Source: Desulfurellales bacterium
Lineage (GTDB): Bacteria > Campylobacterota_A > Desulfurellia > Desulfurellales > Hippeaceae
Direction: 5' to 3'
DNA length: 57,386 bases
NCBI GenBank assembly: GCA_027035575.1
Contig: JALVUQ010000033.1
Location: 1 to 57,386, forward strand
Shown one piece after another: positions 1 through 57,386 of this stretch. Position 1 is the stretch's first letter, and every line of letters starts with the position of its first letter. Under the pieces are notes generated by a model. It had not been told where the DNA came from and made no database searches. It worked only from the letters and a program-made list of their open reading frames with translations. Position numbers and translations under genes: made by a program.

Positions 1-315
1 ACAATAGAACTTACACAAATCCCGTATGAAGCGGCGGTAAATGCCGATGTTATCTATACCGATGTTTGGGCTTCTATGGGGCAGGAGGAACAAACGCTAA
101 AAAAACACTCTTTGCTGAAACACTACCGGGTAAACAGAGAACTTGTAAAAGACGCCAACAGAGACTATATTTTTATGCACTGCCTCCCAGCTCATAGGGG
201 CGAGGAGGTTGCGGCAGACATCATAGATTCCGAACACTCGGTTGTCTGGGATGAAGCTGAAAACAGAACATACGCTCAACTGGCGGTTATTATGAAATTA
301 TTAGGGAGGGATTAA
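1..315 (+). CDS. argF: Ornithine carbamoyltransferase, C-terminal part (cut by window start)
   Basis: The frame is open from base 1, so the 5' end lies outside the window; about 104 residues are visible. Ornithine carbamoyltransferase makes citrulline from ornithine and carbamoyl phosphate in the cytoplasm, the step before ArgG. The visible part carries the ADVIYTDVWASMGQE segment and the family's HCLPAHRG motif, whose Cys binds ornithine. The HCLP form separates it from aspartate carbamoyltransferase. The stop is one base before the argG start codon, so argF and argG are surely co-transcribed. The gene could in principle be a relative acting on acetylornithine, but the motif and the argG neighbour favour argF. 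Confidence 0.95.
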   Translation, partial: TIELTQIPYEAAVNADVIYTDVWASMGQEEQTLKKHSLLKHYRVNRELVKDANRDYIFMHCLPAHRGEEVAADIIDSEHSVVWDEAENRTYAQLAVIMKLLGRD

Positions 316-316
316 A

Positions 317-1522
317 ATGTCCATAAAAAAGGTTGTTTTGGCTTATTCGGGAGGTCTCGACACCTCCGTAATCGTTAAATGGTTAATAGATAACTACGGT
401 TGTGAGGTTATTACCTACACGGCTGATTTGGGGCAAAACGAGGATTTGGAGCCTATTAAAGAAAAAGCGTTAAAGGTCGGAGCCTCAAAAGCCTATGTTG
501 AGGATTTAAGGAAAGAATTCCTCGAAGATTATGTTATGGGTGCGTTCAGGTTCGGAGCTTTGTATGAAAATAAATATCCTCTGGCAACAGCGCTCGGGCG
601 ACCGTTAATTACCAAAAAAATGATAGACATAGCCATAAAAGAGGGTGCGGATGCAATAGCACACGGCTCAACAGGAAAAGGCAACGACCAGGTAAGGTTT
701 GACGTATCCGCAGTAGCCCTAAAACCGGATATTAAGGTTATAGCGCCCGTACGGGATTGGGAGTTGGGCTCAAGGGACGAAGAGATTGAGTATGCAAAAA
801 AACACAATATTGATATACCGATAACAAAAGAGAAGCCCTACTCTATCGATAGGAATATTTGGGGCTTATCCGTTGAAGCCGGCCCTTTGGAGGATGCTTA
901 TTTTGAACCTACAAAGGATGTTTATTCCTTTACCAAAGACCCCGTAGATGCTCCGAATGAACCGGAATATGTCGAGATAGAGTTCGATAAAGCAAAACCT
1001 GTTGCTTTAAACGGACAAAAGATGGATATAGTGAGCCTTGTGGAAAAAGCAAACGAAATAGCCGGAAAACACGGTATCGGCAGGATAGATATGGTCGAAA
1101 ACAGGCTTGTTGGGATAAAATCGAGAGAGATATACGAAGCACCCGGAGCAACGCTTCTGCTTAGCGCAAAAAGAAGCCTTGACGAACTTATCTTAGACAG
1201 GGAAACACTCCATCTAAAAGACCACCTTGCCATTAAGTATGCCGAGCTTGTTTACTACGGATACTGGTTCCACGATGCAAGAGAGGCTCTTGATGCTTTC
1301 GGTAAAAAACTGATGGAAAAAGCAACCGGAACGGTCAAGGTTAAGTTATACAAAGGCAGCGCCACCGTTGTTGCAAGAAAATCGCCGTATTCGTTGTACA
1401 ACAGGCAGCTTGCCACATACGACCCTTCGGATACGTTCAATCATAAGTTCGGTGAAGCATTTTGTTACCTTTGGGGACTGCCTCTTAAGGTCGCAGCAGC
1501 CGTAAAACAAGAAAACGATTAA
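317..1522 (+). CDS. argG: Argininosuccinate synthase
   Basis: ATP-dependent ligase joining citrulline and aspartate to argininosuccinate in arginine synthesis, cytoplasmic. The 401-residue length is normal for the family. The N-terminal ATP-pyrophosphatase loop AYSGGLDTS is at residues 9-17 and the HGSTGKGNDQVRF signature at 116-128. The ATG is preceded by GGGAGGG at a good spacing, one base after the argF stop. The protein is full length with no sign of damage. A weak GC-rich hairpin follows the stop. Confidence 0.98.
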   Translation: MSIKKVVLAYSGGLDTSVIVKWLIDNYGCEVITYTADLGQNEDLEPIKEKALKVGASKAYVEDLRKEFLEDYVMGAFRFGALYENKYPLATALGRPLITKKMIDIAIKEGADAIAHGSTGKGNDQVRFDVSAVALKPDIKVIAPVRDWELGSRDEEIEYAKKHNIDIPITKEKPYSIDRNIWGLSVEAGPLEDAYFEPTKDVYSFTKDPVDAPNEPEYVEIEFDKAKPVALNGQKMDIVSLVEKANEIAGKHGIGRIDMVENRLVGIKSREIYEAPGATLLLSAKRSLDELILDRETLHLKDHLAIKYAELVYYGYWFHDAREALDAFGKKLMEKATGTVKVKLYKGSATVVARKSPYSLYNRQLATYDPSDTFNHKFGEAFCYLWGLPLKVAAAVKQEND

Positions 1523-1531
1523 CAATTCCCT

Positions 1532-1566
1532 GCCCCGCAGCCCTATTTTTAGCGGGGCGCATCTTT
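1532..1566 (+). terminator. Weak terminator-like hairpin after argG
   Basis: GCCCCGC and GCGGGGC form a 7-bp stem around a 13-nt loop, 10 bases after the argG stop, followed by a short pyrimidine-rich stretch with four T. It ends only a few bases before the trmB start, so it may attenuate rather than stop transcription. The U-tail is poor. Confidence 0.45.
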
Positions 1567-1569
1567 TCT

Positions 1570-2736
1570 ATGCCAAACGTTGTTTTAAAAACAGACAAAA
1601 GTTTGTTCGATATAAAAGATACAACTCTTTTTTTTAACTTAAAATCCGTATTCCTGCATCCGGTTGAGCTCTCAAAAGAGTCTTTTTTTCTAAGGCTTTA
1701 TCAAAATGGCGACAGAATTATTATTAAACTTGAAAAAGCCACTATGCCGAAAATAACAAACGACCTAAAGTCATACATTATGAATTTTGCCTTGAGGATT
1801 AAAGATGAATTAAACGCTGAAATTCTTCATCACAATCTAAACGAAACGTCCAACCCGCCTGATGAGCTGTATGACAGATACGAGATAACAACGGCTATGA
1901 TAAACAGCGTTGAATATATAAACTCGCTGTGCAGCAACCAAAACCTATCTATGGAGATAGGAATCGGAAGCGGAGAATTCATTACGGATAAAGCAAAAAA
2001 CAACCCGAAAGAGAGCTTTATAGGAGCAGAAATTCTAAACAGCGACTTCAATGTAGCCGTAAGAAGATTTGACAAAGCAGGTTTGAATAATGTAAAAGCC
2101 GTCCGTTACGACGCACGTGCAATTTTAGACAGATTTAAACCTAACTCATTAAAAAACGTCTATTTAAACTTTCCCGAGCCGTGGTTTAAGCATAAAAGAA
2201 TCAAACATTCGGTTTTAACGGCAAAAACGGCTGTTGAAATAGAAAAAATCTTATCAAAAAACGGAACATTCAACATTATTACAGACAACAGACCTTTCGC
2301 CATATCAGCCGCAACTATAATAGAAAGCTCAACATCCTTGAAAAAAACGGATAAACACTCCATACGCATAACCGATGAAAACATAAAAACAAAATACGAG
2401 AAGAAGTGGATAAAATATGAAAGAACAATATACAAACTGCAATATGTCAAAGAAAATGAGACAGAATATAAAACCCTGACAAAGTTCGGCTTTCCGATTA
2501 AGATAGAGTTAAAAAACAGAATAACAAATGACTATGTGTTAAAGATTCTAAACCTCTATTCAAACCCGAAAAAAGATGAGAAAATTATTGAGATGGCTGT
2601 GGGGTATGCCAAAAATCCGCAGCATATTTTTTTGGGCTTAAAAAAAGGGCTGTTATACCTTCTGCCTCAAAGCAATTTCGTAATAAACAGCGACTTTGTA
2701 AAAGCAATATCTCTATCTTTACAGCAAGACAAATAA
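1570..2736 (+). CDS. trmB: tRNA (guanine-N7-)-methyltransferase, long form
   Basis: SAM-dependent methylation of G46 in the variable loop of tRNAs. The catalytic core sits in the middle: the SAM-binding MEIGIGSGEF motif is at residues 128-137 and FPEPW at 201-205, followed by the conserved basic KHKR stretch. At 388 residues it is much longer than the usual 210-240. About 100 extra residues precede the core and about 100 follow it. From memory this extended form is typical of Campylobacterota, which supports the taxonomic guess. No ribosome binding site is visible before the ATG, and the hairpin after argG lies just upstream. The gene converges on the cupin gene with a 13-bp gap. Confidence 0.92.
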   Translation: MPNVVLKTDKSLFDIKDTTLFFNLKSVFLHPVELSKESFFLRLYQNGDRIIIKLEKATMPKITNDLKSYIMNFALRIKDELNAEILHHNLNETSNPPDELYDRYEITTAMINSVEYINSLCSNQNLSMEIGIGSGEFITDKAKNNPKESFIGAEILNSDFNVAVRRFDKAGLNNVKAVRYDARAILDRFKPNSLKNVYLNFPEPWFKHKRIKHSVLTAKTAVEIEKILSKNGTFNIITDNRPFAISAATIIESSTSLKKTDKHSIRITDENIKTKYEKKWIKYERTIYKLQYVKENETEYKTLTKFGFPIKIELKNRITNDYVLKILNLYSNPKKDEKIIEMAVGYAKNPQHIFLGLKKGLLYLLPQSNFVINSDFVKAISLSLQQDK

Positions 2737-2749
2737 AAATGCTTGACGT

Positions 2750-3073
2750 TTATTTCATATAATCTTCTCTTGGCGGAGAGAAAACCTCTACGGCAACCGA
2801 GTCCTCCAAGGCTTTTGCCGAATGCTCAACGTTTTCTTCGATGCACCAGCTATCGCCCTCTTCAACTTCATACTCCTTGTCTTCAACCTTCAGAATCATT
2901 TTGCCTTTAATCAGGTAACCGATTTGCTCGTTAGGGTGTTTGTGTGTCGGTACAACGCTTCCTTTTTCCAATAAGAATTCGGACATTAAGGTTTTTTCTC
3001 CGTATGCAAGCGTTTTTTGGTTTACACCTTCGGCGAGAGTTTTGTACTTTCCATCCGAACGTTTGACAAACAT
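2750..3073 (-). CDS. Small single-domain cupin protein
   Basis: A 107-residue protein that is essentially one cupin barrel. The first cupin motif gives the likely metal ligands His44 and His46 (in VPTHKHPNEQIGYLIKG), with Gln50 where Glu is common, and His84 in the second motif. Such small cupins bind a metal and may act as enzymes or sensors; the substrate cannot be read from sequence. The ATG follows AGGAGG. It lies 11 bp after the Nramp gene on the same strand, so it is probably co-transcribed with the metal transporter, which hints at a metal-linked role. This link is inference. Confidence 0.85.
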   Translation of the reverse strand: MFVKRSDGKYKTLAEGVNQKTLAYGEKTLMSEFLLEKGSVVPTHKHPNEQIGYLIKGKMILKVEDKEYEVEEGDSWCIEENVEHSAKALEDSVAVEVFSPPREDYMK

Positions 3074-3084
3074 AAATAAACCTC

Positions 3085-4341
3085 CTAAATTAAGCTTACC
3101 AGCAGCACAATATTAAGAATCGTTATGACGGCAGCTATTGAATACAAAACAATTTGAGAAAACAGAGAATTTTTATACTCACCCATAACCCTATAAGATG
3201 AGGTCAGTTTAATTTGCAAAAATACCGTAAACGGCAGTTGGATACTTAAAATCATCTGAGAAATGATAAGCCCGTAAAAAGGATTGGATACGAAAAAAAT
3301 CGCAATCAAAGCGACAAAAAACGAGATGAATATTCCGAGCCTTGTGTGATTATCCCTAATATCATAAGGCTCCTTAAACATACCGGCAAAAATTGTGCCC
3401 GCTGCCATTCCCGATGTTATTGTTGATGCAATGCCGCTAAAAAGAAGAGCAGCTGCAAAAACAACGGTTGCATTTTTGCCCAAAAGAGGACTTAAAAGAT
3501 TTCCGGCTTGACTCAATTTTGTTATAGACGTTCCGGCTTTAAAAAAGGCTGCCGCAGCAAGAAGAATCATAGCGCTGTTTATAGCCCATCCCACAACCAT
3601 AGAAAAAATCGTATCCAAAAACTCAAATTTAAGCTGCTTTTTTATTAGCTTTTTATCCTCTCTGTTCCACTGCCTGCTTTGTATGATTTCAGAATGCAGA
3701 AACAGGTTGTGCGGCATAACAACGGCTCCGAGCACACTCATTATTATAACCATAGAACCTTGAGGAACGGATGGTACAACCCAGGAAACTGCCGCCCTAT
3801 GCCAATTAACATCGACCAAAAAAAGCTCATAAATAAACGAAAGCCCGATGATTGACACAAAGGCTATAATCCACTTTTCTATTAACCTGTATGAGTTTGT
3901 ATAAAGCATAAAGCCCGTGAATAAAAAAACAAAGATTGCCGCAATTTTTATAGGTATATCAAAGAGCATATTCAGAGCTATTGCCCCTCCGAGAATCTCA
4001 GCCAGAGAGGTAGAAACAGAGGCAAACATCGCAGACCACAAAAAAAGGTTGGCGTAAATGGGTTTTAAATATGTCGCCGTTGCCTCGGATAAACACAGTC
4101 CGGTAGCTATGCCGAGATGCGCCACATTGTGCTGGAGAATTATCAGCATAATGGTGGATAGGCTTACCATCCACAAAAGCGCATAACCGTAGTCTGTCCC
4201 TGCTGCCAGATTGGATGCCCAGTTTCCGGGGTCTATAAACCCGACCGTAACCAAAAACCCGGGTCCTATAAACTTCAAGATTTCAAGCGCCCCGAATCTG
4301 GGTTTATAAGAACCGTCGATGTTTTTCAAAAACTTCAACAT
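3085..4341 (-). CDS. mntH: Nramp-family divalent metal transporter
   Basis: Inner-membrane proton-coupled importer of Mn2+/Fe2+-type ions. About eleven hydrophobic segments are visible. The DPGN motif of helix 1 is at residues 37-40 and the MPHN motif of helix 6 follows in GAVVMPHNLFLHS; both supply metal ligands in the family. A longer frame reaches a TTG at 4371, but that region holds a promoter, so I start at the ATG at 4341. The -10 box ends six bases before this ATG and there is no ribosome binding site, so the mRNA may be leaderless. The IS3 element lies directly upstream and may contribute the -35 box. Members of this family from anaerobes can differ in metal preference. Confidence 0.93.
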   Translation of the reverse strand: MLKFLKNIDGSYKPRFGALEILKFIGPGFLVTVGFIDPGNWASNLAAGTDYGYALLWMVSLSTIMLIILQHNVAHLGIATGLCLSEATATYLKPIYANLFLWSAMFASVSTSLAEILGGAIALNMLFDIPIKIAAIFVFLFTGFMLYTNSYRLIEKWIIAFVSIIGLSFIYELFLVDVNWHRAAVSWVVPSVPQGSMVIIMSVLGAVVMPHNLFLHSEIIQSRQWNREDKKLIKKQLKFEFLDTIFSMVVGWAINSAMILLAAAAFFKAGTSITKLSQAGNLLSPLLGKNATVVFAAALLFSGIASTITSGMAAGTIFAGMFKEPYDIRDNHTRLGIFISFFVALIAIFFVSNPFYGLIISQMILSIQLPFTVFLQIKLTSSYRVMGEYKNSLFSQIVLYSIAAVITILNIVLLVSLI

Positions 4342-4347
4342 ATCTGA

Positions 4348-4376
4348 AGTATACCGCCCTCCGCTTGTCAAGACAA
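4348..4376 (-). promoter_or_regulatory. Sigma-70-type promoter of mntH, at the IS edge
   Basis: On the minus strand TTGTCT (4371-4376) is followed by a 17-bp spacer and TATACT (4348-4353). The predicted start point falls at or next to the ATG at 4341. The -35 box lies close to, or within, the end of the IS3 element, so this could be a hybrid promoter created by the insertion. Confidence 0.6.
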
Positions 4377-4431
4377 TTTTTTCTAATTTCTTATTCCCTC
4401 CTTTCCGTCAAATAAAATTCAGCGCTCTTTA

Positions 4432-5334
4432 CTATGCAGCATCCGTTTTATTTAATTTTTGGGTGTATATTTTCATAGGGGGTTTATACCCTATGGATGA
4501 ATGCAATCTTTTCCAATTATATGTCTTCATATAATTGGAAATCCCAATTATTGCATCTTTTGGGGTTTCATACCTGCTTGGATAAACATTTTCCTGCTTT
4601 AGGCTTCTCCAGAATCTTTCCATATATATATTATCAAAGCATCTGCCTTTTGCATCCATTGAGATTGAGATATTGTGCTTTTTTAGAAGCTCTGTTGTTC
4701 TGTTTGCCGTATATTGGCTGCCCTGATCTGAATTGAATATATCAGGTGATTTGTATTTTTCCAAAGCTTCTTTAATTGTATCTGCAACAAGACTATCATC
4801 CATTGATGAAGATAGTTTATGTGATAAAACAGCTCTTGTTTTTAAATCCATAACAACACACAGATATGAAAAACCTCTGCTTAATCTAATGTATGTGATA
4901 TCGGATACCCATATCTGATTGGGTTTTTCTATATCTATGTTTTTCAATAGATAGGGATATGTTCTGTTGTTTTCATCAAGTATTGATGTAAAGATTTTCT
5001 TTCTCTTGGAATAAAGGGCTTTAATATTGAGAAGTTTCATAAATCTTGTTATTTTTCGTTTACCGGCATTAAAACCTTTTTGTCTCAGTTCGTGATACAT
5101 ACGTCTGTATCCGTAATAGGGCTGATCTGTATAGATTTCATCTATGGTATTCATTATATCTATGTCCATTTTAGAAAGAGGACGTCCCTTTTTGGTGTAA
5201 TAAAGCGTTGCACGGTTTATATCAAGAAGCTCGCACTGCCTGGTGATTGAAAGTCTGCCGCAGCTTGGGCAGGATAAGGATTTATTGAGCTTGGACTTTA
5301 ACCAGGCTTTTTCTCTTATTCTGCTCCAAGCTAT
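4432..5334 (-). CDS. IS3-family transposase OrfB, DDE integrase domain
   Basis: The frame is open from the TGA at 5335-5337 down to a TAG at 4432, about 300 residues. It includes the helix-turn-helix-like start (SITRQCELLDINRATLYY) and the rve catalytic domain. The catalytic acids are visible as Asp in WVSDITYI, Asp in FNSDQGSQYT and Glu in MERFWRSLKQE, then the WKRLHSSIGYKPP segment near the end. The first in-frame ATG is only at 5169, inside the conserved region. The upper part would have to be reached by frameshifting from OrfA, or the frame is a fragment of a once continuous gene. The catalytic part looks undamaged. Confidence 0.88.
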   Translation of the reverse strand: MAWSRIREKAWLKSKLNKSLSCPSCGRLSITRQCELLDINRATLYYTKKGRPLSKMDIDIMNTIDEIYTDQPYYGYRRMYHELRQKGFNAGKRKITRFMKLLNIKALYSKRKKIFTSILDENNRTYPYLLKNIDIEKPNQIWVSDITYIRLSRGFSYLCVVMDLKTRAVLSHKLSSSMDDSLVADTIKEALEKYKSPDIFNSDQGSQYTANRTTELLKKHNISISMDAKGRCFDNIYMERFWRSLKQENVYPSRYETPKDAIIGISNYMKTYNWKRLHSSIGYKPPMKIYTQKLNKTDAA

Positions 5335-5700
5335 TCATATCCCACAAAAATACATTTTTGTGGGAACCCTGTGTTAATTTTTTTAATACCCAATCCCTCT
5401 CTAAAAGTAGTTTGTCCCAATGCTTTGGATAAAGCATCAATCTGGGATTCTTTTTCTTTTATCTCTTCTTTGTATTTTTTTATGGGAACAGCATTCTCAA
5501 ACCAAGCCGAGCTGATGCTCGGCATCGGCTCTGGTGCCAATGAGGCATTTTCCAAGAACTGTTTTTTCCACTGCTGGATTGATTTTGGCAGTATATCATA
5601 CTTGGATGCAAGCTCATTTATTGTTGTATTACCCTCTAAAAGCTCCAAGACTACTTTTGTTTTAAACTCAGGTGAGAAAATTCTTAAGCTTCTGACTCAT
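5331..5700 (-). pseudogene. IS3-family transposase OrfA, frame-disrupted
   Basis: The natural start appears to be the ATG at 5700, placed after AGGAGG, but it reads only 10 codons. The conserved OrfA sequence (RIFSPEFKTKVVLELLEG onward) is one frame away, and its only start there is TTG at 5648. Removing one A near 5685 joins them. Further on, the frame ends in a non-conserved tail, whereas removing one base of the A-run at 5403-5406 restores the usual TTLERDWVLKKL continuation. A third one-base removal in the T-run at 5308-5312 would join this to OrfB. The helix-turn-helix region (INELASKYDILPKSIQQWKKQ) itself is intact. Confidence 0.7.
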
Positions 5701-5715
5701 AAAACCTGCCTCCTG

Positions 5716-5742
5716 TAAGTTAGTTTATCATATGTACTAACT
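5716..5742. repeat. Inverted repeat upstream of OrfA
   Basis: AAGTTAGT (5716-5723) and ACTAACTT (5735-5742) are perfect 8-bp arms separated by 11 bases. They sit between the presumed IS terminus and the OrfA start, where IS3 elements carry transposase binding sites and the transposase promoter. Confidence 0.6.
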
Positions 5743-5752
5743 TGGTGTATAC

Positions 5753-5854
5753 AGGATTGTAGCAGGACCAAATTATGGATTGACGGGAGTAACACAAAAG
5801 GTGTGTAAGGGTGAAAAAAATACAGACAAGGGAGGCAGCCATATAATATAAAAC
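5753..5854. other. Non-coding stretch between IS and HDOD gene
   Basis: No gene is visible between the presumed IS end and the promoter of the next gene. A segment around 5785-5815 contains GTAACACAAAAGGTGTGTAAGG, which reads like a possible remnant of another insertion-sequence end, but I cannot name a family. The rest is AT-rich without clear structure. Confidence 0.35.
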
Positions 5855-5883
5855 TTTACAAATATATTGGGATGTAGTATAAG
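5855..5883 (+). promoter_or_regulatory. Sigma-70-type promoter of the HDOD gene
   Basis: TTTACA (5855-5860), a 17-bp spacer, and TATAAG (5878-5883). The predicted start point near 5890 leaves a leader of about 34 nt with AAAAGGA upstream of the ATG at 5924. Confidence 0.6.
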
Positions 5884-5923
5884 TTGAATGGGATAAAATT
5901 TAGTCTATAAAAGGACTTAAAAT

Positions 5924-7903
5924 ATGATAAAATGTTTAAGATGTGGTTATGATAATGTTGATGGTTCGATATATTGCAACAAATGTGGTTCAAAGTTTAA
6001 CCACCAAGAAAAAAGAAAAATATTGCTTGTAGAACCCATAGCTACAACAAATTTCTTTCTAACAAAAACACTGAAAAACAAAGGATTTGAGGTAAAAAGC
6101 TTAAGAAGTCCGAATTTTGTGTTTGATGAACTCTCAAACAACAACTACACCACATTTATAATCGACATAGACCTGTTTGAGCGCTCAAATTTAGATTTTT
6201 TAAAAACATTAAGAAAACTTCATCCGAAACAATATACGGTAATTATAACCCCGTCTGTTACAAAAGACGATTTAAAACTGCTAAAATCTTTAAAATTTTC
6301 GACGATATTGATAAAGCCTGTTAAAACCGAAACCATACTAAGCCATATCGACAAGCTGCAAGGCAAAGCAGAGCTTCCTGAGAGTTTTAAGTATCCTCTC
6401 TATAACGAAAACACTATTGAAGAGGCAGTTTCCAAGCATATAAAGGCAAACGACATAACATATATTTTGGAATTTGTTATTAAAGATTTTACAAAACAAA
6501 ACATTGAATCCCAGCTCTATTTATCGATGCTTGATAAAATATTTGCTTCTTTGAAGAGGTCGGATGAGCTTATACTGCTGGAAAACGTAGGAATACTCAT
6601 AATACCCACCCAAGAGATGAACGATAAAGGCGCAAACACCCTTAAAAACAAGGTTAAAAAACTCATAAAAAAAGAGCTCTTTAAAAACGCCGGATTATTC
6701 AAGTATCCTCAGGGGAATTTGAGCCTTTCTGAGCTTTGCGGTATGATTATAAAAGAGGATTTTGCCGAACTTCACAAAAAAGATATAAAAATTAACAAAG
6801 AAGCCGAGAGCGCGGATATTGATAAGATTCCAGAAGATGAATTGTTTAAAGACAGACACCTTGTTTTTAGTGCTCTAAACCATATGGATGACAGCTATGT
6901 GGCGCTCTTGTATCTCGATGAAAAAATGAAAAAGATAGTAGCTCCGTTCATAACAATATCTCAAGCCGCTCTTATTAAAAATACGGATAAGGAATCCGAT
7001 ATTGAAGAGGCAAAAAAGGTATTTTTAGAAACGCTCGCAGACATATACAAACAAAACAAAAGCCTTTCAAAAGACGATATAGAAGAAAGAATACACTCTA
7101 ATATTTCTTTAATGACGCTTCCGGAAATCCAAAACAATATAATAATGCTTATAAACGAAGAGGCGTCTTTTAAGAGAATTGTATCGGAGTTGCAGAAGGA
7201 TGCTGCAATATCAAGCAAAGTATTAAAGTTGGTAAATTCGGCATTTTTCGGATTTTCAAGACAAATAAAGAATTTGGAAAGAGCCGCTGCAATCCTTGGA
7301 ACAGAGGAAATCTTAGGACTTTCTTTAAGCATATCATATATAAACTCCTTCAATGCAAATATGGCGTTTGTTAAAAAACTCTGGAGAGAAAACATAGCCG
7401 TAATGTCGATAATAAGATTTATAGAAAACGAATACAAACTGTCCACATCTTCGGTAACACCCTCTATTTTAAGCAGTATCGGCAAGGTATTTTTTGCAGA
7501 ATACTTCCCTGAGCTTTACATAAACACAATTAAAGAAGCCCAAAAAAGCGGTAAAATATACGATGCCGTTGAGTTAAAGTATTTTTCCATACCGCATACG
7601 AGAGTTGGCGGAGAAATAATAGATATGTGGAGACTGCCGGAAAAAATCAAGGTATCTGCTATGTATCATACATACCCTTCTGCTTTTTCAAAGCTAAACA
7701 CATCACTGCACCTTATTCATACGGCAAAATACATAGCGGGGGCTTTGGGGTACAGCACAACACCTCAACCGATTGACAATATGAGCTACTACACCTATAC
7801 TATGTTGTTGAAAAAACACGGCGTAGATGTTAAGAAGGTATGTGCGGAAGATGAAGAGAAATTAAGGGACTACATAGAAGAAATGATGTTTCTGCTTGTA
7901 TGA
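5924..7903 (+). CDS. HDOD-domain signalling protein with zinc ribbon and receiver-like domain
   Basis: A 659-residue cytoplasmic protein. Residues 1-25 form a zinc ribbon with Cys4, Cys7, Cys18 and Cys21. Residues 32-145 look like a CheY-type receiver: hydrophobic strand at 33-36, Asp81 and Asp83 at the acceptor position, and the conserved Lys131-Pro132. The usual acidic pair is replaced by Glu37-Pro38. A region around 165-285 may be a degenerate GGDEF fold (ENVGILIIP where GGDEF would be). The HDOD domain occupies about 395-600. HDOD proteins are catalytically silent relatives of HD hydrolases used in regulation. The stop overlaps the start of the HD-GYP gene (ATGA), so the two are translationally coupled and probably work together. 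Confidence 0.82.
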   Translation: MIKCLRCGYDNVDGSIYCNKCGSKFNHQEKRKILLVEPIATTNFFLTKTLKNKGFEVKSLRSPNFVFDELSNNNYTTFIIDIDLFERSNLDFLKTLRKLHPKQYTVIITPSVTKDDLKLLKSLKFSTILIKPVKTETILSHIDKLQGKAELPESFKYPLYNENTIEEAVSKHIKANDITYILEFVIKDFTKQNIESQLYLSMLDKIFASLKRSDELILLENVGILIIPTQEMNDKGANTLKNKVKKLIKKELFKNAGLFKYPQGNLSLSELCGMIIKEDFAELHKKDIKINKEAESADIDKIPEDELFKDRHLVFSALNHMDDSYVALLYLDEKMKKIVAPFITISQAALIKNTDKESDIEEAKKVFLETLADIYKQNKSLSKDDIEERIHSNISLMTLPEIQNNIIMLINEEASFKRIVSELQKDAAISSKVLKLVNSAFFGFSRQIKNLERAAAILGTEEILGLSLSISYINSFNANMAFVKKLWRENIAVMSIIRFIENEYKLSTSSVTPSILSSIGKVFFAEYFPELYINTIKEAQKSGKIYDAVELKYFSIPHTRVGGEIIDMWRLPEKIKVSAMYHTYPSAFSKLNTSLHLIHTAKYIAGALGYSTTPQPIDNMSYYTYTMLLKKHGVDVKKVCAEDEEKLRDYIEEMMFLLV

Positions 7904-9537
7904 AGAAAGTTGATTTATACACCTCCATACTAAAAAAGCTCTCCTCTCAAAAAGAGCAAAATATTGTCAGTTTGTCTTTCTTAAATGAGATAATTTACTA
8001 CACTACAAGAACAGACGACACAGATACCTTTATAAAAAAAATAGTGGATGTAATCTCCAAATATCTCGGAAACTCCGCAATATACCTTTTAAAAAATAAA
8101 GCCCTACACAAAAAATATTCCACACTCAATAAACTGCCTGATGTTATGGAGGTAGGCAATTACAATGAATTTATTGAGATTTTATTAAAGAAAAGCTCCC
8201 GTGAACTGAATATAAAACAGGCAGAGGCATATCAAGATGTTAAACCATATGTTACTTTTCATAAGAAGTTATCCGTTTTGCCTTTGAGCATCAAAAATGA
8301 AAATCAACCCATAGGAATATTAATGATAGATGTTGATTTGAATGAAATAGAACTTACAAAACTACAGGCACTAAACACGGCAATGGTATTAATATCCAAC
8401 TCAATAATCTACTCGTTATTGATTAAAAGCGACAGGTCTATAGAAAGAAAGGTTTTAAAGCTGATTCTTAAAATAATGATGTTTGACGATTTGCCAACAT
8501 ACAGGCATGCTTTAAGGGTCGAAAAATACTCCTTGGAGCTTGCAAAACTGCTCTCTCTACCAAAAGACAAGATTAAAAGGTTGAGATTGTCCTCACTTCT
8601 ACACGATTTGGGTAAAATAACAATACCGTATCAGCTACTTCACAAAGAAGGTAAGCTAACCGAAAAAGAATTTGAAATAATCAAGCAGCACACGGTTGTT
8701 GGTTACAGACTCCTTAAAGATATTCACTTTTTTAAAGACTCTCTATCCGACATTTTAAGCCACCATGAAAAAATAGACGGAAGCGGCTATCCGAACAAAA
8801 TCAAAACCCTCGATACGGTCACACAAATCCTTGCCGTTGCGGACATTATTGATGCAATAGCCTCCACAAGGTCGTACAAAGACGACAAGATTCATTCATA
8901 CATAACAAAAGAGCTTGAAAATTTAAAGGGTAAATATGATGATAATATAATAGAAGCGGCAATAAATTTCATCAACTCAAACAGATTTTTAATCCTAAAG
9001 AAACGGCTTAAAATGTTAGAAGCTAAAAAAACAGACCCCGCATCAACCTCTGTAGGTTCCCTCCAAGAAAAAATACATCAACTAAAAGCTGAAAACCAAA
9101 ATCTGTCAAAACAGGTTGAACTTTACAAAAAACTGCTTGAAAAATCACACAAAACAATTGAAGAGATAACCAACAAAACAAAAACAATCTCTAAAGACTC
9201 CGAGATATATAAAGCCATAATAAAAAATATATTTGATTCCATAAAGCCTGTGTCTATCGTTTTTATCAAGCTGCAAAAGGATACGCTCAATATTGTCAGA
9301 GTAAAAGGTGAGCCCATAAATCTTGAAAACAGCATACAACTTCTCTCGAATAAAAAACTTTTTTCCGCAATCAGCTCAAACGAAATATTCATTTCTCGTA
9401 AGATGGTCGTATTCCCTTTATTTGAAAAAGAAGCAGCCTGTGCATTTTTATCTAAAGACAGTCTCACAGATGAAGAAATTGTTAAAAACTTGAGTCTTTC
9501 CTTGAAAAAAATCGTTAAATCAAGAACTTCAGAATAA
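7900..9537 (+). CDS. HD-GYP domain protein, probable cyclic-di-GMP phosphodiesterase
   Basis: A 545-residue cytoplasmic protein. Residues 20-170 resemble a GAF sensor domain. An HD-GYP domain follows at about 190-350: His235-Asp236 in LLHDLGK, HH at 288-289, and the GYP motif at 296-298 in GSGYPNK. Full ligands suggest an active phosphodiesterase hydrolysing cyclic-di-GMP. A coiled coil covers about 385-420 and a poorly conserved, perhaps second GAF-like, domain ends the protein. The start overlaps the HDOD stop by four bases. A degenerate GGDEF protein is encoded further down the same strand, but no intact diguanylate cyclase is in the window. Confidence 0.88.
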   Translation: MKKVDLYTSILKKLSSQKEQNIVSLSFLNEIIYYTTRTDDTDTFIKKIVDVISKYLGNSAIYLLKNKALHKKYSTLNKLPDVMEVGNYNEFIEILLKKSSRELNIKQAEAYQDVKPYVTFHKKLSVLPLSIKNENQPIGILMIDVDLNEIELTKLQALNTAMVLISNSIIYSLLIKSDRSIERKVLKLILKIMMFDDLPTYRHALRVEKYSLELAKLLSLPKDKIKRLRLSSLLHDLGKITIPYQLLHKEGKLTEKEFEIIKQHTVVGYRLLKDIHFFKDSLSDILSHHEKIDGSGYPNKIKTLDTVTQILAVADIIDAIASTRSYKDDKIHSYITKELENLKGKYDDNIIEAAINFINSNRFLILKKRLKMLEAKKTDPASTSVGSLQEKIHQLKAENQNLSKQVELYKKLLEKSHKTIEEITNKTKTISKDSEIYKAIIKNIFDSIKPVSIVFIKLQKDTLNIVRVKGEPINLENSIQLLSNKKLFSAISSNEIFISRKMVVFPLFEKEAACAFLSKDSLTDEEIVKNLSLSLKKIVKSRTSE

Positions 9538-9540
9538 AAA

Positions 9541-10830
9541 GTGATAAAACTGTTTGTAGAGAGTCTCGGCTGCCCCAAAAATACCGTGGATACTGAGTTA
9601 ATGATAGGGTACTTAAAGTATTCAGCAGATGTTAAGCTCACAGATGACATAAGGAAAGCCGATGTAATTTTGATAAATACCTGCGGCTTCATAACCCCGG
9701 CAAAAGAAGAATCCGTTGATGAAATACTGAATGCCGTTGAAATAAAAAAGCTCCACAAAGATAAAAAGATAATAGTATCCGGGTGTTTATACGAAAGATA
9801 TAAAGAAGAACTCAAAAAAGAGCTGCCGGAAGTCGATAACTTTATAGGTGTTTACGAACTGGAAACAATCACACAAAAGGTGCTTAACAAACCTTTTTCT
9901 CACCCCTACCCATATACTTTAAGAGAAATAATTACGCCTGCACACATAGGATATTTAAAGATTGCCGAAGGTTGTTCCAACGGCTGTTCTTTTTGTTCCA
10001 TACCTCTTATAAAAGGCGGGTTTAAAAGCAAAAAAGAGGATGACATAATCAAAGAGGCTGAGTTTTTAAGCAAAAAAGGAGTCAAAGAGTTATACCTAAT
10101 AGCCCAAGACACAACGGCATATATGCTTGAAAAAGGTGAAAAAAACTCTCTTGTAAAACTGCTTAAGAAACTCGAAAGCATTGAGGGCTTGGAATGGATT
10201 AGAATTATGTACACCTACCCCACATATATAACAGAAGAACTGATTGATTTTATTCAATCCTCAAACAGAGTGTTGAAGTATATCGATGTTCCTCTTCAAC
10301 ATATAAGCGACAGGGTGTTAAAGTCTATGAACAGAAAGTATTCAAAAAAAGAGGCTGTTGAGCTTATTGAAAAACTTAAAAAAAATGGCGTAACCATTCG
10401 TTCTACGTTTATAGTGGGATATCCCGACGAAACAAAAGAGGACTTTGATGAGTTGTGCAATTTTTTGGAAGAATACGAACTTGATTGGGCAGGTTTTTTC
10501 AAATATTATAGTGAAGAAAATACGCCGGCATTCAGGCTGAAAGATATGGATGAAAAAATAAAAGATGAGAGGCTTAACGAGATAGAGGAAATTCAACGAG
10601 AGATATACGAAAAGAAGCATAAAGATTTAATAGGCAGGGAAGTTGAGCTGATAATAGATGGAAAGTCCCAAGAGATGCCCGGTTTTTTAGAGGCAAGAAT
10701 GAAAAGAAGCGCTTATGAGATAGACGGCATCGTATTTATACCGGAGCCGGGATTAAAAATAGGAACGATAATAAAGGCTAAGATAAAACAAACGATTAAC
10801 ACAACCGATCTTATAGCCGAAGCCACTTAA
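9541..10830 (+). CDS. rimO: Ribosomal protein S12 methylthiotransferase
   Basis: Radical-SAM enzyme that adds a methylthio group to an aspartate of ribosomal protein S12. The N-terminal domain has the three cluster-binding cysteines Cys11, Cys48 and Cys82. The radical-SAM CxxxCxxC motif is at Cys145, Cys149 and Cys152. A C-terminal TRAM-like domain of about 65 residues follows. The ESLGCPKNTVDTE start is the RimO type rather than MiaB. The 429-residue length is normal. The start is GTG, three bases after the previous stop, without a strong ribosome binding site, so translation may depend on the upstream gene. Confidence 0.95.
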   Translation: MIKLFVESLGCPKNTVDTELMIGYLKYSADVKLTDDIRKADVILINTCGFITPAKEESVDEILNAVEIKKLHKDKKIIVSGCLYERYKEELKKELPEVDNFIGVYELETITQKVLNKPFSHPYPYTLREIITPAHIGYLKIAEGCSNGCSFCSIPLIKGGFKSKKEDDIIKEAEFLSKKGVKELYLIAQDTTAYMLEKGEKNSLVKLLKKLESIEGLEWIRIMYTYPTYITEELIDFIQSSNRVLKYIDVPLQHISDRVLKSMNRKYSKKEAVELIEKLKKNGVTIRSTFIVGYPDETKEDFDELCNFLEEYELDWAGFFKYYSEENTPAFRLKDMDEKIKDERLNEIEEIQREIYEKKHKDLIGREVELIIDGKSQEMPGFLEARMKRSAYEIDGIVFIPEPGLKIGTIIKAKIKQTINTTDLIAEAT

Positions 10831-10903
10831 AACTTGACTTTTTTTACCTAATCGGGCATCTTTTATGCGGCTTTGTAAGCTAATTTTGTAAAAAGGTGAA
10901 TTG

Positions 10904-11524
10904 ATGAATCCACAGTTGTTTTTAATGGTTATACCGTTTTTGCTGGCGGTTGTGATACACGAGGTTTCCCACGGATACGTTGCATACAAACTGGGAGATA
11001 ATACGGCTAAATTTATGGGAAGGTTAACTCTAAATCCCATAGCTCATATTGATATTTTCGGAACGGTTATCCTCCCTGCGATACTGTTGTTAGCCCACTC
11101 GCCGATTCTGTTTGGCTGGGCAAAACCCGTTCCTGTTAATTTCTTCAATTTAAGAAACCCAAAAAGAGACTCCGCATACGTGGCTTTGGCAGGACCGGCT
11201 TCCAATATAATAATGGCGGTAGGTTTTGCAATTATTTATCACATATTTACATTCATATCCATACCGTATATTCAGCAGCCTATGCTTTTAACCTGTATCT
11301 ACGGTGTACAGCTAAATCTCATATTTGCATTTTTCAACCTTATACCCATTCTTCCTCTGGACGGTGGGAGAATATTGGCTGCGTTTATGCCGCCGAAGAT
11401 GGCATATAGCTTCTCAAAAATCGAACCATACGGTATGTACATAGTCATAGCTTTGATATTTTTGGGCGTCTTTAATGTGATATACTACCTTCTTGTTATG
11501 CCGTTAACCAACCTGTTATTGTGA
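10904..11524 (+). CDS. Site-2 protease family (M50) membrane protein
   Basis: A short M50-family intramembrane metalloprotease of 206 residues. The zinc motif HEVSH is at residues 19-23 and the third ligand is in the PLDGGRI segment. Between them are several hydrophobic segments and the GPASN stretch typical of the group. No PDZ domain is present, so it belongs to the compact subgroup often found next to trpS. Substrates of this subgroup are unknown. A TTG lies just before, but the ATG at 10904 has AAAGGTG at good spacing. The gene ends nine bases before trpS. Confidence 0.9.
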   Translation: MNPQLFLMVIPFLLAVVIHEVSHGYVAYKLGDNTAKFMGRLTLNPIAHIDIFGTVILPAILLLAHSPILFGWAKPVPVNFFNLRNPKRDSAYVALAGPASNIIMAVGFAIIYHIFTFISIPYIQQPMLLTCIYGVQLNLIFAFFNLIPILPLDGGRILAAFMPPKMAYSFSKIEPYGMYIVIALIFLGVFNVIYYLLVMPLTNLLL

Positions 11525-11533
11525 GGAATAAAA

Positions 11534-12535
11534 ATGAAAAAAACAATTTTAAGCGGAATGAGACCAACCGGAAATCTTCATCTTGGCAATCTTTACGGTG
11601 CCTTATCGAACTGGATTGAACTGCAGAAGGAGGACTATAATCGATTCTATTTTGTTGCGGATTGGCACGCACTTACAACCGGATTTAAAGATTCAAAAGA
11701 GATACCCGATAACTCCATAGAAATGGTTGCCGATTGGCTGTCTTTCGGGCTTGATGAGAAAAAAAGCACTCTTTTTGTTCAATCTCTGGTTAAGGAGCAC
11801 GCAGAACTTTTTCTGCTTCTGTCGATGGCTACGCCCGTCGGATGGCTTGAGCGCGTTCCCTCATACAAAGACCAAATTGCTCAACTTGGAAAAGACAAAA
11901 CGTCCAACTACGGCTTTTTGGGGTATCCTGTTTTAATGGCTGTGGATATTATTATATACAAGGCACATTTGGTTCCCGTGGGAATTGACCAGGTTGCACA
12001 CCTTGAGTTTACCAGAGAGATTGTCAGACATTTCAATTCAAGTGTTGGCAAAGATATATTTATAGAGCCGCAGCCGCTGCTTACGCAATCTGCAAAAATA
12101 CTCGGACTTGACGGTAGGAAGATGAGCAAATCTTACGGAAACGCCATTTATCTGTCAGACACCAAAGAGGAAACCGAGAAAAAACTAAAGGTTATGTTTA
12201 CCGACCCAAGAAGGAAAAGACGAACAGACCCGGGCGTTGCCGAAGAGTGCGGTATTTTTATGCTCCACAAAATATTTACGGAAAAAAACAGGCAGGATGA
12301 GATAAAACACGCCTGCTCAAAGGCTGAAATAGGTTGTGTGGAGTGTAAAAAACTTTTAAGTAAAAACCTGAATGACGCCCTTGAGCCTATACGTCAAAAA
12401 AGGCAAGAACTCATAAACAAAAAAGACGATATCAGGGATATTCTATCGGAAGGAAGCAAAAAAGCTTCAAAATATGCAAAAAATACACTCGAAGAGGTAA
12501 GAGATGCTATTTTTTCAAGTAAAAGAATCGTATGA
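11534..12535 (+). CDS. trpS: Tryptophanyl-tRNA synthetase
   Basis: Class I aminoacyl-tRNA synthetase charging tRNA-Trp. The HIGH-type motif appears as HLGN at residues 16-19 and KMSKS is exact at 196-200. The 333-residue length fits bacterial TrpRS. GAGGA precedes the ATG. The 3' end overlaps the next gene by 32 bases. The position after the M50 protease gene matches an arrangement common in bacteria. Confidence 0.97.
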   Translation: MKKTILSGMRPTGNLHLGNLYGALSNWIELQKEDYNRFYFVADWHALTTGFKDSKEIPDNSIEMVADWLSFGLDEKKSTLFVQSLVKEHAELFLLLSMATPVGWLERVPSYKDQIAQLGKDKTSNYGFLGYPVLMAVDIIIYKAHLVPVGIDQVAHLEFTREIVRHFNSSVGKDIFIEPQPLLTQSAKILGLDGRKMSKSYGNAIYLSDTKEETEKKLKVMFTDPRRKRRTDPGVAEECGIFMLHKIFTEKNRQDEIKHACSKAEIGCVECKKLLSKNLNDALEPIRQKRQELINKKDDIRDILSEGSKKASKYAKNTLEEVRDAIFSSKRIV

Positions 12536-13028
12536 AAAGAAAAAGGAGTGCTTTAGGGATAAAGTAACCGGCTTAAACAACAGTGTCGGACTGTTGTATC
12601 TTATGGAAAACCTGCACAATCAGTTTGAAAGGTATGAGGAAAATTGGAGCTTTATGGTTTTTAGTTGTGATGTAAATGAAAATGTCAGTACAAGCTGCTC
12701 CAATGTAACGCAAAAAGAGGTTAATGTGGCAATATCCGACGTGTTAAAAAATATATGCAGAACAAGCGACATTATTGCTTTTTGTGAAGACGACAAATTT
12801 TGCATTCTAACAAGGGTTTTTGAAGGTGACGATACGGTAGAATTTGCAAATAAAATTTTAAGAAACCTGAAAAATATAAACTTCAAAGATTGCCTTTTGA
12901 ATATAAATGCGAAATTCGGCATAACATTTTCAAAAAACGGCGATACAATAGAAAATTTTGTCTCAAGAGCGCAAAACGCCCTTCAAAAGGCTATTGAGAC
13001 AGAAGAAAATATAGTATTGGGCGTTTAG
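12504..13028 (+). CDS. Degenerate GGDEF-domain protein
   Basis: A 174-residue protein that starts inside trpS, with GAGGT five bases before its ATG. The layout is that of a lone GGDEF domain. DKVTGLNN (residues 19-26) matches the DxLTGLxN opening. The position of the active-site loop reads FCEDDKFCIL instead of GGDEF. The end (NAKFGITFSKNGDTIENFVSRAQNALQKA) matches the usual SxGIA...AD.ALY.AK region. Without the signature glycines and acidic residues it is unlikely to make cyclic-di-GMP, and may bind a nucleotide or partner. An HD-GYP gene lies 3 kb upstream on the same strand. Confidence 0.7.
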   Translation: MLFFQVKESYEKKKECFRDKVTGLNNSVGLLYLMENLHNQFERYEENWSFMVFSCDVNENVSTSCSNVTQKEVNVAISDVLKNICRTSDIIAFCEDDKFCILTRVFEGDDTVEFANKILRNLKNINFKDCLLNINAKFGITFSKNGDTIENFVSRAQNALQKAIETEENIVLGV

Positions 13029-13059
13029 AAGCAAATAACTCTAACACAAACAAATATTT

Positions 13060-14331
13060 TTAAGACAGCATATAGTCCAAATGTTCGAAAAAACCGGGGT
13101 ATGATGTTTTAATCGACTGAGTGTCGTCAATATCAAGATTAACATCAGCCAAAGCGCTTAATATAATAAAGCTCATAGCTATGCGATGGTCTTTGTATGT
13201 TCTTATGGCTGCTGGCTTTATTTTTATATTTTTATTGCCGTATATCTTAAATCCGTCTTCAAACTCTTCCGTTTTAACACCCACTCTGCTTAGATTTTCG
13301 CATATTGCCCTAATCCTGTCGCTCTCTTTTTTCCTCAACTCAGAGGCATCTTTTACGACACTCACTCCGTCACAATAGGCTGCCAAAACGGAGAGAATCG
13401 GTATTTCATCTATAAGAGAGGGAAGATTCTTTTTATCAATAACAAACGGTTTCAACAAACTTGTTGATTTAACAAGCAAATCACCGAACGGTTCGTTGTT
13501 TTTAACCGTACGGTTCATAACCTCATAATTAACATTGCACTTTGAAAGTATATCCAGAATGCCGATTCTTGTTTTATTCAAACCCACATCCTTCAGAACA
13601 AGCTCGAAATCTCCTTTCAAAGCGGCATAAACAATAAAAAAAGCGCTTGAGGAGATATCTGCCGGAATATCTATTTTGCAATCTCCGAAAGGCTCTCTTT
13701 CCTTCCCAAGACTAACCAAATTTTCAGACTCCTTTACATCCACACCAAGAAATTTAAGCATATTTTCCGTATGGTTTCTCGATTTGCCAGGCTCTTCTAT
13801 GCTAACATCCTCATCAGAATATAAACCGGCAAGCAAAACGGATGATTTAACCTGAGCGCTTGCTATATTTTGTTTATGATAAATGCCGTTCAAATTGTTT
13901 CTTCCCTTTATTGCAAGCGGAGCATAACCGCCTTTTCTATATAAAATCTCTGCCCCCATCCTGCTTAGAGGCTCTGCTATCCTCATCATTGGTCTGCTTC
14001 TCAAAGACTCATCCCCGCTTAGAACCGACAGAAAATCAAAACCCGAAAGAATGCCGGTTAACAGTCTCATTCCCGTCCCTGAATTACCCATATTTATTAC
14101 ATCGTCAGGCTCTTTCAAGCCGTATTTTCCATTGGGAGAAACTATAACATCAAGCCCTTTTGTCTTAATATCCACACCCAATTTCAAAAATGCTTTTATG
14201 GTATTTAAGGTATCTTCGGCAAAAAGAAAGTTTTTTACAACAATCCTCTTTTTGGAAATTGCCGAAAGCATAACAGCTCTGTGTGAAATAGATTTATCGC
14301 TTGCGCTCCTGAGAATTTTTATTTTAGCCAT
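13060..14331 (-). CDS. aroA: 3-phosphoshikimate 1-carboxyvinyltransferase (EPSP synthase)
   Basis: Transfers enolpyruvyl from PEP to shikimate-3-phosphate in the chorismate pathway, cytoplasmic. The 423-residue length is usual. Visible signatures are SASDKSISHRA near the start, the GNSGTGMRLL motif, SGDESLRSRPM, and the late ELRKKESDRI and YKDHRIAMS stretches. The ATG follows AAAGGAG and lies 13 bases inside the lptC gene. It is the last gene of the long minus-strand run and converges on the degenerate GGDEF gene. Confidence 0.97.
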   Translation of the reverse strand: MAKIKILRSASDKSISHRAVMLSAISKKRIVVKNFLFAEDTLNTIKAFLKLGVDIKTKGLDVIVSPNGKYGLKEPDDVINMGNSGTGMRLLTGILSGFDFLSVLSGDESLRSRPMMRIAEPLSRMGAEILYRKGGYAPLAIKGRNNLNGIYHKQNIASAQVKSSVLLAGLYSDEDVSIEEPGKSRNHTENMLKFLGVDVKESENLVSLGKEREPFGDCKIDIPADISSSAFFIVYAALKGDFELVLKDVGLNKTRIGILDILSKCNVNYEVMNRTVKNNEPFGDLLVKSTSLLKPFVIDKKNLPSLIDEIPILSVLAAYCDGVSVVKDASELRKKESDRIRAICENLSRVGVKTEEFEDGFKIYGNKNIKIKPAAIRTYKDHRIAMSFIILSALADVNLDIDDTQSIKTSYPGFFEHLDYMLS

Positions 14332-14864
14332 ACACTATCTCCTTTTACAATAAGTTCGTCATCTTTCTGATAATATACAAAGCTTGCACCCGAAAAAGAA
14401 GAACGTAGCGTTTTTCCTTTAAAAGAATCTCTGCTTTTTGCTATCTTTTTTGCATCATCCCAATAGACAGACTTTCCGTAGATTCTCAAATTCTTTCTCT
14501 TTAAAAACACGTTTCCTGTTGCATACACATTGTTGTTCGTATAAATCAAAGCCTTATCGGCTCTTATATAAATATCGGGTTTTTTATCTTCAAAATACCA
14601 AAGTTGTGCATTCTTCAAAACAACAACCCCGTTTTTTTTCTTAACCATCGAATCGGCTGTTAATCTGTACTTTTTCTTGCCATCATAGGATATTTTCCAT
14701 ATATCAACGGCATTTGCCTGTGCTTTGTTTTCAACTTTAACTATCTGCTTTTCAACGGAGGTTTGCTTATCGACTATATCGATAAAAATCAAAGAGAGAA
14801 TAAAAAAGAACAGCAGTAAGACGGCATAACCCGCTATCTTAGTCCATTTCTTAAATGTCAACAT
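14319..14864 (-). CDS. lptC: LPS export component LptC
   Basis: A 181-residue protein with one N-terminal membrane segment (about residues 12-30) and a periplasmic OstA-like beta fold. LptC links the inner-membrane LptBFG exporter to periplasmic LptA in LPS transport. The recurring short beta units (RADKALIYTNNNVYATGNVFL, in part) are typical. It overlaps kdsC upstream and aroA downstream by about 13 bases each. The kdsD-kdsC-lptC order is a common arrangement and supports the call, since LptC sequences are poorly conserved. Confidence 0.85.
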   Translation of the reverse strand: MLTFKKWTKIAGYAVLLLFFFILSLIFIDIVDKQTSVEKQIVKVENKAQANAVDIWKISYDGKKKYRLTADSMVKKKNGVVVLKNAQLWYFEDKKPDIYIRADKALIYTNNNVYATGNVFLKRKNLRIYGKSVYWDDAKKIAKSRDSFKGKTLRSSFSGASFVYYQKDDELIVKGDSVWLK

Positions 14865-15375
14865 ACTTATCTATCAGAAGATATTTTTCAAGAACACCGT
14901 CCCACAAATTCAGGCGTTTCAAAATCAACTCCATTATGTCTCTAACGGCCCCCCTTCCGCCGTTAAATTCAGATACATAGTCGGCAACCTTTTTCACATC
15001 ACCGACTGCATCGTTGGGGCACGCTGAAAATCCGCTTACAATCATAGGAGGAATATCTATTAAATCGTCACCGATGTAGGCTATATTGTTATACTCAAGT
15101 GAGTATCTGTCTTTTATCTTTTTTAAAGCCTCAATTTTTCTGTGTTCGTTTTGGTATAAATCCTCTATTTTCAGCTGCTTGGCTCTTTGGTATGTAGTCT
15201 CGCTATATCTTCCAGAAATCCACGCAATTTTTAAGCCCGCTTCAAGGGCTATATGTATTATATGACCGTCTTTAACGTCAAAAAATTTGTACTCCGTCCC
15301 ATTATCATCAAGAACTATTCTTCCGTCTGTCAATACTCCGTCAACATCCATCACAACTATTTTTATATCGTTCAT
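14851..15375 (-). CDS. kdsC: 3-deoxy-D-manno-octulosonate 8-phosphate phosphatase
   Basis: HAD-superfamily phosphatase releasing Kdo from Kdo-8-phosphate. The catalytic Asp10 and Asp12 are in MDVDGVLTDG. Later motifs are ISGR (motif 2) and IGDDLIDIP (the acidic metal motif). At 174 residues and without a cap domain, it matches the tetrameric KdsC type. It sits eight bases after kdsD, which makes the precursor of the same pathway, and runs into lptC. Confidence 0.95.
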   Translation of the reverse strand: MNDIKIVVMDVDGVLTDGRIVLDDNGTEYKFFDVKDGHIIHIALEAGLKIAWISGRYSETTYQRAKQLKIEDLYQNEHRKIEALKKIKDRYSLEYNNIAYIGDDLIDIPPMIVSGFSACPNDAVGDVKKVADYVSEFNGGRGAVRDIMELILKRLNLWDGVLEKYLLIDKYVDI

Positions 15376-15383
15376 ATATTTCC

Positions 15384-16352
15384 CTACAAAACACCGGCTT
15401 TTAAGATGTCGTGCAGATGTATGATTCCCTCTACCTTTTCATTCTCATCAAGCACAACAAGGCTTGTAATCGAATATCTTTCCATAATGTTGGCAGCTTT
15501 GGCAGCCAAAGCATCTTTATCTATCCTTTTCGGGTTTTTTGTCATTATTTCAAAAGCCTTCATAGTAAAAAGAGAAGATTTGTATCTCTCTACGGCTCTT
15601 CTCAAATCTCCGTCCGTTATAACACCGAGAGGCTTATTATCTTCGGCAACAATAGCCGTTCCGAGCCTTTTTGAAGATATCTCATAAAGCACATCGTTAA
15701 AAGAGCTCTCAGGTGACACAATTGGTATTTCATCGCCTTTATGCATAAGGTCTTTAACTTTAACAAACAGTTTCTTTCCAATCGCTCCGCCCGGATGGAG
15801 CATTGCAAAATCCTTATCGCGAAACTCGTTTTTAACTATCAATCCGGCTGCCAAGGCATCGCCTATAACCAAAGAAACGGTAGTCGATGACGTAGGCACA
15901 AGCGGAATAGGAGAAGCTTCTTTTTTTACATAGGCATCTAAAACAACGTCGCTTCGTTTTGCAAGTTCTGATTCCTTATCGCCCACTATCGATATAATCG
16001 GCACGCCGAATCTCTTTAAAAGCGGTAACAAAAACAAAATTTCCTCCGTTTTGCCGGAATTGGATATTAAAAGTGCAGCATCGTCTTTTGTAATCATACC
16101 CAAATCACCGTGTATGGCATCCGTCGGATGAACAAAGAATGAAGGAACGCCTATGCTCGACATAGTGGAGGCAATCTTTTTTGCAATTAAGCCTGATTTT
16201 CCCACACCTGAACAAATAAGCCTGCCTTTACAGGAGTGTATAAGTTCAACAGCTTCAACAAAACGCTCATCCACCCTCTCAAGCAGATTTTCAAGCGCTT
16301 CCTTTTCTATTTTAACTGCTTCTTTTATAGTTGACAGCACATTATTTGACAT
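15384..16352 (-). CDS. kdsD: D-arabinose 5-phosphate isomerase
   Basis: Interconverts ribulose-5-phosphate and arabinose-5-phosphate, the first committed step to Kdo. An SIS sugar-isomerase domain covers about residues 35-170, with GVGKSGLIAKK and the ISNSGKTEE loop. Two CBS domains fill about 205-320. The 322-residue length is standard. The start overlaps the upstream TPR gene by 11 bases. Together with kdsC and kdsA it gives a full Kdo branch on one strand. Confidence 0.95.
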   Translation of the reverse strand: MSNNVLSTIKEAVKIEKEALENLLERVDERFVEAVELIHSCKGRLICSGVGKSGLIAKKIASTMSSIGVPSFFVHPTDAIHGDLGMITKDDAALLISNSGKTEEILFLLPLLKRFGVPIISIVGDKESELAKRSDVVLDAYVKKEASPIPLVPTSSTTVSLVIGDALAAGLIVKNEFRDKDFAMLHPGGAIGKKLFVKVKDLMHKGDEIPIVSPESSFNDVLYEISSKRLGTAIVAEDNKPLGVITDGDLRRAVERYKSSLFTMKAFEIMTKNPKRIDKDALAAKAANIMERYSITSLVVLDENEKVEGIIHLHDILKAGVL

Positions 16353-16887
16353 TTTTCTTTCTCACAATCTCAATAAGCTCTCTTTTCAACCTGTCATTAA
16401 AGGGCTTGGCTTTGAACGCCCTGGCAAAGTGGTCTATGGCTTTATCGTAATCCCCTAATTTCTCGTAAACCTTTGCAAGAATAAAATCCGCATCATAAAC
16501 ATCACCGTCATCGCCCAAACTGTTGAACTTATCCTTACCCTCAAGATGGGCATTTGTGTTAACATCCCTGCCGTAAGCCGAAAGTATATCCTGTATGTAG
16601 TCGGCTATCGTACTGCTGTAAAATTCGCTGTTTTGATAGTTGTTGAGCATTGCCTCTATTACCTCTTTTTGTTCCTGCGGTGAAAATATGTATATGCTGA
16701 ACATATCTTTGGCTTCCATAATGCCGTCTCTCATAGCGTCTATACACATAACTCCGAATCTTGCAATATCGTTTTTTGCATCCTTTGTTAAAACAATTGT
16801 AAAATACATATCGGCTTTATCAAACTTGTTGTTCAAAAAGCTCTCTATGCCGTACTGCAATATTTCGTCTATATCTTTTATATCCAT
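16342..16887 (-). CDS. TPR-like repeat protein of unknown role
   Basis: A 181-residue protein with no signal peptide. Helical repeats resembling TPR units are visible at about residues 12-45 and, more clearly, near 135-170 (ILAKVYEKLGDYDKAIDHFARAFKA in part). Such proteins are scaffolds for protein contacts; no specific function can be read. A good AAGGAG lies before the ATG. It sits between acyP and kdsD, overlapping both by about ten bases, so it is expressed with the Kdo genes. A role there is only a guess. Confidence 0.75.
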   Translation of the reverse strand: MDIKDIDEILQYGIESFLNNKFDKADMYFTIVLTKDAKNDIARFGVMCIDAMRDGIMEAKDMFSIYIFSPQEQKEVIEAMLNNYQNSEFYSSTIADYIQDILSAYGRDVNTNAHLEGKDKFNSLGDDGDVYDADFILAKVYEKLGDYDKAIDHFARAFKAKPFNDRLKRELIEIVRKKNVK

Positions 16888-17150
16888 ATCCTAAACTCCT
16901 TATCCTCGGCTTTATAGTCCGTTTCTTCAACCTCCACGCTTTTGACAACCGACGCTGCCGGTCCTTTTTTTGCGGCATTTATCATAACGGTAATTATATT
17001 ATCCGGGGCGCAGACAACCATCTCTACGCTGCCGTCCTCACAGTTTTTTACGTAGCCGCTAACGCCAAGCTCCGTTGCAAGCCTCTTTGCCCAAGCCCTG
17101 TATCCGACGCCCTGCACAACACCTTTAACTTTTATTTTTCTGCAGCGCAT
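16878..17150 (-). CDS. acyP: Acylphosphatase
   Basis: A 90-residue cytoplasmic enzyme hydrolysing carboxyl-phosphate bonds. The family signature is present near the start: KGVVQGVGYRAWAKR, containing the phosphate-binding loop and catalytic Arg, followed by the VSGYVKNCEDGSVEM segment with the catalytic Asn. The start lies inside the end of the dehydrogenase gene (overlap of 19 bases). Confidence 0.95.
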   Translation of the reverse strand: MRCRKIKVKGVVQGVGYRAWAKRLATELGVSGYVKNCEDGSVEMVVCAPDNIITVMINAAKKGPAASVVKSVEVEETDYKAEDKEFRIWI

Positions 17151-18112
17151 AAAGCCTCTCTGTTTACCACGAATTCAGGGCATCTGTTTTGATAGGCGGA
17201 TATTACGTTATTTGCCACAATATCAGCCATTTTTTCACGGGTTTTTATTGTAGCGGAACCTATATGAGGAAGCAAAACACAGTTGTCAAACTCCAACAGC
17301 CTTTTATCAAAATCGGGTTCGTTTTCATAAACATCAAGCCCGCAAGCGAATAATTTCCCGCTTCTTAGAGTATCTATCAAAGCGTCTGTATCAACCACCT
17401 CACCTCTTGCAATATTAACAAAAACAACATCGCTCTTCATCAAATCGAACTCTCTTTTTGAGATAAGGTGTTTACTCTCGTTATTCAAAGGCGTAGTCAA
17501 AATTATAACATCGCTTGTTTTAAGCAACTCGTCAAGCTCTATTTTTCCGGTATCAACAATCAGTTCCTTGTCCGATATACTTCTGTTGTAGTAAACAACG
17601 TCCATATTGAAACCGAAACGAGCCATCCTTGCAACGGAGGAGCCTATTCTTCCCATACCTATAATTCCGATTCTTGCATTATAGAGCTCTTTACCCAACA
17701 TCAACGTCGGCGCAAAGCCCGTAAATTTCCCCTCTCTTGTAAAGCTGTCCGAATTAACTATTCTCCTTGCGCAAGCCATAATTAAAGCCCAACCGAGTTC
17801 AGCGGTGCTTTGTGTTAAAACACCGGGTGTATTTGTAAAAAAGATGCCTTTTTTTGTGGCATACTCTATATCAACATTGTTAATTCCAACACCGTAATTA
17901 GCTATTATCTTTAATTTTTTCGCCCTATCAATTACCTCTTTGTCTATTTTATCCGAAACCATAGGAATAACGGCAAAAACATCCTCTATTTTTTCAATTA
18001 ACTCCTCTTTTGTCATATTCCTATCGTACGGGTTTACATAGACCTCAAACTCTCTTTTTAGCATATCAAGTCCGTTTTTTGGTATATCTCTCGTCACCAA
18101 AACCTTATCCAT
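17132..18112 (-). CDS. D-isomer-specific 2-hydroxyacid dehydrogenase
   Basis: NAD-dependent reductase of the D-2-hydroxyacid family, 326 residues. The Rossmann loop GIIGMGRIGSSVARMA is in the middle, the catalytic Arg is in NIARGEVVD, and the catalytic His is in LLPHIGSAT. The absence of an ACT domain separates it from long SerA. Glyoxylate/hydroxypyruvate reductase is the closest functional match, but phosphoglycerate or other 2-keto acids are possible. It lies 18 bases after the small unknown gene. Confidence 0.9.
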   Translation of the reverse strand: MDKVLVTRDIPKNGLDMLKREFEVYVNPYDRNMTKEELIEKIEDVFAVIPMVSDKIDKEVIDRAKKLKIIANYGVGINNVDIEYATKKGIFFTNTPGVLTQSTAELGWALIMACARRIVNSDSFTREGKFTGFAPTLMLGKELYNARIGIIGMGRIGSSVARMARFGFNMDVVYYNRSISDKELIVDTGKIELDELLKTSDVIILTTPLNNESKHLISKREFDLMKSDVVFVNIARGEVVDTDALIDTLRSGKLFACGLDVYENEPDFDKRLLEFDNCVLLPHIGSATIKTREKMADIVANNVISAYQNRCPEFVVNREALCAAEK

Positions 18113-18130
18113 AATCGACTCCCTCTCTTT

Positions 18131-18481
18131 TCAAACCTTCCTGTCAATGTTCGCTCCGATTATTTTAGGCAATTTACATCGAATATCAAGTATATTGCAG
18201 ACGGTAGCATAGTCCTGATACCACCTTTTTTTTGTTTTTTTATTGTATATCTCAACAAGCCACCTATCATTCTCTTTTATTAAATTTAACGAAAATTTGT
18301 CTTGGTCAAGTTTGAAACGGTTAAAAAAATCTTCTTTAAACTTATCTCTCTTTCGTTTCTCTTCTTTTTCACGCTCTTTCTTTTTCTTATTCCTTAAACT
18401 GACAAACGGCGGAAGGATGCTTATTTCAGGGGATTTTCTAACACTATTTACCTTGTAAATCCCAAAATCATCATCGGGCAT
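18131..18481 (-). CDS. Small basic protein of unknown function
   Basis: A 116-residue protein I do not recognise. The central third (about residues 30-55) is almost all Lys, Arg and Glu and should form a charged helix. The last 50 residues (from LIKENDRWLVEIYNKKTKKR) look like a small alpha/beta fold. There is no signal peptide or membrane segment. No ribosome binding site is clear before the ATG at 18481. The frame is open further upstream without an ATG, so an unusual start or coupling to accD, 45 bases away, is possible. It lies in the long minus-strand run between accD and the dehydrogenase. Confidence 0.65.
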   Translation of the reverse strand: MPDDDFGIYKVNSVRKSPEISILPPFVSLRNKKKKEREKEEKRKRDKFKEDFFNRFKLDQDKFSLNLIKENDRWLVEIYNKKTKKRWYQDYATVCNILDIRCKLPKIIGANIDRKV

Positions 18482-18526
18482 ATCAAAAACGGACAGTTTT
18501 TTGACGCATACCGTTCCCCTTTGCTG

Positions 18527-19348
18527 TTATTTCTTTACATTCTCGGAAAAATACCTCAAAAATTTACCTATATATTTCGGAATTTCCTTTCTTTCGACTA
18601 TAACATCTATAAATCCCTTTTCAAGCAAGAATTCAGACCTTTGAAAGCCCTCCGGCAGTCCCTTACCTATTGTCTGTTCTATAACTCTCGGACCTGCAAA
18701 TCCGATTAAGGCATTCGGCTCTGCCAATATTACATCACCAAGCATAGAAAAACTCGCAGCAACTCCGCCTGTTGTAGGGTCTGTCAAAACCGATATATAC
18801 GGCAGACCTTTTTTGGCAAGCATACTCAAAGCAGCAGACGCCCTCTCCATCTGCATTAAAGACAAAATACCCTCCTGCATCCTCGCTCCACCTGAGGAGC
18901 TTATGATAACAAGACCGACCTTCAGTTTAATAGCCTTTTCTATGGCTCTTATTATTTTCTCACCGGTGGCATATCCCATAGAACCGCCCAAAAAAGCAAA
19001 ATCCATAACACTTAACACGCACGGCTGCGAGTCTATCTCACAAACACCGTTTACAACAGCCTCTTTGTTGCCGGTTTTTGCCTCGGCATCTTTCAGCCTC
19101 TCCTTATACGGTTTGAGGTCTGAAAATTCCAACGGGTCTTTTGTTGTTATCTTTTTATCAAACTCTTTAAACGTTCCCTCATCGGCTGTTATCTTAATTC
19201 TGTTTCTTGCCGATATTCTGAAATAGTTAGAGCATTTTGGACATATCCAGTAGTTCTGCTCAAGCTCCTCAACATAAAACGTTTCGTTGCAGCTTTTACA
19301 CTTAATCCACTTATTCTCCTCTTTTTTCTTTTTTCTAAATATAGACAT
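18527..19348 (-). CDS. accD: Acetyl-CoA carboxylase carboxyltransferase subunit beta
   Basis: Part of the carboxyltransferase that makes malonyl-CoA for fatty acid synthesis. An N-terminal zinc ribbon uses Cys17, Cys20, Cys36 and Cys39. The crotonase-fold domain follows, with SSSGGARMQEG and the GPRVIEQTI stretch. The 273-residue length is normal. AAAGGAG precedes the ATG. The alpha subunit accA is not in the window. Confidence 0.97.
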   Translation of the reverse strand: MSIFRKKKKEENKWIKCKSCNETFYVEELEQNYWICPKCSNYFRISARNRIKITADEGTFKEFDKKITTKDPLEFSDLKPYKERLKDAEAKTGNKEAVVNGVCEIDSQPCVLSVMDFAFLGGSMGYATGEKIIRAIEKAIKLKVGLVIISSSGGARMQEGILSLMQMERASAALSMLAKKGLPYISVLTDPTTGGVAASFSMLGDVILAEPNALIGFAGPRVIEQTIGKGLPEGFQRSEFLLEKGFIDVIVERKEIPKYIGKFLRYFSENVKK

Positions 19349-19359
19349 ACTCTTCTCCT

Positions 19360-20628
19360 TTAAAAAACCTCTTTGCCCTTGTAAAGCGTTTTAACAATCA
19401 AACCTGTCAATTTCTTATTATGATAAGGCGTGTTTTTACCCTTTGATACAAACTTAAATCTATCCACAACCCACTCTTTATCCTTATCTATCAAAATCAA
19501 ATTTGCAAACTTTCCCTCCTCAAGGCTTCCGGCATCGAGGTTAAACGTCTGTGCCGGAGCGTAGCTCATTAACCTTATAGCCTCATAAAGGCTAATGATA
19601 CCCTGTTTGACAAGATATGTATTTGCTGCGGCAAATGCCGTTTCAAAACCGCTTATTCCAAAAGCCGCCTTTTGCATTGTGCATCTTTTTGCATCCTCTT
19701 CATGGGGAGCGTGGTCTGTTGCAATTGCATCAACAATTCCGCTTGCTATTGCGGTTTTAATAGCTTCAACATCAGATTCGCTTCTTAGAGGCGGATTGAC
19801 TTTCGCAAATGTGTTGTAGTTGTCTATTTCGTTATCCGTAAGGGAAAAGTGGTGAGGCATAACCTCAAAGGTTACATTTGCATTGTCTGTTTTGGCTTTT
19901 CTTAGCACCTCTATCGACTCTTTGGTGCTGACATGACATATATGAAGATGTGCTTTTGTGCTTTTGGCAATCTCAATATCCCTTGCTATAATGCAGGATT
20001 CGGAAACATTGGGAATGCCTTTTAAGCCGAGCCTAAATGCCAATTCACACTCGTTTACAACACCGTCTGCACTTATATTTTTATCTTCCTCGTGCAGCGT
20101 TAGAGGCACATTCAAATCCTCACCGTATATCAAAGCTTTGCGCAATAGTTCTGCATTCATAACCGGAACACCGTCGTCACTGAAAGCAACACATCCGGCT
20201 TGAGCAAGTTTCAACATATCCGACAGCTCCTTACCTTCTTCGTTTTTGCTAATTGAACCTATCGGATATAAATCGCATATATTGTAGGCTTCCGCTTTGT
20301 GTTTTATGTATTCAACCGTTTGAACGTTATCAATAACAGGTTTTGTGTTGGGCATACAGCAAACGCTTGTAAAGCCGCCTTTAACCGCAGCTTCCAAACC
20401 CGTCTTTATTGTTTCTTTATGTGTAAGACCCGGGTCTCTCAAATGGGCGTGAATATCGACAAAACCCGGAGATGCCACAAGCCCGGTTGCGTCTATCTCT
20501 CCATCAATACTTACACCGCCCACCTCTCCGACCGTCTCTATATAGCTGTCTTTAATCGAAATATCCGCAAAACCTTCAAAATTACTCGCAGGGTCTATAA
20601 CATAGGCATTTCTAACAACAACTCTCAT
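19360..20628 (-). CDS. pyrC: Dihydroorotase
   Basis: Zinc amidohydrolase closing carbamoyl aspartate to dihydroorotate in pyrimidine synthesis. The metal motif is VDIHAHLRDPG near residue 58. ATDHAPH gives the late catalytic Asp, and the KKDH-type segment is replaced by the class I layout. At 423 residues it belongs to the long class I type, usually named pyrC or pyrX. The ATG at 20628 overlaps the gatB stop (TGATG); a GTG one codon earlier is possible. Confidence 0.95.
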   Translation of the reverse strand: MRVVVRNAYVIDPASNFEGFADISIKDSYIETVGEVGGVSIDGEIDATGLVASPGFVDIHAHLRDPGLTHKETIKTGLEAAVKGGFTSVCCMPNTKPVIDNVQTVEYIKHKAEAYNICDLYPIGSISKNEEGKELSDMLKLAQAGCVAFSDDGVPVMNAELLRKALIYGEDLNVPLTLHEEDKNISADGVVNECELAFRLGLKGIPNVSESCIIARDIEIAKSTKAHLHICHVSTKESIEVLRKAKTDNANVTFEVMPHHFSLTDNEIDNYNTFAKVNPPLRSESDVEAIKTAIASGIVDAIATDHAPHEEDAKRCTMQKAAFGISGFETAFAAANTYLVKQGIISLYEAIRLMSYAPAQTFNLDAGSLEEGKFANLILIDKDKEWVVDRFKFVSKGKNTPYHNKKLTGLIVKTLYKGKEVF

Positions 20629-22052
20629 CACTCCTCCAGCTTCTTGGACAGTATCTCGTTGACAATTTTCGGGTTGGCTTTACCTTTGGTTTCCTTCATA
20701 ATTTGCCCGACAAAAAACCCGATGGTATTTTTCTTGCCCGCTTTGTATTGAGAAACGGCTTTGGGGTTTGAAGCTATAATTTTATCTGCCAAATCCTCTA
20801 TGAGCTTCGTATCGGTTATCTGCACAAGCCCTTTTTCATCGATAATTTTCTTAGGAGGTTTGCCGGTTTCATACATATCCTTAAATACCGCTTTGGCTAT
20901 TTTCCCGCTTATCGTATTACTGTCAATCAAGCCTACAAGTTCGCCTATGTCTTGGGGTTTTATAAGTATATCGGTTACGGATTTATTGTCTTTGTTCAAA
21001 TATCCGAGCAGTTCGGACAAAATCCAGTTTGCAACCGCCTTATGGTTGTTTGAACTGCTCAAAGCCTCTTCAAAAAAGTCAGCGAGTTGTTTTTCATCTG
21101 TCAATATCCTCGCATCATCGAATTTTAAGGAATAATCCCTCATAAATCTTTCAAGCCTTTCTTTCGGTAGCTCAGGCACGTCCTTTTTGACATCCTCTAT
21201 CCACTCGTCGTCTATAAGCAGCGGAACAAGGTCGGGGTCCGGGAAATATCTATATTCGAAAGCCTCCTCTTTTGACCTCATTGACTTCGTGATGCCTGCT
21301 TTTTCGTCCCACAACCTCGTCTCCTGAACTATCTTTTCACCGTTTTCTACCGCCGTAATTTGCCTTTCTATTTCATACTCCAAAGCCTTTTCCACATGCT
21401 TGAACGAGTTCATATTTTTCAACTCGGCTTTCGTTCCGAGCTTTGTTTCACCTTTTGGTCTGACGGATATATTTGCATCACAACGCATAGAGCCCTCTTC
21501 CATATTGCCGTCGCAAATACCCAAGTATCTGACAATTTTTCTGATAGACCTTAAATACTCTCCCGCTTCTTGCGGCGTATGCATAACCGGCATAGAAACC
21601 ATCTCAAGAAGCGGAACCCCGGCCCTGTTCAAGTCAACGTAGCTTCCGTCACCTTTATGTATTGTCTTGCCAGCGTCCTCCTCCATATGAATTCTCTCAA
21701 GTGCTATTTTTTTAAACTCTCCGTCTGTGTATATCTCAACAAAACCGCCCTCCAAAATGGGCAGTTCATACTGTGATATCTGGTAGCCCTTCGGTAAATC
21801 GGGGTAAAAATAGTTCTTCCTTGCAAAACGAGAAAATCTGTTTATCTTGCAGTTAAGTGCGACTCCCAATTTAATGGCGTACTCGACAACCTGTTTATTC
21901 AACACGGGTAAAACACCGGGCATTCCCAAACACACCGGGCATACGTGTGTGTTGGGTGAAGCACCGAAATCGGTCGAACAAGAGCAGAATATCTTTGTTT
22001 TGGTTAAAAGTTGTATATGCACTTCCAATCCTATGACGGGTTCGTATTCCAT
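20628..22052 (-). CDS. gatB: Aspartyl/glutamyl-tRNA(Asn/Gln) amidotransferase subunit B
   Basis: Subunit of the GatCAB complex that amidates Glu-tRNA-Gln or Asp-tRNA-Asn. The 474-residue protein opens with the kinase-like core (YEPVIGLEVHIQL) and a CSCSTDF/CPVCLGMPG zinc region, contains FFYPDLPKGYQISQYE-type residues, and ends in a YqeY-like tail. AAGGAG precedes the ATG. The gatA and gatC genes are not adjacent. The partial amidase at the right end of the window is not GatA. Confidence 0.97.
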   Translation of the reverse strand: MEYEPVIGLEVHIQLLTKTKIFCSCSTDFGASPNTHVCPVCLGMPGVLPVLNKQVVEYAIKLGVALNCKINRFSRFARKNYFYPDLPKGYQISQYELPILEGGFVEIYTDGEFKKIALERIHMEEDAGKTIHKGDGSYVDLNRAGVPLLEMVSMPVMHTPQEAGEYLRSIRKIVRYLGICDGNMEEGSMRCDANISVRPKGETKLGTKAELKNMNSFKHVEKALEYEIERQITAVENGEKIVQETRLWDEKAGITKSMRSKEEAFEYRYFPDPDLVPLLIDDEWIEDVKKDVPELPKERLERFMRDYSLKFDDARILTDEKQLADFFEEALSSSNNHKAVANWILSELLGYLNKDNKSVTDILIKPQDIGELVGLIDSNTISGKIAKAVFKDMYETGKPPKKIIDEKGLVQITDTKLIEDLADKIIASNPKAVSQYKAGKKNTIGFFVGQIMKETKGKANPKIVNEILSKKLEE

Positions 22053-22055
22053 CTT

Positions 22056-22721
22056 TTACTCCTTCTTATCGCATACAGGATTTATTATATAAAAATTATC
22101 GTCAATTTCATCGGCTTTTATAACAATTCTATTATTTTTAATTTTAATTTTGTCCTCTGTTAACAGTTTGACGGCAAGAGGATAAATTTTATGCTCTGTT
22201 TTCAGAATTCTTTCACTCAAGGAATCCTCCGTATCATCGCTCAAAACGGGGACAACGGATTGAACAATGATAGGCCCGCTGTCAAGTTCGTCGGTTACAA
22301 AATGAACACTGGCTCCGGCAAACTTAACCCCGGCTTCAAGAGCCTGTCTTTGAGCGTGAAGCCCCTTAAAAGAAGGCAAAAGCGCCGGATGTATATTTAA
22401 AATTCTGTTTTTAAAGGTCTCGATAAACCCCGTTGATAAAATTCTCATAAATCCTGCCAAAATAACAAAATCTACTTCATACTCTTTCAACTTATCAATC
22501 AAAAGTTTGTCATATTCGTCTCTTTTTAATCCCTTCGGGTCTATAAAAAAAGCATCTATGTCGTTGTCTTTTGCTATCTTCAGCCCCCCTGCATCCTCCT
22601 TATTGCTCAGCACAACAACTATCCTTGCGTTTTGAACAAAACCTTTTTTTATATTTTCCAAAATGGAGTGAAAATTTGAGCCTCTACCCGAAATCAATAC
22701 ACCCAATCTATACAAATTCAA
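22056..22721 (-). CDS. purN: Phosphoribosylglycinamide formyltransferase
   Basis: Transfers formyl from 10-formyl-THF to GAR in purine synthesis. Visible features are the N-terminal LGVLISGRGSNF loop and the catalytic NIHPALLPSFKG segment. The family's Asp is in the SVHFVTDELDSGPII stretch. The 221-residue length is slightly long because of a C-terminal tail. No ATG exists at the start. TTG at 22721 or the TTG six bases later must be used, placed after GGCAGGG and overlapping the end of purM by 14 bases. Confidence 0.94.
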   Translation of the reverse strand: MNLYRLGVLISGRGSNFHSILENIKKGFVQNARIVVVLSNKEDAGGLKIAKDNDIDAFFIDPKGLKRDEYDKLLIDKLKEYEVDFVILAGFMRILSTGFIETFKNRILNIHPALLPSFKGLHAQRQALEAGVKFAGASVHFVTDELDSGPIIVQSVVPVLSDDTEDSLSERILKTEHKIYPLAVKLLTEDKIKIKNNRIVIKADEIDDNFYIINPVCDKKE

Positions 22722-23715
22722 CCCTGCCTTTACCCTTTTTCACATAACCCAGAATGTATGCTTTGTATCCCTCTTTTTCTATGGCTTGAACAACACCGTT
22801 TGAATCTCCTTCATCCGTAATAACAACAAATCCCACACCCATATTGAATGTTCTGTACATCTCTTTTTCGCTCAACTTCCCGATATCTTTTACAACTTCA
22901 AATATCGCAACGCTCGGCATTGCTCTCTTTTCTATTACAACATCAAATTTGCCAGAAAGAACTCTCGGTATATTTTCATAAAAACCGCCGCCTGTTATAT
23001 GCGCCGCCGCTTTGACAAACGGCTTTATTGCTTCAAACACTCTTACATAAATAATTGTCGGCTTCAGCAAAACTTCGGCAAGCGGCACACCGTCCAAAAG
23101 GCTGTCCAAATTATAGCCGGCAACATCGAAAAACAGATGTCTTAAAAGAGAAAACCCGTTGGAATGAAACCCGCTTGAAGATATGCCGATAACCGCATCA
23201 CCCTCTTTAATCTCGTTTTTAATCAGCTCGTCTTTTTTTGCAATACCAACACAAAAACCGGCTAAATCGTATTCGCCTTTTTTATACATACCAGGCATTT
23301 GAGCTGTTTCTCCGCCAATAAGCGCAGCACTGCTTTGGTAAAGCCCCTCCGTTATACCTGAAATAATATCCTCAAGCACCCTATCTTCAACCTCTGCGTA
23401 TGAAATATAATCCAGAAAAAAAGCCGGACTGCTGCCGTTAGTGATTATATCGTTCACATTCATAGCAACGAGGTCAATACCGACGGTGTTGTGTTTGTCC
23501 GCCATCTGAGCAACCGCAAGTTTGGTACCGACACCGTCCGTGGCGCTTGATAAAATTAAATCCGAACCGTACTTTGCCAAGCTAAACAGTGCGCTGAAGC
23601 CTCCTATGGATGATATAATGCTCTCTGATGGCAGCTTGCCGACCATTTTTTTAACCCTTTCGACAAGTCTTTCGCCCTTTTCTATATCCACTCCCGAATC
23701 TTTGTACGTTATCAA
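22708..23715 (-). CDS. purM: Phosphoribosylformylglycinamidine cyclo-ligase
   Basis: ATP-dependent AIR synthetase of purine synthesis, 335 residues. It opens with YKDSGVDIEKGE. The glycine-rich GGETAQMPGMY and AHITGGGFYENIPR motifs are present. The start codon is TTG at 23715 with AAGGAG six bases before it, overlapping the stop of the membrane-protein gene (TTGA). purM and purN form a coupled pair. Confidence 0.97.
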   Translation of the reverse strand: MITYKDSGVDIEKGERLVERVKKMVGKLPSESIISSIGGFSALFSLAKYGSDLILSSATDGVGTKLAVAQMADKHNTVGIDLVAMNVNDIITNGSSPAFFLDYISYAEVEDRVLEDIISGITEGLYQSSAALIGGETAQMPGMYKKGEYDLAGFCVGIAKKDELIKNEIKEGDAVIGISSSGFHSNGFSLLRHLFFDVAGYNLDSLLDGVPLAEVLLKPTIIYVRVFEAIKPFVKAAAHITGGGFYENIPRVLSGKFDVVIEKRAMPSVAIFEVVKDIGKLSEKEMYRTFNMGVGFVVITDEGDSNGVVQAIEKEGYKAYILGYVKKGKGRVEFV

Positions 23716-24773
23716 CCGCTTCTCCTTTTTATAAGAATAGGAACAAGTTTGTCATAGCTGATTATAATCACACCCAGCAGAGGAACGGAGAGTATAATTC
23801 CCCAAACACCAAGCAATTTTCCGAAAAAGAGAATCGCCAAAAGCACAGCAAGCGGGTCTATCTCAAGTTGTTTGGAGTATATGAAAGGAGCTATGATATT
23901 ACCGGATATGAAGTGTATAAACAACAAAACAACTATAACCTCGATTGTCATTAATAAGCTGTGATGCACAACAAGAGCAACTATTATAGGTGGAATAAAG
24001 CTCAAAACTGCACCCACATAAGGGATTATATACATAACCCCTCCGAAAACTCCAAAGAGCAAAGCATAATCAACACCGACAATGTATAAACCCACAAACG
24101 CAAGAAACGAAACAATAATCATCAATATAATCAAACCTACTATATATCCGACTATTACGCTGTGTATATCTTCAAAAACCTTCAGATATTCATCACCCAA
24201 AATGGTTAAAATAACCTCTCTTATTATCTTTTTATACCTCTCTCTGTATAAAACCATAAAGTAAGACAAGATAGGTATAAGGAAAAAAGCAATTGTGGCA
24301 GACACGCCCTTGATGATGCCCGTAACCGAGCTTAAAGCAAAGGTTGTTATGTAGGATTTGACAGAGCTTAAAGCACTGTTTGTAAGTGTATAAATCTCTT
24401 TGCTGTTACCGAAATATTTGCTTAAATATTTATACGACTCATTAACTGTCTTGTTAATACTCTCCACAAAATAGGGGAGCTGTTTTTCTATACCCATAAT
24501 CTGATTGACAAGAGGCGGTATGGCGGCTATCAAAAGCCACACAAAAAGCCCTAAAAGCAAACCTATGACAATCAGTCCGCCTGCCCAGCTCGGCAATCCG
24601 AACTTCTTAAACAGAAGTCTCTCAAGCGAATATGAAATCTCGGATATGAAGTATGATATGAGGATAATCATCGTAACGAATGTCAACTTGAAAAAAAGAA
24701 GATAGACGCCCCCTATCAAGAAAATCAAAAATATAAAGTATTCAAATAAACCCGAATGAGTCGTTTGTTCCAA
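23712..24773 (-). CDS. AI-2E family (PerM-type) membrane transporter
   Basis: A 353-residue inner-membrane protein with about eight hydrophobic segments, grouped in N-terminal, central and C-terminal blocks as in the family. The late GGVMYIIPYVGAVLSFIPP and GKLLGVWGIILSVPL stretches are hallmarks. Members are assigned roles from autoinducer-2 export to sodium/proton exchange, so the substrate is open. The start is TTG, just after the stop of the preceding gene, with GAGG somewhat far upstream. Confidence 0.9.
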   Translation of the reverse strand: MEQTTHSGLFEYFIFLIFLIGGVYLLFFKLTFVTMIILISYFISEISYSLERLLFKKFGLPSWAGGLIVIGLLLGLFVWLLIAAIPPLVNQIMGIEKQLPYFVESINKTVNESYKYLSKYFGNSKEIYTLTNSALSSVKSYITTFALSSVTGIIKGVSATIAFFLIPILSYFMVLYRERYKKIIREVILTILGDEYLKVFEDIHSVIVGYIVGLIILMIIVSFLAFVGLYIVGVDYALLFGVFGGVMYIIPYVGAVLSFIPPIIVALVVHHSLLMTIEVIVVLLFIHFISGNIIAPFIYSKQLEIDPLAVLLAILFFGKLLGVWGIILSVPLLGVIIISYDKLVPILIKRRSG

Positions 24774-24774
24774 A

Positions 24775-25146
24775 CTATATAACCTCTTCGTCAGTACTGT
24801 CTTCTTTTAATCTCGCCCTTATCTCTTTCAATCTTTCTTTTTCTTCCTGGATAGCTTTTTTTGCCTCTTCTATCGTATCGACTATCGCCTCTTTTTTCTC
24901 CTGGGCATACTCTTTGCCCTTATCAACAAGCTCCTTTGAGCTGTCTGCTATTTTGGTTGCAAGTTGTGTTATCTTTTCTTCTATATTATCCTTCTGTCTC
25001 ATCAAAGCCTCTTTTTTCTCATCCGCAATCGTCCTAAATTTTTCTTTCAACTCCTCTTTTTTTTCATCCTCCAAGAACTTCTTTGTTGCCTCATAAGCTA
25101 CAAAAGCACCCGCAACGCTGATTACAAGCAATACCAACTTTTTCAT
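24775..25146 (-). CDS. YtxH-like membrane-anchored coiled-coil protein
   Basis: A 123-residue protein with a short hydrophobic N-terminus (about residues 4-20, with Gly-Ala) followed by a long, strongly charged helix rich in Lys and Glu that should form a coiled coil. This resembles the YtxH family of envelope or stress-linked small proteins. Its ATG overlaps the stop of the next gene upstream (ATGA). The two small anchored coiled-coil proteins are therefore made together and may interact. Confidence 0.7.
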   Translation of the reverse strand: MKKLVLLVISVAGAFVAYEATKKFLEDEKKEELKEKFRTIADEKKEALMRQKDNIEEKITQLATKIADSSKELVDKGKEYAQEKKEAIVDTIEEAKKAIQEEKERLKEIRARLKEDSTDEEVI

Positions 25147-25610
25147 TTTTCAACCTCCTCCTTTTTCTTAAATTTCGATATTAAAACGGAAATACTGCTC
25201 AAAAAAGCATACATATTATCCAACTTCTCTTCAATAGATTCAACCCTTTCAAACACATAATTCACATGTGTACGCGTTTTATTCTTGGTCTCAACCACAA
25301 AATTCACAACCTCATCGGTAGTATTATGCGTCTTATCCGCAATGTCAATACTCGTTTCCTTAATTTTTTCACTAATTTCTTTAATGTCGTTTGAAATTTC
25401 ACTTGCCGCATCAACTATCGTTTGAGCTTTGTAAACTATGTCCTGCATACTCGATTTATAGGGCTCTATCTCCTTTTTCAAGCCGTCAACACTCTTCTTC
25501 AAATCCTTATACGCTTTCATCAAGACGATTATCACAACCAGTCCGACTATCACCAATCCAACATATACGGCAGCTATAACAGCCAACGATATTGCAGACA
25601 AAGACTCCAT
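25143..25610 (-). CDS. DUF948-like single-pass coiled-coil protein
   Basis: About 155 residues: one N-terminal membrane helix (near residues 8-32) and a long amphipathic helix with repeated Ile/Val/Asp patterns. The pairing of a DUF948-like protein with a YtxH-like protein is seen in other bacteria, but the function is unknown. The ATG at 25610 has GGAGGTG at ideal spacing; a GTG two codons earlier is less likely. Confidence 0.7.
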   Translation of the reverse strand: MESLSAISLAVIAAVYVGLVIVGLVVIIVLMKAYKDLKKSVDGLKKEIEPYKSSMQDIVYKAQTIVDAASEISNDIKEISEKIKETSIDIADKTHNTTDEVVNFVVETKNKTRTHVNYVFERVESIEEKLDNMYAFLSSISVLISKFKKKEEVEK

Positions 25611-25631
25611 AAGCACCTCCGAATTTGTTTT

Positions 25632-26447
25632 TTACAACCTTCTGCCAAACAATTTTGCAACAATTTCACTCGCCGACTCTTCAACAGACCTGTTGGTAAC
25701 ATCGATAACAAGCCACTCGGGGTGTTTTCTAAAAAGGTTTTTAGAATACTCTATCTCCTCATAGATTTTACTCAAAGAGGCATAAGAGCTGTTTTCAATA
25801 CCGAGTTTCCTTGCCCTTTGCTGTCTTATCTCATAAAGCCTCATAGGGTCTATCGTAAGTCCGACTATCTTATTCTGATCAACCTTAAACAGAGCATCCG
25901 GCAGTTTTTCTCCCTTAACAACGGCAAAGTTTGCAACTTTATACCCTTCTTGAGCAAGATAGACACTCAAAGGGGTTTTGCTTGTTCTTGAGAGTCCTAC
26001 AAGTATAATATCCGCCTCGTCAAGGTTTCTTGAACTTCTGTTATCGTCGTGCGCAACAGTATATTCTATGGCTTTGATTTTATCAAAATATTGGTCGCTT
26101 ATCTTGTGCAGCAGACCTGATATATTCCTTGCCTTTTGACCGAAAAATTGTTCGAATTTATCTATATAGTAGCCAAAAATATCCAAAACTGTAATGGCGT
26201 GCTCTTTTAATTTCTCATTCAGGTAATCCCTCAGCTGCTTATCGGCAATTGTCGATACAACAAGAGGTTTCTCTTCAACGGCTTTTTTTATGATTTCATC
26301 GGCTTGTTCTTTTGTTCGTATCTCTATAAATTTTCTGTAAACGACATTCGGGTGTTTAAACTGCACCAAAAACGCCTTGGTTATCTTAGAAGCCGTTTCT
26401 CCCGTACCGTCGGATAACAGATAAATATATTTAGGCTCTTGTTCCAT
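25632..26447 (-). CDS. ppsR: PEP synthase/PPDK regulatory kinase-phosphorylase
   Basis: Bifunctional regulator (DUF299 family) that inactivates pyruvate-using dikinases by ADP-dependent phosphorylation and reactivates them by phosphorolysis. The N-terminal IYLLSDGTGETASKITKA and the P-loop GLSRTSKTPLS are clear. The 272-residue length is normal. The target, PEP synthase or pyruvate phosphate dikinase, is not in the window. The ATG at 26447 is chosen; a TTG at 26456 overlaps the previous stop and is also possible. Confidence 0.93.
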   Translation of the reverse strand: MEQEPKYIYLLSDGTGETASKITKAFLVQFKHPNVVYRKFIEIRTKEQADEIIKKAVEEKPLVVSTIADKQLRDYLNEKLKEHAITVLDIFGYYIDKFEQFFGQKARNISGLLHKISDQYFDKIKAIEYTVAHDDNRSSRNLDEADIILVGLSRTSKTPLSVYLAQEGYKVANFAVVKGEKLPDALFKVDQNKIVGLTIDPMRLYEIRQQRARKLGIENSSYASLSKIYEEIEYSKNLFRKHPEWLVIDVTNRSVEESASEIVAKLFGRRL

Positions 26448-26452
26448 AACAA

Positions 26453-27493
26453 TCAAACTCCCAACTTTAAAAGATTATACACGGAAAAGACCAGCCATAA
26501 AAGCATAAAAAGAGCTATTGTTAAAACCGGCTGTATCATTGACATTTTACCCATAGAAACAAGAAGTTCAAATATTCCTACATAAATTATAAACGATATT
26601 GCCCCTAAAAACACGTTTTTCACAAAATCGCTTTTTCTCGGCGTTGTTTTTAAAACAAACACAAGAGACAAAAGCGTCAAAATCAGGGTGGAAAACGGAT
26701 AAAACAGCTTCGACATAAATATCGACTCATAGAACCGCCTGTTTTTTGCGTTTTTCATATTATTCCAAATCTCTTTGAGAGTGTAGTCGCTTCTTTGGGG
26801 TGATTTTACAAAATCATTCTCCTTTATCTTTACCTTTAGGTATATGCTCTTTTTTTTCTCTTTAACAGCCGGGTTTTTCATATTCACTATCGTTGCATCA
26901 TTGACTAATACACCGCTTTTTTTTAATTCCATCTTTCTTGCGGAGACAACCTTCTTAATATCGTCGTTTACAACCTTATAAATCTTTATTCCGTAAGCTG
27001 TTTTACTATTCAAACCCATACTTTTTATATTGATGAACAAATCGCCCTTTTTTACCCAAACATCCGAAACCCTGTTTTTATCAAATTCAAACTTTTTTAT
27101 AAAATATGCCCTGTCGAGACTCCTTGCAACAACATATTCATTGGAAAAAAACATTAAAATGCCGAATAAAAACGATAAAACAAGCAGCGGATATGCAATC
27201 TCGAATATATTTATCCCGCTTGCCCTCATAACTATTATTTCATTTCTCATTGACATAAAACCGAGCGTCACAAGGCTCGATATGGCAAAAATCAATGGAG
27301 AAAGGTAGTACAAAATAAAGGGCGTATAATAAAAATAGTATTTTGCAATAACATAAACCCCAACGGAATTTTTTAAAAAAGAAGACAGATGACCGAAAAA
27401 ATCGGACAGGTAAAACAAAAGAACCATAAATATAAGTGAAAATACGAAGACGCTCAAAAAATTATATAAAATATACCTATGAAGACGCTTCAT
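26453..27493 (-). CDS. LptF/LptG-family LPS export permease
   Basis: A 346-residue inner-membrane protein of the YjgP/YjgQ family. Three hydrophobic segments precede a periplasmic beta-rich domain of about 150 residues, and three follow it. These proteins form the LptB2FG exporter that pulls LPS from the membrane. Only one such gene is present here, so LptF versus LptG cannot be decided. The ATG lies 17 bases inside kdsA, consistent with joint expression with Kdo synthesis. Confidence 0.9.
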   Translation of the reverse strand: MKRLHRYILYNFLSVFVFSLIFMVLLFYLSDFFGHLSSFLKNSVGVYVIAKYYFYYTPFILYYLSPLIFAISSLVTLGFMSMRNEIIVMRASGINIFEIAYPLLVLSFLFGILMFFSNEYVVARSLDRAYFIKKFEFDKNRVSDVWVKKGDLFINIKSMGLNSKTAYGIKIYKVVNDDIKKVVSARKMELKKSGVLVNDATIVNMKNPAVKEKKKSIYLKVKIKENDFVKSPQRSDYTLKEIWNNMKNAKNRRFYESIFMSKLFYPFSTLILTLLSLVFVLKTTPRKSDFVKNVFLGAISFIIYVGIFELLVSMGKMSMIQPVLTIALFMLLWLVFSVYNLLKLGV

Positions 27494-28277
27494 ATTCCTC
27501 TGTTATATTCCAGTGCTTTAAAATAATCGGTATTATTTCTTCAAATGTATCTAAATCGAGCATAACCGAGGCATCTGACAGTGCCTCTTCGGGGTTGCTG
27601 TGCACCTCCAAAAACAGACCGTCAACGCCGATTGATGCCGCCGCAAACGCCAGCCACTTGGCATACTGTCTCGTTCCGCCGGAAACACCGTTTGCACTCG
27701 GCAGCTGCATCGAATGTGTTACGTCATAAATAACTGGACACTCAAACTCCTTCATAATACGCATACCTCTGAAATCCACAACAAGATTATTGTATCCGAA
27801 ACTTGTTCCTCTCTCTGTTATCCAAATATTGTCATTGCCGGTTGATTTAACCTTTTCAACGGCATAGCGCATATCCCAAGGAGACATAAACTGCCCTTTT
27901 TTTATATTTACGATTTTACCGGTTTTACCGGCTTCAACAAGCATATCGGTCTGTCTGCACAGAAATGCAGGGATTTGAATAACATCAACAACATCCTTAA
28001 CAACTGCCGCCTGCTGTGGTATGTGAATATCTGTCAAAACCTTCAAAGAAAATTCTTTTTTTACGCTCTCCAATATACTTAAGCCCTCATCAATGCCGGG
28101 TCCCCTAAAGGAGTTGACCGACGTTCTGTTAGCTTTATCAAAAGAGGATTTAAAGATAATATTAATGTCGTACTTTTCGGCAAGCTTTTTTATCTTCTCT
28201 GCCGTATATAGAGCCTTTTCTCTGCTTTCTATAACGCAAGGACCGGCAATAAAAAAATGTTTATTCATCTTCAACAA
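27477..28277 (-). CDS. kdsA: 2-dehydro-3-deoxyphosphooctonate aldolase (Kdo-8-phosphate synthase)
   Basis: Condenses arabinose-5-phosphate and PEP to Kdo-8-phosphate. Visible motifs are FFIAGPCVIES at the start, KSSFDKANRTS, LTDIHIPQQA and DVTHSMQLPS. The Asn in KANRTS-type neighbourhoods and Cys in AGPC are positions tied to the metal-dependent class, but I did not resolve the class. TTG at 28277 lies four bases after AAGGGG, while the ATG three codons later (28268) is ten bases from it; either may serve. It is the first gene behind the promoter of the 19-gene run. Confidence 0.96.
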   Translation of the reverse strand: MLKMNKHFFIAGPCVIESREKALYTAEKIKKLAEKYDINIIFKSSFDKANRTSVNSFRGPGIDEGLSILESVKKEFSLKVLTDIHIPQQAAVVKDVVDVIQIPAFLCRQTDMLVEAGKTGKIVNIKKGQFMSPWDMRYAVEKVKSTGNDNIWITERGTSFGYNNLVVDFRGMRIMKEFECPVIYDVTHSMQLPSANGVSGGTRQYAKWLAFAAASIGVDGLFLEVHSNPEEALSDASVMLDLDTFEEIIPIILKHWNITEEYEASS

Positions 28278-28289
28278 ACCCCTTTTTTG

Positions 28290-28318
28290 ATTTTAACACA
28301 ATACAACCGACCGGTCAA
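28290..28318 (-). promoter_or_regulatory. Promoter of the 19-gene kdsA-aroA run
   Basis: On the minus strand TTGACC (28313-28318), a 17-bp spacer and TAAAAT (28290-28295). The start point is predicted near 28283, giving a very short leader before kdsA. No other promoter of this quality was noticed inside the run, though I did not scan it exhaustively. Confidence 0.7.
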
Positions 28319-28366
28319 AGATAAGTTGAAAAAAAAATCAAAAAATGCCGGGTTATGATCAAACTC

Positions 28367-28395
28367 TTGCCTTTTGAAGCTCTTATATATATATT
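28367..28395 (+). promoter_or_regulatory. Promoter of the ACT-domain gene
   Basis: TTGCCT (28367-28372), a 17-bp spacer and TATATT (28390-28395). The -10 box ends eight bases before the ATG at 28404, so almost no leader is left. It is divergent from the kdsA promoter. Confidence 0.5.
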
Positions 28396-28403
28396 ATTTT
28401 CAT

Positions 28404-28781
28404 ATGTTGAGATTAAGGGTGTTAAAATACAGGTTGAGCGTATGCAACGTACAAAACGGTAAGATACCGAGTTTTTCTCTTGATTCGCCATTTTTATCGA
28501 TAACAAAGAGTGAAGACGAGCTGTCGTGTGTCTGCGCCGAAGGGTTTGAGCCTAAAGACGCTAAGTGTGAAAGAGGCTTTGTTGCACTGAAAATTTGCGG
28601 ACACTTGGATTTTTCTTTAACCGGTGTTTTAAATTCCATACTAAAGCCGCTTGCAGATGCTTCTATCAGTGTATTTTCAATATCGACCTTTCAAACCGAC
28701 TATATCCTTGTGAAAGAAAGGGATATTGAAAAATCCGTCAATGTTTTGAAAGACACGTTCTTGATAGAAAACAAGATTTAA
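28404..28781 (+). CDS. ACT-domain protein
   Basis: About 125 residues, resembling stand-alone tandem ACT proteins (CASTOR/ACT_7 type). The first half ends in a short acidic region (SITKSEDELSCVCAEG). The second half has the ACT-like GHLDFSLTGVLNSILKPLADASISVFSISTFQTDYILV pattern in part, with the loop Gly and the ligand-site hydrophobics. Such proteins bind amino acids and regulate. A TTG at 28374 would add ten residues but lies in the promoter. No ribosome binding site is seen. The ligand is unknown. Confidence 0.75.
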   Translation: MLRLRVLKYRLSVCNVQNGKIPSFSLDSPFLSITKSEDELSCVCAEGFEPKDAKCERGFVALKICGHLDFSLTGVLNSILKPLADASISVFSISTFQTDYILVKERDIEKSVNVLKDTFLIENKI

Positions 28782-28804
28782 ACAAGCAGCCGCTAACATA
28801 ACTG

Positions 28805-28834
28805 TTGACAAACCTATATAAATAAAATTACTAT
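28805..28834 (+). promoter_or_regulatory. Promoter of the metallo-beta-lactamase-fold gene
   Basis: A perfect TTGACA (28805-28810), an 18-bp spacer and TACTAT (28829-28834). The leader is about 24 nt and contains AGGAGG seven bases before the ATG at 28864. Confidence 0.7.
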
Positions 28835-28863
28835 AAATAAAATAACATTAGGAGGTGAAAATT

Positions 28864-29697
28864 ATGGAGCTTAGAATAACAATTTTGGCTGAAAACAGTG
28901 TAGTTGTACCGTTTGATGTCATAGGAGAACACGGTTTCAGTGCATTTGTGGAAATGAAAGACTTTAACTTTCTTTTTGACACGGGACAGGGGAAAGCCTT
29001 AATAAACAATGCTCTTGCTCTTAAAAAGGATTTAAGCAGCGTTAAGTTTCTCTACTTGTCACACGGACACTACGACCACACGGGCGGAATGGTCGATTTA
29101 CTTAAAATTAAATCGCCTCTTGATGTATATTCCCATCCGAATATATTCGCAGAAAGGTATTGGATGAAAGACGGTGCACAGAAATACATAGGAGTTCCTT
29201 TTTCAAAGGCATATCTTGAAAGTCTGAAAGCAAACTTTATTTTTCACAAGGAGTTTATGGAGATAGACAGAAACGTATTCTCATCTGGCGTCGTTGACAG
29301 AAATACACCGTTTGAAAAGATAGATAAAGAGATGAAGGTAAAAACGGAAAAAGGAAACTTTATACAAGACCAGATATGGGATGATTACTCTTTGGCTGTT
29401 AAAACACAAAAGGGGCTTGTTGTTATTCTCGGCTGCGCCCACGCAGGCATCGTAAACATATTGAACCATTTTATAGAAAAGACGAAAGAGAAAGAGATAT
29501 ACGCAGTTTTGGGCGGCACTCATCTCGGTTTTGCAAACGACGAGCAGATAGAAGAAACCATTAAAGTGCTGGATAGGTACAATATCCGAAAGCTCGGTGT
29601 ATCCCATTGCACGGGTTTGGGTGTCGGCGCAAAGTTGTTTAATAAGTTAGGCGATAGATTTTTCTTCGCATCCGTCGGAGCGACTTTGGAAATATAG
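28864..29697 (+). CDS. Metallo-beta-lactamase-fold hydrolase
   Basis: A 277-residue cytoplasmic protein. The dinuclear metal motif HGHYDHTGG is near residue 65, LLFDTG-type strand residues precede it, and later ligands are in the CAHAG and GGTHLG segments. This subgroup is often labelled dihydropterin phosphate synthase-like (MptA/rfaP synthase-like), with little evidence for the true substrate. The ATG follows AGGAGG. It ends two bases before the UbiD-family gene, so the two form an operon and may act on related compounds. Confidence 0.88.
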   Translation: MELRITILAENSVVVPFDVIGEHGFSAFVEMKDFNFLFDTGQGKALINNALALKKDLSSVKFLYLSHGHYDHTGGMVDLLKIKSPLDVYSHPNIFAERYWMKDGAQKYIGVPFSKAYLESLKANFIFHKEFMEIDRNVFSSGVVDRNTPFEKIDKEMKVKTEKGNFIQDQIWDDYSLAVKTQKGLVVILGCAHAGIVNILNHFIEKTKEKEIYAVLGGTHLGFANDEQIEETIKVLDRYNIRKLGVSHCTGLGVGAKLFNKLGDRFFFASVGATLEI

Positions 29698-29699
29698 GT

Positions 29700-31490
29700 A
29701 TGGATGTCTTTGAAGATTTAAAAGCATATATTAAGGTAATTGAAGAACCGCTTGACGTTAATCTCGAAATAGCGCATATAGCTTATGCCGAGGCTAAAAA
29801 ATCCAACCCGCGGATTCTTTTGTTTAAAAATCCCATAGATAAGAAAACTAATAAAACATATAAAGTGCCGGTTTTGATGAATCTTTTTGCAAATGAGGAG
29901 GTGGTTGAAAAAATATTCGGCAATCACCCGGATGTAATTGCAAAAAAAATAGAAAAAGCCTTGAAAATCACACCGGCTCAGAGCGTTAAAGACAAATTGG
30001 AAATGTTTAAATTTTTACTTGATATGCGCAAAATATTCCCCAAAAGAACGACAAAAAAAGGTGCGTGTCAGCAAGTTGAGATTAACGGATTAAACGAGCT
30101 TCCTATTTTAAAAACCTGGCAGAAAGACGGCGGGAAATTCATAACGATGGGGCAGGTTTATACCATAAGCCCGGATAATAAAGAGCACAATGTTGGTATG
30201 TACAGACTTCAGGTTTATAATAACAAAACCCTCGGAATGCACTGGCAGATACACAAAGATGCGAGCGGTTTTTTCAATATGTATAAAAAGGCAAACAAAA
30301 AAATGCCGGTTACAATAGCCGTAGGAGGCGACCCTCTGTACAGCTGGTGTGCAACGGCTCCGCTTCCTTCAGGTGTATTTGAGCTTCTTTTTTACGGATT
30401 TATCAGAAACCAAAATCCAAGGCTGGTTAAAAGCCTCACAAACGATATATTTATTCCTGAGGATGCGGATATTGTAATAGAGGGTTTTGTTGACCCGAAC
30501 AAAGAAATGATAGAAGGGAAATTTGGTGACCATACGGGCTATTACACACAAAAAGAACCCTATCCGTTTCTTGAGGTAACAAAAATTACATCGAAAAAAG
30601 AGCCTGTTTTTTATGCAACGGTCGTCGGCAAGCCCCCGCTTGAGGACAAATATATGGGTTGGGCAACGGAGCGTATATTTTTACCTTTAATCAAAATGCA
30701 ATCGCCAAACCTCCTTGATTACAAAATGCCGGAAAACGGAGTTTTTCATAACCTGATACTCTGCAAAATAGACCCGCAATACCCGGGTCACTCACTTCAA
30801 ATAATGCACTCCCTTTGGGGCAGCGGACAGATGAGCTTTGTTAAACACGCTGTATTTGTCGATAAAAAAGCACCGTCTCTAACAGAATATAAGGATTTAG
30901 CCGTCTATGTGTTAAACAGACTCTCAAAAGAGAGAATTTTAATTTCAAAGGGGGTTGTTGACGCTTTAGACCACTCATCTTACGAACCGCTTGTCGGCGG
31001 CAAGCTCGGTGTTGATGCAACAGGTTCGGTCGTTGATAGAAAAATAAGACTCATTGACGATGACAGTTTGCTTGAGAAAATAGCGCAGGCAGACGAATCC
31101 GTCAAAGGATTAAAACAGTACTGCACAAACAGTTCAAATCCCATTACGGTTATTGCTTTAAAAAAGGATAAACCGACAAAAACGGTATTCGACAAAATTA
31201 AAAATCTATACGAATTCATATCTGTTGTTGTATTTGTGGATTTTGAAGATAACAATTTAAACAATCCCTATATGTTAATATGGAGAGTCGTCAATAACAT
31301 AGATGCGGAAAAAGATGTGTGGATTGAAGAAATTATAGGCATTGATGCAACCAAAAAAACAAAAGATGACGGATTTATGCGAGAATGGCCCGAAGATGTC
31401 GTATGCGACAAAGATGTGATTTACGATTTGAAAAAAAGAGGACTGATAGATTTAAGCGAAAAAGAGATTAAAAAATTTCAACTGTTATAA
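29700..31490 (+). CDS. UbiD-family decarboxylase
   Basis: A 596-residue enzyme of the prenylated-FMN decarboxylase family. Visible elements are the GMYRLQVYNNKTLGMHWQIH segment in part, the IAVGGDPLYSWCATAPLP region and the EGKFGDHTGYY loop with the conserved Glu, plus the late HSLWGSGQMSF. Family members decarboxylate aromatic or unsaturated acids, including steps in quinone synthesis. At just under 600 residues it resembles the MqnP/UbiD-like group linked to the futalosine menaquinone route, but I cannot decide. No UbiX-like flavin prenyltransferase lies nearby, so the cofactor maker must be elsewhere. Confidence 0.88.
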   Translation: MDVFEDLKAYIKVIEEPLDVNLEIAHIAYAEAKKSNPRILLFKNPIDKKTNKTYKVPVLMNLFANEEVVEKIFGNHPDVIAKKIEKALKITPAQSVKDKLEMFKFLLDMRKIFPKRTTKKGACQQVEINGLNELPILKTWQKDGGKFITMGQVYTISPDNKEHNVGMYRLQVYNNKTLGMHWQIHKDASGFFNMYKKANKKMPVTIAVGGDPLYSWCATAPLPSGVFELLFYGFIRNQNPRLVKSLTNDIFIPEDADIVIEGFVDPNKEMIEGKFGDHTGYYTQKEPYPFLEVTKITSKKEPVFYATVVGKPPLEDKYMGWATERIFLPLIKMQSPNLLDYKMPENGVFHNLILCKIDPQYPGHSLQIMHSLWGSGQMSFVKHAVFVDKKAPSLTEYKDLAVYVLNRLSKERILISKGVVDALDHSSYEPLVGGKLGVDATGSVVDRKIRLIDDDSLLEKIAQADESVKGLKQYCTNSSNPITVIALKKDKPTKTVFDKIKNLYEFISVVVFVDFEDNNLNNPYMLIWRVVNNIDAEKDVWIEEIIGIDATKKTKDDGFMREWPEDVVCDKDVIYDLKKRGLIDLSEKEIKKFQLL

Positions 31491-31502
31491 AATAAAAAAG
31501 TG

Positions 31503-32909
31503 TTACTGCAAAATAAGCCCTTTAACCAAACTCAGAGCCTCTTTTTTATTTCTTACTTTTCCGTTTATTCTGGCTTTGTTAACCTCTTTCAATAAAAATT
31601 TGAGGCTCTTTCTATCGATATCATCAAAGGTGTTTAGTATATCGAGTCCGTTTATCAGATTTTTGTCTTTCAATTTCGGTTTTATCGTAAAATAGAACCT
31701 GTTTGCCATAAATCTTAAAAATTCAACATATTTTTCCCTTTTAAGGGCACTTATCTTGCCCTTTGCAAGTGTATCAGCCAAGGCAAAAAACAGCAAATCA
31801 ACACCGTTTTCATTATAATTTATAAAAAATTCCGTTATATCGTCTTCGGATAACTCCCCTTTATTCCACAAAGCAAAAATATAGGACGGCTCTATGTGCT
31901 TTTCTATAAAAAATTTTGTTAATTTTGTTATATTTTTGCCAAAGGAATACTCTTTTGCATATTTCAAAAACAACTCGGAACTTTTATTCTCATGCCCGGG
32001 GAACTTAACTCTGCCCTCCTTTGTAAATGTTTTAAGCAGAGGTTTTCCGGCGTCGTGAAATAACGCTGCGAGCTTTAATGATATGAGCACAACACCCTTA
32101 TTTGATGTAAAATGAATCAAATATTTTTTGTAGCACTTGCCGAGAATCCTTTCAAGCCTGTTAAACGACCACTCGATAAAATTGTAAACGCTTAAAGAGT
32201 GGGTTTTAACGTCGAAGAGGTGATGTTTGCTTTGTATGCAGCCGTTTGTTAAGGATAAATCCTCAAATATGGAATCGATAACGCCGGCTTTATCCATTAA
32301 AAGTATGTATGCAAATGTATTGTTCAAAGCAAAAAATTTCTTTAACTCATCGGTAATGCGCTCTTTGGATGTTTTTTTTAAAAGACGGCTGTCCCTTTGC
32401 GCCATTTTAAGCGTATTCGGCTCTATGTCAAATCGGTTGAGCGCAGCCAGCCTGAAAGCTCTGACAATTCTTATCGGGTCATTTTTAAAGCATTCGTCAC
32501 AGTTTGCCCTCACAACCCTTTTTTGTATGTCTTCCCTGCCGTTCAACGGGTCGATTATTTCGTTTAAATCCAAATCATAGGCTATTGAATTTATCGTAAA
32601 ATCTCTCTTTTTTAGGTCTTCTTCAATTGTCTTACCTCTCGGTTTTGTTATGTCTATGGTTTTAAGTTTGCAAAAAATCCTGTATGTCATCAACTTTTTA
32701 TCATATTTAATGTATTTGCAGCCGAGTTTTGCAACAAACTCCTGCACAATACCTTTAATGTCTCCGAAAGCCACGAAGTCGTAATCTTGAGTATCCTTTC
32801 CTAAGAAAAAATCTCTGAGAGCTCCGCCTATCAAATATATCTTTATATGTTTTTCTTTTGATATGTTGTATAAATTGTTGATATACAAATCTATAATCTT
32901 TTCTTTCAT
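31503..32909 (-). CDS. CCA tRNA nucleotidyltransferase / poly(A) polymerase family with HD domain
   Basis: A 468-residue protein. The class II nucleotidyltransferase head has GGALRDFFLG and the catalytic DYDFVAFGD acids, then the RDFTINSIAYDL motif B and the RIVRAFRLAA motif. An HD domain follows, with LAALFHDAGKPLL. The family includes full CCA-adding enzymes and split A- or CC-adding types, which sequence alone does not separate here. The TATAAT box ends nine bases before the ATG, so the leader is very short. It converges on the UbiD gene with a 12-bp gap. Confidence 0.9.
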   Translation of the reverse strand: MKEKIIDLYINNLYNISKEKHIKIYLIGGALRDFFLGKDTQDYDFVAFGDIKGIVQEFVAKLGCKYIKYDKKLMTYRIFCKLKTIDITKPRGKTIEEDLKKRDFTINSIAYDLDLNEIIDPLNGREDIQKRVVRANCDECFKNDPIRIVRAFRLAALNRFDIEPNTLKMAQRDSRLLKKTSKERITDELKKFFALNNTFAYILLMDKAGVIDSIFEDLSLTNGCIQSKHHLFDVKTHSLSVYNFIEWSFNRLERILGKCYKKYLIHFTSNKGVVLISLKLAALFHDAGKPLLKTFTKEGRVKFPGHENKSSELFLKYAKEYSFGKNITKLTKFFIEKHIEPSYIFALWNKGELSEDDITEFFINYNENGVDLLFFALADTLAKGKISALKREKYVEFLRFMANRFYFTIKPKLKDKNLINGLDILNTFDDIDRKSLKFLLKEVNKARINGKVRNKKEALSLVKGLILQ

Positions 32910-33062
32910 AACCTTTTTATTATATCACCGAATTTAAAAAAATAAATAAAATTTATAAAATAAACCTACATATCGGGTTATAAGATATTATGTATATTTT
33001 TACATATTTGTAAAGTCCGTTATCTTTTTAAATTGAAGATGCCTATATCTGTGAAATATACT
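32910..33062. other. AT-rich intergenic region between cca and trpB-like gene
   Basis: About 210 bases lie between the divergent genes. On the minus strand GATATAAT lies just before the nucleotidyltransferase gene. On the plus strand the trpB promoter sits at 33063-33091. The middle is very AT-rich, with no gene or clear hairpin. Confidence 0.5.
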
Positions 33063-33091
33063 TTGAAATATGGCTGCCATTATGTTATAAA
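33063..33091 (+). promoter_or_regulatory. Promoter of the trpB2-ferritin pair
   Basis: TTGAAA (33063-33068), a 17-bp spacer and TATAAA (33086-33091). The start point near 33098 leaves a leader of about 22 nt with AAGGGGGG before the ATG at 33120. Confidence 0.65.
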
Positions 33092-33119
33092 ATGACGAAC
33101 TTATTTAAGGGGGGAAGTT

Positions 33120-34478
33120 ATGGATACAAAAAAAGTATTGCTAAACGATACCGATATTCCTAAATATTGGTACAACATACTGCCTGATATGCCAACACCT
33201 TTGAATCCGCCGCTCAATCCGCAAACGCAAAAGCCGCTGACACCGGACGATTTGAAGATTTTTCCGAATGCAATAATTGAGCAGGAGATGAGCACACAAA
33301 GGGAGATACCTATACCTGAAAAAGTCAGGGAAATCTATTCCATCTGGAGGCCAACACCGCTTGTCAGAGCCTACAACTTGGAAAGAGCCCTCGGAACTCC
33401 TGCAAAGATTTACTACAAAAACGAATCGGTTTCTCCTGCAGGAAGCCATAAACCCAATACGGCAATAGCACAGGCTTATTACAACAAGATGGAGGGCGTA
33501 AACACACTTACAACGGAAACTGGTGCCGGGCAGTGGGGAAGCGCCTTAGCTTTGGCAGGCAGTCTTCTTGATATGAACATAAGGGTTTATATGGTTAAAG
33601 TAAGCTACAATCAAAAACCGTTCAGAAAATCGATGATTCATCTGTGGGGAGCTGAAGTATTTGCTTCACCGAGCGATAAAACACAAACCGGAAGAGAAGC
33701 TCTAAAAGAAGACCCTGATAATCCGGGCAGCTTGGGGCTTGCTATCAGTGAGGCGGTTGAAGACGCCGCAACTCACGAAGGCACAAACTACGCATTGGGC
33801 AGCGTACTAAACCACGTACTGCTTCATCAGACGGTTATAGGTCTTGAAGCCAAAAAACAGTTTGAGATGATTGGGGATTACCCTGATGTTATTTTGGCTC
33901 CCTGCGGCGGAGGAAGCAACCTCGGAGGTATAGGCTTGCCGTTTATGAGAGATAAAATTAACGGTAAAGATGTTAAAATCGTTGCCGTTGAGCCTGCGAG
34001 CTGCCCCACTCTAACCAAAGGAATCTTCCACTACGACTATGCCGACGTAGCCAAAATGACGCCGCTTCTTTTAATGTTTACACTGGGCCATAACTTTATG
34101 CCGCCAAGTATCCACGCAGGCGGATTGAGATATCACGGAGATTCACCGATTTTAAGCCAATTGAGAAAAGACGGTCTTCTCGATGCTGTTGCTTATAAAC
34201 AAACAGAGGTGTTTGAGGCGGGTATGCTTTTTGCAAAAACCGAGGGCATTATACCGGCTCCCGAAACCTGCCACGCAATAAAAGGAGCAATTGACGAGGC
34301 TGTCAAAGCAAAAGAGGAGCAAAAAGAAAAAACAATACTAATAAACTTCTCCGGTCACGGACACTTCGATATGGCTTCATACGATACGTTCCTTTCAGGT
34401 GCAATGGAAGATTACGAATATCCCAAAGAAAAAGTTGAAGAAGCACTGCACTATCTACCAAATATAGAGGAGGTTTAA
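33120..34478 (+). CDS. trpB: TrpB2-type tryptophan synthase beta chain
   Basis: PLP enzyme joining indole (or a related donor) with serine. The PLP lysine is Lys111 in AGSHKPNTA, and the phosphate-binding loop is CGGGSNLGG. The 452-residue length and the N-terminal extension (about 45 residues rich in Pro) mark the TrpB2 group rather than the 390-400-residue TrpB1. TrpB2 enzymes often work without an adjacent trpA, and none is seen here. AAGGGGGG precedes the ATG. It lies two bases before ferritin. Confidence 0.93.
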
Positions 34479-34480
34479 AG

Positions 34481-34981
34481 ATGATTTCAAAAACTATGGA
34501 AGATGCCATCAACAAACAGATTAACGAGGAGATGTACTCTGCATATCTATACCTTTCAATGTCCGCATATTTCGAGTCGATAAATCTTAAAGGCTTTGCA
34601 AATTGGATGTTTGTGCAATACCAGGAAGAGGTAGAGCACGCTATGAAATTTTATGACCATCTGAAAGACAGAGGCGGAAAACTCAAACTTTACGCAATAG
34701 CAGAACCGCCAAGCCAGTGGGAAAGCCCTCTTGATGCGTTCAAAGCAACACTAAAACACGAACAGCACATAACAAAATGTATAAACGACCTCGTTGACTT
34801 GGCTGAAAAAGAGAAAGACAGAGCAGCCTACAATATGCTCCAGTGGTTTATAGACGAACAGGTTGAAGAGGAAGCAAACGACGAAGAGATTATCGCCCAG
34901 CTTGAGATGGTGGAAGGAAGCAAAAACGGACTCCTTATGATTGACAGGGAACTGGCAAAAAGGGGAGCACAAAGCGAATAA
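34481..34981 (+). CDS. ftnA: Ferritin
   Basis: Iron-storage protein of 166 residues with the four-helix bundle pattern. Ferroxidase-centre residues are visible: Glu16/17 in INEEMYSAYLYL, the EEVEHAMKFYDHL helix and the QVEEEANDEEI helix. The TTQEF-type FtnA pattern fits better than Dps or bacterioferritin (no haem Met apparent). It follows trpB by two bases, with an AGGAGG ribosome site inside the trpB 3' end. The pairing with trpB has no obvious metabolic logic. Confidence 0.95.
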   Translation: MISKTMEDAINKQINEEMYSAYLYLSMSAYFESINLKGFANWMFVQYQEEVEHAMKFYDHLKDRGGKLKLYAIAEPPSQWESPLDAFKATLKHEQHITKCINDLVDLAEKEKDRAAYNMLQWFIDEQVEEEANDEEIIAQLEMVEGSKNGLLMIDRELAKRGAQSE

Positions 34982-35000
34982 ATTACTGTTTCTTTTTTAG

Positions 35001-35030
35001 ACCGTCCTCAATTTTGAGGGCGGTTTTTTA
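35001..35030 (+). terminator. Rho-independent terminator after ferritin
   Basis: ACCGTCCTCAA and TTGAGGGCGGT form an 11-bp stem with one G-U pair, followed by a run of T. It ends at the 3' end of the convergent sigma-54 activator gene. Confidence 0.9.
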
Positions 35031-36572
35031 AAATTTTTTTATCTTTATGTCGTACTTTTTTATTCTGTAATCGAGCTGTCTTATCGTAAAGCCGAGCAAT
35101 CGCGCCGCTTTTGATTTAACGTATCCCGTTTCTTTTAAGGCATTTTGTATCTGCTGTTTTTCTATCGATTCTATGGCGAAAGGCACGTCTTTGTAGGGAA
35201 TGTCATTGATATTTACATCTTTTATATCACGATTATTTATATAGTCCGGCAAATCACGCTCGTCTATTTTGGTGTCATTCAATACAACCAGCCTTTCTAT
35301 AGTATTTTCAAGCTCCCTAACGTTTCCAGGCCATTCATAGTTTATCAAGGCTTTTAAGGCTGAGTTCGTTATCCTGATATGCTTATTGTGTCTTTTGTTA
35401 ATTTTCTTCAAAAAATAGTCTATTAAAATCGGAATGTCATCCCTTCTTTGTCTTAACGGCTTGACATTTATGGGTAAAACATTGAGCCTGTAGTATAAAT
35501 CCTCTCTGAAATGTCCCAATTTTATTATCTTTTCCAAATTCTTGTTTGTTGCAGCAATAATACGAACATCTATGGATATGCTCTCCTCTCCGCCCAACCT
35601 CGTAATCTCCTTGTCCTGAATCACATTTAAGAGTTTTGCCTGTAGTGAAAGCGGCATATCTCCTATCTCATCCAAAAACAGCGTTCCCTTGTTTGCCAGC
35701 TCGAATTTGCCTTTTTTCATAGATAGAGCGCCGGTAAACGCCCCTTTTTCATATCCGAACAGTTCGCTTTCCAAAAGATTTTCCGGTATGGCAGCGCAGT
35801 TTATGGTTGCAAAAGGCTTGTTCTTTCTATAACTTAAATTATGAATTGCTCTTGCTATCAATGTTTTTCCCGTTCCGCTTTCTCCTGTTATAAATACCGT
35901 GGAGTCCGTATTGGCTATTCTCATAACGGTTTTTTTTATATTGGTTATATCGTCTGAGATACCGATAATGCCATCCATTACATCCGTATCTTTGTTTAAG
36001 CTGCTCAGCAATATCTGCTTTTCTTCCTGCCAAAATTTTCTTTCTTCTTCCATTCTCTCATACATTTTTTTTGTCAAACCAATTAATGTTGCAAGTGTTG
36101 ACAACATTTTAACGGCATCATCGTTGGAGAAATTCTTACTCTTTCCCTTATAAACACCCAATACGCCGAATTTTTCCCCTCCAACCTTAATCGGAACACC
36201 TATAAAAACCATATCCTCACTAAATCGCTTCAATAGGTTGGTTCTGTTTAGATATCTCGGATTTTCCTTAATATCGGTTATGATTGCAGGAAGTTCATTT
36301 TTAAAAATCGAACCGACAATTCCCTCACCTTTTTTAAATATTCCCTTTAACGTTTCTTTTTTTGTCAAACCGAAGCTTTCGGTTATTTTTATCTTGCCCG
36401 TTTCTTTATCGTATAATGCTACAAAAGATATGGGAGCATCCCAATACGAGTAGAGTATCTTCAATATCTCTTTTAAAGACTCCTTAAGCGTGTTTTTTTT
36501 GCTTAACAACTTGCTTGCTTCGTGTATTATGCTTAAATAGCCCTCTTTTATACTTATCTGCCCCTTCAACAT
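35028..36572 (-). CDS. Sigma-54-dependent activator, GAF-AAA+-Fis type (NifA-like)
   Basis: About 514 residues from the ATG at 36572. An N-terminal GAF domain (about 20-170) is followed by the AAA+ domain with Walker A GESGTGKT, the sigma-54 contact loop GAFTGA, and a Walker B LFLDEIGDMP. A C-terminal Fis-type helix-turn-helix ends the protein (SKAARLLGFTIRQLDYRIKK). The layout is that of NifA-type activators, with no receiver domain. A frame continues to a TTG at 36608, but the promoter lies there. No ribosome site precedes the ATG. It is divergent from glnA, and a palindrome in between suggests self-control and activation of glnA. The signal sensed by the GAF domain is unknown. Confidence 0.92.
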   Translation of the reverse strand: MLKGQISIKEGYLSIIHEASKLLSKKNTLKESLKEILKILYSYWDAPISFVALYDKETGKIKITESFGLTKKETLKGIFKKGEGIVGSIFKNELPAIITDIKENPRYLNRTNLLKRFSEDMVFIGVPIKVGGEKFGVLGVYKGKSKNFSNDDAVKMLSTLATLIGLTKKMYERMEEERKFWQEEKQILLSSLNKDTDVMDGIIGISDDITNIKKTVMRIANTDSTVFITGESGTGKTLIARAIHNLSYRKNKPFATINCAAIPENLLESELFGYEKGAFTGALSMKKGKFELANKGTLFLDEIGDMPLSLQAKLLNVIQDKEITRLGGEESISIDVRIIAATNKNLEKIIKLGHFREDLYYRLNVLPINVKPLRQRRDDIPILIDYFLKKINKRHNKHIRITNSALKALINYEWPGNVRELENTIERLVVLNDTKIDERDLPDYINNRDIKDVNINDIPYKDVPFAIESIEKQQIQNALKETGYVKSKAARLLGFTIRQLDYRIKKYDIKIKKF

Positions 36573-36579
36573 GTTTGAG

Positions 36580-36608
36580 AGTTTACAAAAATGTAAACAA
36601 AATTGCAA
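36580..36608 (-). promoter_or_regulatory. Promoter of the sigma-54 activator gene
   Basis: On the minus strand TTGCAA (36603-36608), a 17-bp spacer and TAAACT (36580-36585), then seven bases to the ATG. The palindrome at 36581-36598 fills most of the spacer and overlaps the -10 box, as expected for an operator used in repression. Confidence 0.55.
36581..36598. promoter_or_regulatory. Palindrome, candidate operator/enhancer for the activator and glnA
   Basis: GTTTACA-AAAA-TGTAAAC, perfect 7-bp arms. A further half-site TGCAAAC follows at 36604-36610. The centre lies about 98 bp upstream of the predicted glnA start point, a usual distance for sigma-54 enhancers, and overlaps the activator's own promoter. 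Confidence 0.65.
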
Positions 36609-36661
36609 ACTATTTGTTTTTTATTTAAGTTGAACCTGATTTTTTGTTGTTTCTTTAAGAT

Positions 36662-36677
36662 TGGAATACCGATTGCT
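36662..36677 (+). promoter_or_regulatory. Sigma-54 promoter of glnA
   Basis: TGGAATACCGATTGCT matches the consensus TGGCAYR-N4-TTGCW at every defined position but one (A for C). GG and GC have the required 10-bp gap. The start point is predicted near 36688, 25 bases before the ATG. Confidence 0.8.
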
Positions 36678-36712
36678 TGCTAAATGCAAAATAAAAATTG
36701 CAGGAGGTAATT

Positions 36713-38125
36713 ATGACACCGAAAGACGTTATCAAAAAAATCGAGGAAGAGGATATTAAGATTGTTGATTTAAGGTTCATCGATTTGATAGGAACATGGC
36801 AGCACTTCAGTGTTCCGGCACACGTAATCGAAGAGGATGTATTTGAAGAGGGTTTGGGGTTTGACGGCTCCTCAATAAGGGGTTGGAAGTCCATTGACGA
36901 AAGCGATATGCTTGTCGTACCCGACGCATCCACAGCTTTTTTTGACTCATTCACAGAAGAAAAAACCTTAAACATAGTTTGCGATATAGTTGACCCGATA
37001 ACAAGGGAACCCTATCAAAGACACCCGAGAAATATTGCAAAAAAAGCGCAGGAATATTTAAAATCAACAGGTATAGCCGATACGGCATATTTCGGTCCTG
37101 AGCTTGAATTCTTTATCTTCGACGAGGTCAGATACGAAGTTGAATCAAACACATCATTTTATAGAGTTGATTCGATGGAAGGTGTATGGAATACGGCAAA
37201 GGACGAAGAACCAAATCTCGGTCATAAAGTAAGGCACAAAGAGGGTTATTTCCCGGTTTCTCCGACAGACAGTCTTCAGGATTTAAGAACCGAAATGATG
37301 CTTGAACTCGAAAAATCCGGCATTGAAACCGAAGCCCACCACCACGAGGTTGCAACTGCCGGTCAGGCTGAAATAGACATAAAATTCGCACCCCTGGTTC
37401 AGCAAGCCGATAATGTTTTGAAATTCAAATACATAATTAAAAATGTTGCACTGCTGTACGGAAAAACGGTGACATTTATGCCGAAGCCCTTGGCAGGCGA
37501 TAACGGCACGGGAATGCACACCCACCAAAGCCTTTGGAAAGACGGAAAGCCTCTTTTTGCCGGTAACGGATATGCAGGCTTAAGTGAACTCGGACTTTAC
37601 TACATAGGCGGAATATTAAAACACGGCAAAGCGATTGCAGCATTTACAAACCCGACTATGAACTCATATAAAAGGCTTGTTCCGGGTTTTGAGGCTCCGA
37701 TAAACTTGGCATACTCTTCAAGAAACAGAAGTGCGGCAATAAGGATTCCTATGTACTCTCCTTCACCAAAAGCAAAGAGAATAGAGGTCAGATTCCCGGA
37801 CCCGACGGCAAATCCCTATCTTGCATTCTCGGCAATGTTGATGGCGGGACTTGACGGAATAATAAACAAAATAGACCCCGGAGAACCGCTTGATAAGAAC
37901 ATATACGACCTGCCGCCCGAAGAACTGGCAGGTATAGATAAAGCTCCAGAAAACCTTGAGGAGGCAATCACCGCTTTGGAAAACGACTACGAATTCTTAC
38001 TAAGAGGAGACGTGTTTACAGAAGATATAATAAAGGCGTGGATTGATTATAAAAAAGAAAAAGAGATTAAATATGTCAACTCTATTCCGCATCCTGCTGA
38101 ATTTGTCCTTTATTGGGACGCCTAA
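36713..38125 (+). CDS. glnA: Glutamine synthetase, type I
   Basis: Makes glutamine from glutamate, ammonia and ATP; dodecameric cytoplasmic enzyme. The 470-residue protein has the [10 protein letters not shown] segment, the metal-binding GPELEFF, the [12 protein letters not shown] loop and the late RVPxP-like NRSAAIRIP. The IYDLPPEE stretch near residue 395 contains the Tyr that is adenylylated in GSI-beta enzymes, so control by GlnE is possible. The ATG at 36713 follows CAGGAGG. Transcription is predicted from a sigma-54 promoter and ends at a strong terminator. Confidence 0.98.
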
Positions 38126-38141
38126 GATTCCCATCCTCTAC

Positions 38142-38172
38142 AAGCGGGCTTTTTAAAAGCCCGCTTTTTTAT
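38142..38172 (+). terminator. Rho-independent terminator after glnA
   Basis: AAGCGGGCTTTT and AAAAGCCCGCTT pair over 12 bp with a one-base centre, and a T-run follows. It is a near-perfect intrinsic terminator. Confidence 0.95.
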
Positions 38173-38184
38173 TTTCATTAAAGT

Positions 38185-38213
38185 TTGTAAACATTGCAGA
38201 ATAAAATTATAAT
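38185..38213 (+). promoter_or_regulatory. Promoter of the trmO-like gene
   Basis: TTGTAA (38185-38190), a 17-bp spacer and a perfect TATAAT (38208-38213). Seven bases separate the -10 box from the ATG at 38221, so the transcript should begin at or beside the start codon. Confidence 0.7.
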
Positions 38214-38220
38214 GTAAATT

Positions 38221-38676
38221 ATGACAGAAAGAGTTGTCTTTAAACCCATAGGCACTGTCTCAACCGTATTTAAAGAACCGCAAGACACAAAACAGGGTAA
38301 AACCGACAAGACGGCAAAGATTATCTTAAAAAAAGAGTATGAGAAGGGGCTTAACGGGTTGGAGGAGTTTTCCCACATCATAGTTGTTTTCCATTTTCAC
38401 CTCTCAAAAGACTTTGAACTGTTTGTCAAGCCGTTGAAGTACAATCCGCAAGATAAAACCGTAGGGGTTTTTGCCACACACTCCCCTTTCAGGCCAAACG
38501 CCATAGGTGTATCGGTTGTTAAGCTGTTGAGCATCAAGAAAAACATTTTACTGTTTGAAAATAGAGATATACTGGATTCTTCGCCGGTTTTGGATATAAA
38601 ACCATACCTGCCCGAAAGGGTTGATAAAGTAAAACTCGGTTGGTATGCAGCAAAAAACATAGGAGGCGATGTATGA
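38221..38676 (+). CDS. TsaA/TrmO-family tRNA methyltransferase-like protein
   Basis: A 151-residue single-domain protein of the TsaA family. Members such as TrmO methylate N6-threonylcarbamoyladenosine at position 37 of tRNA using SAM. The family motifs are present: FKPIGTV at the start, GLNGLEEFSHIIVVFHFH, and THSPFRPNAIGVSVVKLL. It lacks the C-terminal extension of Escherichia coli TrmO, which is common in other phyla. The predicted mRNA is leaderless. The stop overlaps the next start (ATGA). Confidence 0.88.
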   Translation: MTERVVFKPIGTVSTVFKEPQDTKQGKTDKTAKIILKKEYEKGLNGLEEFSHIIVVFHFHLSKDFELFVKPLKYNPQDKTVGVFATHSPFRPNAIGVSVVKLLSIKKNILLFENRDILDSSPVLDIKPYLPERVDKVKLGWYAAKNIGGDV

Positions 38677-39173
38677 GATATGCCACAACATTCGGCGCTT
38701 CAAAAATATACGACGAGGTTACCTACAAAGAGGGGGTTGAGCTTGGCAAATTTTTGGCAAACAGAGGATATGTCGTAAAATGCGGAGGGTATTTGGGTCT
38801 TATGGAGGCGGTCAGCAAGGGTGTGCACCAAGCCGGTGGCGAGATACTCGGCATAGGATTGAAGGAGTTTGAAAATGAAAGAAGCATCAACAAATACCTA
38901 ACGAAAAAGATTATAGCAAAAGATTTGTTTGAAAGATTAAAACTTTTGAGCAAAGACAGCGAGTTGTTTGTTGTTCAACAGGGCAGCATAGGAACGTTAA
39001 ACGAACTTTTTCTGGTTTGGGCACTAAAATACAGTCTCGGCAGACAATTTCGCATCTGTCTAATAGGGAAACGGTATCAATCCCTTAAAAACTGTGATTT
39101 TATTCCTCAAAGAGAACTGCACCATCTTGAAATTTACAACACGCTGGATGAATTTAAAAAATCATTCTCTTAA
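38673..39173 (+). CDS. LOG/TIGR00725-like Rossmann-fold protein with altered motif
   Basis: A 166-residue protein of the superfamily containing LOG cytokinin-activating phosphoribohydrolases. FGASKIYDEVTYKEGVELG and the GGYLGLMEAVSKGV stretch match the fold. The signature PGGxGTxxE reads QQGSIGTLNE here: the GT and Glu remain, the PGG does not. Activity on nucleoside monophosphates is therefore uncertain. The ATG at 38673 follows AGGAGG and overlaps the trmO-like stop, so a longer TTG-started version is rejected. Confidence 0.8.
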   Translation: MRYATTFGASKIYDEVTYKEGVELGKFLANRGYVVKCGGYLGLMEAVSKGVHQAGGEILGIGLKEFENERSINKYLTKKIIAKDLFERLKLLSKDSELFVVQQGSIGTLNELFLVWALKYSLGRQFRICLIGKRYQSLKNCDFIPQRELHHLEIYNTLDEFKKSFS

Positions 39174-39195
39174 CGGTTATGTTTGAAGTTTTGCT

Positions 39196-40122
39196 ATGCT
39201 CCTTTTAAAATTTGTATTTTTATCAATATCGATATTCGTTTTGGTCAAATCAGCCGACTATTTTACTGAATCTGCCGAAAAAATAGGCTTGTATTTTAAA
39301 CTGTCACCCTTCATAGTGGGCATTACGATAGTGTCTGTCGGAACAAGTCTCCCCGAACTTGTAACAAGCATATTTGCCGTAATTGACAAACAGAGTACGA
39401 TTGTAGCCGGTAATGTTATAGGCTCGAACATAGCAAACATATTTCTCGTTTTGGGACTATCGGCAATAGTTTCAAACGGACTCTCCACAAAACACGACAT
39501 TATGAGAGTCGATTTACCGATGCTTGCAGCAAGTGCCTTTTTTTTATACATAGCCTCCCATGACGGGATATTTGATTTCAAAGAAGGCATTTTATCCGTT
39601 ATGGGTTTGACAGCCTATCTTCTATATGCCTACAAGTCAAAAAATATAAACGTGGAATTGACAAACCAACCGCAAGAGAAATTGAAGTTTACAACATTGA
39701 TTATACTTTTTGCAAGCGTGATATTTTTGAATATCAGCGCAAAGTACACCGTCACCAATATCGTTGAAATATCTGATATGCTTAACATATCCACGTCGGC
39801 AATTGCCGCAAGCGTTGTTGCTTTCGGCACGAGCCTGCCGGAGCTTATGGTCAGCATAAACGCCGCAAAAAAGGGTAATCTTGAGATGTCGATAGGTAAT
39901 GTCATAGGCTCGAACATATTTAACACATTCGGAATAATGGGAGTGGCATCCTGCATTGCACCGATTAAAATAGATACGCCCACAATAACTTTAAGCCTTC
40001 CCGTTATGCTCGCATCAACGGTTTTGCTTGTTTTTTCTCTTCAAAACAAAGCTATGTCGCGCTGGATCGGGTATATATTTGTCCTGTTTTATGTTTTGTA
40101 CATCGTTAAACTATTCAGTTGA
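39196..40122 (+). CDS. CaCA-family calcium/cation antiporter (YrbG-like)
   Basis: A 308-residue inner-membrane protein of about ten hydrophobic segments. The two inverted alpha-repeats are easy to see: GTSLPELVTS with GNVIGSNIANIF in the first half, and GTSLPELMVS with GNVIGSNIFNTF in the second. The acidic residues of both repeats bind the cation. It exchanges Ca2+ or similar ions against Na+ or H+. It converges on the deacylase gene, with four bases between stops. Confidence 0.94.
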   Translation: MLLLKFVFLSISIFVLVKSADYFTESAEKIGLYFKLSPFIVGITIVSVGTSLPELVTSIFAVIDKQSTIVAGNVIGSNIANIFLVLGLSAIVSNGLSTKHDIMRVDLPMLAASAFFLYIASHDGIFDFKEGILSVMGLTAYLLYAYKSKNINVELTNQPQEKLKFTTLIILFASVIFLNISAKYTVTNIVEISDMLNISTSAIAASVVAFGTSLPELMVSINAAKKGNLEMSIGNVIGSNIFNTFGIMGVASCIAPIKIDTPTITLSLPVMLASTVLLVFSLQNKAMSRWIGYIFVLFYVLYIVKLFS

Positions 40123-40126
40123 GGCG

Positions 40127-40609
40127 TTAAACGGCAACATCGACAATTCGAGGCTTCAAACATTCTTTCAGTGCATCGGTTGAAACCTCTATCAAAAAAC
40201 CTCTTTGTCCTCCGTTTATTATTATCTTGTCAAAATCAAATATATCCTTTTGAGCAAAGATTTGCATATCGGTTTTGCAACCGAAAGGAGATGTGCCTCC
40301 GACTCTGTAGCCCGTGTATTTTTCGGCTTTTTTCGGCTCTGCAATGTTGACGCTCTTGATACCTATGGTTCTGGCAAGCTGTTTTAAAGAAACCTCAAAA
40401 TCTCCGTTCATTAAAACCATTAAGGGATTTGAGTTGCTGTCTTCAAAAACAAGTGTTTTAACAATCCTGTGTTCATCCATATTCAACTGCTTTGCAGACT
40501 CTTTTGTACCGCCGTGCTCTACATACTTATAGAAATAGGGCTTGAACTCTATGGATTTTGCTTTTAAAAACCTTGTAGCTTGCGTCGATGGTATTTTTGC
40601 TTTAGACAT
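40127..40609 (-). CDS. YbaK/EbsC-type aminoacyl-tRNA deacylase
   Basis: A 160-residue editing-domain protein that hydrolyses mischarged tRNA, as YbaK does for Cys-tRNA-Pro. Motifs visible are THAT-like KTLVFEDSNSNPLMVLMNGD, the conserved Lys in that strand, and GYRVGGTSPFG near residue 105. The start follows GGCAGGA. It lies 12 bases after the Fe-S assembly gene on the same strand. Confidence 0.92.
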   Translation of the reverse strand: MSKAKIPSTQATRFLKAKSIEFKPYFYKYVEHGGTKESAKQLNMDEHRIVKTLVFEDSNSNPLMVLMNGDFEVSLKQLARTIGIKSVNIAEPKKAEKYTGYRVGGTSPFGCKTDMQIFAQKDIFDFDKIIINGGQRGFLIEVSTDALKECLKPRIVDVAV

Positions 40610-40621
40610 AAATTTTCCTGC

Positions 40622-40900
40622 CTATCCTATAATTTCAACACTATTTATGCCTTCAAATCGCATAAATCTCTTTGAAAGCTCATCCGTTACCTTTTTTTGC
40701 AGCATCCAGGCTATCGGAACACACCCGACACAAGACGGGTTTCTTCTTGCAAAATCACACTTGATTACCAGCGTTTTGTTTTCTTCCTGATAATCAATAT
40801 ATTTTACAAGACCGAGTTCATATACGGAGAGCTCCGTTTCCGGCTCTATTACCTCTTTTAAAATCTCTACAATTTCATCTTCGGATGGAATTTCTCCCAT
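40622..40900 (-). CDS. MIP18/DUF59-family iron-sulfur assembly protein
   Basis: A 92-residue single-domain protein. It has the IVEILKEVIEPETELSVYELGLV start of DUF59 proteins. The later PSCVGCVPIAWML stretch carries a CxxC pair in place of the single Cys usual in SufT/Mip18. The family acts in Fe-S cluster maturation. The role of the second Cys is unknown. Confidence 0.85.
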   Translation of the reverse strand: MGEIPSEDEIVEILKEVIEPETELSVYELGLVKYIDYQEENKTLVIKCDFARRNPSCVGCVPIAWMLQKKVTDELSKRFMRFEGINSVEIIG

Positions 40901-40979
40901 AACACCCGCCTTTTACAAATAATCAACAAACAGTCTATGAAAATAAGACCGAGGGTGTCAAGTTTTTAGCCTAAATTGT

Positions 40980-40985
40980 TATAAT
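40980..40985 (+). promoter_or_regulatory. -10 box of the vanZ-like gene
   Basis: A perfect TATAAT, with only a weak -35 (TGTCAA or GTCAAG, depending on spacing). An ATG lies six bases downstream at 40992, which would be leaderless, whereas the better supplied ATG at 41055 has GAGGT before it. Confidence 0.5.
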
Positions 40986-41054
40986 TGTCCGATGCCTTTA
41001 ATTAATTGTGGACTAAATAAAAAATTATATGTATTATGTGGCGAGGTAAAATTT

Positions 41055-41441
41055 ATGGAAACTTCAAAAAGATTGAAAACCGTCAAAACATACCTGTTCT
41101 ACGGTTGGTTGGGTATTGTATTCTTACTGTCGATATGCTGCCTCAATTTACCGGCTCTTTTAAAAATATCCGATAAGGTTTTTCACTTTATTCTCTTCTT
41201 CATTGTGGCTTTTGTAAGTTATCTCTATTTCTACGACTTTATGAAAAGCAAAAAGCTGGTGTCCATTGCTGCCGTGCTGTTTTCCTGTGCGTACGGGGCT
41301 TTACTGGAATTTATGCAGTACTTCACAGCAAGCGGAAACTTCTCGAAAGACGATATGATTTTTAACTGCGTCGGAGCTTTGGTGTTGGGTATAATCGTAA
41401 TTCCGAAAAGAAGTATAACCATATACGGCAGAAAGGTTTAG
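41055..41441 (+). CDS. VanZ-like membrane protein
   Basis: About 128 residues with four hydrophobic segments, matching the VanZ/teicoplanin-resistance-like family. The first segment is preceded by a basic tail, and SDKVFHFILFFIVAF plus ALLEFMQYFTASGNFSKDD are typical. The function of the family outside resistance clusters is unknown. The ATG at 41055 has GAGGT seven bases upstream. An ATG at 40992 would add 21 poorly conserved residues. It ends ten bases before pdxJ. Confidence 0.82.
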   Translation: METSKRLKTVKTYLFYGWLGIVFLLSICCLNLPALLKISDKVFHFILFFIVAFVSYLYFYDFMKSKKLVSIAAVLFSCAYGALLEFMQYFTASGNFSKDDMIFNCVGALVLGIIVIPKRSITIYGRKV

Positions 41442-41451
41442 GAGGGTTTAG

Positions 41452-42177
41452 ATGGAACTCGGTGTAAATATAGACCACGTTGCAACGATTAGGGAAGCAA
41501 GAAAAACCAACGAACCGGAACCTGTCTATGCGGCTTTGCTTGTCCAGGAAGCGTTGGCTGACGGCATTACAATCCATTTAAGGGAAGACAGAAGACATAT
41601 TCAAGACAAGGATGTTTATCAAATCAAGGAAATCATAAAAATAAAATTGAACCTTGAGATGAGCTTAAACAACGAAATAGTTGAGATAGCAGCAGATGTA
41701 GAGCCGAATCAGGCAACACTTGTTCCTGAAAAAAGACAGGAGATTACAACTGAGGGAGGTCTTGACGTCGTATCTGAGTTTGACAGGGTAGCTAATGTCA
41801 CGGAGAGGCTAAAATCAAAAAATATCTTTGTCAGTCTGTTTATAGACCCGATTGAAGAACAGATTAAAAAGGCAAAACAGAGCGGTGCAAACGCCATAGA
41901 ACTGCATACGGGGGCTTATGCCAACGCAAAAACAGAAAAAGAAAGAGTGCTTGAGCTCAACAGATTGCAGGATGCCGCAAGATATGCCAAATCTCTCGGA
42001 CTGTTTGTGCACGCCGGACACGGTTTGACATACGAGAACGTTAAGCCCGTTGCTGCAATCGGTGAGATAACCGAGCTGAACATAGGTCACAGCATAATAG
42101 CAAAAAGCGTTTTTGTGGGAATCAAAGAGGCTGTCAGGCTTATGCGCCTGCTTATTCAAGAAGCGCAATGGAGATAG
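41452..42177 (+). CDS. pdxJ: Pyridoxine 5'-phosphate synthase
   Basis: Last enzyme of the DXP-dependent vitamin B6 route, joining 1-deoxyxylulose-5-phosphate with aminoacetone-phosphate. The 241-residue barrel has GVNIDHVATIREAR at the start, ITIHLREDRRHIQ, and HAGHGLTYENV, followed by LNIGHSIIA. AGGAGGG precedes the ATG. The 3' end overlaps acpS by ten bases. Confidence 0.97.
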   Translation: MELGVNIDHVATIREARKTNEPEPVYAALLVQEALADGITIHLREDRRHIQDKDVYQIKEIIKIKLNLEMSLNNEIVEIAADVEPNQATLVPEKRQEITTEGGLDVVSEFDRVANVTERLKSKNIFVSLFIDPIEEQIKKAKQSGANAIELHTGAYANAKTEKERVLELNRLQDAARYAKSLGLFVHAGHGLTYENVKPVAAIGEITELNIGHSIIAKSVFVGIKEAVRLMRLLIQEAQWR

Positions 42178-42497
42178 GAATAGATATAGAGGAAATCGAC
42201 AGAATACAAAAAGCACATAAAAAGTGGGGAGAGCGTTTCTTGGAAAGAGTATATACAAAAAAAGAGGTAGAGTACTGTTTTATTAAGCAAAACCCGTATC
42301 CTTCGCTTTGCGGAAGGTTCTGCGCAAAAGAGGCTGTAATCAAGGCAACCTCCGACAGCTTATCATTTAAAGAGATAGAAATAATTAACGACAAAAAAGG
42401 CAAACCCGTTGTATTTATAAACGGTAAAAAATCAGACATAAAAATATCTTTAAGCCACTCAAAAAAATACGCAGCGGCGGTGGCTGTAGCTCAATGA
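42168..42497 (+). CDS. acpS: Holo-[acyl-carrier-protein] synthase
   Basis: Transfers phosphopantetheine from CoA to acyl carrier protein. The 109-residue length is right. GIDIEEIDRI holds the metal-binding Asp, and RFCAKEAVIKA the conserved Lys-Glu pair; ISLSHSKKYAAAVAVA ends the protein. It overlaps pdxJ upstream, a common order, and folC downstream by four bases (ATGA). Confidence 0.96.
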   Translation: MEIGIDIEEIDRIQKAHKKWGERFLERVYTKKEVEYCFIKQNPYPSLCGRFCAKEAVIKATSDSLSFKEIEIINDKKGKPVVFINGKKSDIKISLSHSKKYAAAVAVAQ

Positions 42498-43696
42498 AAG
42501 AGATTGAGGCATACCGAAGGCTATCGGATATATTGAATAAACTTCAACCCTATGCCATAGATTTATCTCTTGAAAGAATAAAATCGTTTTTAAACAAGAT
42601 AGGTAACCCTCAAGATAGCTTTAAATCAATAATTATCGGAGGAACAAACGGAAAAGGTACGCTCAGCCAATTTTTAAGCGATGCTTTTATTGCACGCAGC
42701 ATCAAAACGGGTACATATACCTCACCGCACTTAATAGATTTGAACGAACGATTCAGGATAAACAACAAACCTGCCAGCTATTGCAGGCTGCTTGATGTCG
42801 CCCTGAAGATAGAGCGAATAAACAGTGTCAATCTCACATACTTTGAGTTTTTAACGGCTGTGGCTTTTGAGCTTTTCAAGCAAGAAAAAACAGAGGTGGC
42901 GGTATTGGAGGTCGGGATGGGAGGAGAATTTGACGCAACAAACGTTGTAAACCCGATGGTTAGCGTTATAACACGCATATCTTCAGACCACACGGAACAT
43001 CTTGGCAAAACCGTAGAAACAATAGCCAAAACAAAATCCAAAATTATAAAAAATGTCGGAGTTATCGGAAAAAACAGCAAAAAAGTTACAGACGAGATAA
43101 GAAGAAACACCTCTGCAAAGTTGTTTTTTGTAGATGAGTCGCATTTAAACAAAGCAAAGAGAATGAATACCATAATGAAAGGTGCAGCAGCAAAAGAAAA
43201 TACGGCAACCGCCCTTTTGACTATTGAAGTTTTAAACAAACTCTACGGTTACAATCTGGACTATAAAGCAATTGAAAACAGTTTCTGGCAGGGCAGGTTT
43301 GAGGTAATTAAAACAAAAAACAAAACGTTTATTTTAGACGGTGCTCACAATAAAGGCGCAACATTGAAACTGGTGCTATCTTTAAAGAATTACAGCAGCA
43401 AACTCTTGATATTCTCGGCTTTAAAAAGCAAAGATTGGAAAAACAGTTTAAAACTGCTCTTTCCGCATTTTGAAAAAATCATATTGACGCCTATTGCAGA
43501 GCACAGACTCTCTGAGGATGTGAATAGTATTAAAAATGCAATTGACAAACAAAAGAAAGTTATCACTGCAAAAAACGTCAACGACGCTATCATAAAAGCG
43601 ATGGAATATAAAGAAAATACCATAGTTATAACAGGTTCCTTGTATTTAATAGGCGAAGCAAAAGCTTGTAAAATCCACAAAGAATTTCTGCCATAG
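42494..43696 (+). CDS. folC: Folylpolyglutamate/dihydrofolate synthase
   Basis: Mur-ligase-like enzyme adding glutamate to folates or to dihydropteroate. The P-loop GGTNGKGT is near residue 49, followed by TYTSPHL, the EVGMGGEFDATN loop and FILDGAHNKG. The 400-residue length is slightly short but complete. Its start overlaps the acpS stop. Confidence 0.95.
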   Translation: MKEIEAYRRLSDILNKLQPYAIDLSLERIKSFLNKIGNPQDSFKSIIIGGTNGKGTLSQFLSDAFIARSIKTGTYTSPHLIDLNERFRINNKPASYCRLLDVALKIERINSVNLTYFEFLTAVAFELFKQEKTEVAVLEVGMGGEFDATNVVNPMVSVITRISSDHTEHLGKTVETIAKTKSKIIKNVGVIGKNSKKVTDEIRRNTSAKLFFVDESHLNKAKRMNTIMKGAAAKENTATALLTIEVLNKLYGYNLDYKAIENSFWQGRFEVIKTKNKTFILDGAHNKGATLKLVLSLKNYSSKLLIFSALKSKDWKNSLKLLFPHFEKIILTPIAEHRLSEDVNSIKNAIDKQKKVITAKNVNDAIIKAMEYKENTIVITGSLYLIGEAKACKIHKEFLP

Positions 43697-43766
43697 ACGA
43701 TGTACGTGTAGTATCAACTCAATAAAAACTCTTGAATTTTAAACCCTCAAAACACATATTTAGGTT

Positions 43767-44408
43767 ATGATAGATGATTATGAATCAAAGAGAAAATATA
43801 TGGTTGAAAGTCAGATTATAAGAAGAGGAATTAAGGATAAAAATGTCATAAACGCTATGTTGAAGGTAGAAAGACATCTTTTTGTTAATGAAAATCTCAA
43901 AAACGAAGCCTATGAAGACTATCCCCTGCCAATCGGAGAGAGTCAAACAATATCACAGCCCTACATAGTTGCCCTTATGAGTGAGGCATTAGAATTAAAC
44001 AAAAAAAGCAGAGTGCTTGAAATAGGAACGGGCTGCGGCTATCAAACGGCAGTTTTGGCTGAAATCGCAAAAGAGGTATATACGGTTGAAAGAATAGAAT
44101 CGTTAAGTCTGAAAGCCAAACAAACTCTAAATTCGCTCGGATATCAGAATATCCTTTTTAAAATAGGAAACGGAGCCTTAGGGTGGAAAGAAAATGCTCC
44201 TTTTGATGCAATAATTGTAACGGCAGCGGCAAAAAAGGTATATGAAGCGTATATAGAACAGTTATCCAAAAACGGGAGACTCGTTATACCCGTTGAAGAA
44301 AGCAGGTTTTCAGGGTATCAAATACTGAAAAAAATAGTGAAATCAAATAACGGACAAATAAAGGAGTATTCGCTTGGCGGGTGCAGGTTCGTGCCCTTAA
44401 TAGATTAG
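43767..44408 (+). CDS. pcm: Protein-L-isoaspartate O-methyltransferase
   Basis: Repairs isoaspartyl residues in aged proteins using SAM. Motifs visible are QTISQPYIVALMSEAL, the SAM loop VLEIGTGCGYQTAVLAE and IIVTAAA. The 213-residue length is standard. A promoter-like TTGAAT-17-CATATT ends six bases before the ATG, with a weak AGG between. It converges on flgL with two bases between the stops. Confidence 0.95.
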   Translation: MIDDYESKRKYMVESQIIRRGIKDKNVINAMLKVERHLFVNENLKNEAYEDYPLPIGESQTISQPYIVALMSEALELNKKSRVLEIGTGCGYQTAVLAEIAKEVYTVERIESLSLKAKQTLNSLGYQNILFKIGNGALGWKENAPFDAIIVTAAAKKVYEAYIEQLSKNGRLVIPVEESRFSGYQILKKIVKSNNGQIKEYSLGGCRFVPLID

Positions 44409-44410
44409 TT

Positions 44411-46843
44411 TTATCTCAAATAGTCAAATAAATTTTGCGAGGTCAATTGTGAACCGGTATTCAACAAGGCTTTCATAACCGTTAAGTTTCTTTGATAGTC
44501 GGTATAAACCTTGGCAACATTAGCGTCTTCCAGCTCTGAAATCGTTTTTGAATTTGAAACCTGCGTGTAGCTGATTCTGGACTGGGCAAGACTCATTCTG
44601 TTTGTTCTCGCACCGACAACAGACCTTGCGGCAAGTATTTGATTCAGCGCTTCTTCGGATTTTCCTATGGCATTTTCTATTGAATTGCTCAGCTTAAAAG
44701 AGAAGCTGTCGCCTTTTTCAAACACCTCTTTAAGTCCGTCTGAGCTAAAATTGAGCGTAACACCGGCTACTCCGTTTACACCGGTATCGTTTTCGTTAAA
44801 GCTGTTCTTTGCCTGAGTTGTTTCTATTACTATATTGTTCAAATTATCAGCATTTTTGGCATTGTAAATCAAAATTCCATCCTTGTTCGTAACCTTTATA
44901 TCGTATTTGCCCGCATTGTTCACTATATTTACGGTAGCAACCTTATCATTATTTCTGTCTGTGACCTCTAAAGTAGCCTTAGCTCCGTCAACAGACAGGT
45001 CGTTTGAGCCTTCCGCAACGCTAACCGTCCAGGTATCGTTATTACCGCCAAGATATTCCCCTGTTATAACAGGCTTCATTGTCGTACCTTGACTCCAGTG
45101 TGTCGGTAAACCTATCTGATTATTCTCGTTGGGATGTTTCAAGGCATAGCTCGCATCTCTCATCTCTTTAAACACATCTATACCTTTCCCAAGAACCGTT
45201 TGATTGAACACACCGAAAATGTTGGGTTTTATTTGAGAGGGAGAGGTTGTTGTATCCTTTATTGTAAAAGAGAGATTAAACTTACTGTCAGACGGTCTTT
45301 TGTCTTTAAAAAACAGATGTCCGTCTTTCACATATCCATCAACCGTATCTTTAAAGCCTCCGCTTCCTCCCTTGCTGGTTTCAAAAAAATAACCGAATAC
45401 GGGGTTATTGTCAGATTTCTTATAAGCGGAGACGGATAAATCACTTTCTCCGTTTTTATTATCCTCAATCACTATTTTGCCGTGATTTACTTCTACCGTT
45501 GCATCGAAATTTGTTGCAATAAACTGATTAATACTCAATAAAGTTGTGCCTGCACTAACGGCATAGGATACATTAACAGCCACACCCGAATGGTTTGTAC
45601 CCGAAAAAACAAGGGTTGATGCTGCTGCAGCAATGCCAAGACTTCCCAAGGTTGTCGAGCCGACGGCAATTTTTCCGCCTGATGTGATAAGGGTTTTGTT
45701 ATTCGTCAACTCCTCTGTTGAATCCAAACTCTCAACCTTATTTATCAAATCGTTTATTGTCAGTGAGGTTGAACTCACATTAAACACACCGCTAACGATA
45801 TTTCCGTTATGGTCTGTTCCCTTAATCTCTATGGCATACCCGGTATCAACAGCCACGTTTTTCAATGATTCGGCGAGTGTTATGTCTGTCAGTTTAGTTT
45901 CTTTTGTTACGGGATTGTTGGTGGTTTTATCGAGCATATAGTTGTTGTTTTCAACCGTTTGATTTGTAGGTTTGTAAATATCCTTCGCCGTTATAGTGAT
46001 GGGACTTGTTAAACCGTCCGAATATTCAACGTCTCTTTCGCCGTCATCCCCTTCGTATATATCGTTACCTCCGGCTTTATAGGATACGGATATTGTTTGT
46101 TGTGAGGTAACGTCAGCCAGCTTGATTTTAATGCCGCGCCCCGTATCTATCCATTGATTTTCCTTACCGCTGATATCTATCGAATCGGACAAAATATTGC
46201 CGCCGACATTAGACTCGTCTTTGGAGTCCGCATCAATCGGAACTACTCTACCTGCACTGTTTGTAATATACAACCGTCCGTCTTTTATATGAATCTTGTA
46301 ATCACCCGTTGCAAACTGATTTACATCTTTATAAACATCGGATATCGATGCTTCAACGTTTGAACCGCCCGTATCGGTAACTACAACCTCTTGTGTTTCG
46401 TCCTGTATCGGTTTTGTATCACTCTTAAAACCCGAAAACAGATATTTACCCTGGAATATGGTATTGGCTGAATTCCTTAATTCATCGGTTATACTGTCTA
46501 ACTCTTCGGATATTGCCGTTCTGCTTGCATCGTCGTTATTTGTGGAGTTAGCTCCCTCAACAAGCAGAGCCCCGGCTTTGTGTATCAAATCATCGGCATT
46601 TGAGAGTGCCGTATCTTCCGCATTCAACACGGAATTTGCGGAATCTATATTTGTAACATACTGGTCAAATCGCATATTTATATCTTTTAACGACAGAACC
46701 TTAGAAAGGGCTATGGGGTCGCTTGATAGGTTTAAAAGACGCTTGCCGCTTGCCAATTCTTCGTTTGTTACGTAGGTTTTTTCATTAACCTTGTTAATGT
46801 TATAAAGAAAATTATTAAATAAAATACTGTCTGTTATTCTCAT
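44411..46843 (-). CDS. flgL: Flagellar hook-filament junction protein FlgL, very long
   Basis: Hook-associated protein 3, exported through the flagellar secretion system and placed between hook and filament. The N-terminal 150 residues (RITDSILFNNFLYNIN onward, with ELASGKRLLNLSSDP) and the last 90 residues (KSEEALNQILAARSVVGARTN in part) are the conserved coiled-coil ends. Between them lie about 560 residues that are not part of a usual 300-residue FlgL. This middle part is rich in Asn, Asp, Thr and Gly and has beta-sandwich-like patches. The start overlaps the flgK stop (ATGA). It is the last gene of the sigma-28 transcript. Confidence 0.9.
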   Translation of the reverse strand: MRITDSILFNNFLYNINKVNEKTYVTNEELASGKRLLNLSSDPIALSKVLSLKDINMRFDQYVTNIDSANSVLNAEDTALSNADDLIHKAGALLVEGANSTNNDDASRTAISEELDSITDELRNSANTIFQGKYLFSGFKSDTKPIQDETQEVVVTDTGGSNVEASISDVYKDVNQFATGDYKIHIKDGRLYITNSAGRVVPIDADSKDESNVGGNILSDSIDISGKENQWIDTGRGIKIKLADVTSQQTISVSYKAGGNDIYEGDDGERDVEYSDGLTSPITITAKDIYKPTNQTVENNNYMLDKTTNNPVTKETKLTDITLAESLKNVAVDTGYAIEIKGTDHNGNIVSGVFNVSSTSLTINDLINKVESLDSTEELTNNKTLITSGGKIAVGSTTLGSLGIAAAASTLVFSGTNHSGVAVNVSYAVSAGTTLLSINQFIATNFDATVEVNHGKIVIEDNKNGESDLSVSAYKKSDNNPVFGYFFETSKGGSGGFKDTVDGYVKDGHLFFKDKRPSDSKFNLSFTIKDTTTSPSQIKPNIFGVFNQTVLGKGIDVFKEMRDASYALKHPNENNQIGLPTHWSQGTTMKPVITGEYLGGNNDTWTVSVAEGSNDLSVDGAKATLEVTDRNNDKVATVNIVNNAGKYDIKVTNKDGILIYNAKNADNLNNIVIETTQAKNSFNENDTGVNGVAGVTLNFSSDGLKEVFEKGDSFSFKLSNSIENAIGKSEEALNQILAARSVVGARTNRMSLAQSRISYTQVSNSKTISELEDANVAKVYTDYQRNLTVMKALLNTGSQLTSQNLFDYLR

Positions 46844-48567
46844 TTGACCATATTCAACAATGTTTGGGTCATATCGTCAATAACCGAAATAAATTTTGCG
46901 TTTGCCTGATACGCCCTCTGGAATTTAATTAAATTAGCCGCCTCTTCATCCAAAGAAACACCCTCAAGAGACTGCTTTGTCGTCTCAAGCTGATGCACGG
47001 TAGCCTGTTTGGCTTTGTAGATGCTGTCGTATCTCTGCTTTGCAGAGCCCACGGTACCCAAAAAAGCATTGTAGTACTCGTCTATGCTTTGAGTATTGTT
47101 TACCATAACCTTTTTCAATTGCAGTTGAGCAACAGCCTCTGCATTAGAACTATCCCCCGGCTTCAGTGTTTTTCCGGCTGCTATTTTGCTCGGGTCGTTT
47201 TGTAAAACAGAACTAACGCTCATATCTTTTGCCGAGTGCCCCGTAAAGAATGTGTTAATGCCGGTGGCTGCCAAGAAGTGCGAACTGTCGTATGTAAACG
47301 AAACCTTATATCCGTTTTGGGCTACTATTTGCACATTTCCGTTTTGAGAAGAAGAGATGTTCATAGTAGCATACTGGTTTAGCTCGGCATTGAATTTTTC
47401 AACTATATCGTTAAACGTGTCGGAACTATTGACTTTAACCGTATATGTCCCGATATCGTTTCCGTTATCGTCCGTTACTTTAACCCTAAAAGAACCTGTC
47501 TGTATAGGCATATCCAAGCCGGTAGCATCACTTGAGCTGACAACGGCATTTGAATCTTTAATTCTGTATGCCCCTACAACCTGAGAGTAAGCCGTCAAAC
47601 CCGTCCCTGCAGAATGAATCTTATTAACCTCTTGAATCAATGTTTTTGCTATATTGTCAATATCTTTCTGATAGGTTGGTACTACATCGTCTCTTAGCTT
47701 TAAGGTGGCACCGAGCTGCCCACCCTTTATTCTCATTGTTATATCCTGTTTATTGCCCGCACCGTCAACGAAATAAATCTTGTTAAACTGCTCTCCGTGA
47801 AGTTTTTCAGCCGTTATTTCATTGTATGTCGTGCCGGAAACAATAGGCATACCGCCAAGCAAAACGGTCATCTCCGGTTTGGTTTGTGAGTTGTATGAGC
47901 CTTCAAGTATGGTAACATCAGCCAGCTTGCTCAACTTATCCAGAAGAACACTTCTTTCGTCTCTTAAAGAGTTTGCATGGTCGTTTTTGCCAAGCTCACC
48001 CTTCTTTATTTCATAGTTCAAGTCGGCTATTCTTTTGGATAAACTGTTAATCTGCTGTGCTATATATCCGGTTTGCTCGTCAAGTCCGTTTCTTATTTCG
48101 GACAACGAATTATAGGAGGCATTTATGCTGTCCGAAAGCGTTTTGCCCTTCTCCAGCACCTGCTGTCTGGCAGTTTCCAAATCGGGATTAAGAGCAAGTG
48201 CGTGCCACGCATTAAAAAACTCGTCCATAGCACCCTTTAAGCCTACATTGTTTTCCTCGTTAAAAACGTTTTGCACATCATCCAAAGCCGAATTCATAGT
48301 ATTATAGAAAGACTCGTCCATATATGCGGCTCTGGTTCTTTTATCTATCAAATCGTTTCTTGCACTTACGATTTGATACACTTCTGCTCCTGTTCCGAAT
48401 GTACCCGGGTGGGTGAACATAGGTATGGAGCTTACAATTTCAACCCTCTCTCTTGTGTATCCCGGAGTATTGACATTGGCAACGTTGTTTCCCGTGACAT
48501 TCATTGATTCCTGATTGACGTATAAACCGCTCTTTCCAATGTACAGACCGTCAAAAATACCGGGCAT
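46840..48567 (-). CDS. flgK: Flagellar hook-associated protein FlgK
   Basis: Hook-associated protein 1, 575 residues. The N-terminus (IFDGLYIGKSGLYVNQESMNVTGNNVANVNTPGYTRE in part) is the rod/hook-protein motif. The C-terminus (VSLDEEAANLIKFQRAYQAN) is the matching helix. The middle is a beta-rich exposed region. It starts one base after flgN, its likely chaperone gene, and overlaps flgL. Confidence 0.96.
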   Translation of the reverse strand: MPGIFDGLYIGKSGLYVNQESMNVTGNNVANVNTPGYTRERVEIVSSIPMFTHPGTFGTGAEVYQIVSARNDLIDKRTRAAYMDESFYNTMNSALDDVQNVFNEENNVGLKGAMDEFFNAWHALALNPDLETARQQVLEKGKTLSDSINASYNSLSEIRNGLDEQTGYIAQQINSLSKRIADLNYEIKKGELGKNDHANSLRDERSVLLDKLSKLADVTILEGSYNSQTKPEMTVLLGGMPIVSGTTYNEITAEKLHGEQFNKIYFVDGAGNKQDITMRIKGGQLGATLKLRDDVVPTYQKDIDNIAKTLIQEVNKIHSAGTGLTAYSQVVGAYRIKDSNAVVSSSDATGLDMPIQTGSFRVKVTDDNGNDIGTYTVKVNSSDTFNDIVEKFNAELNQYATMNISSSQNGNVQIVAQNGYKVSFTYDSSHFLAATGINTFFTGHSAKDMSVSSVLQNDPSKIAAGKTLKPGDSSNAEAVAQLQLKKVMVNNTQSIDEYYNAFLGTVGSAKQRYDSIYKAKQATVHQLETTKQSLEGVSLDEEAANLIKFQRAYQANAKFISVIDDMTQTLLNMVK

Positions 48568-48568
48568 A

Positions 48569-49039
48569 TCAGACCCTCACGCTCAAGGCTCTCTGAGTGA
48601 TACCTATTGTTGCGTCTTTATCGTAATTTTCACTCTGATTTTTCACAAACCCCATATACATATTGACCATACTGTTGTAAAAAGAGACGCTCTCTTGCGT
48701 TATCATACGATTAACTACGGATTCTTTGTTAAATTTATCCATCAATTCAAGCAGCTTACCGTTTGTAACCCTTATGTGGTCTATACTGTTTTGTTTGCTT
48801 GCCATAAAGAGAAATTCATTTATATTCTCAACTCCGTATTCGTTTAAAACGTTTTTCAATTCGTCTTCAAGGTTTTTAAGATTTAATCCGATATACTGCT
48901 TCAACTCGATAACCTTTGAAAGATTTTCCATATCAAGATTTATCAAATACTCCCTCTCGTCTTTCAAAACGGACAGAAGTTCTTCGTATATGTTAACAAT
49001 AGATGTCATTATGGAGCTTACCTTCTCCAAATCATTCAC
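48569..49039 (-). CDS. flgN: FlgN-like flagellar export chaperone
   Basis: A 156-residue, mostly helical protein with the Leu/Glu heptads of FlgN proteins (YEELLSVLKDEREYLINLD). FlgN holds FlgK and FlgL before export. Sequence conservation is low, so the call leans on its place between flgM and flgK. The start codon is GTG, eight bases inside flgM. Confidence 0.8.
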   Translation of the reverse strand: MNDLEKVSSIMTSIVNIYEELLSVLKDEREYLINLDMENLSKVIELKQYIGLNLKNLEDELKNVLNEYGVENINEFLFMASKQNSIDHIRVTNGKLLELMDKFNKESVVNRMITQESVSFYNSMVNMYMGFVKNQSENYDKDATIGITQRALSVRV

Positions 49040-49328
49040 CGCTCCACTCCCTCAAAATAGCCTTCGCCGTTTCCTCTATGTTCGGCTTGTACGTTCCGTT
49101 GTTGACTGCAAGCTTAATTTCATAGAGTTTATCGGTCAAACCTTTGGAGTTGTCCAGTTCAAGCAGAATTTTGGCGTCTTTGGATATTTCAACCTTATCG
49201 TCCTTAACGGCACTCGCAGGCGCAGCAGCCTCTTTCTCAACAGCTTTTTTAGGTTGATTTTTATCCAAAATTTTTGATTGTTTGCCATATTTACTTATCA
49301 CATCGCCCATCAAATCATTGATTTTCAT
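49032..49328 (-). CDS. flgM: Anti-sigma-28 factor FlgM
   Basis: A 98-residue protein that binds and holds sigma-28 (FliA) until it is exported. The C-terminal half matches FlgM: DKVEISKDAKILLELD, then LYEIKLAVNNGTYKPN and ETAKAIL. The N-terminal half is Ala/Lys-rich and probably unstructured. GGGAGG precedes the ATG. A sigma-28 promoter lies directly upstream, which gives the expected feedback. Confidence 0.92.
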   Translation of the reverse strand: MKINDLMGDVISKYGKQSKILDKNQPKKAVEKEAAAPASAVKDDKVEISKDAKILLELDNSKGLTDKLYEIKLAVNNGTYKPNIEETAKAILREWSGE

Positions 49329-49366
49329 CGAAACACCTCCCTTGAATTCACCCTTTCTACCTTACT

Positions 49367-49393
49367 TAATCGGATAAAAAGGCTAAAACTTTA
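49367..49393 (-). promoter_or_regulatory. Sigma-28 promoter of flgM-flgN-flgK-flgL
   Basis: On the minus strand TAAAGTTT (49386-49393), an 11-bp spacer and TCCGATTA (49367-49374), against the consensus TAAAGTTT-N11-GCCGATAA. The -35 match is perfect and the -10 match is six of eight. The first three bases of the -35 box are the flgJ stop codon. Confidence 0.85.
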
Positions 49394-50131
49394 GTCTCTC
49401 CCATACGCATAAGCAAGAACCTTTTTAACATAATTTTTCGTTTCTTTGAAGGGAGGAATGCCTTTGTATTTTTTTACGTTTTCAGGTCCGGCATTGTACG
49501 CCGCAACGGCAAGTTTTTCATCTTTGAACTGATTTAAAAGTTGTGAAAGGTATTTAACACCACCCATAACATTCTCTTCTATGCTCCGGGCATTTTTTAC
49601 ACCCAAATCCAAAGCCGTTTGCGGCATAAGCTGCATAAGACCAACAGCTCCCGCTGTCGATACCGCATTAGGATTAAAGTCAGATTCCGCTTTTATTATT
49701 CCGTATATGAGTTTTTTAGGCACGGAATACATCTTAGAAGCCCTATCAACGACTTTGTTTATATAATCCTTATCAGCCGTTATCTGTCCGTAAGACTTCA
49801 GGGGTTTAAAATTTTCCTGTTTGAGTTTCTTAATCTTTATATCTCCGTTTGAGTGTTTTTTATACTCTACATACTCTTTTAAAGAGTTAAACAGCATTTT
49901 GCCTATTCCAAAAGGTGAATTATCGGTCATCTTTTTTGCCAGGGCGTCTATGTACATAGATTTGTATATATCGTTTTGGGCATCATCTTTAATCAAAGAG
50001 TCTTTCGGAACGGTCTTATCCATCTCCTCAAGCATTTTCTGCACCATTATCGCCTCAAAGCCCCTACAGGCTTTTTTCAGCTGCATCAATTTGGTCGTAT
50101 CGGTTATGTTATTGTTTAATTCCTGTATCAT
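49391..50131 (-). CDS. flgJ: FlgJ-type rod-binding domain fused to SLT lytic transglycosylase
   Basis: About 246 residues. The N-terminal rod-cap domain (ACRGFEAIMVQKMLEEM, then SPFGIGKML) is that of FlgJ. The C-terminal part is an SLT-type lytic transglycosylase with catalytic Glu in IIKAESDFNPNAVS, then GLMQLMP and AVAAYNAGP. Gamma-proteobacterial FlgJ carries a different hydrolase (GH73), so the domain swap is notable though known from other phyla. The protein would cap the growing rod and open peptidoglycan. The ATG at 50131 overlaps the flgI stop (TGATG); a GTG one codon earlier is possible. No separate signal peptide is seen. Confidence 0.92.
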   Translation of the reverse strand: MIQELNNNITDTTKLMQLKKACRGFEAIMVQKMLEEMDKTVPKDSLIKDDAQNDIYKSMYIDALAKKMTDNSPFGIGKMLFNSLKEYVEYKKHSNGDIKIKKLKQENFKPLKSYGQITADKDYINKVVDRASKMYSVPKKLIYGIIKAESDFNPNAVSTAGAVGLMQLMPQTALDLGVKNARSIEENVMGGVKYLSQLLNQFKDEKLAVAAYNAGPENVKKYKGIPPFKETKNYVKKVLAYAYGRD

Positions 50132-51237
50132 CACATCATCTCCAAATCTGCGTTTAAAGCTCCGGCTGCTTTTATAGCCTGGAATATAGCCATCATATCC
50201 CTCGGGGTTGCACCTGCTTTATTTAGGGCTCTAACCAAATCGCTGACCTTAGCACCTTTGGAGAATGTTAAAAACGTGCCTTTGGATTCCTGCACGGAAA
50301 CCGTTTTATTATTGACCACCTTGGTTTTTCCGCCTGCCAAGGGATTGGGCTGAGAAACCGATTTTTTGTTTTCTATCGTAACGGTTAGATTGCCGTGTGA
50401 AATGCTTATGGGTTCAACCGTTACATTCCCCCCGACAACCACCGTCCCGGTTTTTTCATCCAGAACAACAACCGGTTTTGATATGGCTTTTACATCGAGT
50501 TGATTTATCTGAGAAATCAACTCAACAACATTTCCTCTATAAAGAGGCGGAACTACTACCCTGACGCTGCCAGAATCTTGGGCAAAGGCAATGTTTTTTC
50601 TATAAAATCTGTTTATAGTGTTGGCTATCTGTGTTGCCATAGTAAAATCGGGCTGCTTGAGTGAATAGGTTATCGCATTTTCAGCATTTATATCCACATT
50701 AACCTCTCTTTCGACTATTGCACCGTTTGGAATTCTTCCGGCTGTGGCGTGATTTTTCCTAACCTTATTGCCGCCACCGCCGCCCAGATTAAATCCGCCT
50801 ATGGAAACAGGACCCTGCGCAACGGCATAAACATAACCGTTCCCTGCTTTTAAAGGTGTCATTATAAGGGTGCCGCCCTGCAAACTCTTGGCATCTCCCA
50901 TAGAAGAAACCGTAACATCAATTCTGTCTCCCTGTTTAGCAAACGGAGGAAGTGTTGCCGTTACCATAACGGCAGCAACATTTTTTGTCTGCAAGGAGCT
51001 AATCACACTATCAGAGAGCGTAACGTTCATTTTCTTAAGCATATTTGCAATCGATTGAATGGTAAATGTCTCGGTGCTGCTGTCGCCCGTACCTGCCAAT
51101 CCCACAACAAGCCCGTAACCTACAAGCTGGTTTGTCCTTACACCCACTATGTTTGCAACATCGCCTATTCTTACATCAAAAGCATTTGCGTTTAAAGATA
51201 TAAAAAAAACCAACAAAACAACTAACAGCTTTCTCAT
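50131..51237 (-). CDS. flgI: Flagellar P-ring protein FlgI
   Basis: Forms the periplasmic P ring around the rod. A cleavable signal peptide ends near residue 19 (Asn-Ala). The body has VRIGDVANIVGVRTNQLVGYGLV in part and AGTGDSSTETFT, typical of FlgI. The 368-residue length is standard. The ATG follows AGGAG. It lies ten bases after flgH. Confidence 0.97.
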   Translation of the reverse strand: MRKLLVVLLVFFISLNANAFDVRIGDVANIVGVRTNQLVGYGLVVGLAGTGDSSTETFTIQSIANMLKKMNVTLSDSVISSLQTKNVAAVMVTATLPPFAKQGDRIDVTVSSMGDAKSLQGGTLIMTPLKAGNGYVYAVAQGPVSIGGFNLGGGGGNKVRKNHATAGRIPNGAIVEREVNVDINAENAITYSLKQPDFTMATQIANTINRFYRKNIAFAQDSGSVRVVVPPLYRGNVVELISQINQLDVKAISKPVVVLDEKTGTVVVGGNVTVEPISISHGNLTVTIENKKSVSQPNPLAGGKTKVVNNKTVSVQESKGTFLTFSKGAKVSDLVRALNKAGATPRDMMAIFQAIKAAGALNADLEMM

Positions 51238-51247
51238 AGCAAAACTC

Positions 51248-51943
51248 CTAAAAAGGACGTATAAGTTCCCATAATTTGGCGAGCCACCCCTGATGGTTAG
51301 TGCTGCTTACTATACCTCTTCCGTTGTAAAAGATTTTCGCATCCGAAATGTATTGAGAGCCTATAGTGTTATCATTTGTTATTTGATATTTATCTATTAT
51401 GCCCGTTAAAATCAACGTCTGTTCATCACCGTTTGCAAACACCTGTTTCTCGCCCCTGATAAACAACCTGTGGTTTGGCAAAACCTTCACAACCCTTGCC
51501 GTTATGGTAGCCTGAAGTTTGTCGGATTTGGAATTTTCTCCGCTTCCCGAATATGAACTCGAACCGGAGAAGTTAACCAGATTATTGTTTCCGGGTTTGG
51601 CTCCTACAGCACTTAAAAGTGCGTGCTGCGCCCCTACAAATGTTGTTAAACCGCTGCCTGAGGAGGAATTCGTTGCAACCTTTGTGGTTGATTTGGTAAC
51701 GCTTGAGGCATCCTCGCTGACGATTATCGTAACTATATCACCGACCTGAGTTGCCTTTATATCCGAGGCAAGGTCTCCCTGATTGCTCCAGGTAGAACCC
51801 GTATCGTTATTGAAGCTCTGTGTTTGAACGGAAGGCTGCTCTTTTACATATTCGGGCATCTTTGCATAACGCACCTCTTTGTTTGAAACGGAGCACCCAA
51901 CTAACAGAGTCGAAACGGCAAAAAATAGCAAGAATCTTTTCAC
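51248..51943 (-). CDS. flgH: Flagellar L-ring lipoprotein FlgH
   Basis: Outer-membrane L-ring lipoprotein. From the GTG at 51943 there is a lipoprotein signal peptide with lipobox LLVGC (Cys at about residue 17). The body has IVTIIVSEDASSVTKS and the late ITGIIDKYQITNDNTIGSQYI. The frame extends to an ATG-like start at 51988, but that overlaps the sigma-54 promoter, and GAGG lies seven bases before the GTG. About 231 residues, normal for the family. First gene of the cluster. Confidence 0.95.
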   Translation of the reverse strand: MKRFLLFFAVSTLLVGCSVSNKEVRYAKMPEYVKEQPSVQTQSFNNDTGSTWSNQGDLASDIKATQVGDIVTIIVSEDASSVTKSTTKVATNSSSGSGLTTFVGAQHALLSAVGAKPGNNNLVNFSGSSSYSGSGENSKSDKLQATITARVVKVLPNHRLFIRGEKQVFANGDEQTLILTGIIDKYQITNDNTIGSQYISDAKIFYNGRGIVSSTNHQGWLAKLWELIRPF

Positions 51944-51983
51944 TCGACATCCTCCATAGAGAATTTTTCCACATATATTTTTT

Positions 51984-51999
51984 AGCAAATTTCATTCCC
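51984..51999 (-). promoter_or_regulatory. Sigma-54 promoter of flgH-flgI-flgJ
   Basis: On the minus strand GGGAATGAAATTTGCT against TGGCAYR-N4-TTGCW: GG and GC have correct spacing, TTGCT is exact, and mismatches are the first T and the C after GG. The same GGAATR form occurs at glnA. The start point near 51973 gives a leader of 30 nt. Confidence 0.75.
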
Positions 52000-52081
52000 A
52001 ATTGTGTTAGTTTGTCCTTATACGTATATAAAACTCCCTATGAACAATAAATTTGATAATAGTGTTGTTTTTTTAGTAAAC

Positions 52082-52104
52082 GGCACAAACTCTGCTTTTG
52101 TGCC
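52082..52104 (-). terminator. Hairpin after the WSC-domain gene
   Basis: GGCACAAA and TTTGTGCC form a perfect 8-bp stem with a 7-nt loop, about 30 bases after the stop of the exported-protein gene. The T-run after it is poor on either strand, so it may be a weak terminator or an RNA end protector. Confidence 0.5.
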
Positions 52105-52132
52105 TATAAAAAATTGACACGCCAAATATTAA

Positions 52133-54067
52133 TTATCTAACTTTGAAAGAAACTACATCCATTTCCTTACCGTTTAGCGTTATTCTTACTCTGTATATTC
52201 CCGCTGGCCAGTCCCTATCGCTCTCAATTCTAAAATTGACATATTTGTCTTTTTTAGATGTCTTATTAACAAAAATGGTTTTTGCTCCTATCGGGTAATC
52301 TTTGTTTGGCATAACATAAAACCATTCAGCCTTTATTTTGCTGCCCTTTGGCAGCATATAAACCGAACAGGTCAAGTTTATGTAGTGTTTTTTAGAATTT
52401 AGATATTTAGGGAATCGGAATGATATGTAATCTTGTTTGTTTTGATATGCGGCACATTTGTCTATACTGTAGCTTACCGATTGGTTATTGTTTGCGCTTC
52501 TACAGTTAGCATACGCGTTTCTTGCAGAATCATACTCTATTTTTGCCCTCCTTGCCTCAGGCGTATTGCCTTTGCCCTTACTTATTATGTTGGTCAGCTT
52601 GTTGTATGCCCTTACAAACCTTCTGTAGGCATCTTTGCAGTTAAGTTTTTTATTGACGTTTGGCTGTGTATATATTTGTTTATGTTTTTTTGGCGGAATT
52701 ACAAATCTTCTGCCCGTACAGGTTATATACTTAAACCCGTCACAAAAGCTTTGATTGCATATTTTGCCGCTGCCTATCACATAAGTGGGTGATTTTGCGC
52801 CAATGTCGTAATCCTCTTCAAAGGCTATTGCCCTTGTGAATCTCATCTTCCTGCAAAACGCGTCGGCAGCACCCTGCCCGCAATCTTGCGCCCAAAGTCT
52901 GCACCAATCCAATCTATAGCCGTTTATCGTCGGGTATCTAAATGTTTTTGTGTTATTTGAAGATATATGTTTTATACCTGATATACAGCAGCTTTTTCTA
53001 ACTTGATTGGGTATAGAACCTTTTAGCCAGCATCTTGCCTGCGGCCCTTGAATTGTGTATGGCTTTACGTATGTCCACGCCCTACATTTCGGGTCTTTTT
53101 TGCAGGCATTTTGGCAAAGCCTGTAATCCGGATAAGGTAAATTGAAGCTTTTGTAATCCAGACCGGGCCTATCTGTATTGACCTCAACTCCACTGCCATA
53201 GTTAACTTTTTGTATGTTTAGGCGCGCAACATCATATATGCCGTTTGCCCAACTACCGCCGCATATTTTTGATTTATCACCGCTGCAGTGCATATTGCAG
53301 TTTGCAGCCCGCCCGTATTTTCCATACCTGTTTCCGCAAAAGCAGTATCCGCTGTACTGCACACCTGCATATCTATAGCCCCTTCTTGCGCATTCCCTCA
53401 TGCACAAACTCGGTGTCATTCTATCACTTCCAAAACCAAAGGCAGCCAAATCCCTGCCCCTTAGACCGAACGGGTCGCCCTGGTCTTTGAAGCAACCTAA
53501 GTATATATAGCTGTTTTTTGGTTTGTATGAGCTGCTGTTTTGGTTATTATTGAGAAAATTTTCTCCGCTTTCGGCTGTGTTATAAACGGTTTTGTTATTT
53601 TGCGCATATCTTTTTATGTATAGAGATTTCAAAAGTATGTCATAGTCAGCCCGACTTAATATCTTTGCTATTTTCCACCTGCCGTAGTGATTTTTCTCAA
53701 GTAAAAATACAACTTCAGAGGCGCTGTTGTACGTTTTATGTGTAGCAATACCCGTAATCACGGATTTTGTATAAATATCAACTATTGCACGATTGCCAAA
53801 TATATTCATTCTTTTTATTTTTATGTTTATAAAACGCTGATTTAGAGATTTAAACACCAAAGAGTAAATTTCATACTCCTTTTTGCCAAAAGTTGTAAAA
53901 TGCACCTTTATCCAGTTGATATCTTTTCTTTGTACCGCTTTGAAGTAATTTGAAATTAAACCGCCTACTCCATTATTTAAACCGTTTGTTAAGGCTAAGC
54001 TGCGGTTTAACAGAAAGAAATTTAAAAAACATAATACCAATATTAAATACACAATTTTTCTTCTCAT
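52133..54067 (-). CDS. Exported protein with NTF2-like, WSC and PAN/Apple-like domains
   Basis: A 644-residue protein with a signal peptide (residues 1-26). Residues 32-150 look like an NTF2/SnoaL-type fold. A WSC domain covers 188-280, with eight cysteines (192, 222, 226, 242, 244, 257, 261, 269). WSC is a carbohydrate-linked domain best known from fungi and animals. A PAN/Apple-like domain follows at about 293-366 (cysteines 318, 322, 328, 346, 360, 361; KCRAWTYV and GPQARCWLK). A third Cys-rich unit at 385-451 has DWCRLWAQDCGQGAADAFC. A helical part (475-525) and an Ig-like end (545-644) complete it. The start is right at the stop of the previous gene (TAAATG). It is probably a surface or periplasmic binding protein. 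Confidence 0.85.
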   Translation of the reverse strand: MRRKIVYLILVLCFLNFFLLNRSLALTNGLNNGVGGLISNYFKAVQRKDINWIKVHFTTFGKKEYEIYSLVFKSLNQRFINIKIKRMNIFGNRAIVDIYTKSVITGIATHKTYNSASEVVFLLEKNHYGRWKIAKILSRADYDILLKSLYIKRYAQNNKTVYNTAESGENFLNNNQNSSSYKPKNSYIYLGCFKDQGDPFGLRGRDLAAFGFGSDRMTPSLCMRECARRGYRYAGVQYSGYCFCGNRYGKYGRAANCNMHCSGDKSKICGGSWANGIYDVARLNIQKVNYGSGVEVNTDRPGLDYKSFNLPYPDYRLCQNACKKDPKCRAWTYVKPYTIQGPQARCWLKGSIPNQVRKSCCISGIKHISSNNTKTFRYPTINGYRLDWCRLWAQDCGQGAADAFCRKMRFTRAIAFEEDYDIGAKSPTYVIGSGKICNQSFCDGFKYITCTGRRFVIPPKKHKQIYTQPNVNKKLNCKDAYRRFVRAYNKLTNIISKGKGNTPEARRAKIEYDSARNAYANCRSANNNQSVSYSIDKCAAYQNKQDYISFRFPKYLNSKKHYINLTCSVYMLPKGSKIKAEWFYVMPNKDYPIGAKTIFVNKTSKKDKYVNFRIESDRDWPAGIYRVRITLNGKEMDVVSFKVR

Positions 54068-56341
54068 TTAATCAACCTCCTTCCAGATTCTAATTCCTAC
54101 TGTCTTTATACGTGATGTTGAGTATCCGTCAGAGTCGGTTATTTTAACGGATATGGGAATGAATACTATATCTTTATAACTATCCGAAATTTTTCTGTAT
54201 TGTTTGTAAATATTATATGTCGTTTTTGCGTTTTCGTATATGGCTTTCATAAGCTCCATTTGCAGGCTTTGCCCTAAACCTGTTTCCGCCTTTTTTATTA
54301 AATCTACGACATCGTTTGTTAAAAACGCCCCTCCTACAACCCAATCGGCAGATGACACGTAATCCTTTTTTGTATTATGGAGAAAAGATAGTGTAGAATT
54401 ATAATATTCTCTTGTTCCAAAGGCTAATTTTGAGCTACCATAAACCGTTTCGTGACTTATTTTGTTCGTTATGGTTTTTGACACAAACTTTCCCTTCATT
54501 TTTCTCATCTGTTCAAACGAACTCCCCTCGTTAGCGACAATTAACACACTCATAGCAACTCTCATATTGGTTTCTAAAAAATCTTTCCAGACCTGAGGCT
54601 GTTTGTTTAAATCCATTCCGAGCTGCCCTGATGCAAAATAGAATTCAAATTCATTTCCTTTATATCCGTATTGGTGAAAAACGGTTTTATAGATTTTTCC
54701 GCCTTTTATTTTGAATCTGCCGTAGCCCATAAGCTTTATGTTGAATGTACTGCCGTCCAAATCTTTTATAAAGATTTTTGATGGTGTGGTCTGCCAATGT
54801 TCCGCATCCATGCCGCCGGGTAAAAGGAATTTTACAATCTCGGGAAACGGGCTTTTAAATTCTATGTTGAATGAGCCGACTACTCCTGAGTTTTTCATTA
54901 GGATTATTTGAGACTCAATGGGAAAGTATTTTTTTGCATCTGTTATATCATTAAGCCTGTTTTTTATAACCTTCGGAGTGAGAATATTAGCTATAGCTAT
55001 GCCTCTCGAATTTGTTCTTATCGTGTTTGTGAGTGTGGGATGCGTTATGTAGTTAACATTTTTACCATTGTGCGTGAAACTTTTATAAGATAACAGGTAA
55101 ACCTTGCTCTTTAAGGGTTTGCCGGTTGCATCCGTTAATCTAATCACCAGCTTCTGGTATCTTCCGTTTGCTATGAATTGTTTGGATAAAACTTTTACTG
55201 CAACGTGTTTTGGCTTTTCTTTTAAATACAAATTGAGACTAATAAGTGCCTTGTATCTACCTTTAGGACTTACTGGTAAGAGTTTTGCATACTTGCCTTG
55301 AGCATTGCTTGTCAAAAGATATTTCCTTCCTTTAAAATTTACTGTTATATTTGCAAAAGGTATAGGTTTGCTTTGAGATGAACTTAAAACTGCACCTTTT
55401 ATAATTACTTGTTTAATAGAGGAAACATCCACTCCTCGTTTTTTAAGTGGATAGTTCAAGTCGTAATGCGTCGCCAATGATTCAAAATCAGGGTGGCTTA
55501 CCGAAATTAAAACGTCCGTATCTACCGATTGTTCTGCTGATTCTTTCGATTTTCCCGATATGGATGGGTATAATTTATCAATCTTTTTTGAATATAGGTT
55601 TAACAGATTTTGCATTCTTCTTTTACCGTTTACGCAATTGGTTACTTTTTTCGGGCATTGATTTGATTTTTTAAACCAGCTTACTACTCCTGATACGTAA
55701 ATAAAAAAATGTCCATTTTTTATCATAGCTATAGAATAAGAAACCGATTTATTAAAAACTGTTCCATTGTAATTCTTATCAATAGTAATCTGTGTCTCCA
55801 TAATGGAGTTTTTCGTTCTTTCTTTTATAAATTTTATGATATGTGTATTGGGTTTACTAACACCTGAATCTTTCCATACTTTATCCTTGTTATATTTTTT
55901 GTAATTTTGCCACCATCCTTCAAGCACATCTCTTGCATCTTGCGGATTTTTGTAGTAATCAATCAAAACTTTAAACTCCGTTCCAATATCGCAATAGATG
56001 TATTTTTTCCTATTTCTCAAAAGTGGCAAATCTTCACTGCATCTAAAAGACTGTGACAAGAAAGCAAGGCTCTTGGATGTAGACGGTCTCAGACCGCTTT
56101 GTTTGAATGTGGGCAGTAGGTTTATTTTTGCCGCTTCTTCTTTAGTTAGAGCCAAGTTGCGCATTAACTCTTCTATTTTATCCGTAAATGTTTTTTCACC
56201 GGCAAGCTTCATTCTGTGCGGATTGCCGCCAGCAAAAGTTAAAGTTGACGAAATGAATATAGAAATCAAACCCATAAAAACAATTTTCATAAATCCCGTT
56301 TTAATCTTAGGCTGTTTAAAAATACTTGCATATGTTTTCAT
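54068..56341 (-). CDS. Large exported protein of unknown function with carboxypeptidase-regulatory-like repeat
   Basis: A 757-residue protein. A basic N-terminus and a hydrophobic stretch ending in TLTFAGG (near residue 37) form a signal peptide. The first 280 residues have two Cys pairs and no match I recognise. At about 305-360 the IKGAVLSSSQSKPIPFANITV and SNAQGKYAKLLPV segments look like a carboxypeptidase-regulatory/CNA-B beta sandwich, and a second one may follow to about 460. The C-terminal 290 residues are unrecognised; the end (VFIPISVKITDSDGYSTSR) is again beta-rich. AGGAGG lies seven bases before the first ATG, which I use; a second ATG 17 codons later would give a shorter signal peptide. 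It forms an operon with the WSC-domain gene. Confidence 0.75.
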   Translation of the reverse strand: MKTYASIFKQPKIKTGFMKIVFMGLISIFISSTLTFAGGNPHRMKLAGEKTFTDKIEELMRNLALTKEEAAKINLLPTFKQSGLRPSTSKSLAFLSQSFRCSEDLPLLRNRKKYIYCDIGTEFKVLIDYYKNPQDARDVLEGWWQNYKKYNKDKVWKDSGVSKPNTHIIKFIKERTKNSIMETQITIDKNYNGTVFNKSVSYSIAMIKNGHFFIYVSGVVSWFKKSNQCPKKVTNCVNGKRRMQNLLNLYSKKIDKLYPSISGKSKESAEQSVDTDVLISVSHPDFESLATHYDLNYPLKKRGVDVSSIKQVIIKGAVLSSSQSKPIPFANITVNFKGRKYLLTSNAQGKYAKLLPVSPKGRYKALISLNLYLKEKPKHVAVKVLSKQFIANGRYQKLVIRLTDATGKPLKSKVYLLSYKSFTHNGKNVNYITHPTLTNTIRTNSRGIAIANILTPKVIKNRLNDITDAKKYFPIESQIILMKNSGVVGSFNIEFKSPFPEIVKFLLPGGMDAEHWQTTPSKIFIKDLDGSTFNIKLMGYGRFKIKGGKIYKTVFHQYGYKGNEFEFYFASGQLGMDLNKQPQVWKDFLETNMRVAMSVLIVANEGSSFEQMRKMKGKFVSKTITNKISHETVYGSSKLAFGTREYYNSTLSFLHNTKKDYVSSADWVVGGAFLTNDVVDLIKKAETGLGQSLQMELMKAIYENAKTTYNIYKQYRKISDSYKDIVFIPISVKITDSDGYSTSRIKTVGIRIWKEVD

Positions 56342-56370
56342 AAAAAAACCTCCTTATTGTGCGAAATCTT

Positions 56371-56385
56371 GTTAATTCAATTAAC
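56371..56385. promoter_or_regulatory. Palindrome upstream of the exported-protein operon
   Basis: GTTAATT-C-AATTAAC, perfect 7-bp arms, 30 bases before the start codon. Its place between the promoter region and the AGGAGG suggests an operator. It is AT-rich, so chance is possible. Confidence 0.45.
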
Positions 56386-56646
56386 ATACTTCATTTTTAT
56401 GCCGTCAAACCAAGCAACATTTAATCCCTGATGCAGATACGGTTATAATAAAGATCTCATCAATACACCAAGAGCAATTGATATGTATAAAAAATTTTTA
56501 AAGTTCCACTTTTTTATTGCCGATTTTATATAAAATATACTTTAATTTGTCAACTAAAGTTTATTTATTATTTTTTAAGTCGGAACAGAGATATCTAACC
56601 CTAAATTTATTAATTTTGGCTTGATAAGCAGCTTTAATAACCGTAT
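56386..56646. other. AT-rich intergenic region
   Basis: About 260 bases without a gene between the exported-protein operon and the amidase, both on the minus strand. Several TATA-like stretches near 56525-56545 could be promoter elements of the operon, but none has a convincing partner box. No terminator with a clear T-run was found. Confidence 0.5.
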
Positions 56647-57386
56647 CTATTTGACTGAGGCAGTTCTATCCTTCCACGGCTTCGCCATCTCCAATTGACG
56701 GGCTAGTTTGAAAAGCAGAGACTCTTTTCCGTAGGCTGCCGTAAAATGGACGCCTATAGGTAAACCGTCTTTTGTCGTAAAAAGCGGAACACTCATAGCA
56801 GGTTGACCCGTTTGATTTGCCAGTTGAGTATAGGGCATTCTGGAAAGCTGCTTGTACGCCAGTTTTTCAATAACATCGTCCAACGATATGACTTTGCCAA
56901 GACGCAGCTTATCTATAAATCCCATCAGCAACTTTTCCGTTGACGTGGGAACAACCTCACCTATAAAAGCCGGTGGCTGCGCCATTGTGGGTGTTAGATA
57001 CAAATCGTACTCCTTGTGAAACTCACCCATTTTACGAGCCACCATATCCCACGTATGCTTTGCCCAACTTGCTTTCCATATTGGAACAATCTCCCCTATT
57101 TTTGCAAGTATCCAGGATGACATCTCTATATCCGAAGATTTTATTTTCTTGTCGAGGATTTTTTCCAAATCTTTAAGCAAAAAAGTCACCTCGCCGAACA
57201 TAGAAACAATATAGCTTTGAGCAAGCTCTTTAAAATCAATATCCGGCGTTTTCTCTTCCATATCATAACCCAACTCATCAAGCAAATCCACGGTTTTTAA
57301 AACAGCATTCCTGCAAAGAGGATGTACATCGGATGATAGCGGGTTTTCCACACTAAATGCTATTTTGAGTTTTTTGGGCGGTATAT
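56647..57386 (-). CDS. Amidase signature-family enzyme, C-terminal part (cut by window end)
   Basis: The frame is open to the last base, so the N-terminus with the Ser-Ser-Lys catalytic region is outside. About 246 residues are visible. The LTPTMAQPPAFIGE and TGQPAMSVPL segments and the end (DGLPIGVHFTAAYGKESLLFKLARQLE) match general amidases of the 6-aminohexanoate-dimer hydrolase or AmiE-signature type. This C-terminal pattern (LSRMPYTQLANQTGQPA in part) is unlike GatA, so it is not the partner of gatB. The substrate is unknown. Confidence 0.9.
   Translation of the reverse strand, partial: IPPKKLKIAFSVENPLSSDVHPLCRNAVLKTVDLLDELGYDMEEKTPDIDFKELAQSYIVSMFGEVTFLLKDLEKILDKKIKSSDIEMSSWILAKIGEIVPIWKASWAKHTWDMVARKMGEFHKEYDLYLTPTMAQPPAFIGEVVPTSTEKLLMGFIDKLRLGKVISLDDVIEKLAYKQLSRMPYTQLANQTGQPAMSVPLFTTKDGLPIGVHFTAAYGKESLLFKLARQLEMAKPWKDRTASVK

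Follow-up and report, generated by a model that had tools for sequence, protein, structure and literature searches.

A conserved, modular two-gene unit of partly known domains in Hippea-like Desulfurellaceae

We analyzed a 57,386-nt stretch of DNA from a Desulfurellales bacterium (the window) and found that two adjacent genes, A and B, constitute a real, conserved and modular two-gene unit in which partly known domains occur in a new arrangement. Comparison of the sequences strongly indicated that both products are exported and that the two genes are inherited together. Function as a binding pair is plausible but unproven. The reading that we favor, tentatively and at slightly less than an even chance, is that A and B form an exported two-protein complex of Hippea-like Desulfurellaceae with a fixed joint and an exchangeable binding surface.

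Gene A (54068..56341, 757 aa) and gene B (52133..54067, 644 aa) are both encoded on the minus strand. The stop codon of A abuts the start codon of B as TAAATG (54065..54070, minus strand), an AAGGAGG motif lies just 5' of the B start, and the two form a tightly spaced pair that is probably coupled in translation. Inspection by eye indicated that the N-termini of both A (...MKIVFMGLISIFISSTLTFA-GG) and B (MRRKIVYLILVLCFLNFFLLNRSLA-LT) are signal-peptide-like. An earlier, sequence-only reading of this DNA had placed the two open reading frames here, end to end and each with a signal peptide, and the coordinates, the junction and the N-termini bore this out.

The relatives that we compared were Desulfurellaceae MAGs together with G009, presumed to be Hippea maritima MH2T; the genome of the window is G000. 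The C-terminal core of A (residues 305-757; 54071..55429, minus strand; alignment A1) was the only part of the protein common to all family members. These last ~450 residues aligned throughout and were 28-71% identical to A of the window, while the lineage-variable N-terminal region (about residues 40-300) was of several types that HMM comparison could not relate to one another. The core comprises a carboxypeptidase-regulatory-like sandwich (about residues 305-385), an Ig-like region (about residues 385-500) and a PGG/KDLD segment followed by a helical stretch and final strands (about residues 500-757). The sandwich had already been proposed from the sequence, and we did find a match (residues 314-369, E 5e-5), but it fell below the Pfam cut-off for CarboxypepD_reg-like domains (PF13715/PF13620; 23.7 vs 32.2 bits), as did those of the homologues. 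A and its paralogues weakly matched carboxypeptidase-regulatory-like and Big_1 sandwiches around residues 305-500, but stayed below the curated cut-offs, and the remaining C-terminal ~250 residues of A had no match. With nothing in NCBIfam and sub-threshold matches only in Pfam, the A core represents a previously unannotated protein family. Residues 501-550 of A of the window were 90% identical to A1 of H. maritima and 72% identical to A of G010, and residues 551-600 were 82% and 66% identical, respectively; the blocks just upstream (residues 301-500) were 22-56% identical. Since synonymous sites in residues 501-600 were as diverged as elsewhere (pS 0.61-0.76), the conservation there reflects constraint at the protein level, and gene conversion was rejected as its cause for the distant pairs.

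B starts with a signal peptide and a putative NTF2-like N-domain (about residues 30-155; with the signal peptide, 53603..54067, minus strand; profile A4). These are followed by a WSC domain (residues 189-271; 53255..53503, minus strand), a PAN_4 domain (residues 298-349), a six-Cys domain (about residues 370-452), a helical hairpin with one Cys pair (about residues 477-522) and an Ig-like C-domain (about residues 535-644). Both Pfam assignments were above their curated cut-offs, with E 2e-18 and 66.7 vs 27.8 bits for WSC (PF01822) and a full-length match of E 2e-17 and 63.7 vs 27 bits for PAN_4 (PF14295). The eight WSC cysteines (192, 222, 226, 242, 244, 257, 261 and 269) were kept in all homologues that cover them. 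These cysteines and a full match to the 82-position profile liken the domain to those of fungal Wsc1-type sensors and of Kremen1, which was the best solved-structure match (E 2e-10). Unlike those proteins, B is bacterial and exported, carries NTF2-like, PAN_4 and six-Cys domains and is paired with A. By eye, the signal peptide was the only hydrophobic segment visible in B, which thus lacks the membrane-spanning segment and cytoplasmic tail that follow the WSC domain in a fungal Wsc-type sensor. The position of PAN_4 directly behind WSC is likewise a feature that sets the B family apart from other PAN_4 proteins. The N-domain may resemble NTF2-like (ketosteroid-isomerase-like) proteins, given its predicted helix-helix-helix-four-strand order (pLDDT mostly 31-66) and a weak Foldseek match to 3d9r, but it had no significant Pfam match and the confidence of the model was low. 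Mature B contains 24 cysteines in even groups (8 in WSC, 6 in PAN, then 6, 2 and 2), and with one substitution these were kept in every homologue having the module, which argues for disulfides and hence for a location in the periplasm or outside the cell. No anchor is evident in either protein. The genome encodes a type II secretion secretin above the curated cut-off, so that release of A and B from the cell would be possible.

A profile of the A core built from alignment A1 matched 7 of the 25 genomes of the phylum (G000, G002, G009, G010 with two copies, G013, G014 and G015). Among 386 genomes sampled across the domain, the only strong match outside the phylum was in G192 (E 5e-30; confirmed by hhalign, E 3e-23), and the other, weak matches covered mainly the sandwich. 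After this sole strong homologue (L065:9849-12400) comes a long stretch of N, which would hide any B. The N-domain of B, searched with profile A4 (the first ~150 residues) in 61 genomes, occurred in exactly G000, G002, G009, G010 (twice), G012, G013, G014 and G015. It lay directly 3' of an A core in eight loci (the window, G002, G009, C11 and C13 of G010, G013, G014 and G015) and thus in 7/7 A-core genomes of the phylum, the genes abutting, overlapping or being separated by up to ~15 bases (G013). The sole exception was G012, where B is on a contig of 3.2 kb, with no A in the ~1 kb that precedes it; an incomplete A, comprising its first 113 residues and an adjoining frame, was present at a contig end. 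Those genomes of the family that lacked A altogether also lacked the B N-domain. Independent occurrence in most genomes, which the sequence-only reading had named as the outcome that would count against it, was sought for the A core and the B N-domain and was not found. Its proposal that the two exported products act together is favored by co-occurrence and adjacency (8 loci, 7 genomes), but the WSC part of B occurred without A in three genomes, indicating that the N-terminal domain of B, not WSC, defines the partnership.

In those three genomes (G006, G008 and G011), WSC-PAN blocks reside inside other proteins of 1635, 551, 549 and 375 aa, the 549-aa protein being cut by a contig end. The 1635-aa protein of G006 (L046:9964-14871) looks exported and ends in WSC-WSC-PAN-six-Cys modules that are up to 83% identical to B; neither A nor the B N-domain was found in that genome. 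WSC (PF01822) was detected in 11 of 290 genomes, each of them from this family, and 14 control genomes had none; eukaryotic sequences were covered through the PDB only. We offer gain of the WSC domain by lateral transfer as a suggestion only.

The operon read lipoprotein-A1-A2-B in H. maritima (L038), A1-A2-B in G002, A1-B in G013 and A-B in the window. In G014, contig C147 ends inside lipoprotein-A2 and contig C74 starts with the end of A, followed by B. The genome of the window has a homologue of the lipoprotein (34% identity) on another contig (G000:C16; L091:377-2121), where it lies directly behind a 264-aa NTF2-like-looking protein. The B copy at L040 (286 aa) consists of the N-domain and the Ig-like C-domain without WSC or PAN, and the copy at L039 has a different C-terminal sandwich, by eye like that of the 551-aa protein of G008. 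The N-termini of A and the interior and C-terminus of B were swapped between loci; what every complete pair shared was the A core and the B N-domain alone. In six relatives (G002, G011, G012, G013, G014 and G015), MAG contigs break off or begin within A or B genes (L035, L036, L037, L041, L042, L043, L015 and L044), which suggests repeats or strain variation at the locus.

Where dS was finite, comparisons of A and of B gave dN/dS of 0.08-0.19, indicating constraint at the protein level; these figures are rough since dS was near saturation in several pairs. The C-terminal end of A and the N-domain of B tracked each other only loosely: a mirror comparison of 7 pairs yielded r = 0.55, and in G013 an A1-type end is paired with an N-domain of the type found after A2. 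Between the window and G002, A and B differed more than the adjacent flgH/I/K at both classes of sites (pS 0.52-0.62 against 0.35-0.40), a comparison in which orthology of the A and B copies is unsettled, given that G002 carries two B fragments that are not identical, one next to flgH and the other after A2. These values suggest that the locus may undergo faster turnover or exchange than flgH/I/K.

The flagellar genes lie ~145 bases 3' of B on the same strand, in the order flgH, flgI, a flgJ-like gene and flgK (FlgH named by Pfam, the others by eye). A hairpin, GGCACAAA...TTTGTGCC, is present between B and flgH (52083-52105), without a T run after it on the minus strand. Because the pair sits just upstream of flgH in the genus, with flgH following B in the window as well as in G002, A and B might be accessory parts of the flagellum. 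We regard this as very improbable, since in other relatives the neighbors of the pair include IS-like integrase, pyrB-like and PEPCK-like genes, among others, and no homologues of the flagellar genes of the window lie beside it, and since A and B diverge far more than flgH/I/K between the window and G002 (71-82% vs 94-98% identity). The differing neighbors indicate that the cassette has moved, and its flagellar neighborhood is incidental.

On the 5' side, a spacer of ~305 bases separates A from the end of an amidase gene. By eye, this spacer contains a possible sigma-70-type promoter, TTGACA-17-TATAAA (56525..56553, minus strand), ~185-210 bases 5' of A; it is missing from the promoter scan list because TATAAA fails the rule that position 6 be T. 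The palindrome that had been noted at 56371-56385 is real and slightly longer, comprising 17 bp (TGTTAATTCAATTAACA, 56370..56386). A palindrome as good arose in ~9% of Markov copies of the same spacer, no second exact copy exists in the genome, and it was absent upstream of the homologues; it therefore carries no evidential weight. We rejected it as a regulon operator given its single exact copy and lack of conservation, and it is near chance and probably non-functional.

In the complex that we favor, the C-terminal core of A would grip the NTF2-like N-domain of B as the fixed joint, and the N-terminal domain of A would form the exchangeable binding surface together with the WSC, PAN, six-Cys and C-terminal sandwich modules of B. 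This surface would most likely recognize glycans or proteins as ligands, on the surface of the cell or within a biofilm, a ligand type that we take from what WSC domains, known binders of protein and carbohydrate, reportedly bind elsewhere (PMC9024836). We infer surface location, ligand binding and physical contact of A with B, the last from co-inheritance. However, the shared segment is contiguous DNA, and co-inheritance may thus reflect linkage alone. The strongest rival holds that each exported protein binds on its own, the two being co-transcribed from one cassette and traveling together by linkage without touching, a reading that we consider rather unlikely although far from negligible. 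The single contiguous conserved stretch, the solitary WSC-PAN blocks in other proteins of G006, G008 and G011 and the weak co-variation of A and B all agree with it. On the other hand, genes that are independent should have come apart more often, and the same two modules are adjacent in eight loci despite different neighbors and flanking modules.

The WSC domain and the export of both proteins would also suit a periplasmic envelope-stress or ligand-sensing pair, in which the Cys-rich part of B senses and the sandwiches of A provide stiffness or pass the signal on, on the model of fungal Wsc-type sensors, and the lipoprotein of some operons could tether such a complex. Neither A nor B has a transmembrane or signaling domain, however, and no regulator gene is conserved alongside, which makes sensing improbable. 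A broader form of the complex reading, about which we are doubtful, is a polymorphic surface recognition system almost confined to one thermophilic family, with a joint of A core and B NTF2-like domain, interchangeable heads and laterally gained WSC-PAN. H. maritima is a cultured organism in which the partner rule, A core with B N-domain, could be put to the test. The unit also extends WSC, a domain familiar mainly from fungi and animals, to sulfur reducers of vents, which face an insoluble electron acceptor, and this makes a role in attachment a testable idea. H. maritima needs elemental sulfur (PMC3156395), a need that leads us to speculate that the pair attaches to sulfur or mineral particles. 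Among the papers searched, none dealt with WSC domains in Hippea.

AlphaFold models of A and B had mean pLDDT values of 34 and 41 (alignments of 4 and 3 rows), too poor for conclusions and most likely reflecting too little sequence depth. Foldseek of the low-confidence B model returned mostly low-scoring sandwich matches, the top one not meaningful. Rfam gave no match, viral contigs none to A or B and plasmids none to the A core, and PADLOC, PHROGs and NCBIfam gave nothing beyond noise for A or B of the window. The minimal B homologue (L040:10530-11390) matched the tail of the PADLOC model PDC-M02B (E 7e-6), possibly through composition. In the plasmid search, the six-Cys domain of B weakly matched a single protein, of 194 aa, from Legionella adelaidensis.
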